Shown: positions 1 to 64,000 of the stretch, in pieces
Position numbering within the stretch: position 1 is the first letter of the stretch
Layout of the letters: each line of letters opens with the position of its first letter
NCBI RefSeq assembly: GCF_020251205.1
Contig: NZ_JAIWYX010000005.1
Location: 62,001-126,000 of the forward strand
Reading direction: 5' to 3'
Source: Arthrobacter sp. M4
GTDB lineage: Bacteria; Actinomycetota; Actinomycetes; Actinomycetales; Micrococcaceae
DNA length: 64,000 nt
Program-made: the position numbers and the translations under genes
Notes under the pieces: generated by a model
What the model was told of the DNA's origin: nothing
The model's database searches: none
Seen by the model: the letters and a program-made list of their open reading frames with translations, nothing else

Positions 1-1
1 G

Positions 2-778
2 GCCGCCACTCTGGTGATTTTCACGCTGCTCATCCTCGCCGGAGCCGGGTTCTGGCTCTACAACACCGTGAACCAGAAACCGCCGCCACCAGCCAAGATC
101 GCTGTCCCCTCCGTGCAGGACTTAAGCGAGTCGGCGGCCCTGCAAAAGCTCTATGAACAGAACCTAAAGCCGCAGATTAAGCGGCTGCCGCACGACACCA
201 TCGCCAAGGGAATTGCGATCGGCACACAGCCGCCTGCCGGATCATCCGTGGATCCGGGGTCGGACGTCACGCTGAATGTCTCCGATGGTCCAAGCGCTGT
301 GACAATCCCGGCGGACTTGCCGGGCCGGACAGAGGCAGCCGTTCGCGACGTCCTGAGGCAAAAGGGCCTGGTCGGTGCACCCACCACAACGTTGGCGAAC
401 AGCGCCACTGTGCCCGCCAACATGGTCATCACAACAAACCCTGCCCCGGGCTCAACCGTGGCTGTTGGCTCCACTGTGGAGATCATCGTTTCCACGGGCA
501 AGGTCCTGGTCCCGCAGCTGGCAGGGCTCACTGTGGCTGAGGCGGAAGCCTTGTTGAAATCGAACGGCTTGGGCATTGCCGTGAAGGAAGCCGAAAACAG
601 CCAAGTGGAGCCTGGCAAGGTCACAGGGCAGAGCGACCCCGTCAACAGTGCGGTGGAGCAGGGCAAAACCATCACGGTGACCGTGGCGAAGGCGCCGGCA
701 CCAAGTCCGACGCCCACACCCACGCCAACGCCGAGCAAGAGCAAGGCCCAAGGAACCCCGCCGGAGCTCCTCGGCTAG
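2..778 (+). CDS. pknB: Ser/Thr protein kinase PknB, C-terminal part (PASTA domains), 5'-truncated by window edge
   Basis: The frame is open from base 2 with no start codon in view, so this is the 3' end of a gene that begins outside the window. A transmembrane segment comes first (LVIFTLLILAGAGFWLY). Three extracellular PASTA repeats follow, opening near AVPSVQDL, AVTIPADL and VLVPQLAG. The protein ends in a Pro/Thr tail (PSPTPTPTPTPSKSK). PASTA repeats sense muropeptides or lipid II, and the missing N-terminal kinase domain phosphorylates cell-wall and division proteins. The position next to pabA, sortase E and crgA matches the pknB locus of actinobacteria. The kinase identity rests on PASTA architecture and synteny because the catalytic domain is not visible. 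Confidence 0.88.
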   Translation, partial: AATLVIFTLLILAGAGFWLYNTVNQKPPPPAKIAVPSVQDLSESAALQKLYEQNLKPQIKRLPHDTIAKGIAIGTQPPAGSSVDPGSDVTLNVSDGPSAVTIPADLPGRTEAAVRDVLRQKGLVGAPTTTLANSATVPANMVITTNPAPGSTVAVGSTVEIIVSTGKVLVPQLAGLTVAEAEALLKSNGLGIAVKEAENSQVEPGKVTGQSDPVNSAVEQGKTITVTVAKAPAPSPTPTPTPTPSKSKAQGTPPELLG

Positions 779-839
779 GCAAACTCCGGAAGGCTGGCAC
801 TCCGCGGAAAGCCCAAGGAAAGCTGGGCGCCGGGAAACG

Positions 840-1481
840 CTAGCGCTGGATCAGGGGGCTCAGCTTCGAAGCCCGTTCGGCGGCACCTGCCATACCCACG
901 GACTCCAACCAGTTGCCGAGCATCTGGTAGCCGCCCTCAGTGAGCACGGATTCCGGGTGGAACTGCACGCCACACAGCGGAGCGGTCCGGTGCTTGAGCC
1001 CCATGATCACGCCATTGGCAGTCTCGGCTGTGATTTCCAGGACGTCGGGGATGGTCTCCCGCACGGCAGCCAGTGAGTGGTAACGGGTGGCGGTGACGGG
1101 AGACGGCAGCCCGGCGAAGACGTTGTCACCCTGATGCTCAACCTTGGACGTCTTCCCGTGCATCAACTCCGGGGCGTGCGTTACCGTGCCGCCGTAGGCC
1201 TCAGCCAGGGCTTGGTGGCCAAGGCAGACACCAAACATGGGCTTGTTGTTATCTCCGCACCACTTGATCAGCTCAATGCACACGCCTGCTTCGGCCGGAG
1301 TGCCGGGACCGGGGGAGATCAGCACGCCGTCGCGGGCTTCGGCCAATTCAATGGCTTCGGACAGAGTTACGTCATCGTTGCGCACCACGGTGGTTTCCGC
1401 ACCGAGCTCCTGAAGGTAGCCCACCAGGGTGTAAACGAAGCTGTCGTAGTTGTCGACGACCAGGATTTTTGTAGTGCTCAT
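840..1481 (-). CDS. pabA: Class I glutamine amidotransferase, PabA/TrpG type (213 aa)
   Basis: Glutaminase subunit of aminodeoxychorismate or anthranilate synthase, passing ammonia from glutamine to a PabB/TrpE partner in folate or tryptophan synthesis. The nucleophile elbow FGVCLGHQ supplies the catalytic Cys, VQFHPES supplies the His and Glu, and ISPGPGTP is the oxyanion region. I start at the ATG giving MSTTKILVVDNYDSF, where family homology begins. A longer open frame upstream would overlap the small membrane protein gene. No trpE or pabB is adjacent, so the PabA versus TrpG split is uncertain. A lone copy next to sortase E and crgA is the usual actinobacterial arrangement. It is probably co-transcribed with the two genes upstream of it. 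Confidence 0.9.
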   Translation of the reverse strand: MSTTKILVVDNYDSFVYTLVGYLQELGAETTVVRNDDVTLSEAIELAEARDGVLISPGPGTPAEAGVCIELIKWCGDNNKPMFGVCLGHQALAEAYGGTVTHAPELMHGKTSKVEHQGDNVFAGLPSPVTATRYHSLAAVRETIPDVLEITAETANGVIMGLKHRTAPLCGVQFHPESVLTEGGYQMLGNWLESVGMAGAAERASKLSPLIQR

Positions 1482-1488
1482 GGCGGGC

Positions 1489-1647
1489 TTATGAACCAAT
1501 CGTTGAGTCGGTGAGGGAAGTGAATTGGGAGATCCAGGGGAAGACGAACTGGACAAGCAGTACCAGCACGCCGGCCACAAGGGCTGCGGATGTCAGGATG
1601 CGGACCCAGAGTGGCCCAGGCAAATGACGGAAAATCCACGCGTACAT
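1489..1647 (-). CDS. Small single-pass membrane protein (52 aa)
   Basis: A short frame fits exactly between sortase E and pabA. Its ATG lies 4 bases after the sortase stop codon, and its stop lies 7 bases before the pabA start. The product begins MYAWIFRHLPGPLWVRIL and has one hydrophobic helix (roughly residues 15-38, including ALVAGVLVLLVQFVF). A short polar C-terminus follows. The tight packing and membrane-protein composition make it a real gene rather than a spacer. Function is unknown; the context suggests the cell envelope. It is easily missed because of its length. Confidence 0.72.
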   Translation of the reverse strand: MYAWIFRHLPGPLWVRILTSAALVAGVLVLLVQFVFPWISQFTSLTDSTIGS

Positions 1648-1651
1648 GCGG

Positions 1652-2581
1652 CTATCCCTTTCCGTGTGCGGCTTGGACCTGTGCTGCGATTTCGGCTGGC
1701 GGGCCTGCGGAAACCGGCTGCCATCGCTCCAGGATGGAGTAGGCGATGATCCGTTCCTGGGCCCCGAAGCGCGGATTGCAGCTGGTCATGGTCAGGTAGC
1801 TTTCCGTGGGCGTGGCACCTGGCTGCGTCGGGACCGGAAGGATCACGTCAGTCCTGCTCGGCAGAACGATCTGGTTGTTTCGGAACACGTAGGTGTAATA
1901 CGCGTCCTTGGTCTGGATATATATCCGGTCGCCCGGCACCAGTTGGTGGATGTTGTCCAGCACGGCGCCGTGCGTTTGTCGGTGCCCGGCTACGGCGAAG
2001 TTCCCTGGAGCCCCCGGCATGGTGGTATCCGGGTAGTGGCCCAGGCCCAGGCTGTCCAAAACGTCCGAGCTGGTGCCCTGGATGAGGGGACGTGTGTAGT
2101 CCTTGCCAAAGCGGGGAATGTAGACGATGCCGATCGTTCCGCCATGTGCCGGTGGTGTGGCAACAGGTGGCGGACCGTAGTCCACCGGGGCAGTGCCTTG
2201 GGTTGCCGACGGCGACGGCACCGCAGGAGCCAGCGGCCCCTTGAAATCCTGAGTGAAGTTCTTGATGACCTCGTCCTGCTTGGCGTCGGCCTGGACATTG
2301 GTCCACCAGAGTTCCCATGCGACGAATAGCAGCAGGATGACCCCCGCGGTGATCAGGAGCTCGCCCACCACTTGGATGATCATGCGGACGACGTCGGACC
2401 CCCGGCGCCGGGGGCGGCCACCGTTACCGCCGTTTTTCCTGCGTCGCCGTCCGCCGTCGTCGTTCCTGTTGTTGGTTCCGCTGGTCCAGGTGCCGGCATT
2501 ACCGCCTTGGGCACGGGTACGCGCGCGGGAGGTTTCCTCATCTTCGCCTGGCGTTGCAGCCGAGACGTGCTGCTGGGCCAA
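1652..2581 (-). CDS. srtE: Class E sortase (309 aa)
   Basis: Membrane-anchored transpeptidase that joins secreted proteins carrying a sorting signal to peptidoglycan. The N-terminus is charged and disordered (Arg/Gly/Asn-rich), then comes one transmembrane helix (LLITAGVILLLFVAWELWW) and the sortase beta-barrel. Catalytic residues are visible: His in VAGHRQTHG, Cys in TMTSCNPRF and Arg shortly after it. I choose the TTG start at 2581 because a strong AGGAGGAG lies 5 bases upstream. Longer frames reach 2701 but have no such site and translate the ribosome binding site itself. The gene heads a minus-strand group with the small membrane protein and pabA. No LAxTG-type substrate is evident in the window. 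Confidence 0.88.
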   Translation of the reverse strand: MAQQHVSAATPGEDEETSRARTRAQGGNAGTWTSGTNNRNDDGGRRRRKNGGNGGRPRRRGSDVVRMIIQVVGELLITAGVILLLFVAWELWWTNVQADAKQDEVIKNFTQDFKGPLAPAVPSPSATQGTAPVDYGPPPVATPPAHGGTIGIVYIPRFGKDYTRPLIQGTSSDVLDSLGLGHYPDTTMPGAPGNFAVAGHRQTHGAVLDNIHQLVPGDRIYIQTKDAYYTYVFRNNQIVLPSRTDVILPVPTQPGATPTESYLTMTSCNPRFGAQERIIAYSILERWQPVSAGPPAEIAAQVQAAHGKG

Positions 2582-2751
2582 TGGCTCTCCTCCTGACAGG
2601 CGGGGACAGCGCCGGTTTCCCCCAGAACTCCGGCTAGACTTGACAGCTAGTAGGAACCCAGAACATACCGTGAGCGCTGCGACCGCTGACGATTTCCTCA
2701 CTGCAGGATATCAAGCTGTTCGCGGCATCACGCGCTGGCCAAGGAGGATCT

Positions 2752-3006
2752 GTGCCCGAGTCCAAGCCCCGAAAGCGTCCTGTCCGCCGGACCGAGGAGA
2801 CAACGTCCGCGCAGGCCTACAAGCCGAACCCGGTGTGGTACAAGCCTGTGATGTTCGGGCTGATGGTTATCGGCCTCCTGTGGATCATTGCGTTCTACAT
2901 CAGCCAGGGCCAATTTCCTGTGCCTGCCTGGGGTTCCTGGAACATTGTTGCGGGCTTCGGCATCGCGATCCTCGGGTTCCTAATGACCACCCGCTGGCGC
3001 TCCTAG
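2752..3006 (+). CDS. crgA: Cell division protein CrgA (84 aa)
   Basis: Small integral membrane protein that in mycobacteria and Streptomyces binds FtsZ, FtsQ, FtsI and CwsA and helps place the septum. After a basic N-terminus (PESKPRKRPVRRTEE) come two transmembrane helices: PVMFGLMVIGLLWIIAFY, then NIVAGFGIAILGFLM. A short outside loop with the family-typical P-PAWGSWN joins them. The start is GTG with a clear AAGGAGG about 4 bases upstream. Length and topology match the family, as does the position beside the pknB, pabA and sortase genes. Confidence 0.93.
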   Translation: MPESKPRKRPVRRTEETTSAQAYKPNPVWYKPVMFGLMVIGLLWIIAFYISQGQFPVPAWGSWNIVAGFGIAILGFLMTTRWRS

Positions 3007-3072
3007 AATCCGCCGCCTGGGCTACCGCCAATTCCGACCTCACGTTTTGGCCACCGTCAGCGTCTACTAAGC

Positions 3073-3582
3073 ATGGGACCACGACACAGCACGCTCACCT
3101 CGCCCCTTGGCCGCCTTACCCTGGTTGCCGACGGCGATGTCCTCAAGGGCATCTTCTTCGATGGCCACTGGCATATGCCGCCTCAGGAATTCTTTGGCAA
3201 TCCGGCAGCTTCGGACGACGCGTTATTCAGCCTGGTGGGACAACAGCTGGACGAGTACTTCCGCGGTGCCAGAAGCAGCTTTGAGATTCCGTACCGCGCC
3301 GACGGAAAAGACTTCCAGCAACGCGTGTGGACGCGGTTGGAAAAGATCCCTTACGGCACCACCGTCACGTACGGTCAGCTGGCCGCCGAGCTTGGCGACC
3401 CGGGGATGGCCCAGGCAGTGGGCGCCGCCGTCGGACGCAATCCGATCAGCATCCTGATCCCGTGCCACCGCGTGGTGGGCCACGACGGCAGGTTGACCGG
3501 GTACGCAGGCGGACTGGAGAACAAACGGGCCCTCCTGGACCTCGAAGCGCCCGAATGTGACCGGGAAAGCCGGCTCTTTTGA
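3073..3582 (+). CDS. ogt: Methylated-DNA--protein-cysteine methyltransferase (169 aa)
   Basis: Suicide repair enzyme that moves alkyl groups from O6-alkylguanine to its own cysteine. The DNA-binding and active-site domain is intact: YGTTVTYGQLAAELG helix-turn-helix, the AVGAAVGRNP Arg/Asn finger region, and the ILIPCHRVVG acceptor motif. The N-terminal domain is short, which is usual for Ogt. No clear Shine-Dalgarno precedes the ATG. It is the first of four alkylation-repair enzymes in a row, but a small gap (3583-3618) separates it from the sigma-factor group, so it may have its own promoter. Confidence 0.92.
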   Translation: MGPRHSTLTSPLGRLTLVADGDVLKGIFFDGHWHMPPQEFFGNPAASDDALFSLVGQQLDEYFRGARSSFEIPYRADGKDFQQRVWTRLEKIPYGTTVTYGQLAAELGDPGMAQAVGAAVGRNPISILIPCHRVVGHDGRLTGYAGGLENKRALLDLEAPECDRESRLF

Positions 3583-3621
3583 CGGGCTCACATTCCTACC
3601 CGTGGGATCGTCTACAACGTG

Positions 3622-4128
3622 ATGGAACCCAAAAAGCCCTTTGAGCGGATCGTCCGCGAGCATGGACCCACGGTCCTGCGGGTCTGCCGTGCCGTGGTGG
3701 GGCCGGACGATGCAGACGATGCGTGGTCGGAAACATTCCTTTCCGCGCTCCGGGCCTATCCGGAGCTGCCACCAACAGCGAACGTCGAGGCGTGGCTAAT
3801 CACCATCGCCCACCGCAAGTCCATCGACATCATCCGTGGACGGAACCGCAGGCCGGTGGCGGTCGCCGAGCTGCCGCCGTCGGAATCCAGGCTCGGCGTC
3901 CCAGGTGACCGCCAGGCGGACCTCATCGCCGCCATCCGAAACCTTCCCGAGCGCCAGCGCCAGGCCGTCGCTTACCATCACCTGGCCGGCTTGCCTTATA
4001 GGGATGTGGCCGAATTGCTGGGCGGCACCGCCGAGGCCGCCCGCCGCGCCGCGTCCGACGGCGTCCGGAACCTGCGTGCCCAGCTCACCGTTAGCGCCGA
4101 GCCAGTGAAAGGACAACGCCATGATTGA
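3622..4128 (+). CDS. Sigma-70 family RNA polymerase sigma factor, ECF-like (168 aa)
   Basis: Two-domain sigma factor. Region 2 spans roughly residues 10-75 (DDADDAWSETFLSALRAY, then AWLITIAHRKSIDIIRGR). Region 4 spans roughly 105-155 (LPERQRQAVAYHHLAGLPY followed by a helix-turn-helix with LLGGTAEAARRAA). There is no region 3 or 1.1, as in ECF factors. GTG and ATG are adjacent at the start (3619 or 3622), and no convincing ribosome binding site precedes them, so the message may be leaderless. The 3' end overlaps the next methyltransferase gene by 8 bases, which implies translational coupling. No separate anti-sigma gene is seen. It probably controls the alkylation-repair genes downstream (inference). 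Confidence 0.85.
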   Translation: MEPKKPFERIVREHGPTVLRVCRAVVGPDDADDAWSETFLSALRAYPELPPTANVEAWLITIAHRKSIDIIRGRNRRPVAVAELPPSESRLGVPGDRQADLIAAIRNLPERQRQAVAYHHLAGLPYRDVAELLGGTAEAARRAASDGVRNLRAQLTVSAEPVKGQRHD

Positions 4129-4792
4129 GCAGTTTGCCAACAACGGCTTTAAGCCGCTGGGCGGCACAGACGTGGCTGATCTTGAGGAACCGCAGGAGGC
4201 GGCCATGCTTTTAGCGCCGCTTAACAAAGCAGCGTCCGACGACGTCGGGCGGCTGGCCGGGCTCCTGGCCGAGGCTGCTGATCGCGAGGGCCTCTTGGAT
4301 GTTGCATACCGCACCATCGATTCACCGCTCGGGGAGCTCCTCTTGGCAGCCACAGATCGCGGCGTGGTCAGGGTGGCTTTCTCCGTTGAGGGCCACGACG
4401 CGGTGCTGCAGGAACTGGCCCAACGGATCAGCCCTCGGATCCTCCTTGCCCCCGCCAGGCTGGATGCAGCTGCGCGCGAACTGGGGGAGTACTTCGCAGG
4501 GAAACGCCGTTCCTTTGACCTGCCGCTGGACCTGAGCCTGTCACGAGGGTTCCGGCTCAGTGTGCTCCACCATTTGCCCGATATCGCCTACGGACACACT
4601 GCCAGTTATGCCCAGGTGGCCGCTGCTGCAGGTAATCCCAAGGCTGTCCGTGCCGTTGGCAGCGCCTGCGCCACTAATCCCTTGCCCTTGATCGTCCCAT
4701 GCCACAGGGTGGTTCGTTCGGATGGCAGCCTGGGCCAGTATCTTGGCGGCACAGATGCAAAGCGAACACTGTTGGACATGGAGGCAGCATGA
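4121..4792 (+). CDS. Methylated-DNA--protein-cysteine methyltransferase with N-terminal extension (223 aa)
   Basis: Second O6-alkylguanine acceptor protein. The methyltransferase domain starts near residue 62 (VAYRTIDSPLGELLLA) and carries the acceptor motif PLIVPCHRVVRSDG plus the YGHTASYAQVAAAAGN recognition helix. About 60 extra residues precede it (MIEQFANNGFKPLGG...), acidic and Ala/Leu-rich, with no Ada-type Cys4 metal site. The gene overlaps the sigma-factor gene upstream by 8 bases and alkB downstream by 4. An AAAGGA ribosome binding site lies 7 bases before the ATG, inside the sigma gene. The extension and coupling raise the possibility that this protein also regulates the sigma factor (inference). 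Confidence 0.9.
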   Translation: MIEQFANNGFKPLGGTDVADLEEPQEAAMLLAPLNKAASDDVGRLAGLLAEAADREGLLDVAYRTIDSPLGELLLAATDRGVVRVAFSVEGHDAVLQELAQRISPRILLAPARLDAAARELGEYFAGKRRSFDLPLDLSLSRGFRLSVLHHLPDIAYGHTASYAQVAAAAGNPKAVRAVGSACATNPLPLIVPCHRVVRSDGSLGQYLGGTDAKRTLLDMEAA

Positions 4793-5481
4793 GCGGGGCT
4801 TTGTTCCCACTGCCGGCCGAGCCTCGGGAGGTGGCCGCGGGCGCAGTGCATATGCCCGGTTGGCTGAATTTGGAGGAACAGTCCTGGATTGTCCACCAGT
4901 TCCGGCAATGGGCCGCTGGTCCGGTTCCGCCGCGGGCCGCCGTTATGCCGGGCGGACATAGGATGTCCGTTCGCACGGTCTGCCTTGGTTGGCATTGGCA
5001 GCCGTACCGCTACACCCGCGAAGCCACGGACGTGAATGGAATGCGTGTGCTGGAGTTTCCCGACTGGATGGTACGGCTGGGGAGAAGGGCCGTTGCAGAG
5101 GCTGGGTCAGTTGCGAGCGACCCTGGTGTCTACGGTGCAGGGGACCCGTCGTCGGACTTTTCTCCAGACGCGGCCCTGGTGAATTACTACGACGATGCGG
5201 CGACCATGGGTATGCATCAGGACAAGGATGAGAAGTCCAATGCACCGGTGGTTTCCCTGTCCATCGGCGACTCGTGCATTTTTCGCTTCGGGAATACGGC
5301 CACCCGTACCAAGCCGTACACCGACCTGACCTTGGCCTCGGGGGATCTCTTTGTGTTCGGAGGTCCCTCCCGCTTTGCTTACCACGGCATCCCAAAAGTC
5401 CTCCCGGGCACCGCGCCTGCGGGCTGCGGTTTGGACCACGGTCGAATCAACATCACCATGCGGGTCACTGGATGGTTGTAG
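4789..5481 (+). CDS. alkB: AlkB-type 2-oxoglutarate/Fe(II) DNA dioxygenase (230 aa)
   Basis: Oxidative demethylase that removes 1-methyladenine and 3-methylcytosine lesions. The iron-binding HxD is in MGMHQDKDE, the distal His in AYHGIPKV, and the 2-oxoglutarate-binding RxNxTxR in GRINITMRV. VNYYDDAATMG and VSLSIGDSCIFRFG are typical of AlkB. I start at the ATG that overlaps the previous stop codon (ATGA). Longer in-frame starts would lie within the methyltransferase gene. The stop codon falls inside the first copy of a 17-bp tandem repeat. Confidence 0.93.
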   Translation: MSGALFPLPAEPREVAAGAVHMPGWLNLEEQSWIVHQFRQWAAGPVPPRAAVMPGGHRMSVRTVCLGWHWQPYRYTREATDVNGMRVLEFPDWMVRLGRRAVAEAGSVASDPGVYGAGDPSSDFSPDAALVNYYDDAATMGMHQDKDEKSNAPVVSLSIGDSCIFRFGNTATRTKPYTDLTLASGDLFVFGGPSRFAYHGIPKVLPGTAPAGCGLDHGRINITMRVTGWL

Positions 5482-5525
5482 CTGCCAGATTGTTGTAGCT
5501 GCCAGATTGTTGTAGCTGCCAGATT
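5475..5525. repeat. 17-bp tandem repeat, three exact copies, at the alkB stop
   Basis: The unit GTTGTAGCTGCCAGATT occurs exactly three times in succession. A broken fourth copy (GTCATAGCT) follows. The first copy supplies the last codons and TAG stop of alkB, and the array fills most of the gap before the tag-like gene. The 17-bp period cannot preserve a frame over single-copy changes. Confidence 0.97.
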
Positions 5526-5580
5526 GTCATAGCTAGAGGGCACAATGACGCGTAGGACGCATAAGGACAGGACAAGCCAC

Positions 5581-6279
5581 ATGGACGCTCAAGCAACAAC
5601 GCAAAACAACCCAAGCCCTGCCGCGGTGCCCAACACAGCTGAAAGCCACCCGGTTCCGGTTGAGCGGGTCCAGTCCGGCCCATCCCAGGCCTTGGGGACG
5701 ATCATTGGCGAAGACGGCTTGGCGCGTCCCGCGTGGGCTTCTGTGGACCCGATGCTGCGCGATTACTACGACCAGGAATGGGGCATGCCTGTCAGGGACG
5801 AGCACGGCCTCTATGAACGCATCAGCCTTGAGGGATTCCAGTCAGGCCTGTCCTGGGCCACCATCCTCAGGAAACGCCCGGCCTTCCGGGCCGCCTTTGC
5901 CAACTTCGACCCGGAAATCGTTGCCGAGTACACGGAGCGGGACGTTGAGCGGCTAATGCAGGACGCGGGGATTGTCCGTAACCGCCTGAAAATCCAGGCC
6001 GCCATCACTAATGCCCGCGCCACGCTGGCCCTGCGCCAGGAAGGAGGGCTTGTGGATTTCGTCTGGTCCTTCCAGCCAGCCTCAACTCCAAGTCCCGCCA
6101 CCATGCAGGACTTGCAGACGCAGTCTCCGGAGTCTGTCGCTTTATCCAAGGCGCTCCGAAAGAAGGGCTTTGCCTTTGTCGGCCCCACCACCATGCACGC
6201 GCTCATGGAAGCCATCGGAATGATTGACACCCACCTGGTCGGCAGCCACCGGCGTGGCAGCTCCGGCGTGTGGGTGTAG
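5581..6279 (+). CDS. tag: DNA-3-methyladenine glycosylase I family protein (232 aa)
   Basis: Base-excision glycosylase family that removes 3-methyladenine. The conserved core is clear: YYDQEWGMPVRDEHGLYE, LEGFQSGLSWATILRKR, VERLMQDAGIVRNRLKI, FVWSF and LRKKGFAFVGPT. I choose the ATG at 5581, with AGGACA about 9 bases upstream; an in-frame ATG also exists at 5545. About 45 unconserved residues precede the domain. From memory of E. coli Tag, three of its four zinc ligands seem replaced here (Cys4 by Pro, His17 by Tyr, Cys179 by Ser), leaving the His of IDTHLVGS. It closes the alkylation-repair island. Confidence 0.88.
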   Translation: MDAQATTQNNPSPAAVPNTAESHPVPVERVQSGPSQALGTIIGEDGLARPAWASVDPMLRDYYDQEWGMPVRDEHGLYERISLEGFQSGLSWATILRKRPAFRAAFANFDPEIVAEYTERDVERLMQDAGIVRNRLKIQAAITNARATLALRQEGGLVDFVWSFQPASTPSPATMQDLQTQSPESVALSKALRKKGFAFVGPTTMHALMEAIGMIDTHLVGSHRRGSSGVWV

Positions 6280-7038
6280 TTCCGCGGTTCCACAGAAGTG
6301 CACAACTTTATCCACAGGTGTGGAGAAAGTACGTGGACATCCCAGCAATATCCACAGAGAACGGCTAGTTGGAGCCGATCCAGGGTGAAGCCAAGCCTGC
6401 AGCACGTTATACCCAATGTGAATAAGGCTGTGGATTGTTGAGCTAGTTTCACGGAGTGTTCACGTTCCACCTATTGAAGTTGTCATCCTTGGGCGTGGAT
6501 TCCGATCAAAACGACCTCTCCAGGCGTAGGGACGGCTCAGCAGGAGCTCTTCGGTGCTGTGGGTTTCCGTCCAAGGCAGTTACCCACTTAAGAACAGGCC
6601 GCTCTCCACAAGTTATCCACAAGTGTGGACAGCGCTTGGTGGATGTGGCGCTCTGGCCTGTATTTACGCGGATTGCGGGCCTGTGGAAGGATCCAAATCA
6701 CAGGCCTGTGAGTTATTAACAGTGTTGATAAGTCTGTTGAAAGCCCAAGGCACGCACCCTCAACGGCAAGATTTTCCACAGACTGCGCGTGGAACCCCTA
6801 CTTTTCCACTTAGCCACAGCCCGGGGCCTCAAAGTTATCCACAGATGTGGATTACTGATGTGGGAATCTCTTTCCAGGCGAGCACATCCGCGAGAAGACG
6901 AGCCAGGAGGTAGGAAAGCCTCTCGAACTACACGAATGTAAGTTACGCACAGTGTGGATAACGCCTGTGGAAAAGCAGGCTGACAATATGCGGCTCCCTG
7001 CGGCTTTCAAAGCATGGTCGCCAGCGAAGGCAAAAGAA
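6280..7038. other. Gene-free DnaA-box cluster between convergent genes
   Basis: About 800 bases separate the 3' ends of the tag-like and rhomboid genes, with no credible gene. Four perfect TTATCCACA boxes are present: 6308-6316, 6613-6621 and 6835-6843 on plus, and 6953-6961 on minus. One-mismatch boxes lie at 6319-6327, 6348-6356, 6624-6632, 6772-6780 and 6846-6854. Several are inverted pairs a few bases apart (6613/6624, 6835/6846). Because both flanking genes end here, promoter autoregulation does not explain them. Possible roles are DnaA titration or an auxiliary origin element (inference). Confidence 0.75.
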
Positions 7039-7068
7039 TGGGGCGCCCGCCAGACGACGTGCGCCCCA
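7039..7068 (-). terminator. Rho-independent terminator after the rhomboid gene
   Basis: An 8-bp GC-rich stem (TGGGGCGC paired with GCGCCCCA) is followed on the minus strand by ATTCTTTTG. It lies about 20 bases past the rhomboid stop codon. Confidence 0.65.
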
Positions 7069-7087
7069 GTAGGGATGGGAAAGGGCC

Positions 7088-7936
7088 CTAAACGGGTCGG
7101 AGGACCGTCGCCAGGACCAGGGCAGCAAATACAAGCACCAGGGCGCCGGCTTGGAAGAGTCCACGGCGTCGCCCACGGGGTACGTAGGCCACGGCTGCGG
7201 CAGCCAGCGCGCCAGTAACCAACCCGCCCAAGTGGGCCTGCCAGGCAATCCCGGGTACCAGGAAGCCGATTACACCGTTGATGGCAATCAGCACCCAAAG
7301 TTGCCTGGTGTCGCCACCCCGATGGCGTTGGATCACCAGCATGGCCCCAAAGAGGCCAAAGATCGCACCTGACGCGCCAACTACGGGAATAGGTGGGTAG
7401 ATGGGCGTGAGCAGGTAGAAGCCAACGGAACCGCCTACCGCGGAAAGCAGGTAGATCGCCAGGAAGCGTATGCGTCCCAGGAGGGGCTCCAGCGCCTGGC
7501 CAAAGATCCACAACGTGTACATGTTCAGCACGATGTGGAGGATGAAGCTTTGGGAGTGCAGGAAGGCGGCCGTCAGCATTCGCCACGGCTCAGGTTCAGC
7601 CAAGGCGGAGGCAAAAGCCATCTCCTGGAAAATCCAGTCGCCCGGCACAATCCACTGCAGGATATAGACGGCCACGCACGCCGCGATGATCGTATACGTC
7701 GCTACAGGCGGGCCAGGCCGCGCGGTGCCGCCATAGACGGACCGCGCGGCCGGCGTCGAACGCGCTGTTTCGTTGACACAGTCAACGCATTGGAACCCAA
7801 CCGGAGCTGCTCGCTGGCATTCCGGGCAGGCTGGCCTGCCGCAACGCTGGCAGCGCACGTAGGAGGGCCGGTCCGGATGCCTGGGGCATACGGGGATCTC
7901 TGACGTTTGCTCTGCCGGTGGGTATCCGAATGACAT
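7088..7936 (-). CDS. Rhomboid family intramembrane serine protease with N-terminal zinc-finger-like motif (282 aa)
   Basis: Intramembrane protease. Residues 15-60 hold a Cys/His-rich module (CPRHPDRPSYVRCQRCGRPA, then CPEC and CVDCV) resembling a B-box zinc binder. Six or so membrane helices follow. The catalytic serine is in GASGAIFGLFGA and the partner histidine in WQAHLGGLVTGAL. The HIVLNMYTLW segment matches the conserved region with the His/Asn of helix 2. It lies 11 bases behind the cyclophilin gene on the same strand and probably shares its transcript; a terminator follows. Confidence 0.92.
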   Translation of the reverse strand: MSFGYPPAEQTSEIPVCPRHPDRPSYVRCQRCGRPACPECQRAAPVGFQCVDCVNETARSTPAARSVYGGTARPGPPVATYTIIAACVAVYILQWIVPGDWIFQEMAFASALAEPEPWRMLTAAFLHSQSFILHIVLNMYTLWIFGQALEPLLGRIRFLAIYLLSAVGGSVGFYLLTPIYPPIPVVGASGAIFGLFGAMLVIQRHRGGDTRQLWVLIAINGVIGFLVPGIAWQAHLGGLVTGALAAAAVAYVPRGRRRGLFQAGALVLVFAALVLATVLRPV

Positions 7937-7947
7937 GGGATAAGAAG

Positions 7948-8493
7948 TTAAAGCTGCTCGACGTCGATGCTGTTGATGACCACGTCCTCAACAGGGCGGT
8001 CGCCCATGCCGGTGCGCACGCCTTCAATGGCGTCCACAACCTTCTTGGACTCGTCGTCAGCTACTTCGCCGAAGATGCTGTGCTTGCCGTACAGCCAGTC
8101 GGTGTTGACGGTGGTAATAAAGAACTGCGAACCATTGGTTCCGCGGCCCATCTGGATGCCGGCGTTTGCCATGGCCAGCTTGTAGGGGGCGTTGAAGTTC
8201 AGTTCCGGGTGGATTTCGTCGTCGAACTTGTAGCCCGGGCCTCCGATGCCGCGGCCCAGTGGATCGCCACCCTGGATCATGAAGTCCTTGATGATCCGGT
8301 GGAAGATGGTGCCGTTGTACAGCGGAGTACCGGTCTTGTCCTCACCTGTCTCCGGGTGCGTCCAGGACTTCTCACCGGTGGCAAGGCCGACAAAGTTGGC
8401 GACGGTCTTGGGGGCGTGGTTGCCGAACAGGTTCACCACGATGTCGCCGAGGTTCGTGTGAATGGTTGCTTTTGCCGTTGCGATAGCAGTCAT
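7948..8493 (-). CDS. ppiA: Peptidyl-prolyl cis-trans isomerase, cyclophilin type (181 aa)
   Basis: Cytoplasmic cyclophilin that speeds proline isomerisation in protein folding. Family motifs are in order: ATIHTNLGDIVVNLFG, FHRIIKDFMIQGGDP (catalytic Arg and Phe/Met region), GTNGSQFFITT and HSIFGEV. There is no signal peptide. The length and the neighbouring rhomboid gene match the usual actinobacterial ppiA locus near gyrA. The ATG has AAAGAATGGCGCT upstream, a modest ribosome binding site. Confidence 0.93.
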   Translation of the reverse strand: MTAIATAKATIHTNLGDIVVNLFGNHAPKTVANFVGLATGEKSWTHPETGEDKTGTPLYNGTIFHRIIKDFMIQGGDPLGRGIGGPGYKFDDEIHPELNFNAPYKLAMANAGIQMGRGTNGSQFFITTVNTDWLYGKHSIFGEVADDESKKVVDAIEGVRTGMGDRPVEDVVINSIDVEQL

Positions 8494-8648
8494 AGCGCCA
8501 TTCTTTCATGTGGTGGCAACGCGGAACCTGTGCGGAAGCTGGTTCCGCGCTGGGTGAAATCACCCGCCATTCTGTGGGAAGAATAGCCGGTGGAGTGCAA
8601 TCGACGTAGGCTAACAACAAACCATCACCTATATATCGGGAGGTAGTT

Positions 8649-9668
8649 GTGAAGAAATCGGACCGTATTGCACGCGACCTTGAGCACTCTGTCGCAACAA
8701 GTGTCGAAAATGCACGTGATTGGGCGGCGCCTCGCGTTGAAGCGGCAGTCCAATGGGCCGTTCCCCGGATCCAGCACGGCATCGACACAGCCTCCCCGAA
8801 AATCCAGGAAGGCCTGAAGTCGGCCGCCCACAACCTGGCTGATGGCGTCGCCACCGTGACGCCTCGCATCCAGGACGGTCTGGCCCATCTGGCGCCCAAG
8901 ATCCATGACGCCGTCGACGATGCCACGCCCAAGATCCAGGAAGCCCTTAATAAGGCAACGCCGGCGCTGACCCACGCACGGGACGTCGTCGTCGAGGACT
9001 ACCTGCCCAAGCTATCCACGCAGATTGGCCAGGCCTCGGAAGTCGTGCACAGCGCCCTGGAAGCAGCGCCCGCAAAAGTGGATGCAGTGGCACAGAAGCT
9101 GGTGGACTCCGGCGTCGTCCACAACCTGCAGGAACAGGCTCAGGCGAAAGGCTCGCAGCTGAAGGCGGCAGCAGAGGAAGCCACCAAGGTGGTTTCGAAG
9201 GAGCTGTCCAAGCCTGCCAAACCCAAGAAGCGCGGGCTGTTGATCTTCACGGTGATCGCTGCGGCCGTCGCCGCTGGCATAGCAGCCTGGCGCGCCACCA
9301 AGCCCGTAGAGGACCCCTGGAAGACCCCGACGCCGGTCACCCCAGCGGGCGGCTCCACTACGGGCACAACGACGGCGACTCCTGCCGCCGCGGCTGCCTC
9401 GGCCGAAGCAAGCGCCGCCAAGGCAACTGACAAGGTGCAGGGAGTTGCTGCCGACGTCGCCGAGAAGGCCGCCGATGCCGCCAAAGCCGCGGCAGAAAAG
9501 ACCGCCGACGTAGTGGAGAAGGCGGGCGAGGCCGCTGAGAAGGTTGGCGAAGCTGCCAAGGAAGCCACCGGCAAGGTGGCCACCGACGCCAAGACTGCCA
9601 TGCACAACATCGCGGCCAGCCTCCACAAGGACGACGAGCACAAAGAACCAGAGCACAGGGCCGAGTAG
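8649..9668 (+). CDS. Amphipathic 11-residue-repeat membrane protein (339 aa), unknown function
   Basis: Residues 30-110 contain a proline-started 11-residue repeat: PRIQHGIDTAS, (P)KIQEGL..., PRIQDGLAHLA, PKIHDAVDDAT, PKIQEALNKAT. Such 11-mers form amphipathic helices on membrane surfaces in apolipoproteins and synucleins. A single transmembrane helix follows (about 197-214, LLIFTVIAAAVAAGIAAW). A long Ala/Lys/Glu-rich coiled tail comes after it. Start is GTG with GGGAGG 6 bases upstream, and a strong hairpin terminator follows. It stands alone between ppiA and a glycosyltransferase. I do not recognise a named family; membrane shaping or envelope attachment is a guess. Confidence 0.8.
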   Translation: MKKSDRIARDLEHSVATSVENARDWAAPRVEAAVQWAVPRIQHGIDTASPKIQEGLKSAAHNLADGVATVTPRIQDGLAHLAPKIHDAVDDATPKIQEALNKATPALTHARDVVVEDYLPKLSTQIGQASEVVHSALEAAPAKVDAVAQKLVDSGVVHNLQEQAQAKGSQLKAAAEEATKVVSKELSKPAKPKKRGLLIFTVIAAAVAAGIAAWRATKPVEDPWKTPTPVTPAGGSTTGTTTATPAAAAASAEASAAKATDKVQGVAADVAEKAADAAKAAAEKTADVVEKAGEAAEKVGEAAKEATGKVATDAKTAMHNIAASLHKDDEHKEPEHRAE

Positions 9669-9690
9669 CCTCCGCTCCATCCCATCCGGG

Positions 9691-9739
9691 TGAGGGGACC
9701 CCGGGCGTACTGAACTCCAGTTCGCCCGGGGTCCCCTCA
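9691..9739 (+). terminator. Strong hairpin terminator (17-bp perfect stem)
   Basis: TGAGGGGACCCCGGGCG at 9691-9707 pairs perfectly with 9723-9739 across a 15-base loop, just after the repeat-protein stop codon. The T-tract is short (GTGTTTGTCC). Confidence 0.75.
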
Positions 9740-9803
9740 GTGTTTGTCCACCGGTAACCCGGACTGCCCTTGGCGGGAGGGTCCGGGTGCTAGATTTGAA
9801 GGG

Positions 9804-10679
9804 ATGTCAGCTGATAGATCCACCGAGGACCTCCCGCTTCCATCTCCGGAGCCGCCGGGGGTGTCCATCATCATCCCGGCGTACAACGAGGAAAGCGTCA
9901 TTCGGCAGTGCTTGATCGCCGCCATCTACCAGTCGGTCCCGGCTGACGAAATCATCGTGGTGGACAACATGTCCAAGGACCGCACCGCGGACATCGTCCG
10001 CCAAATGCAGCAGGAGTACCCTGAGAGCCCCATCATCCTGCTCAGCCAGGATCAAGCCCAGGGACTCATTCCCACCCGTAACTTTGGGTTGAATCACGCC
10101 ACCTCCGAGGTCCTGGGCCGGATCGATGCTGACTCAGTGCTGGAGCCCGACTGGGTGGAACAGGTTCAGAAGGCGTTCACGGACCCCTCTGTCCAAGCCG
10201 CCACGGGCCCCGTGGTCTACTACGACATGCCCATGCGCCGCTTTGGCCTCAAAGCCGACGACAAGATGCGCCAGCTGATGCTGAAGCTGGCCAAGCACCA
10301 GTACCACTTTCTTTTTGGCTCGAACATGGCTCTCCGCCGATCGGCTTGGGAAACGATTCGGGACGAGGCCTGCCTTGACGAGAAAGACCAGATGCACGAG
10401 GACATAGACCTTTCACTGCATCTGGCCGAGCATGACCTCAAAGTGCAGTACTGGCCGCAGATGGTGTCCGGCATGTCGGCCCGCCGGCTCGAGGATTCCC
10501 CCAAGGACTACCGCTACTACGTGACGCGCTTCGACCGGACGTACAAGGCCCACAACGTTAAGAAAATGGCGCTGAAGGCGCCCATGGTGGTCTTTTTCTC
10601 CGTCTATTTTCCTGCGAAGCTCCTGCGCGCCATCCACACGGCCAGTTCCAGCCAGGCTGTGCGCCGCGGCGGCCAGTAA
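9804..10679 (+). CDS. Glycosyltransferase family 2 (291 aa)
   Basis: GT-A fold glycosyltransferase. Nucleotide-sugar motifs are visible: VSIIIPAYNEESVIRQCL at the start of the domain, DEIIVVDNMSKDRTADIV, the metal-binding DxD in LGRIDADSVLEPDW, and the catalytic-base region HEDIDLSLHL. A short hydrophobic C-terminal segment (MVVFFSVYFPAKLL) may associate with the membrane. I start at the ATG preceded by GAAGGG at a close spacing; a frame open to 9744 would run into the terminator region. Acceptor and product are unknown. The downstream EamA gene is convergent. Confidence 0.85.
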   Translation: MSADRSTEDLPLPSPEPPGVSIIIPAYNEESVIRQCLIAAIYQSVPADEIIVVDNMSKDRTADIVRQMQQEYPESPIILLSQDQAQGLIPTRNFGLNHATSEVLGRIDADSVLEPDWVEQVQKAFTDPSVQAATGPVVYYDMPMRRFGLKADDKMRQLMLKLAKHQYHFLFGSNMALRRSAWETIRDEACLDEKDQMHEDIDLSLHLAEHDLKVQYWPQMVSGMSARRLEDSPKDYRYYVTRFDRTYKAHNVKKMALKAPMVVFFSVYFPAKLLRAIHTASSSQAVRRGGQ

Positions 10680-10712
10680 CCCTCCGTTGGGGCCGCCAGC
10701 CGCACCGACCCG

Positions 10713-11636
10713 CTAGTCAGTGCCCAATTCGGCAATGCGCGGCTCGCGCGGCTTGCCGCGTCCATTGCGACCGTTCCGGCGCTGCCCAAGTACGACGACG
10801 GCCAGCCCCGCCAGGATGAGGGCCAAGCCAGCGTAGGTGCCGGCGGGCAGTTTCTCGCCAAGGAACACCGCGGCGAGGATGGCTGCTCCCGGGATCTCGA
10901 GCAGGATGGTCATCGAAACCACCAGTGGGCTCATGCTCGCCAGCAGGTGGTTGAACGCCGTGTGCCCAAGCAACTGGGCACACACGGTGATGGCCAGGAT
11001 GCCAAGCCAACCGCGGCCGTCGAACCCTGCCAGCGGCTGCCCAACCACGATTGCCAACACGGCGACCAAAGCCGCGCACATCCCGTAGCACAGCCCCGTG
11101 TAGGTTCCAGTGCTCAGCGTCTGCCGAGCTTTGCCGCCGGCGATCGTGTATAGGCCCGCCAGCGCGCCGCCAGCAAGGGCCAGGGCGTCGCCCAGGAGCG
11201 CATCCGGGGAGACCCCCATGTCAAAACCCGTGATCAGCACAACGCCGGCCAGGGAAATACCTAGACCGGCAAGAACGGACCAGCGATATCTGGTGCCGCG
11301 GAACAACTCAAAAACAACAATCCATGCCGACTGCAGGCATACCAGAGCCGTGGCTGCGGCAACGGAAGTCAGCTGCAAGGAGGTGATGAAGCAGGCAAAG
11401 TGCAGGGCCAGGGCGGCGGCTGCCACAGCCGACCAGACAAACTCCCGCCGGGTCAGTCGCCCGAACGTCCGTGGTTCGCGGATGATCACAGGGGCGGCCA
11501 TCACGGCCGCGCCGATGGCGTTGCGCCAAAAGGCGATGGCCAGGGCACTGACGCTGGTAGCGCCCAGGGTGGCGGCGATCAACGGACCGGAAGCGGCTAC
11601 GCCCAAGACACCGAAGGCCGCGATCAGGAGGTTCAC
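10713..11636 (-). CDS. EamA/DMT family transporter (307 aa)
   Basis: Drug/metabolite-superfamily carrier with ten predicted membrane helices arranged as two EamA repeats. The first begins near the N-terminus (LLIAAFGVLGVAASGPLIAA). The second is near residue 150 (LLGDALALAGGALAGLYTIA). Family-like features include FWRNAIGA after helix 2 and the late LLEIPGAAILAAVFLGEK motif. The substrate cannot be told from sequence. It ends close to the convergent glycosyltransferase and is followed upstream by the tRNA-Ala terminator. Confidence 0.88.
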   Translation of the reverse strand: MNLLIAAFGVLGVAASGPLIAATLGATSVSALAIAFWRNAIGAAVMAAPVIIREPRTFGRLTRREFVWSAVAAAALALHFACFITSLQLTSVAAATALVCLQSAWIVVFELFRGTRYRWSVLAGLGISLAGVVLITGFDMGVSPDALLGDALALAGGALAGLYTIAGGKARQTLSTGTYTGLCYGMCAALVAVLAIVVGQPLAGFDGRGWLGILAITVCAQLLGHTAFNHLLASMSPLVVSMTILLEIPGAAILAAVFLGEKLPAGTYAGLALILAGLAVVVLGQRRNGRNGRGKPREPRIAELGTD

Positions 11637-11664
11637 TTTCTCACCCTAGTCAGTCGCCACAACA

Positions 11665-11693
11665 AAAAAGCCCCGGCCGTGTTGGCCGGGACT
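11665..11693 (-). terminator. Terminator of the tRNA-Ala transcript
   Basis: On the minus strand a CCCGGCC / GGCCGGG stem with a 5-base loop is followed by CTTTTTTGTTG. It sits just downstream of tRNA-Ala and just before the EamA gene. Confidence 0.75.
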
Positions 11694-11701
11694 CTTTCCC
11701 A

Positions 11702-11777
11702 TGGTGGAGGCAAGGGGACTCGAACCCCTAACCCCCTGCTTGCAAAGCAGGTGCGCTACCAATTGCGCCATGCCCCC
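11702..11777 (-). tRNA. tRNA-Ala (TGC anticodon), CCA encoded
   Basis: A full cloverleaf can be drawn: acceptor GGGGGCA paired with TGCCTCC (one G-T pair), D-arm GCGCAATTGGTAGCGC, anticodon arm CCTGC-TTTGCAA-GCAGG with anticodon TGC, and T-arm AGGGGTTCGAGTCCCCT. The 3' CCA is encoded at 11702-11704. Confidence 0.97.
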
Positions 11778-11845
11778 GTGGAAACACCCATCCATCCTAT
11801 CCCAAGCGATTGCCAGCTTGTGACTGACCGTCGAGCGGACCTGGG

Positions 11846-11962
11846 CTAGCCAACCTTGTCGGTGGCCTTGCTCCAGTCAGATTTCCGGGCTTCGGACTCC
11901 TGCACTTTCTTGTAAAGCAGTACGCCTGCGATCGCCGCTGCTATAACAAGCAACTTCTTCAC
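11846..11962 (-). CDS. DLW-39 family small membrane protein (38 aa)
   Basis: A short frame between the two tRNA genes. The product starts VKKLLVIAAAIAGVLLYKKV, a single hydrophobic helix with flanking lysines, and ends with a charged tail containing SDWSKATDKVG. The Asp-Trp near residue 30 and the size match the small actinobacterial DLW-39 family found beside these tRNAs and gyrA. The start is GTG at 11962; an in-frame GTG two codons upstream is also possible. Function is unknown. Confidence 0.75.
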   Translation of the reverse strand: MKKLLVIAAAIAGVLLYKKVQESEARKSDWSKATDKVG

Positions 11963-12022
11963 ATGCACCCCGTTCCGGGCCGACTTTTGATCGGACCTTT
12001 ACTTGAACCTGTGCTGGTTCCG

Positions 12023-12096
12023 TGGGCGTACCAGGACTTGAACCTGGGACCTCTTCGTTATCAGCGAAGCGCTCTAACCGCCTGAGCTATACGCCC
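12023..12096 (-). tRNA. tRNA-Ile (GAT anticodon)
   Basis: Acceptor GGGCGTA pairs with TACGCCC. D-arm GCTCAGGCGGTTAGAGC, anticodon arm CTTCG-CTGATAA-CGAAG with anticodon GAT, and T-arm CCAGGTTCAAGTCCTGG are all complete. CCA is not encoded. Ile and Ala tRNAs next to gyrA are typical of actinobacteria. Confidence 0.97.
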
Positions 12097-12196
12097 CGAT
12101 GCCTCATCGGGCCGAGACATGACTCTACAGCACATCCCGGCCCGATCTCAAATCGAGGGTTGACACCGCCGCAGGGAGCGGAATCGGGCCCCGAAT

Positions 12197-12820
12197 TTAG
12201 TCGTCGGTGAGAGTGACTCCAATGCCGCCCACCAGGGTCGCGGCGATGTTGTAGAGCACAGCCGACAGCATGGACAAGGCCGTCAGGAGCACCACGTTGA
12301 CCACGGCGATGATCACCGCGAACGACGCCACCTGGCCCAGGGAGGCAACCTTCTTTAGTTCAAAGCCGCCGCCTTCGGAGCCGGCCAGCGTCCCCAGGAG
12401 GCTGTCCACCTGGTTGAAGATGCCAGTCAGGTCCAGCACTGTCCACAGAACAATCGCCGCAACCACCGTCACAATGCCCAGGGCAACGGACAGCAGGAAA
12501 GCCATCTTCAGGACGGACCATGGGTCTACCTTGCTGATGAGAAGGCGTGCACGGCGCACCTTGGCCTTCGGAGCGGGCTTTACCAATCCAGGAGTCGTGG
12601 GCCGCTGGGCAGGAGCCGCCGGACGCTGTCCCGACACGGTGGGCCGCTGGCCGGGGGCCGGCGGCCGTTGTCCGGGAGCTACAGGTCGGGTAGCGCCCGG
12701 ACCGCTGGACGGTCTCTGCTGCGGACGAGCCGGTGCATCCACCCGCGGAGCGGACGTCGGCTGCCGGAGTCCGCCGGGGACGCCCGAGCTCGGCTTGGAA
12801 TATGAGTCGGAATTACTCAC
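12197..12820 (-). CDS. DUF3566 domain membrane protein (207 aa)
   Basis: A disordered Pro/Gln/Arg-rich N-terminus (repeats of PGQRP, PAQRP) is followed by the DUF3566 domain: [19 protein letters not shown] with the first membrane helix, then a second helix near the C-terminus ([19 protein letters not shown]). It ends in [10 protein letters not shown]. The gene overlaps the gyrA stop by 4 bases, the standard actinobacterial gyrB-gyrA-DUF3566 arrangement. In Corynebacterium and mycobacteria the equivalent protein (CwsA/Rv0007-like locus) is linked to the envelope, but no function is assigned here. Confidence 0.88.
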
Positions 12821-15537
12821 TCGTTACCTCCGGTGTTATCTTCGTTCGGCACCGAGGCACCGGACTGGTCTTCCGGTGCTATTTCGGCCGGTGTCGATGC
12901 CTGCGAACCACCGGCATCTTCAGCCAACGTTACGTCATCGGCCCCGTCGGCCGCCTGTTCGGCCGAGTTTTCGTCGGTCACCGGACCCGTTTCATCGGGT
13001 TCGGCTTCGTCTGTTTCGTCGCCCTCGAGGTTTCGTTCGCTGTTGCGTGCCACCTCGATGATCCGGTCGTTTTTGTCCGGTTTGGCGAAGATGACGCCCA
13101 TGGTGTCGCGGCCCTTGGCGGGGACTCCGGAGACTGCGGAGCGGACCACTTTGCCGCCCTCCATGACCACAAGAACCTCGTCTTCTTCCTGCACGATCAG
13201 GGCGCCAACAAGATCACCGCGTTCTTCAGCAAGCTTGGCCACCTTGATGCCCAGGCCGCCACGGCCCTGGAGCCGGTATTCCTCAACGGCGGTCCGCTTG
13301 GCATAGCCGCCTTCCGTTACCACGAAGACGAACGATCCGTCCTGAACAACGTCGGCAGCCAATAGTTCGTCATCTTCACGGAACTTCATACCGGTCACGC
13401 CGGACGTTGCACGGCCCATTGGGCGCAGGGCATCGTCCGTGGCCGTGAAGCGGATGGATTGTCCCTTCCGCGAGACGAGAAGGAGGTCATCTGTTTCAGA
13501 AACCAGCTGCGCCGAAACAAGCTCGTCCTCCTCGCGGAGGTTGATGGCGATAACGCCCGCGCTGCGGTTGGTGTCGTAATCTTCCAGCCGGGTCTTCTTC
13601 ACCAGGCCGCTCTTGGTAGCCAGCACCAGGTACGGCGCCTGCTGGTAGTCCCGCAGGTCCAGCACTTGGGCGATGTGCTCATCCGGCTGGAACGCCAGCA
13701 GGTTGGCAACGTGCTGGCCCTTGGCGTCGCGTCCGGCCTCAGCCAGTTCATACGCCTTGGCACGGTAGACCCGGCCGAGGTTGGTGAAGAACAGCAGCCA
13801 ATGGTGGGTGGTGGTGACAAAGAAGTGTTCCACCACGTCGTCACCACGCAGCTGGGCACCCTTGACGCCCTTGCCGCCGCGCTGCTGTGAACGGTAGTTA
13901 TCACTCCGCGTCCGCTTGACGTACCCGCCCCGGGTGATGGTGACCACCACTTCTTCCTCGGGGATGAGGTCTTCGATGGACATGTCACCGTCGAAGCCCA
14001 TCAGGATCTTGGTGCGGCGTTCGTCTCCGTGCTTCGCCACGATCTCGGCGAGCTCGGTGCTGATGATGTCCCGCTGGCGCTGCTCGGACGCGAGGATCGC
14101 GTGGTACTCCGCGATCATGGCTTCAAGTTCTGCGTGACGGTCCTGGATCTTCTGCCGTTCCAGTGCGGCGAGGCGGCGCAGCTGCATGTCTAGGATGGCC
14201 CGGGCCTGAAGCTCATCGATGTCCAGGAGTTGCATGAGGCCGTCGCGCGCAGCTTCGGTGGTGTTGGACGCGCGGATCAGGGCGATGACCTCGTCCAGCA
14301 TGTCCAGGGCCTTGAGCAGGGCGCGGAGGATGTGGGCTTCCTCTTCGGCCTTGCGCAGACGGTACCGGGTGCGGCGGGCGATGACATCCAACTGATGGTT
14401 GATCCAATGCCGGATGAAGGCATCCAGGGTCAGCGTCCGCGGCACGCCGTCCACAATGGCAAGCATGTTGGCCGGGAAGTTGTCCTGCAGCTGGGTGTGC
14501 TTGTAGAGATTGTTCAGGACCACCTTTGGAACGGCGTCACGCTTGAGCACAATAACCAGGCGCTGGCCGGTGCGGCCCGAAGTTTCATCGCGAAGGTCCG
14601 CGATGCCTTGGATCTTGCCGTCCTTGACCAGTTCGGCGATTTTGATTGCCAGGTTGTCCGGGTTGGCCTGGTACGGCAGTTCGGTGACCACAAGGCAGGT
14701 GCGGCCCTGGAGTTCCTCGACGTTGACCACGGCGCGCATGGTGATGGAGCCGCGGCCGGTTCGGTAGGCCTCTTCGATGCCCTTGTGGCCCAGGATTGTG
14801 GCGCCCGTAGGGAAGTCCGGACCCTTGATCCGCTGAATCAGCGCTTCCAGCAATTCCTCACGGCTGGCCTGGGGATTCTCCAGCGCCCATTGGACGCCGT
14901 CGGCCACCTCGCGCAGGTTGTGCGGCGGAATGTTGGTGGCCATTCCGACGGCGATACCCGAGGAACCATTGACAAGCAGGTTGGGGAACCTGGCCGGCAG
15001 GATGGTGGGTTCCTGGTTCTTGCCGTCGTAGTTGTCCTGGAAGTCGACGGTTTCCTCGTCGATGTCCCGGACCATTTCCATGGCCAGCTGGGCCATCTTC
15101 GTTTCGGTGTATCGCGGAGCGGCGGCGCCGTCGTTGCCGGGAGAACCGAAATTCCCCTGGCCGAGGGCCAGCGGATACCGCATGGTCCAATCCTGGATCA
15201 GGCGGACCAATGCGTCGTAGATGGCCATGTCGCCGTGCGGGTGGTAGGTACCCATGACGTCACCCACCACGCGGGCGCACTTGTTGAAGGCCCGGTCCGG
15301 CCGGTAGCCGCCGTCGAACATTGCATACAGTACGCGGCGGTGGACGGGCTTCAGGCCATCACGGACGTCCGGGAGGGCGCGGCCCACAATGACGGCCATG
15401 GCGTAGTCGAGGTAGGACCGCTGCATCTCCGTCTGCAGGTCCACCTGCTCCACGCGGTCAGTCAGCACATCGCCTTCAAGGACGGCATCCGGCGTATCAG
15501 GAGTTTCCGAGGGGACTTCAGGGGTTTCGTCACTCAT
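12817..15537 (-). CDS. gyrA: DNA gyrase subunit A (906 aa)
   Basis: Breakage-reunion subunit of gyrase, which introduces negative supercoils. The N-terminal winged-helix core runs from [23 protein letters not shown] to the catalytic tyrosine in [12 protein letters not shown]. The C-terminal domain of beta-pinwheel blades begins near [16 protein letters not shown], and [10 protein letters not shown] is the GyrA box. An acidic tail of about 80 residues ([12 protein letters not shown]...) follows the pinwheel. In the quinolone region the sequence is [10 protein letters not shown], so Met sits at the E. coli Ser83 position. It lies downstream of gyrB with a 63-base gap. Confidence 0.97.
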
Positions 15538-15600
15538 CGTCGTGTATTTTCCGTTTCAGGTATATGTCTGCTCAGGGATGTTTCGAGGTCTTGTGGACCC

Positions 15601-18054
<2,454 letters not shown>

Positions 18055-18621
18055 TCAGCCGTAAGTGTCCCGCGGTCCGCGTCCGCCAACGCTGCGGCCG
18101 CCCTTGCGCCAGCTTGGAGCGGCGGGACCCAGCACCTGAATGCTGGTCACAACGCCCTCGCCGAGTTCCTTCCGGAATTTCTCCAGCAGGCTGGTGCTGA
18201 GCAGACGGAGCTGTGTGGCCCAGGCCGTTGAATCGCAGCGGACATGCAGCGTCGTGTCGGTGAAGGTTTCCGGGGTGCAGTGGGCGGCAATATCCGGCCC
18301 AACAAGCGAAGCCCACTCTGCCATCACGGAACCGACGGCCACCGGAGAGGTCCAGCCCCGCTCGGCAACAAGCCTGCCCACCACTTTGCTCAATCCCAAC
18401 GGATCGCGCCCAGTGTTGTGGAATTGACTGAATCCCCTCGTGCCCGCGGCCTCGCCGCGCCCGGGCGCGCCGTTCCTCCCGGTGGTGCCGGACCTAGGGG
18501 CGGATCGCCGGACCTCACCACGCGCGGCTGCTGCTTCGCGGACCCGGTTCAACGCAGCTTGGGCTGCGTCGATCTCATCGGGGTCCCGACCTGGCTGGAG
18601 CCCCCCGCTATCCTTCGCCAT
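18055..18621 (-). CDS. dciA: DUF721/DciA family protein, predicted replicative helicase loader (188 aa)
   Basis: DciA is the ancestral loader of DnaB in bacteria that lack DnaC or DnaI. The DUF721 domain covers about residues 78-170 (VVGRLVAERGWTSPVAVGSVMAEWASLVG, then HCTPETFTDTTLHVRCDSTAWATQLRLL). The N-terminal 75 residues are Arg/Gly-rich and disordered. It overlaps the recF coding sequence by 14 bases, so the two are translationally coupled. The dnaA-dnaN-recF-dciA neighbourhood is the usual actinobacterial one and supports the role. Confidence 0.9.
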   Translation of the reverse strand: MAKDSGGLQPGRDPDEIDAAQAALNRVREAAAARGEVRRSAPRSGTTGRNGAPGRGEAAGTRGFSQFHNTGRDPLGLSKVVGRLVAERGWTSPVAVGSVMAEWASLVGPDIAAHCTPETFTDTTLHVRCDSTAWATQLRLLSTSLLEKFRKELGEGVVTSIQVLGPAAPSWRKGGRSVGGRGPRDTYG

Positions 18622-19807
18622 CGATGCCTCCCGGAACCACCCTGACGCGCCGGCCCGCCAGTTCTTCCGGGATATCGGCGTCGACGGCGGCCGTCACCAG
18701 CACCTGTTCGGCGCTGGCTACGATGCCGGCAAGTTTACGCCTGCGCTGGACGTCAAGCTCCGCGAAGACGTCGTCGAGGATCAGGATGGGGGCGGAACCG
18801 CCCGTCATGGCGTCGTCCAACATGACGTAATAGGACGCCAGGCGCAGCCCAAGGCACATGGACCACGTCTCACCGTGGGATGCATAGCCCTTGGCAGGGG
18901 CGCCACCCAGACTGAGCACCAGCTCATCCCGGTGCGGGCCCACCATTGAGATTCCCCGCTCCAACTCCTTTCGTCGGGCGGCGGCGAAGGACCGCATATA
19001 GCGCGAGGCCAACTCCTCGATGGAAACGGATGACAGGTCCTCCGTAGCTCCGTCCGCGGTGGCGCCCTGCAGCTCAAGCTCCTGGCCACCGTCGTCGTCC
19101 AATACACCTTCCAGGGTGGAGCGGTAGGCGACGTCGGCAATCTTGGTGCCGTCTGTCAACTCCGCGTAGGCGCGGGCCAGATGCGGCCGTAGCCGCTCCA
19201 CAATTTGAAGCCGGGCGTGAAGGAGTTGGGCTCCGGCCCTGGCCATGTGCTGGTCCCACACTTCAAGGGTGGCCTCGTGGGCGGAAGTGAATTTGCCGCT
19301 TCGCGCTGATTTCAGCAGTGCGTTGCGCTGCTTGAGCACGCGGTCGTAGTCGCTGCGCGTGGCGGCGTGAACTGGCATCAGGCTCACCAGCAACTCGTCC
19401 AAAAAACGACGGCGGTTGCTTGGGTCGCCCTTGACCAAGGCCAAGTCTTCGGGGGCGAAGAGCACGCTCTGGCAGATACCCAGGATGTCCCGCGCCCGGA
19501 CGGGATTTCCGCGGTTAATCCGGCCGCGATTGGCCCGGCCGGCGTTGATTTCGAGCTCCACGATTGTGGCTTGGTCTCCGCGAACCAGCCTGCCCCGGAT
19601 CATGGCGCGGTCGGTACCGAACCTCAGTAGGGGTCCGTCAGAGCTGACCCTGTGCGAACCCAGCGTGGATAGATAGCCGATGGCCTCCATTAGGTTGGTT
19701 TTGCCAATCCCGTTGGATCCAACAAGGACCGTGACACCCGGACCGAGTTTCAGGTCCACCTGGGCGTAACTGCGGAAATCCGTGAGCGAAAGGTGTTCGA
19801 GGTACAC
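18608..19807 (-). CDS. recF: DNA replication and repair protein RecF (399 aa)
   Basis: SMC-like ATPase that loads RecA at gapped DNA with RecO and RecR. Walker A is in VLVGSNGIGKTNLMEAIGYL, the signature region in SHGETWSMCLGLRLA and Walker B in ILILDDVFAELDVQRRRKL. I choose the GTG giving VYLEHLSLTDFRSY, where family homology begins and which leaves a 22-base gap to gnd. A longer frame to 19861 overlaps gnd and adds an unconserved Pro/Ser stretch. The 3' end overlaps dciA. Confidence 0.95.
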   Translation of the reverse strand: MYLEHLSLTDFRSYAQVDLKLGPGVTVLVGSNGIGKTNLMEAIGYLSTLGSHRVSSDGPLLRFGTDRAMIRGRLVRGDQATIVELEINAGRANRGRINRGNPVRARDILGICQSVLFAPEDLALVKGDPSNRRRFLDELLVSLMPVHAATRSDYDRVLKQRNALLKSARSGKFTSAHEATLEVWDQHMARAGAQLLHARLQIVERLRPHLARAYAELTDGTKIADVAYRSTLEGVLDDDGGQELELQGATADGATEDLSSVSIEELASRYMRSFAAARRKELERGISMVGPHRDELVLSLGGAPAKGYASHGETWSMCLGLRLASYYVMLDDAMTGGSAPILILDDVFAELDVQRRRKLAGIVASAEQVLVTAAVDADIPEELAGRRVRVVPGGIDGEG

Positions 19808-19829
19808 GCGTTCTGCCGGACTCCGGGCG

Positions 19830-20714
19830 CTACTTGGCGGGGCGGGTGGCGTGCCCGCCAAACTGGTGGCGCAGTGCGGAAACCATCTTCATGGCCGGGG
19901 AGTTGTCCTCGCGGGAGGCAAATCGCGCGAAGAGTGCGGCGGTGATGGCAGGGGCAGGGATGGCGTTGGCGATTGCCTCCTCCACGGTCCACCGTCCTTC
20001 GCCGGAATCCTCAACATAATCATCGATGGATTGCAGGCCAGGATCTTCGTCCAATGCCTTCACCATGAGGTCCAGGAGCCATGAACGGACCACCGTTCCC
20101 TTTTGCCAGGCGCGGAACGTGCCCGGAAGATCCTGCACGATCTCCTTCGCCGCGAGCAGTTCGTAGCCTTCGGCATACGCCTGCATCAGGCCGTACTCGA
20201 TGCCGTTGTGCACCATCTTGGCGTAGTGGCCGGCACCGACGTCGCCGACGTGGACAAAGCTGTCCGCCCGTTCGCCTTCCGGTCGGAGGGCATCAAACAC
20301 GGGAAGGGCACGTTCGATGTCCTCGGGAGCACCGCCTGCCATTAGCCCGTAGCCATTTTGAAGTCCCCAGACGCCACCGGAAACCCCGCAGTCGGCGAAG
20401 CGAATGCCCTTGGAGTCCAGGAGGGCTGAATGCTTCTGGTCCTCGGTGAAGCGGGAGTTACCGCCGTCGATCACCAGGTCGCCCGCACTGAGCTTCTCTG
20501 AAAGTTCGGTGATCACCGAGTTTGTGATCTCGCCGGCGGGCACCATCACCCAAATGATGCGCGGCGCCGGTATGGCTGTGAGGAGTTCGTCCAGGCTCCC
20601 GACGTCGGTCACTTCAGGATTGCGGTCAAGGCCTGTGACTTCAATGCCGCCCTTGCGGAGACGTTCACGCATGTTGAAGCCCATTTTCCCGAGGCCGATT
20701 AGTCCGATATGCAC
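19830..20714 (-). CDS. gnd: 6-phosphogluconate dehydrogenase, short (GntZ/YqeC-type) form (294 aa)
   Basis: Oxidative pentose-phosphate enzyme that converts 6-phosphogluconate to ribulose 5-phosphate. The Rossmann fingerprint is HIGLIGLGKMGFNMRERL, the substrate-binding segment VIDGGNSRF plus FADCGVSGGVWG, and the catalytic Lys is in GAGHYAKMVHNGIEYG. At 294 aa it belongs to the short decarboxylating class, not the 470-aa class. The GTG start has AAAAGAG upstream. Its place between dnaN and recF is a conserved actinobacterial insertion into the replication group, with no known functional link. Confidence 0.93.
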   Translation of the reverse strand: MHIGLIGLGKMGFNMRERLRKGGIEVTGLDRNPEVTDVGSLDELLTAIPAPRIIWVMVPAGEITNSVITELSEKLSAGDLVIDGGNSRFTEDQKHSALLDSKGIRFADCGVSGGVWGLQNGYGLMAGGAPEDIERALPVFDALRPEGERADSFVHVGDVGAGHYAKMVHNGIEYGLMQAYAEGYELLAAKEIVQDLPGTFRAWQKGTVVRSWLLDLMVKALDEDPGLQSIDDYVEDSGEGRWTVEEAIANAIPAPAITAALFARFASREDNSPAMKMVSALRHQFGGHATRPAK

Positions 20715-20806
20715 AATGAACTCTTTTCTGCTGTGGGCTGGATGGGCGAAGTAGCTTGCGGGCGCTGAATGGTGTTGACGTTAGACGCCGCTGGGCCGCG
20801 AGTGAG

Positions 20807-21931
20807 TTAGTTGGGCAGCCTCACTGGCATCACAAGGTAGCGATAGTCGTCCTGGTCGTCTCCATCAGCATCGGCCTGCGCTGTGATCATGGCCGGCTTC
20901 GGGGCGCTTGTGAACGAGAACCTGACGAACTTGGTTTCGATCACACTGAGGCCCTCAACCAGATAGTGCGGGTTGAATGCCACTGTGATGTCATCCCCGG
21001 TCAGGGTAGCTTCGAGTTCTTCCGAGGCCTGGGCGTCTTCACCGGTTCCGGCGTCCAAGTGAAGTTGTCCTTGGGTGAAGGCCAGGCGCACGGGAGTGTT
21101 CCGTTCGGCCACCAAGGCCACACGGCGAACGGCTTCCACGAGTTCCTGGGTTTGGACGGTTGCGTGGATTGGGGTGGATTCGGGGAACAGCGAGCGGATC
21201 TTCGGGTATTCACCGTCCACCAGCAACGAAGTGGTGGTGCGGCCACCGCTCTCAAAGCCGATCAGCCGACTGTCGTCGTCCGCAATGGCTACGCTCAGGT
21301 CTCCGCTCCCGCCAAGGGTCTTGGCAACTTCGTTCAAGGTCTTGGACTTGACCAGGGCGCTCGTGGAGATGCTGGGGTTGACCGGCTTCCACGGGATTTC
21401 GCGCATAGCCAGGCGGTATCGGTCTGTGGCCAGGAGCGTGATGAGGTCGTCCTCGATCTCCATGCGGACACCGGTGAGGATGGGCAGGGTGTCATCTTTG
21501 CTGGCAGCGATGATGACCTGGGATACGGCCTGGGCAAAGACATCGCCCGACACGGTACCGCTAACGGCGGGAAGCGCAGGGAGCGGGGGATATTCCGCCT
21601 CGGGCATGGTGGCCAGGTGGAAGCTGCTCCGGCGGCAAGTCAGCGTGACTTTGGTGCCATCGGTTTCGATTTCCACGGGTGCGGACGGCAGGCTTCGGCA
21701 AATGTCAGCCAGTAGTCGTCCGGAAACCAGAATCGTTCCTTCGACAGCAATGTCGGCCGGAATCTCAAGCCTGGCGGATGTCTCGTAGTCGAAGCTGGAC
21801 AGGCTGACCGTCCCCGCTTCGGCTTTGAGCAGCAGGCCTGAGAGTACGGGGACGGGCGGCCGCGGAGACAACGACCGGGCTGTCCACGTGACGGCTTCTG
21901 CCAGGACGTCCCGCTCGACTCTGAACTTCAC
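20807..21931 (-). CDS. dnaN: DNA polymerase III beta sliding clamp (374 aa)
   Basis: Ring-shaped clamp that tethers polymerase to DNA. Three clamp domains are evident, starting KFRVERDVLAEAVTWTARSL, and the C-terminus YRYLVMPVRLPN is typical. I start at GTG 21931, with GGCGGA 8 bases upstream, because homology starts exactly there. The frame is open a further 33 codons upstream, but that stretch is Arg/Glu-rich and unconserved. The 600-base gap to dnaA holds oriC. Confidence 0.96.
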   Translation of the reverse strand: MKFRVERDVLAEAVTWTARSLSPRPPVPVLSGLLLKAEAGTVSLSSFDYETSARLEIPADIAVEGTILVSGRLLADICRSLPSAPVEIETDGTKVTLTCRRSSFHLATMPEAEYPPLPALPAVSGTVSGDVFAQAVSQVIIAASKDDTLPILTGVRMEIEDDLITLLATDRYRLAMREIPWKPVNPSISTSALVKSKTLNEVAKTLGGSGDLSVAIADDDSRLIGFESGGRTTTSLLVDGEYPKIRSLFPESTPIHATVQTQELVEAVRRVALVAERNTPVRLAFTQGQLHLDAGTGEDAQASEELEATLTGDDITVAFNPHYLVEGLSVIETKFVRFSFTSAPKPAMITAQADADGDDQDDYRYLVMPVRLPN

Positions 21932-22532
21932 GGAAGTCTTCCGCCTTTCATTGCTGCTGTCAGTGCTGGTCCGCTCGCGTGGGCGAGCTGGTTCGCGCCG
22001 CTCGCCGCCTGTTGTTCCGTGGTCGCGCACGGTGGATCCAGAGTGCGAATCACAAAAACAGCTTCAGGGACGGGACGCATTGCTGACAGCTTAGCCGCAT
22101 CCGTGGAGATTAACCCATCCCCAGCTCACAGGCTTGTAGTTCTGCTGGGCTCGGTCTGGGAAGTCAGGCCAAGCGGCTGTGCACTGTGGGGCCCTTCAGA
22201 GGGAGATTGTTGTTTGAGGGATTCAAATTTTTGGGATTCGTAGTGTTAATAACTCTTGTGGAAACTGTGGAAAACCCGCTTCTGCGGTGCGGATCCGCGG
22301 TTAAGCCCTGTTCATGTGTTGTGGGTGGGCTGGGTTTTAAACAGGGTGTGGATGTGGATTGCTAACCGGGGCGTTTTTGGGAATCCACAGACGGCTTAAG
22401 GGTTTTAAGCCCATTAACCGCGCTTGTCCCCTTAAGAATCCACAGGTTTATCCACATGTACTCGTTAATAAGGTATAGCTTGCCGCTACTCGGCCCTTGG
22501 CGATGTGGATTCCGGTCTCGTACGCGCCGGGG
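21932..22532. other. oriC: Replication origin oriC (dnaN-dnaA intergenic)
   Basis: The region lies between dnaA and dnaN, the standard oriC site in actinobacteria. A perfect DnaA box TTATCCACA is at 22448-22456. Looser boxes lie at 22257-22265, 22266-22274, 22353-22361, 22381-22389 and 22436-22444. An AT-rich stretch at 22210-22256 (ATTCAAATTTTTGGGATTCG and TTAATAACTC) is the likely unwinding element. TTTTAAAC and GGTTTTAAGC stretches lie between the boxes. No gene fits here. Box calls were made by eye against TTATCCACA and TTGTCCACA. Confidence 0.88.
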
Positions 22533-23948
22533 CTAGGAGTCCCGCTGCTGCTGCTTGATCCGGTTGGTCAGCTCGGTGACTTGGTTGTAGATCACACGAC
22601 GCTCGGCCATCAGTTCACGGATCTTCCGGTCCGCGTGGATCACGGTGGTGTGGTCGCGGCCGCCAAGCTCCTGGCCAATCTTTGGCAGGGACATGTCCGT
22701 GAGTTCGCGGCATAGATACATGGCGATCTGGCGTGCAGTCACCAGAGTCCGTGTGCGGGACTTGCTGCAGAGCTCTTCCATGGTCAGCTTGAAGTACTCC
22801 GCCGTCTGGTCCAGGATCTGCTTCGCCGTGATCTCCTGGGCACCGTCATCGGTGATCAAATCCTTGAGGACCATTTCGGCCAGCGCGACGTCCACGGGCT
22901 GCCTATTGAGGCTGGCGAAGGCCGTGACACGGATGAGGGCGCCTTCCAGTTCACGAATATTGCTGGCGATCTTGGAAGCGATGTACTCGAGTGCGTCATC
23001 CGGAGCGGAAAGTCCCTCACTCTGGGCCTTCTTCCGCAGAATGGCGATACGGGTTTCGAGTTCCGGCGGCTGGATGTCAGTCAGGAGTCCCCACTCAAAG
23101 CGGGACTTCATACGGTCTTCGAATCCTGCGAGCAGCTTGGGCGGCTGGTCGGACGTGATCACAACCTGCTTGTTGTTGTTATGCAGGGCATTGAATGTGT
23201 GGAAGAACTCCTCCAGCGTCCGGTCCTTGCCCGCCAGGAATTGGATGTCATCGATCAGCAGCACATCGACGTTGCGGTACGTGGTCTTGAAGCTTGCGCC
23301 CTCGTCATCGCGGATCGAGTTGATGAAGTCGTTGGTGAATTCTTCCGAGTTGACGTAACGGACGCGGATTCCGCTGTAGAGGCGTCGTGCATAGTGGCCG
23401 ATCGCATGCAGAAGGTGAGTCTTGCCCAGTCCTGAGTCGCCATAGATGAACAGCGGGTTGTATGCCTTGGCGGGTGCTTCGGCTACAGCCACGGCCGCGG
23501 CGTGGGCAAAGCGGTTCGAGGAACCGATCACGAACGTGTCAAAGACGTATTTCGGGTTCAGCCGTCCAAATTCGTGGGACGTGCTGGGCGGGGTGGGCTG
23601 CGGCTTCGGCTCAAAGGCGCCGCCAACAGCCGGCTCGACGACGGCGGGCGGCTCATCCTGGAGCGGCACCAAGTCGGTGTCTACGTCGATGGCGCATCGG
23701 ATGTCATCCGAGAAGACATTGCGCAGGGCTTCGTCCAGTGCTTCTTTGACCTGGGTCTGCAGGACCTCGCGGGTCAATTCATTGGGAACGGCGACCAAGA
23801 GCGTGGAACCGATGAGGCCCTGGGCCTGGGCAAGGCCGACGAAGCCGCGCTGGCGGGGTGAGACGCGGTCATCCTGTTCCAACAGGCTGAGGACCCGGCG
23901 CCAGGAACTTCCGACAGTATTGGCGTGATTGGCTTCGTCTACTGTCAT
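22533..23948 (-). CDS. dnaA: Chromosomal replication initiator DnaA (471 aa)
   Basis: AAA+ initiator that binds DnaA boxes and melts oriC. Domain I is residues 1-90 and a Pro-rich linker II follows (EPKPQPTPPSTSHEFGRLNP). Domain III has Walker A (GDSGLGKTHLLHAIGHYA), Walker B (DVLLIDDIQFLAG) and the arginine-finger region. Domain IV carries the box-binding signature GGRDHTTVIHADRKI. I start at ATG 23948; a TTG directly upstream is in frame. The upstream region has DnaA boxes, so autoregulation is likely. Confidence 0.97.
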   Translation of the reverse strand: MTVDEANHANTVGSSWRRVLSLLEQDDRVSPRQRGFVGLAQAQGLIGSTLLVAVPNELTREVLQTQVKEALDEALRNVFSDDIRCAIDVDTDLVPLQDEPPAVVEPAVGGAFEPKPQPTPPSTSHEFGRLNPKYVFDTFVIGSSNRFAHAAAVAVAEAPAKAYNPLFIYGDSGLGKTHLLHAIGHYARRLYSGIRVRYVNSEEFTNDFINSIRDDEGASFKTTYRNVDVLLIDDIQFLAGKDRTLEEFFHTFNALHNNNKQVVITSDQPPKLLAGFEDRMKSRFEWGLLTDIQPPELETRIAILRKKAQSEGLSAPDDALEYIASKIASNIRELEGALIRVTAFASLNRQPVDVALAEMVLKDLITDDGAQEITAKQILDQTAEYFKLTMEELCSKSRTRTLVTARQIAMYLCRELTDMSLPKIGQELGGRDHTTVIHADRKIRELMAERRVIYNQVTELTNRIKQQQRDS

Positions 23949-24440
23949 CAAGAGCGTTCCTAAGATCCTTGCTTGCCATCGGGCCGGCCACTGTTACGTC
24001 CGGACATATGCCATCGGAATCTGGGCCAGCGGTGAGTGTGTTTCCAAAGGAATCCACAGGGTTATTCACAGTCCGTGGATAATCGGCTACTGAGACACTC
24101 TAGGGGATGAAAAGGCCAGAAGATAGCTGGCCTCGGGCTTGTGGATAATTACATGGCTGTCGTTTCAAAATGGAGCCTGTGACCCACTTCATCCACAGGC
24201 TGGAGAGGTTAGTTGAACACAGCTGTGGACAGCTTGGAAAGGCTGTTTCGGTTTGACGCTGGGGTGTATTTTGCCCTAACGTTGTGAAGTCCTTTGTGTC
24301 CGTTTTTTGATCTGCCATGCCTTGCTGAGCGCACGTCGCCCGGAGGCTTCAGAGCAGCGGACATCAGCAAAACTTAGCGTCGGCCAGTTCTTTACTTTCT
24401 GATCGGGTGGACGCACCTTTGATCCACTGGAGTAACTAAC
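23949..24440. promoter_or_regulatory. Divergent dnaA/rpmH control region with DnaA boxes
   Basis: This 490-base divergent region carries a perfect DnaA box on the minus strand at 24140-24148. One-mismatch boxes are at 24062-24070, 24074-24082 and 24224-24232. Their position upstream of dnaA fits autoregulation, and they may also form the second half of a bipartite origin. The rpmH promoter must lie in the right half, but I could not fix its hexamers. Confidence 0.7.
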
Positions 24441-24578
24441 GTGAGCAAGCGGACTTTTCAGCCGAATAACCGCCGTCGGGCCAAGAAGCACGGCTTCCGC
24501 CTTCGTATGCGCACCCGCGCCGGCCGCGCCATCCTGGCTGCACGCCGTGGCAAGGGCCGCGCCGAACTGTCGGCGTAA
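24441..24578 (+). CDS. rpmH: 50S ribosomal protein L34 (45 aa)
   Basis: The product is [18 protein letters not shown]..., then [13 protein letters not shown], ending [11 protein letters not shown]: the complete, highly conserved L34. Start is GTG and the length is standard for actinobacteria. It is the first gene of the plus-strand rpmH-rnpA-yidD-yidC-jag-rsmG run that leaves the origin. Confidence 0.97.
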
Positions 24579-24617
24579 TTACTGATTCGTCGGCCGCCAT
24601 ACCCTTTGTGAGTTAAG

Positions 24618-25028
24618 GTGCTTGCCACCCGTAACCGCTTGCGGACGTCGGCCGACTTTTCAACAACCTTACGTTCCGGCGTCCGCAATGGGCGCCGGAA
24701 CTTAGTGTTATATACGGCGGCAATTGCTGCCGACGAACCCAGCCGGATCGGGTTCATTGTTTCGAAAGCTGTCGGGAACGCTGTCACTAGGAACCTCGTT
24801 AAGAGGAGACTGAGAGAAGCAGGGGCGCTGTCATTGCAAGCGCACCGTACAGGCCTGGCAGTTGTAGTTAGGGCCCTACCGGCCGCCGCCACGGCTGGCT
24901 GGGACGAGTTGCTGGCTGACTACAACGCGGCGCTAGCTGTGACGACGAAACGACTTGCCGGCGCGGCCCCGCGGGCCGCTTCGCCTCGGGAGCAGGGCAT
25001 GACAGAGGGAGGAACACCGCGTGCGTAA
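24618..25028 (+). CDS. rnpA: Ribonuclease P protein component (136 aa)
   Basis: Protein subunit that helps the RNase P ribozyme bind pre-tRNA 5' leaders. The conserved RNR motif is GNAVTRNLVKRRLREAG, preceded by RIGFIVSKAV and the N-terminal RNRLRTSADF. Start is GTG. The C-terminus has an extra Ala/Arg/Glu stretch. Its end overlaps yidD by 8 bases. Order rpmH-rnpA-yidD-yidC is nearly universal. Confidence 0.95.
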   Translation: MLATRNRLRTSADFSTTLRSGVRNGRRNLVLYTAAIAADEPSRIGFIVSKAVGNAVTRNLVKRRLREAGALSLQAHRTGLAVVVRALPAAATAGWDELLADYNAALAVTTKRLAGAAPRAASPREQGMTEGGTPRA

Positions 25029-25449
25029 CCGGACTGCCGCCGTCGTACCCTCAACCAAAGCTGCTCCGCATCAAACCGCAGCGCCCATCTCAAAGGCTGC
25101 GCGAATGGTGGGTTCCTTCATCTGGAATCTTCCTCGGAACACTTTGATCGTGCTCCTCATGATCTATCGCAGGCTTGTCTCCCCCCTTTACGGGCAGGTC
25201 TGCCGATTCTTTCCCTCCTGCTCGGCCTATGCCCTAGAAGCTGTAACTGTTCACGGTGCCGTGAAAGGAAGCTGGCTGGCTGCCCGGCGCTTGGCCAGGT
25301 GCCATCCTTGGAATGCCGGCGGCGTGGACCATGTCCCCGCCGGACACCGCCACTGGCCGGAAGGCCGCACGCCCACAATTGTTGTACTGAACAACCCGGA
25401 TCAGTTCTTGGCTGCTCAGGCTAATGAAGAAGGCCGCCCAGCGGCCTAA
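25021..25449 (+). CDS. yidD: Membrane protein insertion efficiency factor YidD (142 aa)
   Basis: Small protein that assists membrane insertion by YidC. The core domain is MIYRRLVSPLYGQVCRFFPS followed by CSAYALEAVTVHGAVKG and RLARCHPWNAGGVDHVP, with the three conserved cysteines. About 40 extra residues precede it, starting at the GTG that overlaps rnpA. A later start cannot be excluded. It lies 17 bases before yidC. Confidence 0.92.
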   Translation: MRNRTAAVVPSTKAAPHQTAAPISKAARMVGSFIWNLPRNTLIVLLMIYRRLVSPLYGQVCRFFPSCSAYALEAVTVHGAVKGSWLAARRLARCHPWNAGGVDHVPAGHRHWPEGRTPTIVVLNNPDQFLAAQANEEGRPAA

Positions 25450-25466
25450 CAAAATAGGGAAAACGT

Positions 25467-26432
25467 ATGGACTTCTTTGAAACAATCATGTTTCCGTTCA
25501 AATGGCTGGTCTCAGCCATCATGGTCGGTTTTCATGACGGACTGAGCTTCATTGGCCTTCCGGCGGCCTCGGGCTGGACCTGGACGCTGTCCATCATCGG
25601 GCTGGTGCTCGTGATCCGTGCGGCCCTGATTCCGGTGTTCGTGAGGCAGATCAAGGCCCAACGGGGCATGCAGCTCCTGCAGCCGGACCTGAAAAAACTC
25701 CAGGACAAGTACAAGGGCAAGACTGACCAGCTGTCCCGCCAGGCCATGGCGCAGGAGCAGATGGCACTCTACAAGAAGCACGGCACCAACCCGTTCTCCG
25801 CATGTTTGCCGATGCTGATCCAGATGCCGTTCTTCTTCGCGCTGTTCCAGGTTCTCTCCGGTATCACTTCGGCAAAGGACAAGGGCCAGGGCATCGGAGC
25901 CATGAGCCACGACCAGGTGGTGCAGTTCGATCAGTCCAGCATCTTCGGCGCACCGCTGAACGCGACGCTGCTGCACGGCGGTGGCGGGGAGCACCAGGTG
26001 ACGGTGGTCGTCCTGACGATCGTCATGATCCTTGCCATGACAGCCTCGCAGTTCATCACGCAGAAGCAGATCATGGCCAAGAACATGTCCGAAGAGGCAC
26101 TGGCCAGCCCGTTCATGCGCCAGCAGAAGATGATGCTGTACATCCTCCCGATTGTCTTCGGCGTGGGCGGCATCAACTTCCCTATCGGCGTCCTGATCTA
26201 CTGGACCACAACCAACCTCTGGACCATGGGCCAGCAGTTCTTCGTCATCCGCCGTATGCCGACGCCCGGCTCCCCCGCAGCGAAGGCCCTGGCCGAGCGT
26301 CGGGCAGCCAAGGGCCTGCCTGCGCTGCCGATCCTCGGTGGCAAGCGGGAGGAAGCCGAGGTCGCGCCCGCCGTCGTACAGCCCAAGGGGCAGCGCGTAC
26401 AGCCGCAACGTAAGAACAGGAAGAAGAAGTGA
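25467..26432 (+). CDS. yidC: Membrane protein insertase YidC (321 aa)
   Basis: Inserts and folds inner-membrane proteins, alone or with SecYEG. The five core helices are visible, from FPFKWLVSAIMVGFHDGLSF through LIPVFVRQIKAQRGMQLLQP (with the groove arginine and coiled loop), NPFSACLPMLIQMPFFFALF, to FPIGVLIYWTTTNLWTMGQQ. It lacks the large periplasmic domain of Gram-negative YidC, as expected. The C-terminal tail is basic (QRVQPQRKNRKKK). Stop TGA overlaps the jag ATG. Confidence 0.96.
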   Translation: MDFFETIMFPFKWLVSAIMVGFHDGLSFIGLPAASGWTWTLSIIGLVLVIRAALIPVFVRQIKAQRGMQLLQPDLKKLQDKYKGKTDQLSRQAMAQEQMALYKKHGTNPFSACLPMLIQMPFFFALFQVLSGITSAKDKGQGIGAMSHDQVVQFDQSSIFGAPLNATLLHGGGGEHQVTVVVLTIVMILAMTASQFITQKQIMAKNMSEEALASPFMRQQKMMLYILPIVFGVGGINFPIGVLIYWTTTNLWTMGQQFFVIRRMPTPGSPAAKALAERRAAKGLPALPILGGKREEAEVAPAVVQPKGQRVQPQRKNRKKK

Positions 26433-26971
26433 TGTCTGTCGAAAGCACTGAAAAAGCCGTGGCGAGCGACGAGCACGACGTAGAAGAAACGAAACCCTCT
26501 GCTGCCAGCCGTCTGGAAGAGGAAGGCGACATCGCCGCCGACTACCTCGAAGAACTGCTGGATATCGCAGACATCGACGGTGATATCGACATCGAGGTCC
26601 GCAACGGCAGGACGTACATTTCCATCATTGCCGAGGAAGACTCCTCCGGTTTGGAGAGCCTGGTTGGACGCGACGGCGAGGTCCTGGAAGCCTTGCAGGA
26701 GCTGACTCGGCTGTCTGTCCTCTCGGCCACGGAGAACCGTTCCCGCCTGGTGCTGGACATCAACGGCTACCGCAAGGAGCGTGCCGGCTACCTCCAGAAG
26801 ATCGCAGAGGACGCCGTGGCGCGCGTCAAGGAGACGGGCAATTCAGTTGCTTTGGATCCGATGAGCGCCTACGAGCGCAAGATCGTCCACGACGCCGTTG
26901 CCGACCTCGGCTTCGTCAGCGAGTCGGAGGGCGAGGGTTCCGACCGTCACATCGTGGTTTCGGCCGACTAG
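26432..26971 (+). CDS. jag: Jag/KhpB-type single-stranded nucleic acid binding protein with KH and R3H domains (179 aa)
   Basis: After an acidic N-terminal stretch comes a KH-like domain (IDIEVRNGRTYISII and GRDGEVLEALQEL). An R3H domain follows (YERKIVHDAVADLG, with the Arg-x3-His). Proteins of this type bind RNA and influence cell division and envelope growth. It lacks the separate Jag-N domain of Firmicutes proteins. It is coupled to yidC by a 1-base stop/start overlap and ends 6 bases before rsmG. Confidence 0.93.
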   Translation: MSVESTEKAVASDEHDVEETKPSAASRLEEEGDIAADYLEELLDIADIDGDIDIEVRNGRTYISIIAEEDSSGLESLVGRDGEVLEALQELTRLSVLSATENRSRLVLDINGYRKERAGYLQKIAEDAVARVKETGNSVALDPMSAYERKIVHDAVADLGFVSESEGEGSDRHIVVSAD

Positions 26972-26977
26972 CCGACC

Positions 26978-27628
26978 ATGGTTGAGATCACTCCAGCTGA
27001 GCTCGAGGCGGCACAGAAGATCTTCGGTGACCGCCTTGATCTCGCTACCCGGTATGTCGAACATTTGGCGACGTCAGGGACGGAGCGCGGGCTGATTGGT
27101 CCGCGGGAAATCCCGCGATTGTGGGGTCGGCATGTTCTGAACTGCGCTGTCATTGAGTCCGAGATTCCGCCCAACAGCCACGTTGCCGACGTCGGAAGTG
27201 GTGCCGGGCTTCCGGGACTCTGCCTGGCGATTGCACGGCCGGACCTTAAGCTCACCTTGATCGAGCCCCTCGAACGCAGGGTGATCTGGCTGCAGGAGGT
27301 CGTTGACGACCTCGGCTTGGACAATGTCACTATCCTGCGCACTCGTGCTGAGCTCGCTGCCGGTCAGGTGACGGCCGACGTTGTCACGGCCAGGGCCGTG
27401 TCCGCGCTGAACAAGCTGGCTGGCCTGACCATTCCGTTGCTGGGCGGCAAGGGTGAAGTGGTGGCGATCAAAGGTCGTAGTGCGGCCGAGGAAATCGAGA
27501 AGGCCGCTAAGGTCATCCGCAAGCTCGGCGGCGTGGAGACTTCGGTTGTGGTGGTTGGACAGGAGCTTTTGGAGGAACCCACCACAGTGGTGAGGATCAT
27601 CGTCAATAAGCCTGGGAAGATTAGCTAG
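26978..27628 (+). CDS. rsmG: 16S rRNA (guanine527-N7) methyltransferase RsmG (216 aa)
   Basis: SAM-dependent methylase of 16S rRNA; its loss gives low-level streptomycin resistance in other bacteria. The SAM motif is VADVGSGAGLPGLCLAIA, followed by LTLIEPLERRVIWLQEV. RPRXW-like RLWGRHVLNCAVIE is near the N-terminus. Length and position before parA are standard. Confidence 0.95.
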   Translation: MVEITPAELEAAQKIFGDRLDLATRYVEHLATSGTERGLIGPREIPRLWGRHVLNCAVIESEIPPNSHVADVGSGAGLPGLCLAIARPDLKLTLIEPLERRVIWLQEVVDDLGLDNVTILRTRAELAAGQVTADVVTARAVSALNKLAGLTIPLLGGKGEVVAIKGRSAAEEIEKAAKVIRKLGGVETSVVVVGQELLEEPTTVVRIIVNKPGKIS

Positions 27629-27732
27629 CCCCAGGCTTGGATCCCTCAAGGGGTGCCTGCAAGCAGTTAGGCTAGAGAACGGCAGCCAGCGTTAGCTTAG
27701 AGCGGCGGCCAAGGCTGAATGAGAGCGAGAGT

Positions 27733-28791
27733 GTGACAGTGAGCAGTAGCGAAGCCTCCACGCAGCGGATCCCGCCGTTTATATCGTTGGGGTCCGCGCG
27801 GGCCTCCGCAGTACCACTCGCAGCAATTCAGTCACCGTTTAGTCATACCAATTCGGTTGAAAACGCAGCCGTTTCACGTGAAACCGAAATCGTTAGTGGC
27901 AATGTGATGGATTCCATCGACGATTCGAGTCCCATTGCCCGCCAGTTGGCTAACGAGACACGGCGCCGGGAGAGGCTGGATGGACGCAAGCTGCCCAGAC
28001 CGAGCAAGACGCGGATTTTCACCGTCTCCAACCAGAAGGGTGGCGTCGGTAAAACGACCACCACGGTGAATATCGCAGCTGCCCTTGCCAGTGCTGGGTT
28101 GAACGTGATGGTCATTGACATCGACCCGCAGGGCAACGCATCCACGGCTTTGGGAATCGAGCACCACGCGGACGTGGACAGCATTTACGACGTCCTCATC
28201 AACGACCTTCCGCTCAAGGACGTCGTGGCGCCTTGCCCTGATATCCCCAACCTCATTTGCGCCCCCGCGACCATTCACCTGGCCGGCGCTGAAATTGAGC
28301 TCGTGTCCTTGGTGGCCCGGGAGCAGCGATTGCGACGGGCCATTGATCTGTACGCCAAGGAACGCGAAAAGAATGGCGAGCCGCGCCTGGATTTCATCTT
28401 CATCGACTGCCCACCCAGCCTTGGCCTGCTGACTGTTAATGCCTTCTGTGCCGCGGGCGAAGTCCTGATTCCCATTCAGTGCGAGTACTACGCGCTGGAA
28501 GGCTTGAGCCAGCTCTTGAAGAACATTGAGATGATCCAGAAGCATCTCAATGCCGATCTTGTAGTGTCGACGATTCTTTTGACCATGTACGACGGCCGCA
28601 CGAATCTGGCCGCCCAGGTTGCTTCCGAAGTTCGTCAGCATTTCCCCAACCAGGTGCTTAGCGCCGTGGTACCCCGCTCTGTGCGTATTTCCGAGGCTCC
28701 GAGCTATCAGCAGACTGTGATGACGTACGACCCATCATCCAGCGGCGCGTTGTCCTACTTGGAAGCCGCTGCTGAAATCGCTGAACGCTAA
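27733..28791 (+). CDS. parA: Chromosome partitioning ATPase ParA (352 aa)
   Basis: Walker-type ATPase that moves ParB-parS complexes. The deviant Walker A is KGGVGKTTTTVN, then DIDPQGNASTALG and the Walker B FIFIDCPPSLGLL. About 90 residues precede the fold. I list the GTG at 27733, but an ATG at 27907 (MDSIDDSSPIARQLANETRR) is also possible. A perfect parS at 27871-27884 lies in the extra stretch and would be read as VSRET. If translation starts at 27907 the site is in the leader. A hairpin separates the gene from parB. Confidence 0.95.
   Translation: MTVSSSEASTQRIPPFISLGSARASAVPLAAIQSPFSHTNSVENAAVSRETEIVSGNVMDSIDDSSPIARQLANETRRRERLDGRKLPRPSKTRIFTVSNQKGGVGKTTTTVNIAAALASAGLNVMVIDIDPQGNASTALGIEHHADVDSIYDVLINDLPLKDVVAPCPDIPNLICAPATIHLAGAEIELVSLVAREQRLRRAIDLYAKEREKNGEPRLDFIFIDCPPSLGLLTVNAFCAAGEVLIPIQCEYYALEGLSQLLKNIEMIQKHLNADLVVSTILLTMYDGRTNLAAQVASEVRQHFPNQVLSAVVPRSVRISEAPSYQQTVMTYDPSSSGALSYLEAAAEIAER
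27871..27884. promoter_or_regulatory. parS: parS site within the 5' part of parA
   Basis: Perfect core GTTTCACGTGAAAC. It is the ParB-nucleation palindrome nearest to oriC, about 5 kb away. Confidence 0.92.
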
Positions 28792-28816
28792 ACTTTTGAC
28801 ACACAGCAACAGCCTT

Positions 28817-28839
28817 AGCCCGGCCAGGCCGGGCTTTTC
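28817..28839 (+). terminator. Terminator or attenuator between parA and parB
   Basis: AGCCCGGCC and GGCCGGGCT pair perfectly around a single-base spacer, followed by TTTTCC. It lies 26 bases after the parA stop and 19 before the parB start, so it may lower parB expression relative to parA. Confidence 0.7.
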
Positions 28840-28857
28840 CATCGGAGGGACATACGC

Positions 28858-30129
28858 ATGAGCGAGAAGCGACGAGGCCTGGGCAGAGGTCTTGGTGCAC
28901 TCATTCCCAGCTCCCCAACGGCTGGTGTGACCACAAGCGGCGCCGCACCGTCCCGACCGGTTGACCTGTTCTTCCCTGAGTCGCGCAAGAGCCCTGTAGA
29001 GGGCGCGTCTGGCGATGGGGCTGCTGAAGACTCGGGCACCGCAAGGGCCTCCCGAGAAGGGGCGCCGGCGCCTAGTGCGGCGGAAGCTGAAGAACCAACG
29101 ACGGCGAAGCCCGCTACTGCGAAGACGTCCCCTCAGCGGTCGGCTGGCAAGGCTCCGGCTCCCCAGATCGCGGAAGCCAAGGACACAAGCCGGAAAGTTC
29201 CGGCCGGGAAATCTGCGGCAAAGTCCGCCGGAGCTGACCCGGCCGCGGTGGGGTCGGCCGCGGATGAAGCTGCGGTTACTGAGGTCAATTCTGATGTTGA
29301 CTTGGTTGAGGTGCCTGGTGCTCGGTTTGCGGAGATTTCGGTTACGGACATTCATCCCAACCGAAAACAGCCCCGTAGCGTCTTCGATGAGGACGAGATG
29401 GCCGAGCTGGTTCACTCAGTCAGGGAAATTGGCGTTCTCCAGCCGATCGTGGTTCGAACTTCCACTGAGGAAGGCCGGGAACCTTATGAGCTGGTTATGG
29501 GTGAGCGCCGGTGGCGTGCGGTCCAGGCGGCCGGACTCGACACTATTCCTGCGATTGTCCGGGACACCTCGGATGATGACCTACTCCGTGACGCGCTGTT
29601 GGAGAACCTACACAGGAGCCAGCTGAACCCATTGGAAGAGGCTGCCGCCTACCAGCAGCTCCTAGAGGACTTTGGCACCACGCACGAGCAACTGGCCGAC
29701 CGCATTGGCCGGTCCCGACCACAGGTTTCCAATACCCTTCGCCTGCTTAAGCTTCCGCCGCTGGTCCAGCGCCGGGTTGCGGCCAACGTGTTGTCTGCCG
29801 GTCATGCTCGTGCCCTCCTTGCACTGCCTGATCCGGCAGCCATGGAACGCCTGGCTCAGAAGATCGTCGCCGAGGGCATGTCCGTTCGGGCAACTGAAGA
29901 GGCTGTAGCTCTTTATGAGGATTCAGAGAAGCCGACCAAGAACAACATCCCCCGACCGAACGCACGGCACGAACGTTTGGACTACCTGGCGTCGTCGCTA
30001 TCGGACCGCTTGGACACGAACGTGAAGATCACGCTCGGTGCTCGTAAGGGCAGGGTCAGCATCGAGTTCGCCAGCGTAGAGGATCTGAATCGGATCATGG
30101 ACGTGCTGAACCCTGGTTCGGAATCGTAG
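28858..30129 (+). CDS. parB: Chromosome partitioning protein ParB (423 aa)
   Basis: CTP-dependent clamp that loads at parS and spreads. Starts MSEKRRGLGRGLGALIPS, the conserved ParA-stimulating N-terminus, with GGAGGG about 9 bases upstream. A long Ala/Pro/Lys-rich linker (residues about 30-145) follows. The CTPase domain has PNRKQPRSVFDEDEMAELVHS and GERRWRAVQAAG. The helix-turn-helix region has LADRIGRSRPQVSNTLRLLKLP. The C-terminal dimer domain is at the end. The linker is longer than in most ParB. A hairpin terminator follows. Confidence 0.96.
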   Translation: MSEKRRGLGRGLGALIPSSPTAGVTTSGAAPSRPVDLFFPESRKSPVEGASGDGAAEDSGTARASREGAPAPSAAEAEEPTTAKPATAKTSPQRSAGKAPAPQIAEAKDTSRKVPAGKSAAKSAGADPAAVGSAADEAAVTEVNSDVDLVEVPGARFAEISVTDIHPNRKQPRSVFDEDEMAELVHSVREIGVLQPIVVRTSTEEGREPYELVMGERRWRAVQAAGLDTIPAIVRDTSDDDLLRDALLENLHRSQLNPLEEAAAYQQLLEDFGTTHEQLADRIGRSRPQVSNTLRLLKLPPLVQRRVAANVLSAGHARALLALPDPAAMERLAQKIVAEGMSVRATEEAVALYEDSEKPTKNNIPRPNARHERLDYLASSLSDRLDTNVKITLGARKGRVSIEFASVEDLNRIMDVLNPGSES

Positions 30130-30210
30130 CGTCTGTTCGGGATTGCAGAGTTGGCCTGGGCTTGTAGGTCTTGGCTGCGTTTTGTAATTTGGTTCTCCAT
30201 TATCAAAAAG

Positions 30211-30250
30211 TAGGGTCTGCCCATATTGTCTGTATGGGTAGGCCCTATTT
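30211..30250 (+). terminator. Terminator downstream of parB
   Basis: A 15-base stem (TAGGGTCTGCCCATA with TATGGGTAGGCCCTA, two G-T pairs) and a short loop, followed by TTTGTC and preceded by AAAAAG. It ends the rpmH-to-parB direction and could act on both strands. Confidence 0.75.
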
Positions 30251-30987
30251 GTCAGGGCTGGGAATTGCCGTCGCCGCGCTTGGCTGCACGAGGTGACCGT
30301 ACTGGAGGCGCACTCGACGAGGTCATTGCCGAGAGAGCGCGTTTGGGTTCGCTGTATGGCGATGTGGTCGGGTCCACGTGTTTTCATCCGTCCTGGCATT
30401 TTCAGTGGCTGAGTATCCGACTATGTCTAGGCGTGGGGGCGGGGGCTGGGATCGCCGGCGGAACCTGTCTTTGTGGATGTCATGAATCAATCGGTGTCGA
30501 TTACTCCTTGGCTGCGGCAAAGATGATGTGATCCGATCTCCACAAATTGGATGAGATAATCTGCTTTGTTCTGTTGATTATTTGGGTTTCATCTGTGTTC
30601 TTGAAGTGGAGCTGATGATGGATCGATCATTTTGTGTCGTGGCGTCTCGTTGAACAGCTGTTGCACTCTCAGAGTTCATGAGAAGCCATCAAGTGTCTAC
30701 ATTCCTGCGCAATCGGCCGCGACTGCAAGTGGAATGATGGCAGGCCTGGGCTGCTGGATCTGGCAGGCATTTGGAGCCGGGGGTATGGTGCGGCCCTCAG
30801 GCATGTCTGATTGGGTGGACCTAGTTCAGGTCAAGGCCGCTTGGGTAACGCTCTCATCCAAAACTGGTGCATGGTCGGCCGTAGTAGGCCGACGGAAAGG
30901 TACGGACTGCTGGGTTTGATTTGGTGATTCGCTCACTCCCCCGGATTGCGAAGGAAGGCATTTGAACGGACGACTTTTGGGCCTGAA

Positions 30988-31001
30988 GTTTCACGTGAAA
31001 C
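30988..31001. promoter_or_regulatory. parS: parS site
   Basis: Perfect core GTTTCACGTGAAAC; the first site beyond parB. Confidence 0.92.
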
Positions 31002-31245
31002 ACCACGGGCCAAATATCGGTGTACAGATTGCATCGCCGAAGCGTAGCTTTTGTCAGCAATTTTGTCGGTCCACGTTTCGATTCGCGCCGCTCCCGGAGA
31101 ATCTCTTGATTGCGCCATGATGCGCAGCCACCTAGGACGAAGGCTTAGGGAGAGGACTCGCACGTCCTCAAGTTCGCTGGTGTGTGCGATTCTGAGATTC
31201 TGTCGCGTATTTGGACTTGCACCCATGACGGTGGTCAGCCGGGGG

Positions 31246-31261
31246 TGTTTCACGTGAAACA
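31246..31261. promoter_or_regulatory. parS: parS site, perfect 16-mer
   Basis: TGTTTCACGTGAAACA, the complete 16-bp consensus known from other bacteria. Confidence 0.95.
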
Positions 31262-31350
31262 GCCGTCGAAACAGCCGGTGTGTCCGGGACTGTTGTTATA
31301 GTCCTGGGAGATGGCCCTTTCGGTACATCTGTGGTGACGATTGCATCTGC

Positions 31351-31385
31351 GCCCTGAGCCCTGAGCCCTGAGCCCCGAGCCCAAA
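31351..31385. repeat. 7-bp tandem repeat (GCCCTGA)
   Basis: Three exact GCCCTGA units followed by two degenerate ones (GCCCCGA, GCCCAAA). Confidence 0.9.
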
Positions 31386-31779
31386 GGCAGGGCAATTGCG
31401 CATTTTTGGCTGTCTACGGCAGTGGACGTGTGGACCGGATCCCAATCCGACATTGGCTTCACACTCTCGGTCACTGAGCAATTGGCGACTTCGCTGGATC
31501 AGCGACCTTCCTAGCTTTGGGTGCTTTTGCGCGAATCGCTGCAGGTGTACAGACTGGGTCGCAATGTACTGCTTCTTTGGATAGTTACCTGGGCACCAAC
31601 TGCCTGGATGCTCTTGATGGCCCCTGTAGTCAGTTCTCCTTGTTGGTGGCGCACGTGAACGGTTGATGGAGCTTGACCCGGAGTGCCTTAGCTGAACCAC
31701 CTGCTTCCGGAGTTCTCGCCGGAAAGCCTGTGGTGAATCGTTGGGTCTGCCGCGCGCCGATAGTCTACTCACAGCCAGA

Positions 31780-31793
31780 GTTTCACGTGAAAC
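31780..31793. promoter_or_regulatory. parS: parS site
   Basis: Perfect core GTTTCACGTGAAAC. Confidence 0.92.
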
Positions 31794-32075
31794 GCTCACG
31801 CTACCGCTGAGCCTGCCCGATCTCTTGGAGCAAGCTTGCTGACTTTCAGGTGAAGAATGGGGGCAGATCTGGCAGGTCTCGTCAGTGCCTGACAAGCAGT
31901 CATTCCCTCGGTCGGGTATCAACTGCCTGTGGGGCATCCAAAGGAACAGGTGCGCTTCGTGGCTGAGGCAATCAGGTTTTAGTTCCAGGATCGCTCTCAG
32001 TCGCGATCTATCTTTCCCAACAGCCCTAGCAGCTGCGGCATCGCGGCGGATTCGCGGCTGCGAGATCTATCACTT

Positions 32076-32089
32076 GTTTCACGTGAAAC
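32076..32089. promoter_or_regulatory. parS: parS site
   Basis: Perfect core GTTTCACGTGAAAC, preceded by T as in the 16-bp consensus. Confidence 0.92.
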
Positions 32090-33488
32090 GCTCCCCTGGT
32101 GTCAGTGCCGCCGACACCTTGGTGCGGAGCTCCCTGCACGTCCCTCCGCTATTGCTCAGGCCTTGCAGCGGCTGTGCACCGGCACGCAGGTTCGCTCGAG
32201 GTTCAACTCATTGGGCGGACGACCGTGTTAGGTATTGGTCGCGTGGCATGCGCGATGCCAGGCATATGACCACCTTCCGTCCGCCCCAAATGAGCGAAGA
32301 TTTACCACCATACGAGGACTGATCTAGTGATGAATTGGACCGGTCCGCGCACTGCCCGAGAAGTGACGAATCGTCCTGGACGGGCAGGACTCCCTCTTCG
32401 ATCAGGACTTGGTCAGCGGTGAGCCGACAAGACTTCGGTGGGCAACGGCCGGCCATAGTGGGATGAGCTGTCATTACCAAGTAGAAGTTCGGCCAATGCT
32501 AAGTAGCCTTCTTACCCCTCCTTGCCGGACTAGTTCAGAGTCGATCGACGCCTGGGACCAGGCGTCTGGGTCTGTTTGCAGCGGCGGGGCCAGGGAACAT
32601 TGCGCTTATGGGACGAAGCCCCCGAATCTGGGGACGGGAGCCAAATGAACGGCTTGGTGCACAAACTCGCAGTCCGCCGTACCAGTCGCCCCCATCACTG
32701 GTTTGGGGAAATAGGCAGGTTGAGGTGTCCACTGGATGTGGGTACCACTATCCAACGGTTGGCTTCCCGACAGCAGACAGCATCAAGATTTTATCTCAGC
32801 ACCCACGACTGAATGGCTTCGCTCTCGCGCCGGGCACAGCGACTCCTTCTTGATCAGAGCTGGAGTTGGTGGTGATGGATGCAAAATTTCCATGTGTGGT
32901 TAGTAGTGCCGGCCTCCGCAACAAGCCGGGTAGGCGATGACATGACCTCCACGACCGCTGGCCATTGCAGTGCGGGAGGAAGCCATCAGTGCGTGACGTT
33001 TCGACCTTCGCTATTCCGCCGACACACCGGAAATCACTGGTGGGGTACATCGTGGAAAGCACGCGGGCACCTCCGATTTGGTATCCAGTTGTTGCCCTTC
33101 GTCTGGCATAGTACGAGCTTGGCCTTGGATCCAGCCGTTCCTGGTCAGCGGCAGATGGGCTTGGGGCAGCTGGGCGATAGTACTTGGTTTTGCCCAGTTG
33201 GTTGCGTCCCACTTCTGCGACTCAGCTCGGTCACGACAATGGGTAGTGTGCAAGTTCTGTGCGTCTTGCACGTTCTAAGAATTTCCACACGCGTTTTGGT
33301 TCGAACATCGTGAGTCCCCCAGGTCCCACCAAAGGAACAATGTCGTGCTGGCGTGGTGCCGCTGGGTGGTTCACTTCCTCGCGAGAAATTGCTCGTTGTC
33401 GGCGCTCGAAGCCACGCCCAGGCTCTTTATCGGATTCCGGCAAGGTGTTAGATCCGGCTAATATCCATGTTGCGTAGTCTGTGGACGG

Positions 33489-33869
33489 TGTGGATAAGGC
33501 TGTGGATATTGATGTGGATAAGTGTGTGGAAAATCGTTCCCTGCTCTCACAGTCGGAAGGTCAAAGGCACCCAATACTTCCCTTGCCTTTTGAGAGGTCT
33601 ACGATCTCGAGCCACCGTTTCACGTGAAACGATGGCTCACCCCGAGCGCACCCGACAGTTCTTCTCCGGAAATTCAGTAAAGTTTACCGAAAATAGCGGA
33701 AGTTAGCGGTGTCACACGTGGCCAGGTCTGGATGTAGACAGGTCTAGCCTGTTCTGAGCAGGGCTATCCAACGCGAACTGCATCACTCTATTTTTCTCCA
33801 CACACCAATGAAGTTATCCACAAGGCCCTCCTGTGACCTGTGGATAACTGTGTGCATAACTTATCCACC
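33489..33869. promoter_or_regulatory. DnaA-box module inside the parS zone
   Basis: Four minus-strand boxes start at 33489, 33501, 33513 and 33525, an exact 12-bp period. The first and third are perfect (TGTGGATAA on plus); the second and fourth have one mismatch. About 280 bases on, two more perfect boxes face each other (33814-33822 plus, 33839-33847 minus), with a one-mismatch box at 33861-33869. An AT-richer stretch (33663-33705) and a parS palindrome lie between the two groups. Binding is not proven. Confidence 0.72.
33609..33638. promoter_or_regulatory. parS: parS site within a 30-bp palindrome
   Basis: The perfect core GTTTCACGTGAAAC at 33617-33630 is extended on both sides by GAGCCA / TGGCTC arms with one central mismatch pair. 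Confidence 0.92.
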
Positions 33870-34127
33870 ATTGCCCTGTCTGTATGGTGAATGAAGACCG
33901 TGCAATGAAGCGGCTTGGTACCGACTGAGCGTTTCCCGCCAGCGAAGTCGTTCCTAGAGCGGGCCCCATCCGCCGTTCTGCGGGGCGATTTGGAGCAGCA
34001 GAATACTTGATAAGGAATCGGGAGTGGGACGTCGACTTGCTCGCGGGTTATCCTTTCGGATTCCGATGTGCAATCTTGACGCGTCCTACAAGTTCGCATT
34101 CCCCCCATGGGCGCAGTCCAGTCTACT

Positions 34128-34141
34128 GTTTCACGTGAAAC
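34128..34141. promoter_or_regulatory. parS: parS site
   Basis: Perfect core GTTTCACGTGAAAC, preceded by T. Confidence 0.92.
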
Positions 34142-34660
34142 GATCCGAGTGAGGTCCCCAGTGCCATTGCTGCTTTGTCAGGGCCGCGCGCTCCTTCGCA
34201 GAATGCCACGGGGGCTCCACGGTGGGCAGCGGGTCGTTCCGCCTTCCAAGCTGGTTGGCCCACGAGATGGGGAAACAAGCATGCGTGTTCCAGTGTGTTC
34301 TTGTCCTTGTCCTATGGGCAGATTCATGACCTTGAGCTGGGAGCCACCATACAGACATACAGAGGGACTGCCCCCATTTAGTGCCCGAAGGGGTACAGCG
34401 CCGGATTGCTCAGCGTCCTTTGGCAGAGACTCTTCCGGTCATTTGGATAGCCCCGCGTACAGTCTGCTTGGTTACCGGAACGGGTCTTCCGCCGAAAACA
34501 AAAAGGGGCAGTGACCCTAGAGGTGCATTTCCAAGTTGTGCGCATTCCGGTTTCCACGCTGAGGCGCCGAAAGACACGTCGCTTCTCCTCCCGGGAGCTT
34601 AGTGGCCAGGATCTCGTCTGGACTCCCGACTTATACGGTAGACAGTGGCTGTGCTGTCCT

Positions 34661-34787
34661 CGGAAAGACGGAAAGACGGAAAGACGGAAAGACGGAAAGA
34701 CGGAAAGACGGAAGGACGCAAGGACGCAAGGACGGGAAGTCGGAGAGACGGAAAGGCGGAGAGAGGGAAGTCGGAAAGTCGCTTGGA
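34661..34787. repeat. 8-bp tandem array (CGGAAAGA), six exact plus about nine degenerate units
   Basis: CGGAAAGA repeats exactly six times (34661-34708). Units such as CGGAAGGA, CGCAAGGA, CGGGAAGT and CGGAGAGA follow in the same register, with one 7-base unit near the end. The plus strand is almost entirely purine apart from the leading C of each unit. Open frames crossing it (for example 34511-34972) are repeat artefacts. Confidence 0.95.
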
Positions 34788-35963
34788 CGGAGGTATGGGC
34801 GAGCAGAGTGACGGACGAGCAGAGGGACGCAAAAGCCGGACAGAACCAATCGAGGGATTGGTCGATTGACGGAAAGACGCCGAGGGCTTCCCGGGTCGAA
34901 TCACCTCAGTGCTCCCCTGGGCAAATCATCGGAGTGTGGCCGGCACATTGGACACCGGCTCATGTCGAATAGGGTGGCTGTTGCTCCGAGTTAGAGGAGA
35001 CCTAGCGCCCTACTTTTCCGACTCTGTTTAGTCGCCGAGTCTGGAGCCCACGCCAATAGTGGACCTAGACGGTTGCCTAATCGGGCTACATGGGTTTTCG
35101 ATGCAAATACGTTCCGGCTGTATGCGGCTTACAGGGTCAGAGCCGAAATCGAATCGAGCCTGGGCTCACCTTAGAACAGGGCGAGCAGCCTGGATCAAGT
35201 CGTTGCAAAAGGAACTGGTCCCGACGCTGCTTCCCTAGAGCCCATTCTGAGTCGTCCTCTTTCAGCTCACGGGGAGCCCTAAGCATACGCGATGCCAGAC
35301 AACGGTGGTGTGCGGCAGAGAGGACATACCGTCTTGCCTTCGATGCGGTGATTCTTTTGTTGTTTCCTGTAGAACTGATCGACGCTTTGTGGATGTAGAA
35401 CCGGCCCGTCTTAGAGAACAGTGACGGAAAGGAAGTGTGTGCACCGTTAGGTCCGCGAGCGGAAGTGTGTGTTGGAGCTGGGCATACGCAACTATCCACC
35501 CACGACTGTTGGAGAGGCCACACGGCGTTATGTAGGATCCCACTGCCCACTTGGCGGAGAATCTTAGTCAGAATGATTCAGCTGCCAGTACTACACAGAG
35601 TTCGAACAATTTCAGTAGGTCCGGCGTACATAGTGGCTTGCTCCGCAGGGCTCACCGGGGTGTAGCAAGATGCAACGCGTCGACTTCGTTCAGCGTCGAC
35701 GGAGTGTTCGTCCTCCTTGTGCCATCTGTCCGTCTGTTCCTTCTTGTCCGTCTGTTCGCTGCTGGCACATTTGTGGGAACTTCACCGTCCACGAGGCTCC
35801 GTGGTTCCAGGATGCGGGCGTCTAGCCGCCACTGCTCTTGAGAACTTGGCGGCACTTCTCGGCTTTCGCTCGTGGCTCGTAATGGGAATCAAGTTAATTC
35901 AGTAGAGCAAGCATGTTTTTTGAGGACTCCTGGACGTTTGAGAAGGCTACAGGCCCATCGGTG

Positions 35964-35977
35964 GTTTCACGTGAAAC
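35964..35977. promoter_or_regulatory. parS: parS site
   Basis: Perfect core GTTTCACGTGAAAC. Confidence 0.92.
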
Positions 35978-36309
35978 TCTGAATGCCTGGCGCCTAAGTG
36001 CGAGACAGGCGCAGCGGGCGCATGAAAGAGCGAGACACCGCTATTCATCCGAGTCCACGGTGATGGCTGAACCCCGCGACTCAAAGTAGCATCCGGGCGG
36101 GACCACGCATGGATTATGCACCTACCCCGATTGGGATCGGAAAGACCCAAATGGTCCAGGCAAATGACTGGTCCACCAAAGAATTAGAAACACGTAAAGT
36201 ACCGTGGATCTTTCGACGCGTTACAGCATTCCTTGCAGAAGGCCTGGTGCGGCGCTTGCTGCTTCCCTCAGGAGTTCCTTGGTCGGCGGAAACCAACGAT
36301 CGATAGTGC

Positions 36310-36323
36310 GTTTCACGTGAAAC
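36310..36323. promoter_or_regulatory. parS: parS site
   Basis: Perfect core GTTTCACGTGAAAC, 75 bases from the next, imperfect site. Confidence 0.92.
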
Positions 36324-36398
36324 AGCCGCTTCTACCAGCCATCTGTCCGCGCCCCTGCGCCAACTTGGCAATCGACTCTCACCCCAAAAGGCGTTGTG

Positions 36399-36412
36399 GT
36401 TTCACGTGGAAC
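36399..36412. promoter_or_regulatory. parS: Imperfect parS site
   Basis: GTTTCACGTGGAAC, one mismatch from the core, with the central CACGTG kept. Confidence 0.65.
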
Positions 36413-36733
36413 ATGAATCATTTCAGGCGTAAGACACCTACCCGGACGACGCCCGCCCTATGGGTGTGCCTGCGGCGCAGCAGGACGACGCCGTCCTTTC
36501 ACTTTACGAGACCCCTGAGGACGAAAACCTGCCGCTGGAACGGCCGCATGAACCGGGAGATTTCGTTGCCTTCAAGGAGCAGCTATAGCCTTTGGGCAAG
36601 ACTGGTCATCGCCGCAGTCGGTCAGTGCACAACTTGAGTTGATTGGGCAGTAGGGACGACAGAGTGAAATGAAACATCTCTGAATTGGTGGCGCCGCAAT
36701 TGGCCGCGAATGACAAATCTTTGGAATGGTCCG

Positions 36734-36770
36734 AGATGCAAGATGCAAGATGCAAGATGCAAGATGCAAG
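36734..36770. repeat. 7-bp tandem repeat (AGATGCA), five exact units
   Basis: AGATGCA occurs five times in direct succession, plus AG of a sixth. Confidence 0.95.
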
Positions 36771-36920
36771 GGGCCCTTGGGAATGGGCGCTCGAGTCCGT
36801 TCCCTAGAAGACCGAAAGGGTCGAGTAGTCCATAAACACAATCTGGCACGTGATTGTTGGCGCCAGTGCTGTGTGGATTCTTGGACTTGTCTGGCTGGTG
36901 CATTCTGAATTCGGGACGGG

Positions 36921-36956
36921 CCATCCAGTCTGTTCCACGTGAAACGGACTGGATGG
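36921..36956. promoter_or_regulatory. parS: Imperfect parS at the centre of a 36-bp palindrome
   Basis: The core GTTCCACGTGAAAC at 36932-36945 has one mismatch. It is flanked by CCATCCAGTC and GACTGGATGG, perfect 10-base inverted arms. Confidence 0.7.
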
Positions 36957-37524
36957 TTGTACACTCCGGGAACAGCGTCGACTCTTTACCGGAAAGCGAC
37001 AGGCCAAGGTTCGCTGCTACCGTCCGCGGCCGCCGTCCCCTACTGTCTTATGGCTGATCTGCCAGAAGCCATCCATTTCGTGTGGTGGTTGTGCAGCCCC
37101 TGGCGACCATGAGATGCAGTCGCGAAGGCGGAGTAATGTACTTTTCCAGAACCCGACCGCACTGAGCGCAGTCCCGCCGGCTAGGCGATGCGGTGGGAAA
37201 CTACGGTGGCAATCGACCACGTAATGGCGCGTTCCCCCGACATAACCAAATCATGCGATAGCGATGGCCAAAAGCAGGACTGAAGCGGCGGCCGATTCCA
37301 GACACATTGTGAAACGCCAGATCGCGGGGCATCAGTAAAAAAGCCGAACAAAACAATCGAAAATTAATGAATACGCTATCAGCCGATGTCGATAAGCGTT
37401 GGCCCACCCTTCGTTCCGCCCTCAAAGCAATCCCGGAGGCATGTCCTGCGTCCTGCCGTAGCTTGGCGAAGCAGCACGCAATCAATGCAAGACCTACGAA
37501 CGTCCAATAGATGGCTCACTCGCA

Positions 37525-37572
37525 GGCGTGTCCCATCATCTGTCCCGCTAGGCGTGTCCCATCATCTGTCCC
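37525..37572. repeat. 22-bp direct repeat, two exact copies 4 bases apart; possible insertion-sequence end
   Basis: Copies at 37525-37546 and 37551-37572 both begin GGCGTGTCCC and end ATCTGTCCC, separated by GCTA. Paired direct repeats of about this size occur at the tips of IS21-type elements, but no transposase remnant is visible, so that origin is only a guess. Confidence 0.6.
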
Positions 37573-37700
37573 CCAACGCTTGCCGCAAAGGGTGGCAGCG
37601 CCGGAATGAACCCGAACACACGAAGTCCAACAATCTGACGCCTACACGACTAGGGCTGGCACCTGCACCGGCGCTGCTACCCGCACCAGCACCTGCACCT

Positions 37701-37990
37701 AGCAAAGCAAGGTCCGGTTCTAGCTAAACTTTGCAGACCTAAGACCAAGGAATCCCTTGCCGAAATGAGTGTCGCAAAATTCGCTAAATCATGAACACGG
37801 TTTCGTGGTCAGGCTTGCCACTCGTCCATCGCCATAGCAAAGGAAGGTCCGGTCCTTGCCAAACGCTGCAGACCTTAGAACCAAGGAATCCCTCGCCGAA
37901 ATGAGTGCCGCAAAGTTCGCTGAATCATGAACACGGTGTCGTGGTCAGGCTTGCCCCTCCTCATCGTCCCCATAACAAGGCAAGGCCGGT
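37701..37990. repeat. Diverged tandem duplication, about 135-138 bp period
   Basis: Unit 1 (37701-37835) and unit 2 (37836-37973) align along their whole length with scattered substitutions and small indels. A truncated third unit starts near 37974. Shared landmarks are AAGGTCCGGT, CCAAGGAATCCCT, GCCGAAATGAGTG and GAACACGGT. Each full unit keeps a nine-codon frame from ATGAGTG to TGA (products MSVAKFAKS and MSAAKFAES), which may be chance. Confidence 0.85.
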
Positions 37991-38051
37991 GCTGCCGAAG
38001 TGGAGCGGTCATTGCAATGTTGACCAGCCCCGGTGCGGCAGCACCGGCCTT
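37982..38051 (-). terminator. Hairpin downstream of trxA
   Basis: AAGGCCGGTGCTGCC at 37982-37996 pairs perfectly with 38037-38051 over a 40-base loop, 55 bases past the trxA stop. The T-run is weak, so termination is likely but not certain. Confidence 0.6.
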
Positions 38052-38105
38052 TGCTCAAATGTGTCCGGAAGGCGCTTCCTCGGAATCCGAGAAGCAGCAG
38101 CTCAA

Positions 38106-38432
38106 TTAGGACAGGACGTCAGCGAATTCTTTCTCGAAGAACTGCTTGGGCTTAGCGCCAATGACGGTGCTCTTCACTTCCCCGCCGCTGAACAGGTACA
38201 CAGCGGGGATGGACGTGATGCCATACTCGGCAGCGATGGCGGGGTTGTCGTCGACGTTAACCTTCACGACCTCAACCTTCTCGCTGTATTCAACGGAGAT
38301 CTCGTCGAGAATCGGACCGAGCTTGCGGCAAGGCCCGCACCATTCTGCCCAGAAGTCGACAATCACAGGCTTGTCGGCGGCCAGGACATCAGTGCTGAAA
38401 CTTGCGTCGGTAACGTCTTTGGCGTTGCTCAT
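38106..38432 (-). CDS. trxA: Thioredoxin (108 aa)
   Basis: Small cytoplasmic disulfide reductase. The active site is WAEWCGPCRKLGPIL. The cis-proline is in YGITSIPAVYLFSGG. The start giving MSNAKDVTDASF puts the protein at the standard thioredoxin length. A frame open further upstream reads through the gap to trxB and is not conserved. It follows trxB by 52 bases and uses TrxB as its reductant. Confidence 0.95.
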   Translation of the reverse strand: MSNAKDVTDASFSTDVLAADKPVIVDFWAEWCGPCRKLGPILDEISVEYSEKVEVVKVNVDDNPAIAAEYGITSIPAVYLFSGGEVKSTVIGAKPKQFFEKEFADVLS

Positions 38433-38484
38433 TGTTTCTCTTTCCCTTGGTGTGAGTGGGACCGTGCCCGGAGGCAGCGAGTCG

Positions 38485-39441
38485 TTAGGACTGCAGCTCG
38501 GCCAGGTAGTGCTCGACGTCCAGGGCAGCCACACAGCCTGAGCCGGATGCGGTGATTGCCTGGCGGTAGGCGGGGTCGATTACGTCACCGGCGGCAAAGA
38601 CACCCTTAAGGCTCGTCTTGGAGGTACGGCCTTCGACGGCGATGGTTCCCTCGGGGGTCAGTTCCAGGGTGTCCTTGACGAGTTCCGTACGTGGATCGTT
38701 GCCGATTGCCACAAAGACACCAGTCACGGGGAGTTCCGTTTCGGCACCGTCCACGCTGTTTTTCAGCTTAAGTCCAGTGACCTTGTCCCCGCCGAGAACG
38801 TCTTCAACAGTGGTGTTCCAGACGAAGTTGATCTTTTCGTGCGCCAGAGCCCGGTCGGCCATAATCTTGGAGGCCTTCAGGCTGTCGCGGCGGTGCACCA
38901 CGGTGACCGACTTAGCAAACTTAGTAAGGAACAGGGCCTCCTCCATGGCGGAGTCGCCACCACCGATAACGGCGATGTCCTGGTCCTTGAAGAAGAAACC
39001 ATCACAGGTTGCGCACCAGCTAACACCGTGGCCTGAGAGGCGCTTCTCGTTAGGAAGCCCAAGCTCACGGTAAGCCGAACCGGTGGACAGAATAATTGCC
39101 CGCGCCTGGAATGTCTCCCCCGTGCCGATGGTGACCGTCTTGACGTCGCCGTCGAGCTTTAGTTCGGTGACATCCTCGAAGAGGATCTCAGTGCCGAAGC
39201 GCGCCGCCTGCTTCTCGAAGTTCTCCATGAGATCCGGACCCATGATGCCGTCCGGGAACCCCGGGTAGTTTTCAACATCCGTGGTGTTCATCAGCTCGCC
39301 ACCTGCGGTGACCGACCCTGCAATGAGCAGCGGCTTCATGTTGGCACGGGCGGTGTAGACGGCGGCCGTGTAGCCAGCCGGACCCGAGCCCACAATGATG
39401 ACATCACGTACGTCTGACGTGGTGTTTGCTACCTCGCTCAC
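38485..39441 (-). CDS. trxB: Thioredoxin-disulfide reductase (318 aa)
   Basis: FAD/NADPH flavoenzyme that reduces thioredoxin. FAD-binding [20 protein letters not shown] is at the N-terminus. The redox CATC is in [13 protein letters not shown]. The NADPH fingerprint is [17 protein letters not shown], and the C-terminal FAD motif is [19 protein letters not shown]. It forms a pair with trxA near parB, as in mycobacteria and Streptomyces. Confidence 0.96.
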
Positions 39442-39658
39442 AAGCGGTGAACCTCTTCCTTAGTCGATGCACCGGCTTCTCAGGCCGGCCACATGGCACA
39501 ACCCGTGGCGTGTGCCGAATATTCCTGTGTTCTTGGGCACCACGATGTAGACGCCACCTACAGGTTACCGTCCGAGCTTCGAGGTACGAGTTTGCGTGCA
39601 GCTCGCGTCGTTAAGGCGCGTCATAAGTGGCAGCAGCCACCACACCAACCCAAAGGTG
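39442..39658. other. trxB upstream region
   Basis: About 217 bases between the MurJ-partner gene and trxB on the same strand. It must hold the trxB promoter. I see no gene or clear hairpin. Confidence 0.5.
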
Positions 39659-41362
39659 TTATTGCACCTTGACCTCGGCCAGGCGAAGGCCGTAGCCATA
39701 ACGCGTCTTGGGAGCAGCGAGCTTGGGCAGCGTCTTGATGGACACGATGATGTACTGCGCCGTGCTGGGCTCCGTGAGCGGCATGGTCAGGTCCTGTGAT
39801 GTGAAGCTGTTGGTCCCAACCTGCTTCGCACCATCCATAGCAGGGCGGTCGTTGGTGAACACGCTGATGCTTCCGCCGGAGGCACCCAACTGGCTGAGCG
39901 TAATCGAGGAGACCTGCGACGGCGCCTTTAGCTTGACCACCAGGGGCACTTCGGTAGCAAAGCCACCCCAGTTCTCCGTTGCGAACTCCATGTCCGACCA
40001 GTAGCTGGCAGCATTGCCGTCGAAAGCCTTGGCCAGGTCCTTGTCATATGTTGCGGCGAAGTCGAAGTTGCCCAATCGGGTGATGGACTCAATCGACGGC
40101 GGACCTGCCGCAGGCGCTGTGGTTCCCGTGCTCTTCGGTGATCCGGACGCTGAGCCTGTGGCGGGCGGGGCCGTAGTCGCATTGTTCCCGGCGGAAGGTT
40201 GGCCGCTGGGGAAAATGCTGCCCAAATTAGTGATCGCCAAAATTAAGCCGACCACCAGAACGGCGGCGAGGATGCCGCCGACCAGCCACCTCAAGGATCG
40301 CGGCTCCCGCTCGGGTTCGTCGTCGTAGTACTCGTCTTCCTCGTAGTCTGTGCCCGATGGCGGCGCCGACTGGAACGCCGCTGCGCCGGGAGAGATCTGC
40401 CCGGAACCGGGGTGCTCATCCGAGGAAGACTCAGAGTAGCCGTAGTCGTGGTCCGACCACAGGGACACTTTGGGCTTCTCCCCGGAGGCAGCGCCGCCGG
40501 CACCTGCCCCAGCACCGGCACCGGACCCCGCGGCGTCGAAGGCCTGCGTGGTCGGCTGTGCCTGGACGTCTTGAGCGGCCGTGTCAGCCGAATCAGGCTT
40601 ACGAGCCATTTGATCGGTGCCCGCTTGACCGGAACCGGCGCCTGAGCCTACAACGGCATCCGAGCCCTCGCCGGATGTGCCCGTTTGGGCATCCGAGGAC
40701 TTGCCACCAGCGCCCTTTACAGCGGCTGCAGCTGCCGTCGCAGCGGCGCCAGCACCCGCTGCTGCCGCTGCAAGCTTCGCGGCAAGGCCCTGGTGGGGAG
40801 CCGCTGCGGGACGCGGAGGCATGGGCGGAACAACCGGCGGACGACGGACACCTTGATCCGGGGCCTGAGTGACAGGCTGCTGACCGGTGGGACCGGGCCG
40901 GGACGCCTCCACCCCGTGCTCGCCGTACTTGATGTATTCGGCTTCGATCTCATCATCGTAGAGTCCGTCGTAGGGCTCGGGCTCGTTGGAACGTGCCTGC
41001 CCGAAAATTTCACTGCCCAGCGTGTCAGTGAAAAACGGCTCCACATAGGGCTCGTCTGAGGCAACCACCAGGTCCAGAAGGTCCGGGGCGCTGCTGTGGT
41101 TGGTGATGAGGTATGTGGTGTTGTCGCTGACGCCAAGGTCTAGGATCTGTACGTTGCCAGCACGTTCGCCCGTCGCAACTTCACGCGCACTCTGTGCGAC
41201 TTGGTCGGCGTTCCCCGGTCCGGCGACGAGGATGCTGACCGGCCTGTTGAGCACCTGGTCCACGCCATCCAGCACCAGATCCTGGTCGTGCGAGGTCAGT
41301 ACCGTGGCCGTGACCTTATACCGGCCGCCAAGTACTGATCCGACATCGATCGGGTGGGACAC
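39659..41362 (-). CDS. MurJ-associated protein: kinase-like N-terminus, transmembrane helix, sugar-binding-like C-terminus (567 aa)
   Basis: The N-terminus (GSVLGGRYKVTATVLTSHDQ, then DQVLNRPVSILVAGPG) resembles the N-lobe of a Ser/Thr kinase. The rest of a kinase fold and catalytic HRD/DFG motifs are missing, so it would be a reduced pseudokinase. A long Ala/Pro/Gly-rich linker with acidic patches leads to one membrane helix (WLVGGILAAVLVVGLILAI). An extracellular discoidin/galactose-binding-like domain follows (DFAATYDKDLAKAFDGNAAS, YWSDMEFATENWGG). M. tuberculosis fuses comparable parts to MurJ (Rv3910). Here it is a separate gene directly downstream of murJ. Confidence 0.78.
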   Translation of the reverse strand: MSHPIDVGSVLGGRYKVTATVLTSHDQDLVLDGVDQVLNRPVSILVAGPGNADQVAQSAREVATGERAGNVQILDLGVSDNTTYLITNHSSAPDLLDLVVASDEPYVEPFFTDTLGSEIFGQARSNEPEPYDGLYDDEIEAEYIKYGEHGVEASRPGPTGQQPVTQAPDQGVRRPPVVPPMPPRPAAAPHQGLAAKLAAAAAGAGAAATAAAAAVKGAGGKSSDAQTGTSGEGSDAVVGSGAGSGQAGTDQMARKPDSADTAAQDVQAQPTTQAFDAAGSGAGAGAGAGGAASGEKPKVSLWSDHDYGYSESSSDEHPGSGQISPGAAAFQSAPPSGTDYEEDEYYDDEPEREPRSLRWLVGGILAAVLVVGLILAITNLGSIFPSGQPSAGNNATTAPPATGSASGSPKSTGTTAPAAGPPSIESITRLGNFDFAATYDKDLAKAFDGNAASYWSDMEFATENWGGFATEVPLVVKLKAPSQVSSITLSQLGASGGSISVFTNDRPAMDGAKQVGTNSFTSQDLTMPLTEPSTAQYIIVSIKTLPKLAAPKTRYGYGLRLAEVKVQ

Positions 41363-41526
41363 GAGTTCCTCCTAGGCTGTCTAAGGAGCTGCGGGCCCTT
41401 CACACTGGTCTTGTTCCAGCCGGTTGAGCCCTGGTTGGCAACTACCTGTACTAGCTTCTGATCCTAGCCGATGGGCGGCCAGCAGCCCGGGTCCAGCGCT
41501 TGATGTCACACTTCGACGACGTGATA

Positions 41527-43680
41527 TTAGCGTCTCCGCCGGGTCCGCTGGGTGAAATGTGGGTTCTGCCCGAGCTCGCCCTGGTAAGTTCTCCGGCCCG
41601 GCAACGGGATCTGTGCCTGGTCCCCTCCGCCCTGGGCGGTGCTGGGAACATCCTCCTCAGGAAGATAAGGCCCGACGCCGGAACCTCCTTCGGTGCCAAC
41701 GTCGGCACTGGCATCCACCTCAGCCTCCGTGCCGGCGTCGACCTCAGCCGCCGTACCGGCGTCGACCGTATTGGAAGCACTCGCCCCGCCCTGATGACTG
41801 CCGCCGTCGTGTGTCCCTTCTTCTGGCACGGGTCCCATCAAGGTGACTGCCGGCCGCACCCGCTGAATCTGTCCGGTCGCGGGGCCGGCCCGGAAGGACG
41901 CGGCGTCGAATTCGCCGGAAATGCGCGGAATCAGTCCGGTGTCGTCAGACAGAGTGGCGCGTTCGATGGGCTCGTGGTCCTCGGCTGGCGCGGGGCCACC
42001 GCGGCCCAGGCGGCCCAGCAGCGGCCTGAGCAAGTCTGCCAATTCGGAAACCCTGAAGAGGCGAAGCAACAGGAAATACGCCACCAGCATCACCGGTCCC
42101 ACCACGACGATGGTGATCAACGCCGCGATTCGGTCACTCCAGGCGAAGCCGTCACGGTTATAGCTGCCCAGGAGCCAGAGGGCCACTGCACCAGCAAGGG
42201 CGGACCCGGCGGCGGCATAACCCATGCGGATGTAGGAGTTGGCGATGCGCGGGCCGTCGAGGTGTCCCAAAAGCCGGCGCAGGAAGAATGCGCTGATCAC
42301 CACGGAGAGGATGTTCCCCACCATGTACAGGATGGCGATGGCAAAGATGATCTGGCCGACAGGCAGGAACTGGATGAGGAACGCGCCCACAACATTGACC
42401 ACCGCCAGGAGCAGTTGGATGTAGAAGGGCGTGCGTGCGTCCTCGTTGGCGTAGAACACTCGGGACATCATGAAGTTGGCGCTCATAAAGGGCGTGCTAA
42501 GCGACAGGATAGTCAGCGTTTGCGCCAGCATCACGCCGTCCTGCTTGAGGCCGCCGGAGAAGAACATGCCCAACGGGCCGGCGAGGGCGAACAGGGCCAG
42601 CGCGCCGAAAACGGTGGCGACGGCCATGGTCCGCAGTCCGTGCGAGAGGGCGTCGCGGAGGGCGTCCCGGTCACCGTTCTGGGAGGCTCGCGTCATCCTG
42701 TTAAAAAGAACAGTGGCAAGCGACAGCGCAATGATCGAGTGCGGCAGCAAATACAGTTGGCTGGCGACCTCCAACACCGCGTTACCGGGAAGGGCCTTCG
42801 CGGTAGGGTCGCCAGCGTGCTCCAGCCTCAGGCGCTCAGCGCCAGGGATCGTAGCCACCTTCATGACATAGAGGAACGCCAACTGCCCGACGGCGGCAGT
42901 CAGGAGCGTCCAGACGCTCAGCTTCGCGGCGTGGCCGAGTCCGACGCCGCGCCAGCCAAAGCGCGGACGGATGCCAAGCCGCAGCCGCATGACGGGAATC
43001 AGCAGGATGGCGGTTTGGGAAACCACGCCAATAGTGGAGAACCCCGCAACCAGGAAAGTTTGGGAATCGCCCCAGTTGTCCAGGGTGTGCGGATTGGTGT
43101 TGTTTGAGCCGAGGAGCCAGATGAACATGCCAAGGCCGGCGATGGCCACTATGTTGTTCAAAATAGGCGCCCACATGGCCGGGCCGAAGGCGCCGTTGGC
43201 ATTCAGGACCTGCGTCAGCAGCGCATAAAGGCCGTAGAAGAAGATCTGCGGGAGGCACCAGAACGCGAAGCTCACGGCAAGGGCTTTTTGTTGGGGTGAA
43301 TATCCCTGCGTTGTTAGGTCGATGACCCAGGGTGCGGCCAGCGTCACCAGCAGGGTCAACCCCAGCATCACCAGCACAGCGAGTGTCAGGAGCCTGCTGA
43401 TGTAGTCAGCTCCCCGGTCCGGCCCCTTGCTGGCTTTGATGATCTGCGGCACCAGTACGGCGTTGAACACACCGCCCGCAACCAGCAGGAAGATCAGGTT
43501 TGGCAGGTTGTTGGCATTGATGAAGGTGTCATTGACCGTTGAACCGAGGCCCAGCGCGGCGGCCAGCATCCACGTTTTGGCGAAACCGAGAAAGCGCGAC
43601 ACCAGCGTGCCAGCGGCCATGATGGCACCGGAACGCGCTTCTCCGGACTGGACGGACTGGGCTGATTTGGCGGCAGACAT
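41527..43680 (-). CDS. murJ: Lipid II flippase MurJ (717 aa)
   Basis: Moves the peptidoglycan precursor lipid II across the membrane. The MATE-like core of about 14 helices runs from SGAIMAAGTLVSRFLGFAKT to about residue 545. It includes NLPNLIFLLVAGGVFNAVLV and the long AGPLGMFFSGG stretch. A cytoplasmic tail of about 170 residues rich in Ala/Glu/Val/Gly (EVDAGTEAEVDASADV) follows. The tail is longer than in typical MurJ and could meet partner proteins. The adjacent pseudokinase-like gene supports the cell-wall role. Confidence 0.94.
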   Translation of the reverse strand: MSAAKSAQSVQSGEARSGAIMAAGTLVSRFLGFAKTWMLAAALGLGSTVNDTFINANNLPNLIFLLVAGGVFNAVLVPQIIKASKGPDRGADYISRLLTLAVLVMLGLTLLVTLAAPWVIDLTTQGYSPQQKALAVSFAFWCLPQIFFYGLYALLTQVLNANGAFGPAMWAPILNNIVAIAGLGMFIWLLGSNNTNPHTLDNWGDSQTFLVAGFSTIGVVSQTAILLIPVMRLRLGIRPRFGWRGVGLGHAAKLSVWTLLTAAVGQLAFLYVMKVATIPGAERLRLEHAGDPTAKALPGNAVLEVASQLYLLPHSIIALSLATVLFNRMTRASQNGDRDALRDALSHGLRTMAVATVFGALALFALAGPLGMFFSGGLKQDGVMLAQTLTILSLSTPFMSANFMMSRVFYANEDARTPFYIQLLLAVVNVVGAFLIQFLPVGQIIFAIAILYMVGNILSVVISAFFLRRLLGHLDGPRIANSYIRMGYAAAGSALAGAVALWLLGSYNRDGFAWSDRIAALITIVVVGPVMLVAYFLLLRLFRVSELADLLRPLLGRLGRGGPAPAEDHEPIERATLSDDTGLIPRISGEFDAASFRAGPATGQIQRVRPAVTLMGPVPEEGTHDGGSHQGGASASNTVDAGTAAEVDAGTEAEVDASADVGTEGGSGVGPYLPEEDVPSTAQGGGDQAQIPLPGRRTYQGELGQNPHFTQRTRRRR

Positions 43681-43737
43681 CGGCTTAATCGTCCCATGAG
43701 TGGGTGTTGAGACCCTTTAAGGGCACCCGCGGAACAC

Positions 43738-44286
43738 CTAGAGGTGTTCGGGAAGGACCTCTCGGGCCAGGTCGGCGATCCGCCGCTCATTGGGGAAAGA
43801 AAGCTTGCGCGCCAACTCGTGGATGGGCACCCAGGCGGCGTCTACGGCTTCCTTGTCGGGGTCGTTTTCGATGGTCAGTTCGCCGCCGGTGGCCTCCAAT
43901 AGGAAGTGGTGCACGGTCTTGTGCACACGGTGGCCGCTTACGGTGAACCAGTAGTCGATGCTGCCGAGCGGGGCCAGAATATTGCCCTTGATCCCCGTTT
44001 CTTCGGCGATTTCGCGGACTGCTGCCTGCTCGTTGTTTTCCTTGCCCTCCGGGTGGCCCTTGGGAAGGCACCACTCAAGGCGACCACCCCGGTTGAGGCG
44101 GGCAATAATCGCAACCCGCAATTCGCCGTCGGACGTGTCCACCACAACGCCGCCGGCGGAGATCTCCTCCACAGTGGGGAGGGAGGCCTGGACCGGGTGC
44201 GCGACGGGCGCGACGTGTGCACCGATTGCCGACGGCAACGGTGCGTTCGTCCTCCTGCCTGGAGCGCTCGGGATCGGGTTGGCCAT
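43738..44286 (-). CDS. Nudix hydrolase (182 aa)
   Basis: The Nudix box is complete: GHPEGKENNEQAAVREIAEE followed by TGIKG, set in a fold that begins EISAGGVVVDTSDGELRVAI. I start at the ATG giving MANPIPSAPG; a longer frame to 44403 is unconserved and crosses the divergent promoter region. Substrate is unknown. The same gene sits between murJ and the CCA-adding enzyme in other actinobacteria (MutT4 locus in mycobacteria). Confidence 0.9.
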   Translation of the reverse strand: MANPIPSAPGRRTNAPLPSAIGAHVAPVAHPVQASLPTVEEISAGGVVVDTSDGELRVAIIARLNRGGRLEWCLPKGHPEGKENNEQAAVREIAEETGIKGNILAPLGSIDYWFTVSGHRVHKTVHHFLLEATGGELTIENDPDKEAVDAAWVPIHELARKLSFPNERRIADLAREVLPEHL

Positions 44287-44415
44287 GAAGTCCACTCTAA
44301 CGACTCTTGCCCGGAGTTGATGACCGGAACATGACCTAAAGGTGGACGGCGGGAGACCGCGCTGAAGGTAACTGTGCACCAAGGTGGAAGTAAAATCTGC
44401 CAAGCTTAAGGGACT

Positions 44416-45939
44416 ATGGCGCAGGTATTGGACAGCTCTTCAGTCAACTTTCAGATGGATCCGGTCGTATTGGACCTCGGCCAGCGATTCGTCGACGCCG
44501 GATTTGAGCTGTCCCTCGTTGGCGGGCCGGTTCGTGACCTCTTCCTGGGTCGATCCTCCCCCGACCTGGACTTTACAACCAATGCCACGCCGGACCAGAC
44601 CATCAAGATCATCAAGAAGTGGGCGGACACCTTCTGGGAAATTGGCCGCGACTTTGGGACGATCGGGATGCGCAAGGGCGGCCTGACCATCGAGATCACC
44701 ACATATCGCGCCGAGGCCTACGATCCGGATTCCCGCAAACCAGTGGTGGCATTCGGTTCCTCGCTCGCGGACGACCTCCTGCGCCGCGATTTCACTATTA
44801 ATGCGATGGCCCTGCGGCTGCCTTCAATGGAACTCGTGGATCCCTTTGGCGGCATTCGTGACCTGCACGCTTCCGTGCTGTCCACCCCGGGCACTCCCGA
44901 GGACTCTTTCTCGGACGACCCGCTGCGCATGATGCGGGCTGCGCGCTTCGCTGCTCAGTTGGGTGTGGACGTACATCAGGACGTCCGCGAGGCGATGACG
45001 CGGATGGCCGAGCGAATCAAAATCATCTCCGCCGAGCGAGTCCGTGAGGAACTCGTCAAGCTCATTAATGGTGCCCATCCGCGCATCGGCATCGATCTGC
45101 TGGTGGATACCGGCCTTGCTGAGTTCGTCCTGCCGGAAGTATCCGCCCTGCGCCTTGAGGCCGACGAGCACCACCGCCATAAGGATGTCTACCAGCATTC
45201 ACTGCAGGTGTTGGAGCAGGCTGTGGCGCTTGAGACCGGGCCTGAAGGCCCGGTTCCCGGCCCGGATTTCGTCCTCCGTTTCGCGGCGTTAATGCACGAC
45301 GTCGGTAAGCCGGCTACACGGCGATTCGAGCCTGGCGGTGGGGTTAGTTTCCGCCACCATGACGTGGTGGGCGCCAAGCTCACCACCAAGCGGATGAAGG
45401 CGCTGCGCTTCGATAACGACACCATCAAGGCCGTGGCCCGCCTAGTGGAACTGCACATGCGTTTTTACGGTTACGGTGACGCCGGCTGGACCGACTCGGC
45501 TGTCCGGCGGTATGTCACGGACGCAGGACCGCTCTTGGAACGCCTCCACCGCCTGACGCGCTCCGACGTCACCACACGCAACCAGCGGAAAGCGGACCGG
45601 CTCTCCTTCGCGTATGACGATCTGGAGCAGCGTATCGCGGCTCTCGCCGAGCAGGAGTCCCTGAACGCGATTCGTCCCGACCTTGACGGCGCACAGATCA
45701 TGGAATTGCTGGACCTGAAGCCTGGTCCCCTTGTGGGTCGTGCCTACAAATTCCTACTTGAGGAGCGAATGGAGCACGGGCCTCTGCCCCACGACGAGGC
45801 TGTAGCCAGGCTGCGGGCGTGGTGGGCCCAGCAGCCGGAGTCCGTCGCCTTCACGAACGACGCTGAACCTTCCGATAACGGCTCCGCACCGTCCACCGGC
45901 GGCCCCGCAGCCGACTCGCCGAATACTAAGGAGTCCTAA
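44416..45939 (+). CDS. cca: CCA tRNA nucleotidyltransferase with HD domain (507 aa)
   Basis: Adds or repairs the 3' CCA of tRNAs; here tRNA-Ile lacks encoded CCA and would need it. The head domain has LVGGPVRDLFLGRSSPDLDF with the metal-binding DxD. Next come ITTYRAEAYDP and RRDFTINAMA. An HD phosphohydrolase domain follows (HRHKDVYQHSLQVL and ALMHDVGKPATR). The C-terminus is a disordered Pro/Ser tail. Divergent from the Nudix gene and one base before the phosphatase gene. Confidence 0.95.
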   Translation: MAQVLDSSSVNFQMDPVVLDLGQRFVDAGFELSLVGGPVRDLFLGRSSPDLDFTTNATPDQTIKIIKKWADTFWEIGRDFGTIGMRKGGLTIEITTYRAEAYDPDSRKPVVAFGSSLADDLLRRDFTINAMALRLPSMELVDPFGGIRDLHASVLSTPGTPEDSFSDDPLRMMRAARFAAQLGVDVHQDVREAMTRMAERIKIISAERVREELVKLINGAHPRIGIDLLVDTGLAEFVLPEVSALRLEADEHHRHKDVYQHSLQVLEQAVALETGPEGPVPGPDFVLRFAALMHDVGKPATRRFEPGGGVSFRHHDVVGAKLTTKRMKALRFDNDTIKAVARLVELHMRFYGYGDAGWTDSAVRRYVTDAGPLLERLHRLTRSDVTTRNQRKADRLSFAYDDLEQRIAALAEQESLNAIRPDLDGAQIMELLDLKPGPLVGRAYKFLLEERMEHGPLPHDEAVARLRAWWAQQPESVAFTNDAEPSDNGSAPSTGGPAADSPNTKES

Positions 45940-45940
45940 G

Positions 45941-46525
45941 TTGAACGCACCCGCCAACACCGCACGTCCGCAGCTGTGGATCATGCGCCACGGCGAGACC
46001 GAGTGGTCCAAGAGCGGACAATACACCGGCCTGACCGATCTCCCCCTGACCGTAGAGGGTGAGCAGCAGGCAGTGGAGGCACGCAAAGTCCTTGAAGGGA
46101 TCGACTTCGACTTGGTGCTCACTTCGCCGCTGCGGCGCGCGCGTCGGACGGCCGAACTGGCGGGCTTTCCGGATGCCGTGCATGAGCCGCTGGCCGTTGA
46201 ATGGAACTACGGGGACTACGAGGGCATCAGCTCGGACCTCATCCGCAAGGACAACCCGGACTACCTGATCTGGACGGACGGGGTTCCCAACGGTGAAACC
46301 CTGGATGAGGTGGCCGCCCGTGCCGACAAGATCATCGCCCGTGTCCTGGAATCCGGGATGGATAACGTGCTGATTGTTGCGCATGGCCACTTTTCGCGCA
46401 TCCTTACAGCCCGGTGGCTCGAGATGGACGCGCGGGAGGGTCGGCACTTCATCCTGGGCACAGCGAAGGTCTGCACCCTGGGGTGGGACAAGAAAACGCC
46501 CGCAATCGTGCGCTGGGGTCTTTAG
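45941..46525 (+). CDS. Histidine phosphatase family protein (194 aa)
   Basis: Phosphoglycerate-mutase-like acid phosphatase. The catalytic motif is LWIMRHGETEWSKSGQYTG. TSPLRRARRTAELAG and the distal VAHGHFSRILTARWL complete the two-His active site. The start is TTG with AAGGAG 7 bases upstream, immediately after the CCA enzyme stop codon, so the two form one transcript. The physiological substrate is unknown. Confidence 0.92.
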   Translation: MNAPANTARPQLWIMRHGETEWSKSGQYTGLTDLPLTVEGEQQAVEARKVLEGIDFDLVLTSPLRRARRTAELAGFPDAVHEPLAVEWNYGDYEGISSDLIRKDNPDYLIWTDGVPNGETLDEVAARADKIIARVLESGMDNVLIVAHGHFSRILTARWLEMDAREGRHFILGTAKVCTLGWDKKTPAIVRWGL

Positions 46526-47103
46526 GAAATAGACAACTTTACGGAATTTGTGAAATTCGAATAAATTCGGTGGTCAAGTCCGGATTGATCGTGTACCTTT
46601 TATTCCAGATCCTAGAGCGAATTGCCGGGATCATTTATGCGCTTCCTGTCGGCCTGAGCCGCCGGGGGCCTGGCGGAAGAGGAGGTTGGGAGATGATTAC
46701 CTTGACTAGCGATTGGACGATTGACGCTGGCCATGCCCCGGCCTTCCGCTGCCGTGCGCGCAATTTTCGAGGCCTGTCCGCAGCCTGAAATCGGGGTCAG
46801 TCCCCTGGTCAATCCGGGCTGAACCAGCGATCTTCGCTCTGACACATATCCATTGCTGATGCCGCTGCGTGGCAATTTTGTGTCCTGTGGGCTAAAAGCC
46901 TGAGGGAAGAACCCTTCACCACGCCGTGTCCCGCGAAAAATCCGGGCTGGCTGCGATGCGTTCCCACCTTTGGCCTGTTACGCGTCGAGTGGATTTCAGC
47001 TATTTTGTGCTCCCGTTATCGGCCTTCTTTTATCTCAATGGCCGGTCTATTTGCCATGCCAAATTTGTCCCATGAGGACTATTTTCCGAAAGGAGGTGAC
47101 TTG
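46526..47103. other. Intergenic region upstream of the 45-aa protein gene
   Basis: Nearly 580 bases. Contents seen: a short AT-rich inverted repeat GAATTT-GTG-AAATTC at 46544-46558, a weak 31-codon frame at 46693-46788, and toward the end the strong ribosome binding site of the next small gene. The region is AT-richer than its surroundings and presumably contains the promoter of the small gene. Confidence 0.55.
46693..46788 (+). CDS. Possible small protein (31 aa)
   Basis: ATG is preceded by GAGGAGG at 7 bases spacing. The product begins MITLTSDWTIDAGHAP and ends in a basic Ala-rich tail. The ribosome binding site is the only positive evidence. There is no recognisable domain, terminator or coupled neighbour. 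Confidence 0.25.
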   Translation: MITLTSDWTIDAGHAPAFRCRARNFRGLSAA

Positions 47104-47241
47104 ATGCGCAGGAAAGCCAAGAATTCCACCATATTCAACTGGAACCCAACCCCCAGGGACTGGAACCTCATCAATGGTCAGTTATTCGACCAGCGCCGTG
47201 AAGATGTCTATGTGATCCTCCACACCAGCGCGATCCGCTGA
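47104..47241 (+). CDS. Small protein with near-ideal ribosome binding site (45 aa), unknown function
   Basis: The ATG follows AAGGAGGTGAC, which matches the 16S rRNA 3' end over its whole length. The product begins MRRKAKNSTIFNWNPTPRDW and includes NLINGQLFDQRRE, with no membrane helix. A strong terminator starts 28 bases after the stop codon, so the gene looks like its own short transcription unit. A TTG one codon upstream is also in frame. I do not recognise the family. Confidence 0.6.
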   Translation: MRRKAKNSTIFNWNPTPRDWNLINGQLFDQRREDVYVILHTSAIR

Positions 47242-47268
47242 CTAGTTGCGGCAAGATCGAGGGGTCAT

Positions 47269-47320
47269 GGGGAGCCCACGCCAGTTAAGCAGGTCTGTCC
47301 AGGGCGTGGGGCTCCCCTTT
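47269..47320 (+). terminator. Rho-independent terminator
   Basis: GGGGAGCCCACGCC (47269-47282) pairs with GGCGTGGGGCTCCCC (47303-47317), with one bulged G and a 20-base loop, followed by TTTCG. It closes the unit of the 45-aa protein. Confidence 0.8.
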
Positions 47321-47344
47321 CGCGGGCTTCATTTAGCGGACTGT

Positions 47345-48826
47345 ATGCTCGAAACCATGCAGGAGACAGAGCCGCACCATCAGCCGAGGCGTGCGCGCTT
47401 TGTTGTTCCCAGCCGAGCTGACGCGCTGCTGCGCAACTTCACTGAGCTCATCGGCGGTCCTCTGGGACACCGAACCGAGCCGGGGGTTGTCCTGCCACGG
47501 ATCTTCACCGTGGAGCGCGTACTGATCATCTTGACGGTGATCGCGGCGCTGCTTGCCGTAGTGGTCAAGAATCACTGCAGGCTCAACGGCTGGCAGATTC
47601 CCACCCAGTTCTACGCCACCTGCTATTCCGACTTCCCGGAGCTGTTTCGCAACCGCGGCCTGGGCGACGGGGTTTTCCCCTTCTTCACCCAAGGGAGCTA
47701 CTTCGAGTACCCGGTGATCATGGGGGTTATTGCCGGGGCAACGGCTGCACTGGTACCCGGATCCGGCGTGAACGCCAGCCGCGTCCTAGGGTACTTCGAC
47801 GTCAACGCCACCCTCGTGGCCGCCGTTTGGATCGTCACGGTCCTGGCAACTTCCCGAATGAGCGCCCGTCGGCCATGGGACGCGGCGATGGTCGCCCTGG
47901 CACCGGGCATCATTCTGGCCGGCCTGATCAATTGGGACATGTGGGCCGTTGGCATGTTGGCCGTTGCCATGCTGGCATTTTCCCGTGGCCGCCTGGTGGT
48001 GGCGGGCATCTTCATTGGCTTAGGCACGGCCACCAAGCTCTATCCACTGTTGATCATGGGGGCCATCCTTGTGCTGGCCCTGCGGACTGGAAAGCTGAAA
48101 CCATTGCTGGTGACCGCCGCGTCCGCGGCTGGAGCTTGGCTGGCCGTAAACCTCCCGGTCGCTGCGATCAATCCAACCGGCTGGCGCTATTTTTTTGAGT
48201 TTTCCGAGGACCGACCTGCCGGCTACAGCTCCCTCTGGTTCGCCTACAACCTAGTGGCGGACCGGCTGCACTGGGTTCCTCTTGAGGCTGCCCTCATCAA
48301 TACCGCCGGCACGTGGCTTTTCCTGGCTGCCTGTGGCCTGATCGCACTGTTGGGCATCACGGCTCCGCGACGCCCGCGGCTGGCGCAATTGGCGTTCCTG
48401 ATCGTGGCGGCGTTTATCCTCACCAACAAGGTGTATTCGCCGCAGTTTGTTCTGTGGCTGGTGCCACTGCTGGCCCTTGCCCGGCCACGTTGGCGTGATT
48501 TCCTTCTCTGGCAGGCTGCAGAAGCCCTCCACTGGGGCGCTGTGTGGATGTACCTTGGCCAGGTAACCAGTGGAGGCCCTAGCCAGCACAACATAGATAT
48601 GCCGTACTACGTACTAGCAGTTGTTGCACACATGCTGGCCACGGCATATTTGATGTTCCGCGTGGTGTGGGATGTCTGGGATCCGCACTTCGATCCGGTT
48701 CGCGTGCATGGAATGGACGATCCGCAAGGGGGCCCGTTTGCAGGTAGTCCTGACCGGTTACGCCTGGACCTGAATCGGCCTTCGGCCTCTGTGCTGCCGT
48801 GGCGGAGGGCCGTCAACCGGACGTAG
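47345..48826 (+). CDS. Glycosyltransferase family 87-like (DUF2029) membrane protein (493 aa)
   Basis: Polytopic membrane enzyme of the polyprenyl-phosphate-mannose transferase type. About ten hydrophobic helices are visible from FTVERVLIILTVIAALLAVV onward. Family features include GDGVFPFFTQGSYFEYPVIM with its aromatic/acidic loop and LGTATKLYPLLIMGAI, plus NKVYSPQFVLWLVPLLAL near the C-terminus. I start at ATG 47345, just past the upstream terminator; an ATG four codons on is an alternative. Acceptor is unknown; lipomannan-type glycolipids are a family-based guess. Confidence 0.85.
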   Translation: MLETMQETEPHHQPRRARFVVPSRADALLRNFTELIGGPLGHRTEPGVVLPRIFTVERVLIILTVIAALLAVVVKNHCRLNGWQIPTQFYATCYSDFPELFRNRGLGDGVFPFFTQGSYFEYPVIMGVIAGATAALVPGSGVNASRVLGYFDVNATLVAAVWIVTVLATSRMSARRPWDAAMVALAPGIILAGLINWDMWAVGMLAVAMLAFSRGRLVVAGIFIGLGTATKLYPLLIMGAILVLALRTGKLKPLLVTAASAAGAWLAVNLPVAAINPTGWRYFFEFSEDRPAGYSSLWFAYNLVADRLHWVPLEAALINTAGTWLFLAACGLIALLGITAPRRPRLAQLAFLIVAAFILTNKVYSPQFVLWLVPLLALARPRWRDFLLWQAAEALHWGAVWMYLGQVTSGGPSQHNIDMPYYVLAVVAHMLATAYLMFRVVWDVWDPHFDPVRVHGMDDPQGGPFAGSPDRLRLDLNRPSASVLPWRRAVNRT

Positions 48827-48892
48827 TCCGTGTGAAGTTTTCACGACGTTGCCCGCTTGCTATGGTTGAGGCTGGCTAAAAGTTTCTTTTTG

Positions 48893-48902
48893 ATACTTAG
48901 TA
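48893..48902. promoter_or_regulatory. Possible HxlR operator
   Basis: A small palindrome ATACTTAGTA-like (TACT/AGTA arms) lies 13 bases before the HxlR start. Regulators of this family bind short palindromes of this sort, and self-regulation is plausible. Confidence 0.3.
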
Positions 48903-48914
48903 CCTCAATGGAAG

Positions 48915-49358
48915 TTGGGTTCCTGCGTGAATCGTCGCCAGCTCCTGGACCGGGAAGTCGTACATAACGGCGGTGCCCCGTTGCCAGCAAACATCCTGGA
49001 CCCGGATTGTCCATCGAGGGTAATTTTCCAGCGCGTAGGCGATAAATGGGCTTCGCTGGTAATTGAGGTTCTGCGGAACGGCCCGGCTCGCTTCTCCGAA
49101 CTGCGGTCCATGGTTCATGTGGTGACGCCGAAGGTCCTCACCCAGACCCTGCGCACGCTGGAACGGGATGGCCTGGTGACCCGTACTGTGTATGCCCAGG
49201 TTCCGCCACGTGTGGACTACCAGCTGACCGATCTGGGCGAATCCCTCCTGGAGCCTTTGGGCCTGTTGCGACAGTGGGCGGAGAACAACGTCCCTGCCAT
49301 CCTCCGGGCCCGTCATGCTTACGATGACACCGCGGATGAGGTCCTGCCCGCACGGTAG
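48915..49358 (+). CDS. HxlR family winged helix-turn-helix regulator (147 aa)
   Basis: Transcription regulator. The HxlR fold is clear: VGDKWASLVIEVLRNGPARF, SELRSMVHVVTPKVLTQTLR (recognition helix region) and LERDGLVTRTVYAQVPPRVD. A cysteine in ILDPDCPSRV precedes the fold where redox or aldehyde-sensing members keep theirs. TTG 48915 is listed; GTG 48927 is equally possible. No divergent target gene is next to it, so its regulon is unknown. Confidence 0.88.
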   Translation: MGSCVNRRQLLDREVVHNGGAPLPANILDPDCPSRVIFQRVGDKWASLVIEVLRNGPARFSELRSMVHVVTPKVLTQTLRTLERDGLVTRTVYAQVPPRVDYQLTDLGESLLEPLGLLRQWAENNVPAILRARHAYDDTADEVLPAR

Positions 49359-49393
49359 GTGACGGGCGCCGTCGTCGGCCCTACTGTTGCTGC

Positions 49394-49735
49394 ATGGACA
49401 ACCGCAACCCGGACGTTGACGCTTGGCTGCAGAAATATGACAACCCCAACAGGCAACTTGTTGCCGACATCAGGGCCTTCATCTTGTCCGTGGACCCATC
49501 CGTCGGCGAGGCCATCAAATGGCAAGCGCCCACGTTTATTTACAAGGGCAACATTGCGTCTTTCTTCCCCAAGTCAAAGAAGAACGTCACGCTGATGTTC
49601 CACCAAGGCGCATCAATCAGCGATGAGGGCGGGCTGTTGGAAGGCGAAGGCGAAGTATCCAGGGTTGCCAGGTTCCTGGATCAGGCTGATTTCGAGGCGA
49701 AGAAACCTGCATTGGAGGCCATCATCCGGGACTGA
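49394..49735 (+). CDS. DUF1801 domain protein (113 aa)
   Basis: Small soluble protein with the DUF1801 fold (SCP2-like alpha/beta). Visible signature: IRAFILSVDPSVGEAIKWQA, then PTFIYKGNIASFFPKSKKNV and LMFHQGA. Such proteins are common in actinobacteria and have no assigned biochemical role. Same strand as the HxlR gene, 35 bases behind it. Confidence 0.88.
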   Translation: MDNRNPDVDAWLQKYDNPNRQLVADIRAFILSVDPSVGEAIKWQAPTFIYKGNIASFFPKSKKNVTLMFHQGASISDEGGLLEGEGEVSRVARFLDQADFEAKKPALEAIIRD

Positions 49736-49810
49736 ATTCGCACCAAGGGCTAGCCGGGGCGATTGGCGCCCGAACAGCGCGGCGCGGAACTGTCAGTGTC
49801 AGCAGGCATA

Positions 49811-51814
49811 ATGGCCCGGGTGGGGAACCCTAGGAATATCGTGTTGGGCCTCGTTGCCCTGGTGACTGCTGGCACGCTGACGGCGTGCGACGACGGACGT
49901 GCTGGAGCGGAAAGCGGAGCCAAGCAGTTGGCCGCTGCCCTGTCGGCGCTCGACGTCGGATCGCTCACCCTGGATGGGATCCAACAGGATGCTGCGGCCA
50001 AGAGGCTGGCCGCGGTCTTCAAGGAACTGGCGCCAGCCAAGCCGAATGTCAGCGCCGGGAAAGTTGATCTCTCCAGTGACAAGGCAACGGTTCCGCTTGA
50101 GTATTCCTGGAAGGTCGGCGAAGCCGAATGGAAGTACACCACCCAGGCGACGTTGGCCAAGTCTAAGGACCAGTGGCGCGTCCAATGGACTTCGGGGATG
50201 CTCGCGCCGGAATTGACGGACGGTGAAGTCCTTGACCTCAAAGTCTCTACTGCCCAGCGCGGAAACATTCTGGGTGCAGGAGACGCGCCCATCGTCGTCG
50301 ACCGCCCGGTTTATCGCGTTGGCATCGACAAGACCAAGGTGCCCGCAGAGCAAGCCGATGCTTCCGCCCGGGCATTGGCTGGATTAGCCGGACTCGATGC
50401 AACTACCTATGCCCAACAAGTGGCAGCGTCGGGCCCACAAGCCTTCGTTGAAGGCATTGTTCTGCGTGCCTTCACGCCGGAAATCAGCCAAGCCAAGTTG
50501 GCAACCATTCCCGGTGCAGTTAGCGTGCAGGACACCATGCCCTTGGCCCCGACTCGCACCTTCGCGCGGGCTGTGCTTGGAAGCGTCGGACAGGCCAGCG
50601 CGGAGCAAATCGAGAAAACCAACGGGGCGCTGCAGCTCGGAGACACTACGGGCAACGGCGGGCTCCAGGAACAATACGATTCCCTCTTGCGAGGCACTGA
50701 CGGTGTGACCATCGGAGCCGTGCCTGCTGAACCCCCTGCCGGATCAGCGGCCTCGGCTCGGGAGTTGTTCGCGGTGAAGGCCGTGAGTGGCGCATCGCTC
50801 AAGACAACTCTTGACCCGCGGCTGCAGCAATTGGCGGAAGACACCTTGGCAGGGGTTGGCCCAGCGTCCGCGATTGTTGCCCTCCGTCCCTCGAATGGAG
50901 CGGTCCTCGCAGCGGCCAGCGGTCCAGGGAGCAACGGCTATAACACGGCGATGCTGGGTCAGTACGCTCCCGGATCGACGTTCAAGATTGTCGATTCCCT
51001 GGCAATGATCCGCAACGGTATGACACCCGATTCCAAGGTCAACTGCACGCCGACGCTGACCGTCGACGGCAGAACTTTCAAGAATGCCGAGGGGTATCCG
51101 GAAGGTTCACTGGGCTCGGTGACACTCCGCGATGCGTTCGCGCACTCTTGCAACACGGCGTTCATAGCCGCACGGGACGGCGTCAGCCAAGCCCAGCTGG
51201 AATCCGCGGCCACGTCGCTCGGGGTGGCTGTGGAGGCGCCCAAACTTGGTGCCGCAGCGTTCCTGGGTTCAGTCCCCGGCAGCGCGGAGGGCACAGAGCA
51301 CGCGGCATCGATGATCGGTCAGGGCAAGGTCCTGCTGTCTCCCCTAGCGGCCGCGGTGATGGCCGCGTCGGTCGCCCAGGGATCTCCAGTCTCGCCCCAG
51401 CTTGTCCTAAACCCCGACGCCGTGCCGCAGCCTTCGGGGGGAGCGTCGCCGTCGGCTGTTCCGACTGGATCCGCTGCCGGGTCAGGTTCAGCGGTGCCAT
51501 CCGGTTCTGCGCCGAGTGCCCAAGCAACCGCGCCGGCTACTCCCGTCACCAAGCAGGAGGCTGCCCAACTATCCGACATGATGCGCGCAGTGGTCACCTC
51601 CGGCCATGCAGGCTTCCTGACTGAGGTCCGGGGAGCTCCTGTGGGCGCCAAGACCGGTACCGCCGAGTACGGCAAGGAGAACCCACCGAAGACACATGCG
51701 TGGATCGTTGCTGTTCACGGGGACCTTGCCGTGGCCGTGTTTGTTGAGGATGGCGGACTGGGCGCGACAACCAGCGGCCCGCTCCTGAAGCAGTTCCTCA
51801 CGGCCGCTGGGTAG
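49811..51814 (+). CDS. Penicillin-binding transpeptidase, lipoprotein (667 aa)
   Basis: Class B-like PBP. The signal peptide ends in a lipobox (LVTAGTLTAC), so it is lipid-anchored outside. An NTF2-like MecA-N domain follows (about residues 25-150), then a dimerisation region. The transpeptidase has SxxK in APGSTFKIV, SxN in AHSCNTAF and KTG in GAKTGTAEYG. A Pro/Ser/Ala-rich loop interrupts the domain before the KTG. I start at ATG 49811, where the signal peptide begins. MecA-N PBPs are often less sensitive to beta-lactams. Confidence 0.92.
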   Translation: MARVGNPRNIVLGLVALVTAGTLTACDDGRAGAESGAKQLAAALSALDVGSLTLDGIQQDAAAKRLAAVFKELAPAKPNVSAGKVDLSSDKATVPLEYSWKVGEAEWKYTTQATLAKSKDQWRVQWTSGMLAPELTDGEVLDLKVSTAQRGNILGAGDAPIVVDRPVYRVGIDKTKVPAEQADASARALAGLAGLDATTYAQQVAASGPQAFVEGIVLRAFTPEISQAKLATIPGAVSVQDTMPLAPTRTFARAVLGSVGQASAEQIEKTNGALQLGDTTGNGGLQEQYDSLLRGTDGVTIGAVPAEPPAGSAASARELFAVKAVSGASLKTTLDPRLQQLAEDTLAGVGPASAIVALRPSNGAVLAAASGPGSNGYNTAMLGQYAPGSTFKIVDSLAMIRNGMTPDSKVNCTPTLTVDGRTFKNAEGYPEGSLGSVTLRDAFAHSCNTAFIAARDGVSQAQLESAATSLGVAVEAPKLGAAAFLGSVPGSAEGTEHAASMIGQGKVLLSPLAAAVMAASVAQGSPVSPQLVLNPDAVPQPSGGASPSAVPTGSAAGSGSAVPSGSAPSAQATAPATPVTKQEAAQLSDMMRAVVTSGHAGFLTEVRGAPVGAKTGTAEYGKENPPKTHAWIVAVHGDLAVAVFVEDGGLGATTSGPLLKQFLTAAG

Positions 51815-51923
51815 CGTCTTGGCCACGGCGCTGCTTGCGCCTGGTGTCCCTAGGGCTCCATGGTTCCACGCGGTTAGGCACCAAAGGGGTGATATCCGTA
51901 TCCAAACTCGGGATAGTTGAGTT

Positions 51924-53192
51924 ATGGAGGGGAATCAGCGAACGACGTGTCTGGTGGTGGGTGGAGGGCCCGCTGGGATCATGTTGGGACTGTTGTTGGC
52001 CCGCGCTGGGGTCCAAGTCACGGTCCTGGAGAAGCATGCCGACTTCCTTAGGGACTTTCGGGGCGACACGGTGCACCCCTCCACGATTAGATTGCTCGAC
52101 GAGCTCGGTTTGGGTGAAGGCTTCCGTGCACTCCCGCAAAGCAAGCTTGGCAGCTTCCGGCTTCCCAAGGGCGGGGGCGACGTCACCCTTGCCGACTTCG
52201 GGAGGCTACGGTCTCCGTACAACTACATCGCAATGGTGCCGCAGTGGGACTTCCTGACCTTCTTGGTGGAAGCCGCCCAAAAAGAGCCGACTTTCACGAT
52301 CCGGCTGAACACCGAGGCCACAGACTTGCTGTACGACGACCGTGGAAAAGTCACAGGAGTGGCCTACCGCACCCGGGAGACCTCCGGCGGGGAGACCGGA
52401 ACTGGTGAAATCCGTTCCGACCTTACGGTGGCGTGCGATGGACGGGGGTCGGTATTGCGGCAGAAGGCAGGGATGCTCCCCCGGGAGTTCCCGGTTCCCT
52501 TCGACACGTGGTGGTTCCGACTCTCCCGCAATCCGGACAAACAGGAGATTGCAAGCCTTACACCCCGTTTCGCGGGCAACGAGGTGTTGTTGAGCCTGAC
52601 TCGGAGGGACTACTACCAAATTGCCTACATAGCGAGGAAGGGAATGGACCCGCAGCTACGCGCCGAGGGTGTTGAGCGTTTTCGCGGGCGCGTATCCCGC
52701 TTGCGGCCAGACTTCGCCGACCGCGTGGACGAGATCCGCTCCATGGATGATCTGCACCTGCTGGACGTTAGGCTCAACAGAATAGAGCGTTGGCACAAAC
52801 CCGGACTTCTCCTGATCGGCGATGCCGCACATGCCATGTCCCCGGCCGGAGGAGTTGGCATCAACCTGGCCATTCAGGACGCCGTGGCGGCGGCGAAACG
52901 GATCGCAGAGCCGCTCCTCCGTGGGAATATCGGTGAAGCGGACCTGGCCTCAGTCCAAAAGCGCCGCTGGTTCCCCACAGTAGTAATACAGAACGTGCAG
53001 TTGCTTCTTCAGGAGGCCATTTTCGGCCCCGCAGTGCGCGGACAATTGGCCGGTCCCCCAAGCCCTGTGCTGTTCATGGCCCGCCACGTGCCCTGGTTCC
53101 GCAAGCTGCCTGCACTCATGATTGGCTTTGGTCCACGGCCGGAGCATGCCCCTGACTTTGCACGTCGGGAACCGGCTGGCGTTGGGCATTAG
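51924..53192 (+). CDS. FAD-dependent aromatic-type monooxygenase (422 aa)
   Basis: Para-hydroxybenzoate hydroxylase-fold flavoprotein. The dinucleotide site is CLVVGGGPAGIMLGLLLARA, the second FAD contact DGRGSVLRQKAG, and the GD motif LLIGDAAHAMSPAGGVGINL. Substrate is unknown. Related actinobacterial proteins are annotated as FAD-dependent oxidoreductases. It lies alone, 186 bases before the DeoR gene. Confidence 0.9.
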   Translation: MEGNQRTTCLVVGGGPAGIMLGLLLARAGVQVTVLEKHADFLRDFRGDTVHPSTIRLLDELGLGEGFRALPQSKLGSFRLPKGGGDVTLADFGRLRSPYNYIAMVPQWDFLTFLVEAAQKEPTFTIRLNTEATDLLYDDRGKVTGVAYRTRETSGGETGTGEIRSDLTVACDGRGSVLRQKAGMLPREFPVPFDTWWFRLSRNPDKQEIASLTPRFAGNEVLLSLTRRDYYQIAYIARKGMDPQLRAEGVERFRGRVSRLRPDFADRVDEIRSMDDLHLLDVRLNRIERWHKPGLLLIGDAAHAMSPAGGVGINLAIQDAVAAAKRIAEPLLRGNIGEADLASVQKRRWFPTVVIQNVQLLLQEAIFGPAVRGQLAGPPSPVLFMARHVPWFRKLPALMIGFGPRPEHAPDFARREPAGVGH

Positions 53193-53329
53193 CCCGGTGC
53201 TGGACCGGGAACGGGAGCTGGCCAGACGGCGACGCCGCATGGCTGAACGCGCTGGTGCTGTACGGCCAACCTGGAAGGTCAAGGAGTGACCCACGCCGTT
53301 CTTCGGCGGTATGAAACCGAATTCACATC

Positions 53330-53361
53330 AAATGATCATGATTGATGATTAAATGATCATT
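53330..53361. promoter_or_regulatory. Probable DeoR operator: two ATGATCAT palindromes
   Basis: AAATGATCAT occurs at 53330-53339 and again at 53351-53360, exactly 21 bases apart (two helical turns), with TTGATGATT between. It lies about 20 bases before the deoR-type start, suggesting autoregulation. Confidence 0.6.
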
Positions 53362-53379
53362 GTCTGCTAACTTTGACTA

Positions 53380-54147
53380 GTGAAGACGGAAGACCGGCAC
53401 CGGTTGATTGGAGACCTCCTGCGTAAGCGGGAGGAAATCACCGTTGACGAGCTCATTGCAGAATGCGGCGCTTCCGGGGCCACCATCCGACGCGACCTTG
53501 ACGTGCTTGCCAGCCACGGAGTCCTTCGACGAATCCACGGCGGAGCCAGAAGCCTGGTGGCTCGAGGTGACACTCCTGGTTACGGCCAGCGGGAGCTGGA
53601 GGATCAGGGTGCCAAGGTCAGGATCGCGTCAGCTGTAGCCGAACTCTTGGGTGACCGTCAGTACGTATGGCTGGACAGCGGCTCAACTGCCACGGAAATT
53701 GCGCGGAAGTTGGCGCGTCGGGAGATGACAATCATGCCGATGTCCCTCCGCTCGGTTCAAATCCTGGCGGAACCTCAGTCCGGGAGCAGCCCGAACTTGC
53801 TTATGCCCGGTGGGAGCCTCGTCCCCGGCGAACTCTCCTTTCGTGGCCCCATGGCCGAATCAAATATTCGATCACTGCGCTTCGACGTCGCCGTCGTGAC
53901 GCCCTGTGCAGTGTCCTTGAAGGACGGACTACTTGCCCACGACCTGGAGGACGCTGCGATCAAGCGGGCTGGCATCGAGTCCGCAGCCCGGGTTGTCGCC
54001 GCCTGCAGCGGAAGCAAATGGAACGCGAATGCGGTCGCCCTTGTGGCGGCCATGGAATCGGTGGATGTCCTCGTAACCGACCGGCAGCCAGACCCCAACG
54101 AACTTGACCAACTTGAAAGGCTTTCCGTGGAAGTTGTCACCGTATGA
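53380..54147 (+). CDS. DeoR/GlpR family transcription regulator (255 aa)
   Basis: N-terminal DeoR helix-turn-helix (RHRLIGDLLRKREEITVDEL and CGASGATIRRDLDVL, then LRRIHGGARSLVA). A C-terminal sugar-phosphate sensor domain follows, with WLDSGSTATEIAR. GTG start. The stop overlaps the MFS start by 4 bases, so the regulator and transporter form one unit controlled by the upstream palindromes. The sensed ligand is likely a phosphorylated sugar (family knowledge). Confidence 0.93.
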   Translation: MKTEDRHRLIGDLLRKREEITVDELIAECGASGATIRRDLDVLASHGVLRRIHGGARSLVARGDTPGYGQRELEDQGAKVRIASAVAELLGDRQYVWLDSGSTATEIARKLARREMTIMPMSLRSVQILAEPQSGSSPNLLMPGGSLVPGELSFRGPMAESNIRSLRFDVAVVTPCAVSLKDGLLAHDLEDAAIKRAGIESAARVVAACSGSKWNANAVALVAAMESVDVLVTDRQPDPNELDQLERLSVEVVTV

Positions 54148-55358
54148 CCGCGAACAAAGAGATCAACGTCCAGGCGGCAGCCGTGGCCACGTTCGTCGTC
54201 TTCGCCATGAACGGACTGGTCTTTGCCAGCTGGGCTGCCCGAATTCCCGCTGTGACGGAGGCCTTGAGCCTCACATCCGGCCAGATGGGAACCCTGCTGC
54301 TATGCATCGCCGTTGGTTCGCTGATTGCACTTCCATCCGCAGGCTGGGTTATCAACAGGATCGGAACCGGGAACACCGTCCGCGGCGCCGGCGTGGTGGT
54401 CGCCGTCGCTGGCCTGGGCATCGCCTTGGCCCTCAAGGTGGGATCGGTCATCCTGACCGCAGTCGGCCTGTTTTTCTTCGGCATTGCGATTGGCCTGTGG
54501 GATGTTGCCCAGAACATCGAAGGTGCGGATGTGGAACACCGGATGAAGCGCACCATCATGCCGCAGTTCCACGCAGCTTTTAGCGGTGGAGCCTTCATCG
54601 GAGCGCTCCTTGGAGCTGGTCTGTCCCAGCTAGGCGTTGGGCTCCCGGCCCACCTGATTGCCATCGTGGCCCTTGTTCTTCTAACCGGCCTTATTGCTCC
54701 CCGCTTCTTCATTCCGCACGCTGCCCCGGCCGAGGCCGCGGAGGTGGACGGCGAACGGGCCAAGCCCGGGGCAGCGTGGCGCGATGGCCGCACTCTGCTG
54801 ATCGGCGTGGTGGTCCTCGGTGCCACACTCACGGAAGGCGCCGGCAACGACTGGATCTCCAAGGCAACGGTGGACGGCCTCCACGCTTCAGAATCCGTCG
54901 GAGCCATCTTGTTTGCTGTGTTTGTTGCCGGAATGACCCTGATGCGCTTCCTCGGTGGATCCGTGATAGACCGCTTCGGTCGCGTGCCCGTGCTGCGTGC
55001 CAGCATGGCAGCCGCTGCGGCGGGCTTGGCCCTGTTTGTGTTTGCCAACAACATCATCCTTGCGGGGATAGGGGCCGTTCTTTGGGGCGTTGGCGCGGCG
55101 TTGACTTTCCCCATGGGCATGTCGGCCGCAGCGGACGACCCCAAGCACGCGGCAGCAAGGGTTTCCGTGGTCTCGACCATCGGCTACATCGCGTTCCTCG
55201 CAGGCCCTCCCCTGCTTGGTTACCTTGGCGACCTCACAGGCATTCACCGGGCACTGTTGGCTATTGGGGCGCCGATTCTCCTTGCGCTGCTGCTCGCCGG
55301 CGCCGCCCGGCCCTTGAAAGCCAAGTCAGCATCCGCCGAGCGTCAGTATTCTCCCTGA
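54144..55358 (+). CDS. MFS transporter (404 aa)
   Basis: Twelve-helix major facilitator. ASWAARIPAVTEALSLTSGQ and the signature region GSLIALPSAGWVINRIGTGN are visible, and the second half begins near WRDGRTLLIGVVVLGATLTEG. It resembles the YbjJ-type subgroup often encoded beside DeoR regulators. Substrate is unknown, possibly a sugar-related compound given the partner. The last 98 bases overlap the convergent PAP2 gene. Confidence 0.92.
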   Translation: MTANKEINVQAAAVATFVVFAMNGLVFASWAARIPAVTEALSLTSGQMGTLLLCIAVGSLIALPSAGWVINRIGTGNTVRGAGVVVAVAGLGIALALKVGSVILTAVGLFFFGIAIGLWDVAQNIEGADVEHRMKRTIMPQFHAAFSGGAFIGALLGAGLSQLGVGLPAHLIAIVALVLLTGLIAPRFFIPHAAPAEAAEVDGERAKPGAAWRDGRTLLIGVVVLGATLTEGAGNDWISKATVDGLHASESVGAILFAVFVAGMTLMRFLGGSVIDRFGRVPVLRASMAAAAAGLALFVFANNIILAGIGAVLWGVGAALTFPMGMSAAADDPKHAAARVSVVSTIGYIAFLAGPPLLGYLGDLTGIHRALLAIGAPILLALLLAGAARPLKAKSASAERQYSP

Positions 55359-55977
55359 CGCATACTTTTTGGAAGGCCAGCCAGATAAGCAAAACAACGA
55401 CGGCGGCAATCGCCGCTCCTGCGAACGTGTCGGTGAGCCAGTGAGCGGCTAGATAAGTGCGACTGAACATCATTGCCAGCACGCCTATGGTGGAGAGGAT
55501 CCACAGCCAAGCCCGGGCAACCATAAGTGCCAGGACTACAACGAACGCAGTAGTGGCTGATACATGCCCTGACGGGTATGAACCAGTGTCTGTCAGAACC
55601 ACGGCATCGGCAGGCCTTGGGCGCCCCACCAACCACTTGGCCAGTTGGGTCAGCCCGAGGGCGGCAAATCCGGCAGTGGCTACAAATGCGGCTGCAAAGG
55701 GCCGTCGGCGGAGCATCAGGAACACAGACAGTAATACGTGGGCCGCGAAGGCACCGGTGTACCCTAGCCAATTCAACACGGCATTCACTCCGTCCCAGAA
55801 AGGAGTGCGGAGGTCTTCCACCCATTGGTGCCAATCGGAGTCCAAGCCAATGAACGGCACGTTGAGCGGATCCGCAGCAAGCAGGAACCCAGGCACAGCC
55901 AAAGCGAGCAAGAGCGTGCTTCCGACGGCCACCGTGGCGCCGACTGGCAGGGGACGGGGATCGAAGAGCCTCGCCAT
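55261..55977 (-). CDS. PAP2 superfamily phosphatase, membrane (238 aa)
   Basis: Lipid-phosphate or undecaprenyl-pyrophosphate phosphatase type. The three motifs are LAKWLVGRPRPAD, SYPSGHVSA and SRTYLAAHWLTD, set among about six helices. The C-terminal tail is basic (RAGRRRRAAAQGE) and is encoded in the stretch shared with the MFS gene on the other strand. Confidence 0.9.
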   Translation of the reverse strand: MARLFDPRPLPVGATVAVGSTLLLALAVPGFLLAADPLNVPFIGLDSDWHQWVEDLRTPFWDGVNAVLNWLGYTGAFAAHVLLSVFLMLRRRPFAAAFVATAGFAALGLTQLAKWLVGRPRPADAVVLTDTGSYPSGHVSATTAFVVVLALMVARAWLWILSTIGVLAMMFSRTYLAAHWLTDTFAGAAIAAVVVLLIWLAFQKVCVRENTDARRMLTWLSRAGRRRRAAAQGESAPQ

Positions 55978-56103
55978 GGCCCAATCCTAGCCATGTGACC
56001 GTTTGAGACCCATGGGATCACGGTCCTGATCTCACGGTGTCCAGGCTCTGGGTCCGGACAGATACCCATGGGAGCCGGCGGACCACCGCGCTAAGGTGGG
56101 CCT

Positions 56104-57672
56104 GTGCAGGAAATCTCCAGCCGCATCTACCGACGTGCTCTCGACCGAGGCTCCATGTCCAGCCGCCAGTTCCGGCGTTTGCTGTGGCACAAAGGACCGG
56201 GCAGGATCGCCGCAATGGACCGGACCCTGGTGAGGGTTGTTTCCCGATTGCCACATGGTGCCCACGACGGATTCTTCCGGGAGTTATCGGCTGCGGCCAC
56301 CAAGGGCAAGCTGTGGTTTGCCGCCGCAGGCCTATTGGCCGTCATCCCAGGCAGGCCACGCCGGGCGGCTCTCCACGGCGTGCTGGCGCTAGGTGTGGCA
56401 TCCGCAGTGACAAACATCGTTTTCAAGACGCTTCTCCCCCGCGCCAGACCGTTGCCGGAACATTTGCCCGTGTTCAGGTTTGTGCACCCCCAGCCCACCA
56501 GTTCGTCCTTGCCATCCGGGCACTCTGCGTCGGCGGTGGCGTTTGCCTTGGGTGCTGGAATGGTGCATCCCGGTGTTGGCCTGGCCTTGGCACCAGTCGC
56601 GGCCGGAGTTGCATACTCTCGTGTGCACACAGGAGCCCATTGGCCCTCGGACGTCCTCTTCGGTTCAGCGATCGGTGCATCAGCGGCGCTCCTAACCCGC
56701 CACTGGTGGCCAGTAAAACCGGAGGTTCCAGAACCAAGGAGGACTCCGGCACGCGCCCCGGAACTCCCAGATGGAGCCGGGCTGGCCATCGTCGTGAACG
56801 AGAAGGGCGGGTCCTATACGCCGGAAACAACCACCACCTTGCAAGAAGCATTCCCCAAGGCGCATATTTTTGAAATCTCGGACGGACAGGATGTTGCCGC
56901 CGAAATCGGCAAAGCGGCTGGCTCAGGTGCCCGGGCTCTGGGTGTGTGGGGCGGAGACGGAACCGTTGGCACCGCGGCGGCTGCCGCCGTCGAACATTCC
57001 CTCCCTCTTTTGGTACTGCCGGGCGGCACCCTGAACCATTTTGCCCGCGACGTATCGATTGACTCGGTGGAGACGGCAGCAACCGTTGCTGCCCTGGGCC
57101 AGGCCGTGCAATTGGACCTGGGCCATGTTCTGGTAGAGCGCGGTCTCGTCGACAGCCCCGAGAGTCTCAGCCTGACCATGCTGAACACTGCCAGCATTGG
57201 GGTGTACCCGAACCTGGTTCGTCGGCGTGAGCATCTGACGGCCGCCCTCGGCAAGCCCTTGGCCGGCGTAGTGGCGGGACTGCGGACGTTTGGCGCTTCA
57301 ACCCCAACGCACGTCAAGATCAACGGCGTCCGGCACAAGATATGGATTCTGTACCTTGGCCGTGGACGCTACTACCCGCGGGACCTTGCGCCGCTGGTCC
57401 GCCCGGTTCTTGATGACGGCCTTTTGGACATCCGGATGGTCACCGCGGACGAGCCATTTGCCCGGGTGCGGCTGCTCTGGGCGGTCCTCACTGGAACGGC
57501 CGGGTCATCCAAAGTCACCCACCTACGTGAGGCGGACAGCCTGGTGGTGGAAGCCGACAACCAATCGCTTGTACTGGCCGTTGACGGGGAGCCTCTCCCG
57601 GGCGTTCGTCGGGCAGAGTTCACTGTCCGCCGCAGTGCGCTGGTGTGCTATGCGCCACACAGCGTCCTCTGA
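56104..57672 (+). CDS. PAP2 phosphatase fused to a diacylglycerol-kinase-like lipid kinase (522 aa)
   Basis: N-terminal half: PAP2 domain with KTLLPRARPLPE, SSLPSGHSAS and SRVHTGAHWPSD. C-terminal half (from about residue 225): DAGK/sphingosine-kinase catalytic fold with LGVWGGDGTVGTAAAAAV and LPGGTLNHFARD, the nucleotide-binding GGDGT and GGT motifs. Such fusions in actinobacteria could interconvert a lipid alcohol and its phosphate. Start is GTG. It lies divergent from the stand-alone PAP2 gene. Confidence 0.92.
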   Translation: MQEISSRIYRRALDRGSMSSRQFRRLLWHKGPGRIAAMDRTLVRVVSRLPHGAHDGFFRELSAAATKGKLWFAAAGLLAVIPGRPRRAALHGVLALGVASAVTNIVFKTLLPRARPLPEHLPVFRFVHPQPTSSSLPSGHSASAVAFALGAGMVHPGVGLALAPVAAGVAYSRVHTGAHWPSDVLFGSAIGASAALLTRHWWPVKPEVPEPRRTPARAPELPDGAGLAIVVNEKGGSYTPETTTTLQEAFPKAHIFEISDGQDVAAEIGKAAGSGARALGVWGGDGTVGTAAAAAVEHSLPLLVLPGGTLNHFARDVSIDSVETAATVAALGQAVQLDLGHVLVERGLVDSPESLSLTMLNTASIGVYPNLVRRREHLTAALGKPLAGVVAGLRTFGASTPTHVKINGVRHKIWILYLGRGRYYPRDLAPLVRPVLDDGLLDIRMVTADEPFARVRLLWAVLTGTAGSSKVTHLREADSLVVEADNQSLVLAVDGEPLPGVRRAEFTVRRSALVCYAPHSVL

Positions 57673-57878
57673 ACCGCAGCAGTCCCCAGCGTGTGTGATG
57701 CGCCTCAAGGTGAACTGCCCCTCAAGGTGAATACCGAATCTCCGGATCATCCATGGGGAGTACCCTGATCGCACCCTGAATCATCCCTGGGATAGGCGAT
57801 TTCCGTGCCATGCGTGACTAGCGTTGAAAGCACAGTCCCCAACATCCACCGCCCCACCCGAGCGAAGGGATCGCTTCC

Positions 57879-58856
57879 ATGATCGAGGCAAGAGGCCTCA
57901 AGAAGGTCTACGGCGACAAAACCGCCGTCGATGGCATCAACTTCACTGTCCAGCCCGGTAAGGTAACCGGGTTCCTAGGCCCGAACGGAGCCGGAAAGTC
58001 CACCACCATGCGGATGATCATGGGACTTGACCGGCCGACGGCGGGTGACGTTACCGTCAACGGCAAGCACTACGCGCAGCACAAGGCCCCGCTACACCAG
58101 GTGGGCGCGCTGCTGGATGCCAAGGCTTTCCACACAAGCCGCTCAGCCTACAACCACCTGCGGGCCATGGCGGCTACCCACGGCATCCCGAAGTCCCGCG
58201 TGGATGAGGTCATCGACATGACCGGCCTTTCCGCCGTCGCCAAAAAGAAGGCAGGCGGCTTTTCATTGGGTATGGGACAAAGGCTGGGCATCGCGAATGC
58301 CTTGCTTGGGGACCCCCAGACGCTCATCCTGGACGAGCCCGTCAACGGCCTGGATCCGGAAGGTGTCCTGTGGGTCCGCAACCTTGCCCGCTACCTGGCA
58401 CGCGAGGGCAAGACGGTGTTCATTTCCAGCCACCTCATGTCGGAAATGTCCCAAACCGCAGATCACCTGATTGTGATTGGCCGCGGAAGGATCATCGCCG
58501 ACACCAGCGTGGAAGAGCTGATCGAAAGCCAGTCCCGCAAGCGCACGCGGGTCCGCACCGCCGAAACAACGCGTCTCGCTGGACTTTTGGCAGGCGACGG
58601 CGTCAAGGTGGCCCAGGATGAGCCGGAGACACTTGAAGTCTCGGGACTGGATCCGCACGATATCGCCCGCCTGGCCCTTGACCACCGTGTGCTTGTGTAC
58701 GAATTGACCCCTCTGAACTCATCGCTGGAGGAAGCCTACTTCCAGCTCACCAGGGACGAGGTGGAGTACCACTCCCACCTCAGCCCGCACCAAGCCCCGC
58801 AACCAGCCGGCAACATCCCCGCGCCGGAAGCAACCACGGGAGGAACACAGTCATGA
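57879..58856 (+). CDS. ABC transporter ATP-binding protein (325 aa)
   Basis: Walker A is GPNGAGKSTTMRMI, the signature region FSLGMGQRLGIANALLGDP and Walker B LILDEPVNGLDPEG. The C-terminal part carries a DrrA/CcmA-like regulatory extension. With the permease gene (4-base overlap) and the two-component system behind it, it resembles antibiotic or lipid-stress exporters of the BcrA/DrrA type. Substrate is unknown. Confidence 0.94.
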   Translation: MIEARGLKKVYGDKTAVDGINFTVQPGKVTGFLGPNGAGKSTTMRMIMGLDRPTAGDVTVNGKHYAQHKAPLHQVGALLDAKAFHTSRSAYNHLRAMAATHGIPKSRVDEVIDMTGLSAVAKKKAGGFSLGMGQRLGIANALLGDPQTLILDEPVNGLDPEGVLWVRNLARYLAREGKTVFISSHLMSEMSQTADHLIVIGRGRIIADTSVEELIESQSRKRTRVRTAETTRLAGLLAGDGVKVAQDEPETLEVSGLDPHDIARLALDHRVLVYELTPLNSSLEEAYFQLTRDEVEYHSHLSPHQAPQPAGNIPAPEATTGGTQS

Positions 58857-59791
58857 GCGCCACAACGTCCGCCCGGCACGCCGCCGGTACGCCGGCCACC
58901 AACAGCCCCTCACCGCTTGCCTCAGCTGCGGGTAACCACGGCGTCAACCTTCTTCGCGTACTGAACTCCGAGTTCCTGAAGTTCCGGACCCTTATGAGCA
59001 CCAAGCTTCTGGTGGTGCTGACGCTCGTGGCGATTGTTGGGGTCGGGTGGCTTTCGGCCCTGGTCCGGTGGAACATCATCGACAGCATGGTGAAGGGCCT
59101 AGGCCGGAACGGCGGTCCTGGCGGCCAGAAGTTGACTGCCGAGCAGGCCGTGCAGTCCTTCCCTCCCGGCCAGGGGTTTGACCTCTACAACCTGCCCAAT
59201 GCTGGGCTGAACATCGGTATCCTGGTCCTCGGTTCACTGGCCGTCCTGTTCATCGCTTCGGAGTACGCCACCGGGATGATCCGTTCCACCATGAACGCCG
59301 CCCCGGGCCGGATCTCCACGTTCGTGGCCAAGGCCATCGTGCTGGTGCTGATCTCCTACGTACTTTCCATCATCGGTGGACTCATCACGTTCGCACTGTC
59401 CCAGCCGATGTTTGAGGGCCTTGGCCTGAAACTCAACTGGGGTACAGACGGAGTGCTGTACAGCCTGCTCACCGGCGGCCTGTACGTCTCCGGTGTCGCA
59501 CTGATCGGACTTTCCCTTGGCACGCTATTGAAGAATTCCGCGGGCGGTATCACCGTCCTGGTGGGCATTATGTTCGTCCTGCCCTTTGCTGCCAACTTCC
59601 TGCAGTTCGCCCCTGGCGAGTTCTGGAAGTACGTGCCCCAGTACCTGCCCAGCGAAGCCGCCGGCCGATTCCTAGCCATCGGCAGGGCAGAGGGGATCCT
59701 CGATCCGGCAATGGGTGGGCTGATCTTCCTCGGCTACGTCATCCTGTTCCTCGTGCCGGCACTTATCGCCATCAAGAAGCGGGATGTCTAA
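58853..59791 (+). CDS. ABC transporter permease, ABC-2 type (312 aa)
   Basis: Six predicted helices: an N-terminal anchor (LLVVLTLVAIVGVGWLSALV), a large outside loop, then IGILVLGSLAVLFIASEYAT. Next are VLVLISYVLSIIGGLITFAL and VSGVALIGLSLGTLLKNS, and the last is LIFLGYVILFLVPALIAI. The EYATGMIRSTMNAAP motif is typical of this permease family. Overlaps the ATPase gene and the kinase gene, so all four genes of the set are coupled. Confidence 0.92.
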   Translation: MSATTSARHAAGTPATNSPSPLASAAGNHGVNLLRVLNSEFLKFRTLMSTKLLVVLTLVAIVGVGWLSALVRWNIIDSMVKGLGRNGGPGGQKLTAEQAVQSFPPGQGFDLYNLPNAGLNIGILVLGSLAVLFIASEYATGMIRSTMNAAPGRISTFVAKAIVLVLISYVLSIIGGLITFALSQPMFEGLGLKLNWGTDGVLYSLLTGGLYVSGVALIGLSLGTLLKNSAGGITVLVGIMFVLPFAANFLQFAPGEFWKYVPQYLPSEAAGRFLAIGRAEGILDPAMGGLIFLGYVILFLVPALIAIKKRDV

Positions 59792-61223
59792 ACCCCAGGC
59801 CACATCGGCCAATCTGGCAAAGGACGCGTCAGCCTTCCCGGCTGATGCGTCCTTTGCCGAGATTGCGGCACGGCGACGTGGCCGCATTAGGCGCTTCTTC
59901 TACGACCGTCCGCTGGCGATGGACGTTGTTGTGGTTCTCATTTACCTCGTGCTCGCGGCGCCGACCTTGATCGGTTCCGTTGTGGAGGGAAAGTGGCTCG
60001 CCGCCGTCGTTCTGTCCGCAATTGCGGCGGTCCTCATGGCCAGGCGCCGGTATGCGGTGACGGTGGCCGCCGTCGTCGCTGTCCTGGAAGTCCTGGCGAC
60101 GCTCCTAAACCCTTGGGGCTCCAACGTTTCCGCAGGGCTGTGGTTCGCCCTCTATGCTGTGGGCGTCAGCCGGCCACGTGGCCGGGCACTCGTTATTTTC
60201 GCGCTGGCAAGCCTGCCGTTGTCCCTGTTGTACCTCTTTATGAGCCCCGATACGTTGCGGCCCAACGCCGAGGGAATGCCGGAGAACTTCCATCTGGTCA
60301 GCAACATCGCCGCATCGGTCTCAATTGTGCTTTCAAACTTGATCGCCCTTGGCATTGGTATCTCGGTCCGCCAGCGCCGCGAGCACGAACAGGAAGTAGC
60401 TGCGTGGGCAGCGCGGACGGCTCAGCTAGGTTCGGTCAACGAACGCACGCGCATCGCCCGGGAAATGCACGACGTCGTGGCGCACTCCCTGACAGTGATG
60501 ATCAGTCTCTCCGACGGCGCCGCTGTGGTGGTCCGGAAGGATCCCGAGCGTGCCGGCGAGGTGCTGGGCGAACTGTCACGCACAGGCCGCACGGCGCTTG
60601 CGGACATGCGGCGCGTCCTGGGCGTCCTCAGGGACGAGTCGAGGGAATATCCGCCGCTGCAGCCGGTCGCCGCAGGAAACGACCTTTCCGCGCTCCTTGA
60701 CGGCTTCCGCACGGCCGGGCTGCCGCTGCATGTCCAGTACAGTGGTCCCGCGCTGCCGGATGATCCGGCTTTTGGCCTGACTGTATACCGCATCCTGCAG
60801 GAGTCGCTCACCAATGTTCTGCGTTACGCCCGCGGCTTGAGCAGGGTGGACGTTGAGATCGCGCGCGACGGCGATGCGGTCACCATTGACGTGTCCGACG
60901 ACGGCCGGGCAGCTTTTGATGACCGGGTACCAGCGGGCACCACCGCAAGTGGGGCGCGTGCCGCCGTCGAAACTCTCGGGGTGGGGCAGTTAGCTGCTTC
61001 CGGCAGCGGCGGCCCCCACAGCGGCGGCTCCCCCAGCGGGTTGGGGGCAGGCCATGCCGGACCTGGACCCCTCCCTTCGGGCCTCGGCACAGGACAGGGC
61101 ATCAACGGGATGCGCGAACGTGCAAGGATCTTCTCTGGCAGCGTCGACGCCGGGCATGGTCCGCGAGGGGGTTGGCGCGTCCATACGGAGCTTTATTGGA
61201 ACTCAGATCGGGGGAAATCATGA
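59784..61223 (+). CDS. Sensor histidine kinase, NarL-partner (HisKA_3) type (479 aa)
   Basis: Four or more membrane helices form the sensor (residues about 45-210). The dimerisation domain has the phosphorylated His in RTRIAREMHDVVAHSL. The ATPase N-box is in ILQESLTNVLRYAR and the G1 region in DVSDDGRA. A Gly/Ser/Pro-rich segment of about 70 residues (GSGGPHSGGSPSGLG...) then precedes the G2 motif GINGMRERA. That insertion is unusual. The gene overlaps the permease by 8 bases. Confidence 0.92.
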   Translation: MSKPQATSANLAKDASAFPADASFAEIAARRRGRIRRFFYDRPLAMDVVVVLIYLVLAAPTLIGSVVEGKWLAAVVLSAIAAVLMARRRYAVTVAAVVAVLEVLATLLNPWGSNVSAGLWFALYAVGVSRPRGRALVIFALASLPLSLLYLFMSPDTLRPNAEGMPENFHLVSNIAASVSIVLSNLIALGIGISVRQRREHEQEVAAWAARTAQLGSVNERTRIAREMHDVVAHSLTVMISLSDGAAVVVRKDPERAGEVLGELSRTGRTALADMRRVLGVLRDESREYPPLQPVAAGNDLSALLDGFRTAGLPLHVQYSGPALPDDPAFGLTVYRILQESLTNVLRYARGLSRVDVEIARDGDAVTIDVSDDGRAAFDDRVPAGTTASGARAAVETLGVGQLAASGSGGPHSGGSPSGLGAGHAGPGPLPSGLGTGQGINGMRERARIFSGSVDAGHGPRGGWRVHTELYWNSDRGKS

Positions 61224-61906
61224 GTGAAGAAGGCAAGATCAAGGTCCTGCTGGTGGACGACCAGCCGCTGTTGCGGATGGGTTTCAGGCTGATCCTCGAG
61301 GGCGAAGAGGACCTGGAGATCGTCGGCGAGGCCTCTGACGGGGCAGAGGCTGTCCGCACCGTGGACGCTGCACGGCCTGACGTAGTCCTCATGGATATCC
61401 GAATGCCCATCCTGGACGGAATCGAAGCCACGCGAAGGATTACTGAATCCGGCTCCCCCGCGAGGGTCATCATCCTCACCACTTTCGACCTGGACGAGTA
61501 TGCCTTCTCAGGGCTTCAGGCCGGTGCCTCCGCCTTCCTGCTGAAGGATGTGGCGCCAGCGGAGCTTGTCCAGGCAGTTCGACTGGTGGCCAGCGGAGAC
61601 GCCGTGGTGGCGCCGCGAGTAACACAAAGACTGCTCGAAACGTACGTGCGCGGCCACCGGACGCCAGCGCAGCCAGCGCCGGACCCGTTGTTGGCCGAAC
61701 TCACGCGGCGCGAGACCGAGGTCCTGGAAACCATTGCCGCCGGACTGTCCAACGCTGAAATCGCGCAGAAGTTCTTCCTGTCCGAGGCCACTGTCAAAAC
61801 GCACGTCCGCAGGATCCTCAGCAAGTTGCAACTGCGCGACAGGGTCCAGGCCGTGGTGTATGCCTATGAAACCGGTCTGGTAGTGCCGAGCAATCCCGAC
61901 TACTGA
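61220..61906 (+). CDS. Response regulator, NarL/LuxR type (228 aa)
   Basis: Receiver domain with the phospho-acceptor in VVLMDIRMPILDG, preceded by LLVDDQPLLRMGF. A LuxR-type helix-turn-helix follows (LTRRETEVLETIAAGLSNAE and IAQKFFLSEATVKTHVRRIL). I start at the ATG that overlaps the kinase stop. It should control the ABC transporter genes upstream (inference from the four-gene unit). Confidence 0.94.
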   Translation: MSEEGKIKVLLVDDQPLLRMGFRLILEGEEDLEIVGEASDGAEAVRTVDAARPDVVLMDIRMPILDGIEATRRITESGSPARVIILTTFDLDEYAFSGLQAGASAFLLKDVAPAELVQAVRLVASGDAVVAPRVTQRLLETYVRGHRTPAQPAPDPLLAELTRRETEVLETIAAGLSNAEIAQKFFLSEATVKTHVRRILSKLQLRDRVQAVVYAYETGLVVPSNPDY

Positions 61907-61969
61907 GCTCACAGCAGGCACACAGCATAGGTATGTTCACTCCATAGGCCACCGCTGTTCCATGGATGC

Positions 61970-62890
61970 ATGACGAAGAACCAAGATAGCCGTGGCCCGC
62001 ACCCCTACCATGACCGTGGGCTCGAGTTCGACCTCTCGGTCCTCCTCAGCCGCCGACGGACACTGGGTGTCCTGATCGGCGGCGGTGCCGCCGTTGCCCT
62101 CGCCGCCTGCACTCCGGGAGCTGGCAGCGGTACCAGTTCGACGGCGTCGGGCACCTCAACTGCCGCGGCAAGCCCTGGCGCAACAGCCAGTTCGACGACG
62201 GCACCGGCCTCCAGTGCGCCAGCGTCAGCTTCCGCAACGGTCACCCGGGCGATTGCGGAGTGCGGCGTGGAGATCCCGCAGGAGACATCCGGCCCCTTTC
62301 CAGGCGACGGCTCAAACGGTCCCAACGTCCTGGAGGCTTCCGGCGTCGTACGACAGGACATCACCACCAGCTTCGGCACGTCCAACACAAAGGCCCCGGG
62401 TGTGCCGCTCAAGGTCACCCTGACCCTGTTGAACAACTCGAACGGCTGCAAACCGCTGGCCGGAGCCGCCGTCTACGCCTGGCATTGCGACAGGGACGGG
62501 AAGTACTCCATGTACGACAACGACCTGGAGAATGAAAACTACCTGCGCGGAGTCCAGGAAGCTGACGCCAACGGGCAGCTCAGCTTCACCACAATTTTCC
62601 CCGGTGCTTACAACGGGCGATGGCCGCACATCCATTTCGAGGTGTTCGAATCGATGAGCAACGCCACTGACGCCGGCAGGGTCCTGCGTGTTTCCCAGAT
62701 TGCCCTCACGGAGGCCGCCTGCAAGGACGTCTACGCAAGCGCCGGTTACGAAACCAGTGCCCGAAATTTCCCCAACACGCCCCTGACCAGGGACAACGTC
62801 TTTGGAAACGACGGCGGCATCTACCAGCTGGCAACGATGACCGGCTCCGCCTCCGGCGGCTACACGGCAACGCTCAACGTTACTGTGTGA
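61970..62890 (+). CDS. Exported intradiol ring-cleavage dioxygenase-like protein, lipoprotein (306 aa)
   Basis: The N-terminus has SRRRTLGVLIGGGAAVALAA followed by a lipobox Cys, with a twin-Arg element, so Tat export and lipid anchoring are likely. A Ser/Thr/Ala linker leads to the intradiol fold (LAGAAVYAWHCDRDGKYSMY, then IFPGAYNGRWPHIHFEVFE with a Tyr and the two His iron ligands). Classical catechol or protocatechuate dioxygenases are cytoplasmic. Substrate is unknown. The last bases overlap the DUF4190 gene on the other strand. Confidence 0.88.
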   Translation: MTKNQDSRGPHPYHDRGLEFDLSVLLSRRRTLGVLIGGGAAVALAACTPGAGSGTSSTASGTSTAAASPGATASSTTAPASSAPASASATVTRAIAECGVEIPQETSGPFPGDGSNGPNVLEASGVVRQDITTSFGTSNTKAPGVPLKVTLTLLNNSNGCKPLAGAAVYAWHCDRDGKYSMYDNDLENENYLRGVQEADANGQLSFTTIFPGAYNGRWPHIHFEVFESMSNATDAGRVLRVSQIALTEAACKDVYASAGYETSARNFPNTPLTRDNVFGNDGGIYQLATMTGSASGGYTATLNVTV

Positions 62891-63269
62891 GGGAGTGCGC
62901 GCTGACGCTGGATCCTGACATGACTCCCATCATTCCCACGCTGACCACTATGAGTACGAGGACAACCCAGCCGAGCAGCATGATTCCGTTGAGGATCACG
63001 CCTGTAACCGCCATGCCCTTTCCTGCGGGTTCCCTGCGGAGGCCAACAATTCCCAGGATGAGACCGATGCAGGGGGCAATGAACGTCCAGCCGAGGAAGA
63101 TGCTGCACAAGCCGAGCACCATGGAGGCCACGGAGAAACCTTTGGGCTGGCTCGGCACCACCACCCAGGGAGCGGAAGCCGGACTGTACGGTGGCTGCTG
63201 CGGCGGATAGGCGGAACCTTCGGGGAACGGCGGCGGGGAGGCAGGAGGTTGTGACGGTGGCTGGCTCAT
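62880..63269 (-). CDS. DUF4190 domain membrane protein (129 aa)
   Basis: A Pro/Gln/Ser-rich N-terminal third is followed by two close helices with the DUF4190 pattern: GFSVASMVLGLCSIFLGWTF, then LILGIVGLRREPAGKGMAVT and GVILNGIMLLGWVVLVLIVV. Common in actinobacteria, with no function assigned. It overlaps the dioxygenase gene by 11 bases tail to tail. Confidence 0.88.
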   Translation of the reverse strand: MSQPPSQPPASPPPFPEGSAYPPQQPPYSPASAPWVVVPSQPKGFSVASMVLGLCSIFLGWTFIAPCIGLILGIVGLRREPAGKGMAVTGVILNGIMLLGWVVLVLIVVSVGMMGVMSGSSVSAHSLTQ

Positions 63270-63435
63270 AACCCGAAGGCTAGGGCACGGAAATCGGCAC
63301 TGAGTGGTGTTTTGCCGCTAACTGAGTGGAGATTCGGCCGAAATTGAGTGTCCGCGGCGTTGGTTCACCTGAGTCCCACACCGGCATTGGCCGTGCTCGC
63401 CAAGGGGCCCTGACCACCGGACTAGACTCGGTGCC

Positions 63436-64000
63436 ATGCCTTCAAACCCCGCTGCACTCGACCACATCCAGGACCTGGGCGCCTACGTCAGCGCGTCGCC
63501 GTCGAGCTACCACGCGGTACATGAGGCGGCCCGGCGGTTGGACGCAGCCGGCTTCAAGCGGCTGGACGAACTCCAGTCCTGGGACAACCCGACGCCGGGC
63601 GGCAGCTACATTATCCGCGACGGTGCCTTGATCGCTTGGGTGCTTCCCGAAGGCGCCGGGCCATCCACGGGGTTCCACATCATCGGCACACACACTGATT
63701 CGCCGTCGTTCAAGCTCAAGCCGAAGCCCACCACGGGCAAGTTAGGTTGGCTCCAGGCGGGGGTCGAAATCTACGGCGGACCCTTGCTGAATTCCTGGTT
63801 GGACCGTGAACTCCAGCTCGCCGGTCGACTCGTGACGCTTGACGGCACCGAGCACCTGACCGCGACTGGCCCGCTCCTCCGCTTTCCCCAGTTGGCGATC
63901 CACTTGGACCGCGCCGTGAACGAGGGACTCACGCTCGACAAGCAGCAGCATATGAACCCAGTATTTGGCCTGGGAGATCCCGCGCAGCAGGACTTGCTGG
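63436..64000 (+). CDS. M18 family aminopeptidase, 5' part (runs off window)
   Basis: The frame is open to the window end. Start MPSNPAALDHIQDLGAYVSA, then AWVLPEGAGPSTGFHIIGTH, where HIIGTHTDSP holds the first zinc-ligand His and Asp of the M18 dinuclear site. LKLKPKPTTGK and GGPLLNSWLDRELQLAGR match the family. A cytoplasmic peptidase that removes N-terminal residues, often acidic ones (family knowledge). Confidence 0.93.
   Translation, partial: MPSNPAALDHIQDLGAYVSASPSSYHAVHEAARRLDAAGFKRLDELQSWDNPTPGGSYIIRDGALIAWVLPEGAGPSTGFHIIGTHTDSPSFKLKPKPTTGKLGWLQAGVEIYGGPLLNSWLDRELQLAGRLVTLDGTEHLTATGPLLRFPQLAIHLDRAVNEGLTLDKQQHMNPVFGLGDPAQQDLL

Follow-up and report, generated by a model that had tools for sequence, protein, structure and literature searches.

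To our knowledge, bacterial centromeres in model systems consist of parS sites scattered among genes. DnaA-box clusters occur outside oriC in Streptomyces, and the datA and DARS loci combine sites for the helper proteins IHF and Fis with switching of the DnaA nucleotide state. The general account of chromosomal ParABS systems in PMC7022226 places the parA-parB operon near oriC, and the review reports links of ParB or ParA to DnaA in B. subtilis, V. cholerae, and D. radiodurans. In Corynebacterium glutamicum, ten identical parS sites, nine of the ten intergenic, are spread through 35 kb of the chromosome at a distance of 73 kb from oriC; this cluster loads ParB and SMC, and one parS is enough to maintain the organisation of the chromosome (PMC7083940). 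The datA and DARS loci of E. coli are described as DnaA-binding control loci outside oriC (PMC4585315), and the bipartite oriC of B. subtilis and H. pylori as two separated DnaA-box groups near dnaA (PMC4285127).

The locus studied here lies in the window, a stretch of 64,000 nucleotides from Arthrobacter sp. M4, and shares the operon position and the parS core with the ParABS systems of that general account. Unlike in those systems as reviewed, all perfect parS sites but one, the copy in parA, sit here in a single interval without genes, in which a phased DnaA-box array lies next to a parS. As in C. glutamicum, there is one actinobacterial origin-proximal parS cluster, but the parts of PMC7083940 that describe the cluster mention neither a gene-free block nor a DnaA array. 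The array itself resembles datA, DARS, and the Streptomyces clusters in being non-coding and outside the dnaA flanks, while it differs from these loci, as described, in being embedded in a putative centromere, with parS inside or beside it, and in its strict 12-bp head-to-tail phasing. With the bipartite oriC it shares two separated box groups near dnaA; in contrast to the origins outlined in PMC4285127, however, it lies approximately 10 kb and several genes from dnaA, shows no evident strong unwinding element, and leaves the dnaA-flanking boxes in place. The literature search, which covered few subscription papers, found no gene-free parS block and no DnaA-box/parS element for Arthrobacter. 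On the reading proposed below, of a transcription-insulated ParB/SMC-loading centromere with a DnaA site, the parts are known and their arrangement is new.

A parS cluster in a gene-free interval

The stop codons of parB (30129) and trxA (38106) are separated by 7976 bp, whereas elsewhere in the window the same crude scoring gave a next largest gap of 888 bp and a median gap of 92 bp. The sequence-only reading had thus rightly described almost 8 kb without genes in an otherwise tightly packed region. Its ten parS cores in the gap were all recovered where it had placed them, eight of them perfect copies of GTTTCACGTGAAAC and two with one mismatch, and the further perfect core that it reported in parA was confirmed (Table 1). 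With up to two mismatches allowed, 11 matches were found compared with 0.13 expected in shuffles. Genome-wide there are nine perfect parS sites, all in this cluster, and none of the reversed control. A regular spacing of the sites was not upheld, as the regularity is only mild (CV 0.73 vs. 0.86 for random placement).

The neighbouring genes agree with a ParABS system. ParA contains the deviant Walker A motif (KGGxGKT), ParB matches TIGR00180 with 193.5 bits (cut-off 58.45) and carries the CTP-binding GERR motif, the parS sites lie near origin genes and are enriched over chance, and SMC is present. In 28 of the 30 named loci L001-L030, the 1.6 kb preceding the parB match contain a perfect parS.

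Table 1. Features of the parB-trxA region, in window coordinates.
Feature	Position	Strand	Remarks
dnaA	22533..23951	-	DnaA boxes in both flanking intergenic regions (usual oriC place)
parA (ATPase)	27733..28791	+	KGGVGKT Walker A at residue 102
Perfect parS inside parA coding sequence	27871..27884	.	
parB	28858..30129	+	TIGR00180 over cut-off; GERRWR motif at residue 215
Gene-free centromere-like zone	30130..38105	.	GC 0.562; parB-trxA gap
Terminator-like hairpin after parB	30208..30250	+	19-bp stem, -30.8 kcal/mol, z -6.2
Perfect parS	30988..31001	.	
Perfect parS	31247..31260	.	
Perfect parS	31780..31793	.	
Perfect parS	32076..32089	.	
Left DnaA-box array	33489..33533	-	Boxes at 33489, 33501, 33513, 33525; same strand
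Perfect parS between two DnaA-box groups	33617..33630	.	Centre of imperfect 30-bp palindrome
Right DnaA-box group	33794..33869	.	Boxes 33794(+), 33814(+), 33839(-), 33851(-), 33861(+)
Perfect parS	34128..34141	.	
Perfect parS	35964..35977	.	
Perfect parS	36310..36323	.	
1-mismatch parS	36399..36412	.	
Decayed duplicate of Ser/Thr kinase gene fragment	36438..36553	+	86% identical to G000:C55:61845-61960
1-mismatch parS	36932..36945	.	Within imperfect 36-bp palindrome
Long terminator-like hairpin downstream of trxA	37982..38051	-	-56.9 kcal/mol for 37965-38070, z -6.1
trxA	38106..38432	-	Convergent to parB
trxB	38485..39441	-	

The strong hairpins at both edges of the zone fit a putative transcriptional insulation. 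The mean best 60-nt energy was -30.9 and -37.0 at the edges compared with -25.0 inside. Since folding is strong inside the zone as well (-22 kcal/mol or lower in 190 of 236 windows), the edges are set apart by mean energies only, and a terminator threshold test did not discriminate them from the interior.

A phased DnaA-box array and its conservation

An array of DnaA boxes in the middle of the zone had been overlooked by the sequence-only reading. Its left part has a 12-bp period and is made up of two perfect TTATCCACA boxes and two boxes with one mismatch.

The parB-trxA interval was compared across Micrococcaceae, as the earlier reading had proposed. Sixty genus intervals were fetched. L150, where the contig breaks off, and L166, which did not extend to trxA, were left out of the counts, and 59 complete intervals (58 relatives and the window) were analysed. 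All 59 contained a gene-poor, parS-rich block, 3917-9357 bp in length (median 5491) with a mean of 8.15 perfect parS sites. All of 101 genus genomes had 6-14 perfect parS sites, and the reversed control sequence occurred in them a single time, in one genome. A conserved translated gene, which by the earlier reading's own terms would have spoken against it, was looked for and not found among the 59 intervals. The exceptions to gene-freeness that were seen were transposase genes in two relatives, indicating that insertion sequences are tolerated. In L166, approximately 14 kb with transposase and integrase genes split the zone, and beyond the insert one box, a parS, and another three boxes are kept.

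At least three same-strand boxes (up to two mismatches) with an exact 12-bp period were found in 57 of the 59 intervals but in none of 59 resampled ones, and all 86 such runs were same-strand. DnaA boxes with at most one mismatch numbered 7.2 per interval compared with 1.7 in the controls, and perfect boxes 2.44 compared with 0.04; the controls were first-order Markov resamplings, not exact shuffles, with one per interval in the phased-array test. Being several, non-coding, above chance, and conserved, the boxes qualify as a DnaA-box cluster. In 56 of 59 intervals a perfect parS was no more than 165 bp from the cluster start (23.9 expected), and in 18 of 57 the 300 bp to the right of the longest array lacked a parS. 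All of the 15 most enriched 8-mers were parS or DnaA-box words; most of the remaining ones look to us like flanks or spacers of the two site types, which leaves a few weaker words (z 7-8, e.g., CGGGGGAG and GTGGCCAC) unaccounted for. The earlier interpretation was therefore only partly supported: the centromere-like gene-free zone stood, while its being devoted to parS did not, because the conserved array lies inside it as well.

When the zone of the window was compared with the 58 relatives, blastn gave any match at 1e-3 in 17 and tblastx a single match. The DnaA array was the only stretch matched by blastn in at least five of the 58, and as the most widely aligning stretch it points to a possible role in replication-segregation coupling. 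Outside short motifs the zone DNA aligns little, yet its length and parS content persist in the genus.

For the family, 54 of 80 named loci and 20 family representatives, some of them partial, entered a presence table; the 80 loci and 20 representatives were counted apart from the 59 genus intervals. On a tree of 35 taxa, the array carriers formed one clade (Arthrobacter s.s., Pseudarthrobacter, Paenarthrobacter, and Sinomonas). Outside it, long parS-bearing gaps without a DnaA cluster occurred in L026 (9.2 kb) and L046 (7.0 kb), with 4-5 parS sites. Gap length varied widely across the family, and eight named members had gaps of 57-328 bp with 0-2 parS sites there and do without the long block.

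Proposed role and alternative explanations

We consider it likely, with a probability of about 70%, that the zone is a ParABS chromosomal centromere which has grown into a block free of genes, bounded by hairpins, and containing a DnaA control site. ParB binding, DnaA binding, and the lack of transcription are here inferred from sequence. ParB-CTP clamps would, as in the ParB family, load at the 8-10 parS sites and slide along DNA free of genes and of incoming transcription, the latter because both convergent neighbours end in strong hairpins. The dense ParB zone would recruit SMC and be pulled by ParA, by which the origin region would be segregated. DnaA would bind the 12-bp-phased array cooperatively, in mid-zone near parS, and ParB occupancy and DnaA availability could thereby influence each other, most likely in the form of a site that titrates or regulates DnaA and that, approximately 10 kb from dnaA, is copied and partitioned together with the centromere. 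The spacer sequence would drift, while its length would stay within about twofold and the number of parS sites and the DnaA array would be kept. In this way, the array may tie chromosome copying to chromosome separation. It counts against this that parS sites within or between ordinary genes suffice elsewhere, and a single parS does in C. glutamicum, so that the long empty block is left unaccounted for.

A bolder and rather doubtful version would be a composite centromere-initiator, restricted to one clade, in which a cooperative DnaA filament site and a ParB loading site gate each other, the empty DNA is selected as sliding space for the clamps, and initiation is coupled to origin segregation. 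If the zone is transcription-free, it provides a natural setting in which to ask whether sliding of ParB clamps and loading of SMC depend on such DNA. The conserved array near parS is a defined target for studying how initiation and segregation are coordinated. As the spacer is not conserved and the sites are, spacer, parS, and DnaA sites should be separable experimentally, and close relatives without the array or without the gap provide ready comparisons.

The array could instead be a second or outlying part of the origin (a bipartite or alternative oriC), with parS gathering there because the zone is the origin. Two box groups flanking a parS and the strictly oriented, 12-bp-phased boxes would suit such a role, and the mean minimum 40-bp GC is slightly lower in the modules (0.396) than elsewhere in the interval (0.435), a weak difference. 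However, the module carriers keep box sets beside dnaA, the module dips only weakly in GC (0.42 over 60 bp at 33655 compared with 0.33 at 22204 in the dnaA-dnaN gap), and dips of equal depth occur in the zone at 30542 and 37336, both far from the array; we regard an origin function as unlikely. In one relative, the GC skew of a 400-kb stretch was too weak for the origin to be placed.

Neutral DNA is an equally improbable explanation, namely a gene desert left after gene loss, into which parS sites and DnaA boxes drifted or spread and whose empty length has no selected function. Among the 161 intervals searched, 10 have an amidase-like gene in the gap, none of them from the genus. In the zone of the window there are, besides the decayed piece of a kinase gene, short tandem arrays and one duplication of 136 bp; the transposase genes of two relatives and the wide variation of gap length in the family could be read in the same way. 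On the other hand, the length is retained in all 59 genus intervals despite diverged sequence, where useless DNA would be expected to be deleted, and parS and the phased array are kept much more often than chance would allow. Loss of the amidase-like gene, which is absent from the genus, may have given rise to the gap, although the gene is also missing from most intervals searched in other family members, short gaps included.

A plasmid origin and an assembly artefact were both rejected. The zone had no match among 72,556 plasmid records at 1e-5, and an assembly artefact was ruled out because single-contig relatives have the same block.

Tests for hidden genes

The 52 ORFs of at least 60 amino acids lying wholly inside the gap were scanned against Pfam, listed ORFs that run into parB or trxA being left out, and none matched at the gathering score. 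The sole match among them was CENP-R with 19.3 bits, below the cut-off of 27. The ORFs of the gap exist mechanically and none is credible, in line with the original impression of no credible gene. An Rfam scan of positions 20-45 kb gave three matches at E-values up to 1 and none at the gathering score. Codon scores, from a model trained on 15 genes of the window that are also the ones quoted as real genes, did not exceed those of resampled sequence for ORFs of at least 30 amino acids, except for one 42-amino-acid ORF (14.5 compared with a maximum of 9.8 over 60 resamplings, again of the first-order Markov kind). That ORF, 36460-36588, is the only coding-like one of the zone and overlaps the decayed kinase-gene duplicate, the source copy of which lies 36 kb away, contains Pkinase and PASTA domains, and shares the DNA identity given in Table 1 over 116 bp. 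Although short ORFs exist, it is highly improbable that small proteins of rapid evolution or an untranslated RNA, missed by the conservation tests, are encoded in the zone, and hidden genes were rejected, as there was no Pfam or Rfam match at cut-off, no codon signal outside the kinase fragment, and no conserved translation or long conserved DNA. Short ORFs in five relatives scored 9.8-13.4, marginally above the resampling maximum of the window.

parS sites and gene content of the parB-trxA gap

The sequence-only reading had placed eight perfect and two one-mismatch parS sites in the zone between parB and trxA (7976 bp) and another perfect core within parA; all ten zone sites were found, and the parA core is present as well (see table). 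Shuffled sequence gave a mean of 0.13 parS matches at up to two mismatches. The source genome is a draft (5.07 Mb, 96 contigs), and every one of its nine perfect parS copies lies in this cluster. ParA and ParB motifs and an SMC gene are present, and the closest named ParB matches of the window come from Arthrobacter, Pseudarthrobacter and Paenarthrobacter. Genomes of the genus carry 6-14 perfect parS copies each (101 of 101, own genome included), and in 28 of the 30 named loci L001-L030 the 1.6 kb that precede the parB match contain a perfect parS.

Coordinates of the features discussed, in window positions
Feature	Position	Strand	Basis
DnaA-box cluster at the rhomboid gene	6308-6974		13 boxes within 1 kb
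dnaA-dnaN gap	22031-22532		
Perfect parS core within parA	27871-27884		
parB	28858-30129	+	NCBIfam naming
Four DnaA boxes, same strand	33489-33533		12-bp steps
Perfect parS beside the array	33617		
Five further DnaA boxes	33794-33869		
Segment matching Ser/Thr kinase gene	36438-36553		116 bp at 86%
Top-scoring zone ORF	36460-36588		codon score 14.5
136-bp tandem duplication and two short-unit tandem arrays	37700-37993; 34661-34778; 36734-36770		
trxA	38106-38432	-	NCBIfam naming

The view that the zone contains no credible gene was upheld, by sequence criteria, in Pfam, Rfam and codon-model tests. Wholly inside the gap lie 52 ORFs of 60 aa or longer; none gave a Pfam match at cut-off, and the single match, to CENP-R (19.3 bits against a cut-off of 27), was treated as chance. 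The Rfam scan of 20-45 kb gave no family at gathering score and three sub-threshold matches. Codon scores came from a model trained on 15 genes of the window, which themselves scored 21-486; the best zone ORF of at least 30 aa reached 14.5 and the runner-up 2.9, while the maximum over 60 resampled zones was 9.8. The surroundings are tightly packed, as had been noted: under the same rough scoring, gaps outside the zone reach at most 888 bp, with a median of 92 bp.

The top-scoring ORF matches one further place in its own genome, a gene about 36 kb distant for a 628-aa protein with Pkinase and PASTA domains, and was found in none of 60 other genomes of the genus. Judging by its similarity to the Ser/Thr kinase gene, the overlapping segment is a degenerate duplicate of a fragment of that gene. 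The zone also holds the tandem repeats listed in the table.

Conservation of the block across the genus

Sixty relatives of the genus were fetched, and a complete parB-trxA interval was obtained from 58. The comparison, proposed earlier as a check, revealed a long, parS-rich block in all 59 intervals (window included), of 3917-9357 bp (median 5491) and with a mean of 8.15 perfect parS. Only 17 of the 58 relatives showed any similarity to the window zone by blastn at 1e-3, tblastx gave one hit, and the array of four DnaA boxes was the sole stretch with matches in five or more relatives. The sequence is thus barely conserved: the filler drifts, while the interval length (within about twofold) and the sites are kept.

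The best ORF per interval had a median codon score of 2.7. Five intervals reached 9.8-13.4, slightly above the window resampling maximum, and L185, whose interval holds two transposase genes, reached 110.4. Transposase genes of the IS110 and rve families occur in the zones of two relatives, L185 and L166, the latter with an additional phage-integrase-family gene. About 14 kb of DNA with genes of the transposase and integrase families splits the zone of L166 (genome G047); beyond it, one box, one parS and three more boxes remain.

A phased DnaA-box array in the middle of the block

In the window, the four-box array is followed by a perfect parS and then by five further boxes. Over the 59 intervals, the mean number of DnaA boxes with at most one mismatch was 7.2 (1.7 in resampled sequence), and that of perfect boxes was 2.44 (0.04 in resampled sequence). 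When boxes with up to two mismatches were allowed, three or more on one strand at an exact 12-bp period were seen in 57 of the 59 intervals and in none of the 59 resampled ones; for two or more, the counts were 59 and 5. All 86 runs of at least three phased boxes were on the same strand. The start of the densest cluster falls at a relative position of 0.36-0.62 in the interval, and a perfect parS lies within 165 bp of that start in 56 of 59 intervals (23.9 expected). Within 300 bp rightward of the start of the longest array, a perfect parS was found in 39 of 57 intervals and none in the other 18, in several of which it sits to the left. When the 59 modules were aligned, box arrays and parS were conserved and little beyond; the 15 strongest enriched 8-mers were parS and DnaA-box words, and a few weaker ones match neither explanation.

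Distribution in the family and origin of the gap

Among 54 named loci, 24 were assigned to Arthrobacter s.s., Pseudarthrobacter, Paenarthrobacter and Sinomonas (12 by tree, the rest by name and ParB identity), and 23 of these had a DnaA cluster weight of at least 5, the exception being L003 (weight 3). In the remaining 30 loci, of which some are partial, the weight never exceeded 3. A tree built from four proteins in 35 taxa unites the sampled carriers and L003 in a single clade (support 1.00), whose sister lineages Psychromicrobium, PH39 and E3 (partial) are without the array. Three of 20 further family representatives carry it (L115, L116 and L124).

Short gaps of 57-328 bp with 0-2 parS were found in two Psychromicrobium, three Rothia, Kocuria, Pseudoglutamicibacter and Micrococcus. 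In further members from outside the clade, gaps measured 0.8-9.2 kb, with L026 (9.2 kb) and L046 (7.0 kb) at the upper end, and had 1-6 perfect parS without a DnaA cluster. Therefore, the array is exclusive to the clade but a long gap with parS is not, which makes the gap itself less special. In the few non-clade gaps inspected for gene content, some held real genes and others poor ORFs alone.

The canonical parS core was absent from the intervals of L118 and L114, loci of other genera, which carry seven and five copies, respectively, of GTTCCACGTGAAAC; these sequences suggest that the parS consensus has shifted there. Five canonical copies were present in the examined stretch of L117, which belongs to the genus of L118.

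Of 161 parB-trxA intervals, some partial, 10 contain an amidase-like gene (PG_binding_1 and Amidase_3), presumably the one named CwlM that adjoins trx in mycobacteria. All carriers are outside the genus (e.g., A. koreensis, Brevibacterium and Humibacillus), with L021, L023, L056, L080 and L118 among the intervals. The gene was found in none of 61 genus intervals (two partial), and 30 of 31 genus genomes gave no match to it, the remaining one matching its peptidoglycan-binding part weakly. The gap may have opened at the place of the lost gene; many short gaps likewise lack it, so loss and gap opening may have come in either order.

Possible function of the block

Strong hairpins lie at the ends of both convergent flanking genes (z about -6 each), and mean fold energies over the 59 intervals were -30.9 and -37.0 kcal/mol at the edges versus -25.0 in the interior, where 190 of 236 windows were at or below -22 kcal/mol, so many fold well too. 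ParB loading at parS, spreading and SMC recruitment are known for the family (PMC7083940, PMC7022226). Clamp sliding would be favoured by gene-free insulated DNA. The DnaA array may be a titration or regulatory site coupled to ParB, a plausible coupling because links of ParA or ParB to DnaA are reported for other bacteria (PMC7022226). That the module is instead a second replication origin is possible but less likely, since the boxes flanking dnaA are retained, being found in module carriers and most non-carriers, and the AT-rich dip is weak; the GC skew signal (400 kb, one relative) was too weak to place an origin. Clusters of parS and of DnaA boxes are each already known. A literature search, with most subscription papers outside its reach, found neither a gene-free parS block nor a DnaA array inside a centromere described in these bacteria.

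Other DnaA boxes near dnaA

The dnaA-dnaN gap of the window contains one perfect box and two in total (up to one mismatch), and that of most Arthrobacter relatives two perfect and 4-5 in total; the parS zone of the window is unusually box-rich (4 perfect, 10 total). A second dense cluster sits across dnaA from the zone, at a distance of about 16 kb from dnaA, between a 3-methyladenine glycosylase gene and a rhomboid-protease gene. Apart from two loci, one of them ended by its contig, at least six boxes within 1 kb were found at the rhomboid gene in 28 of 30 loci, that of the window included.
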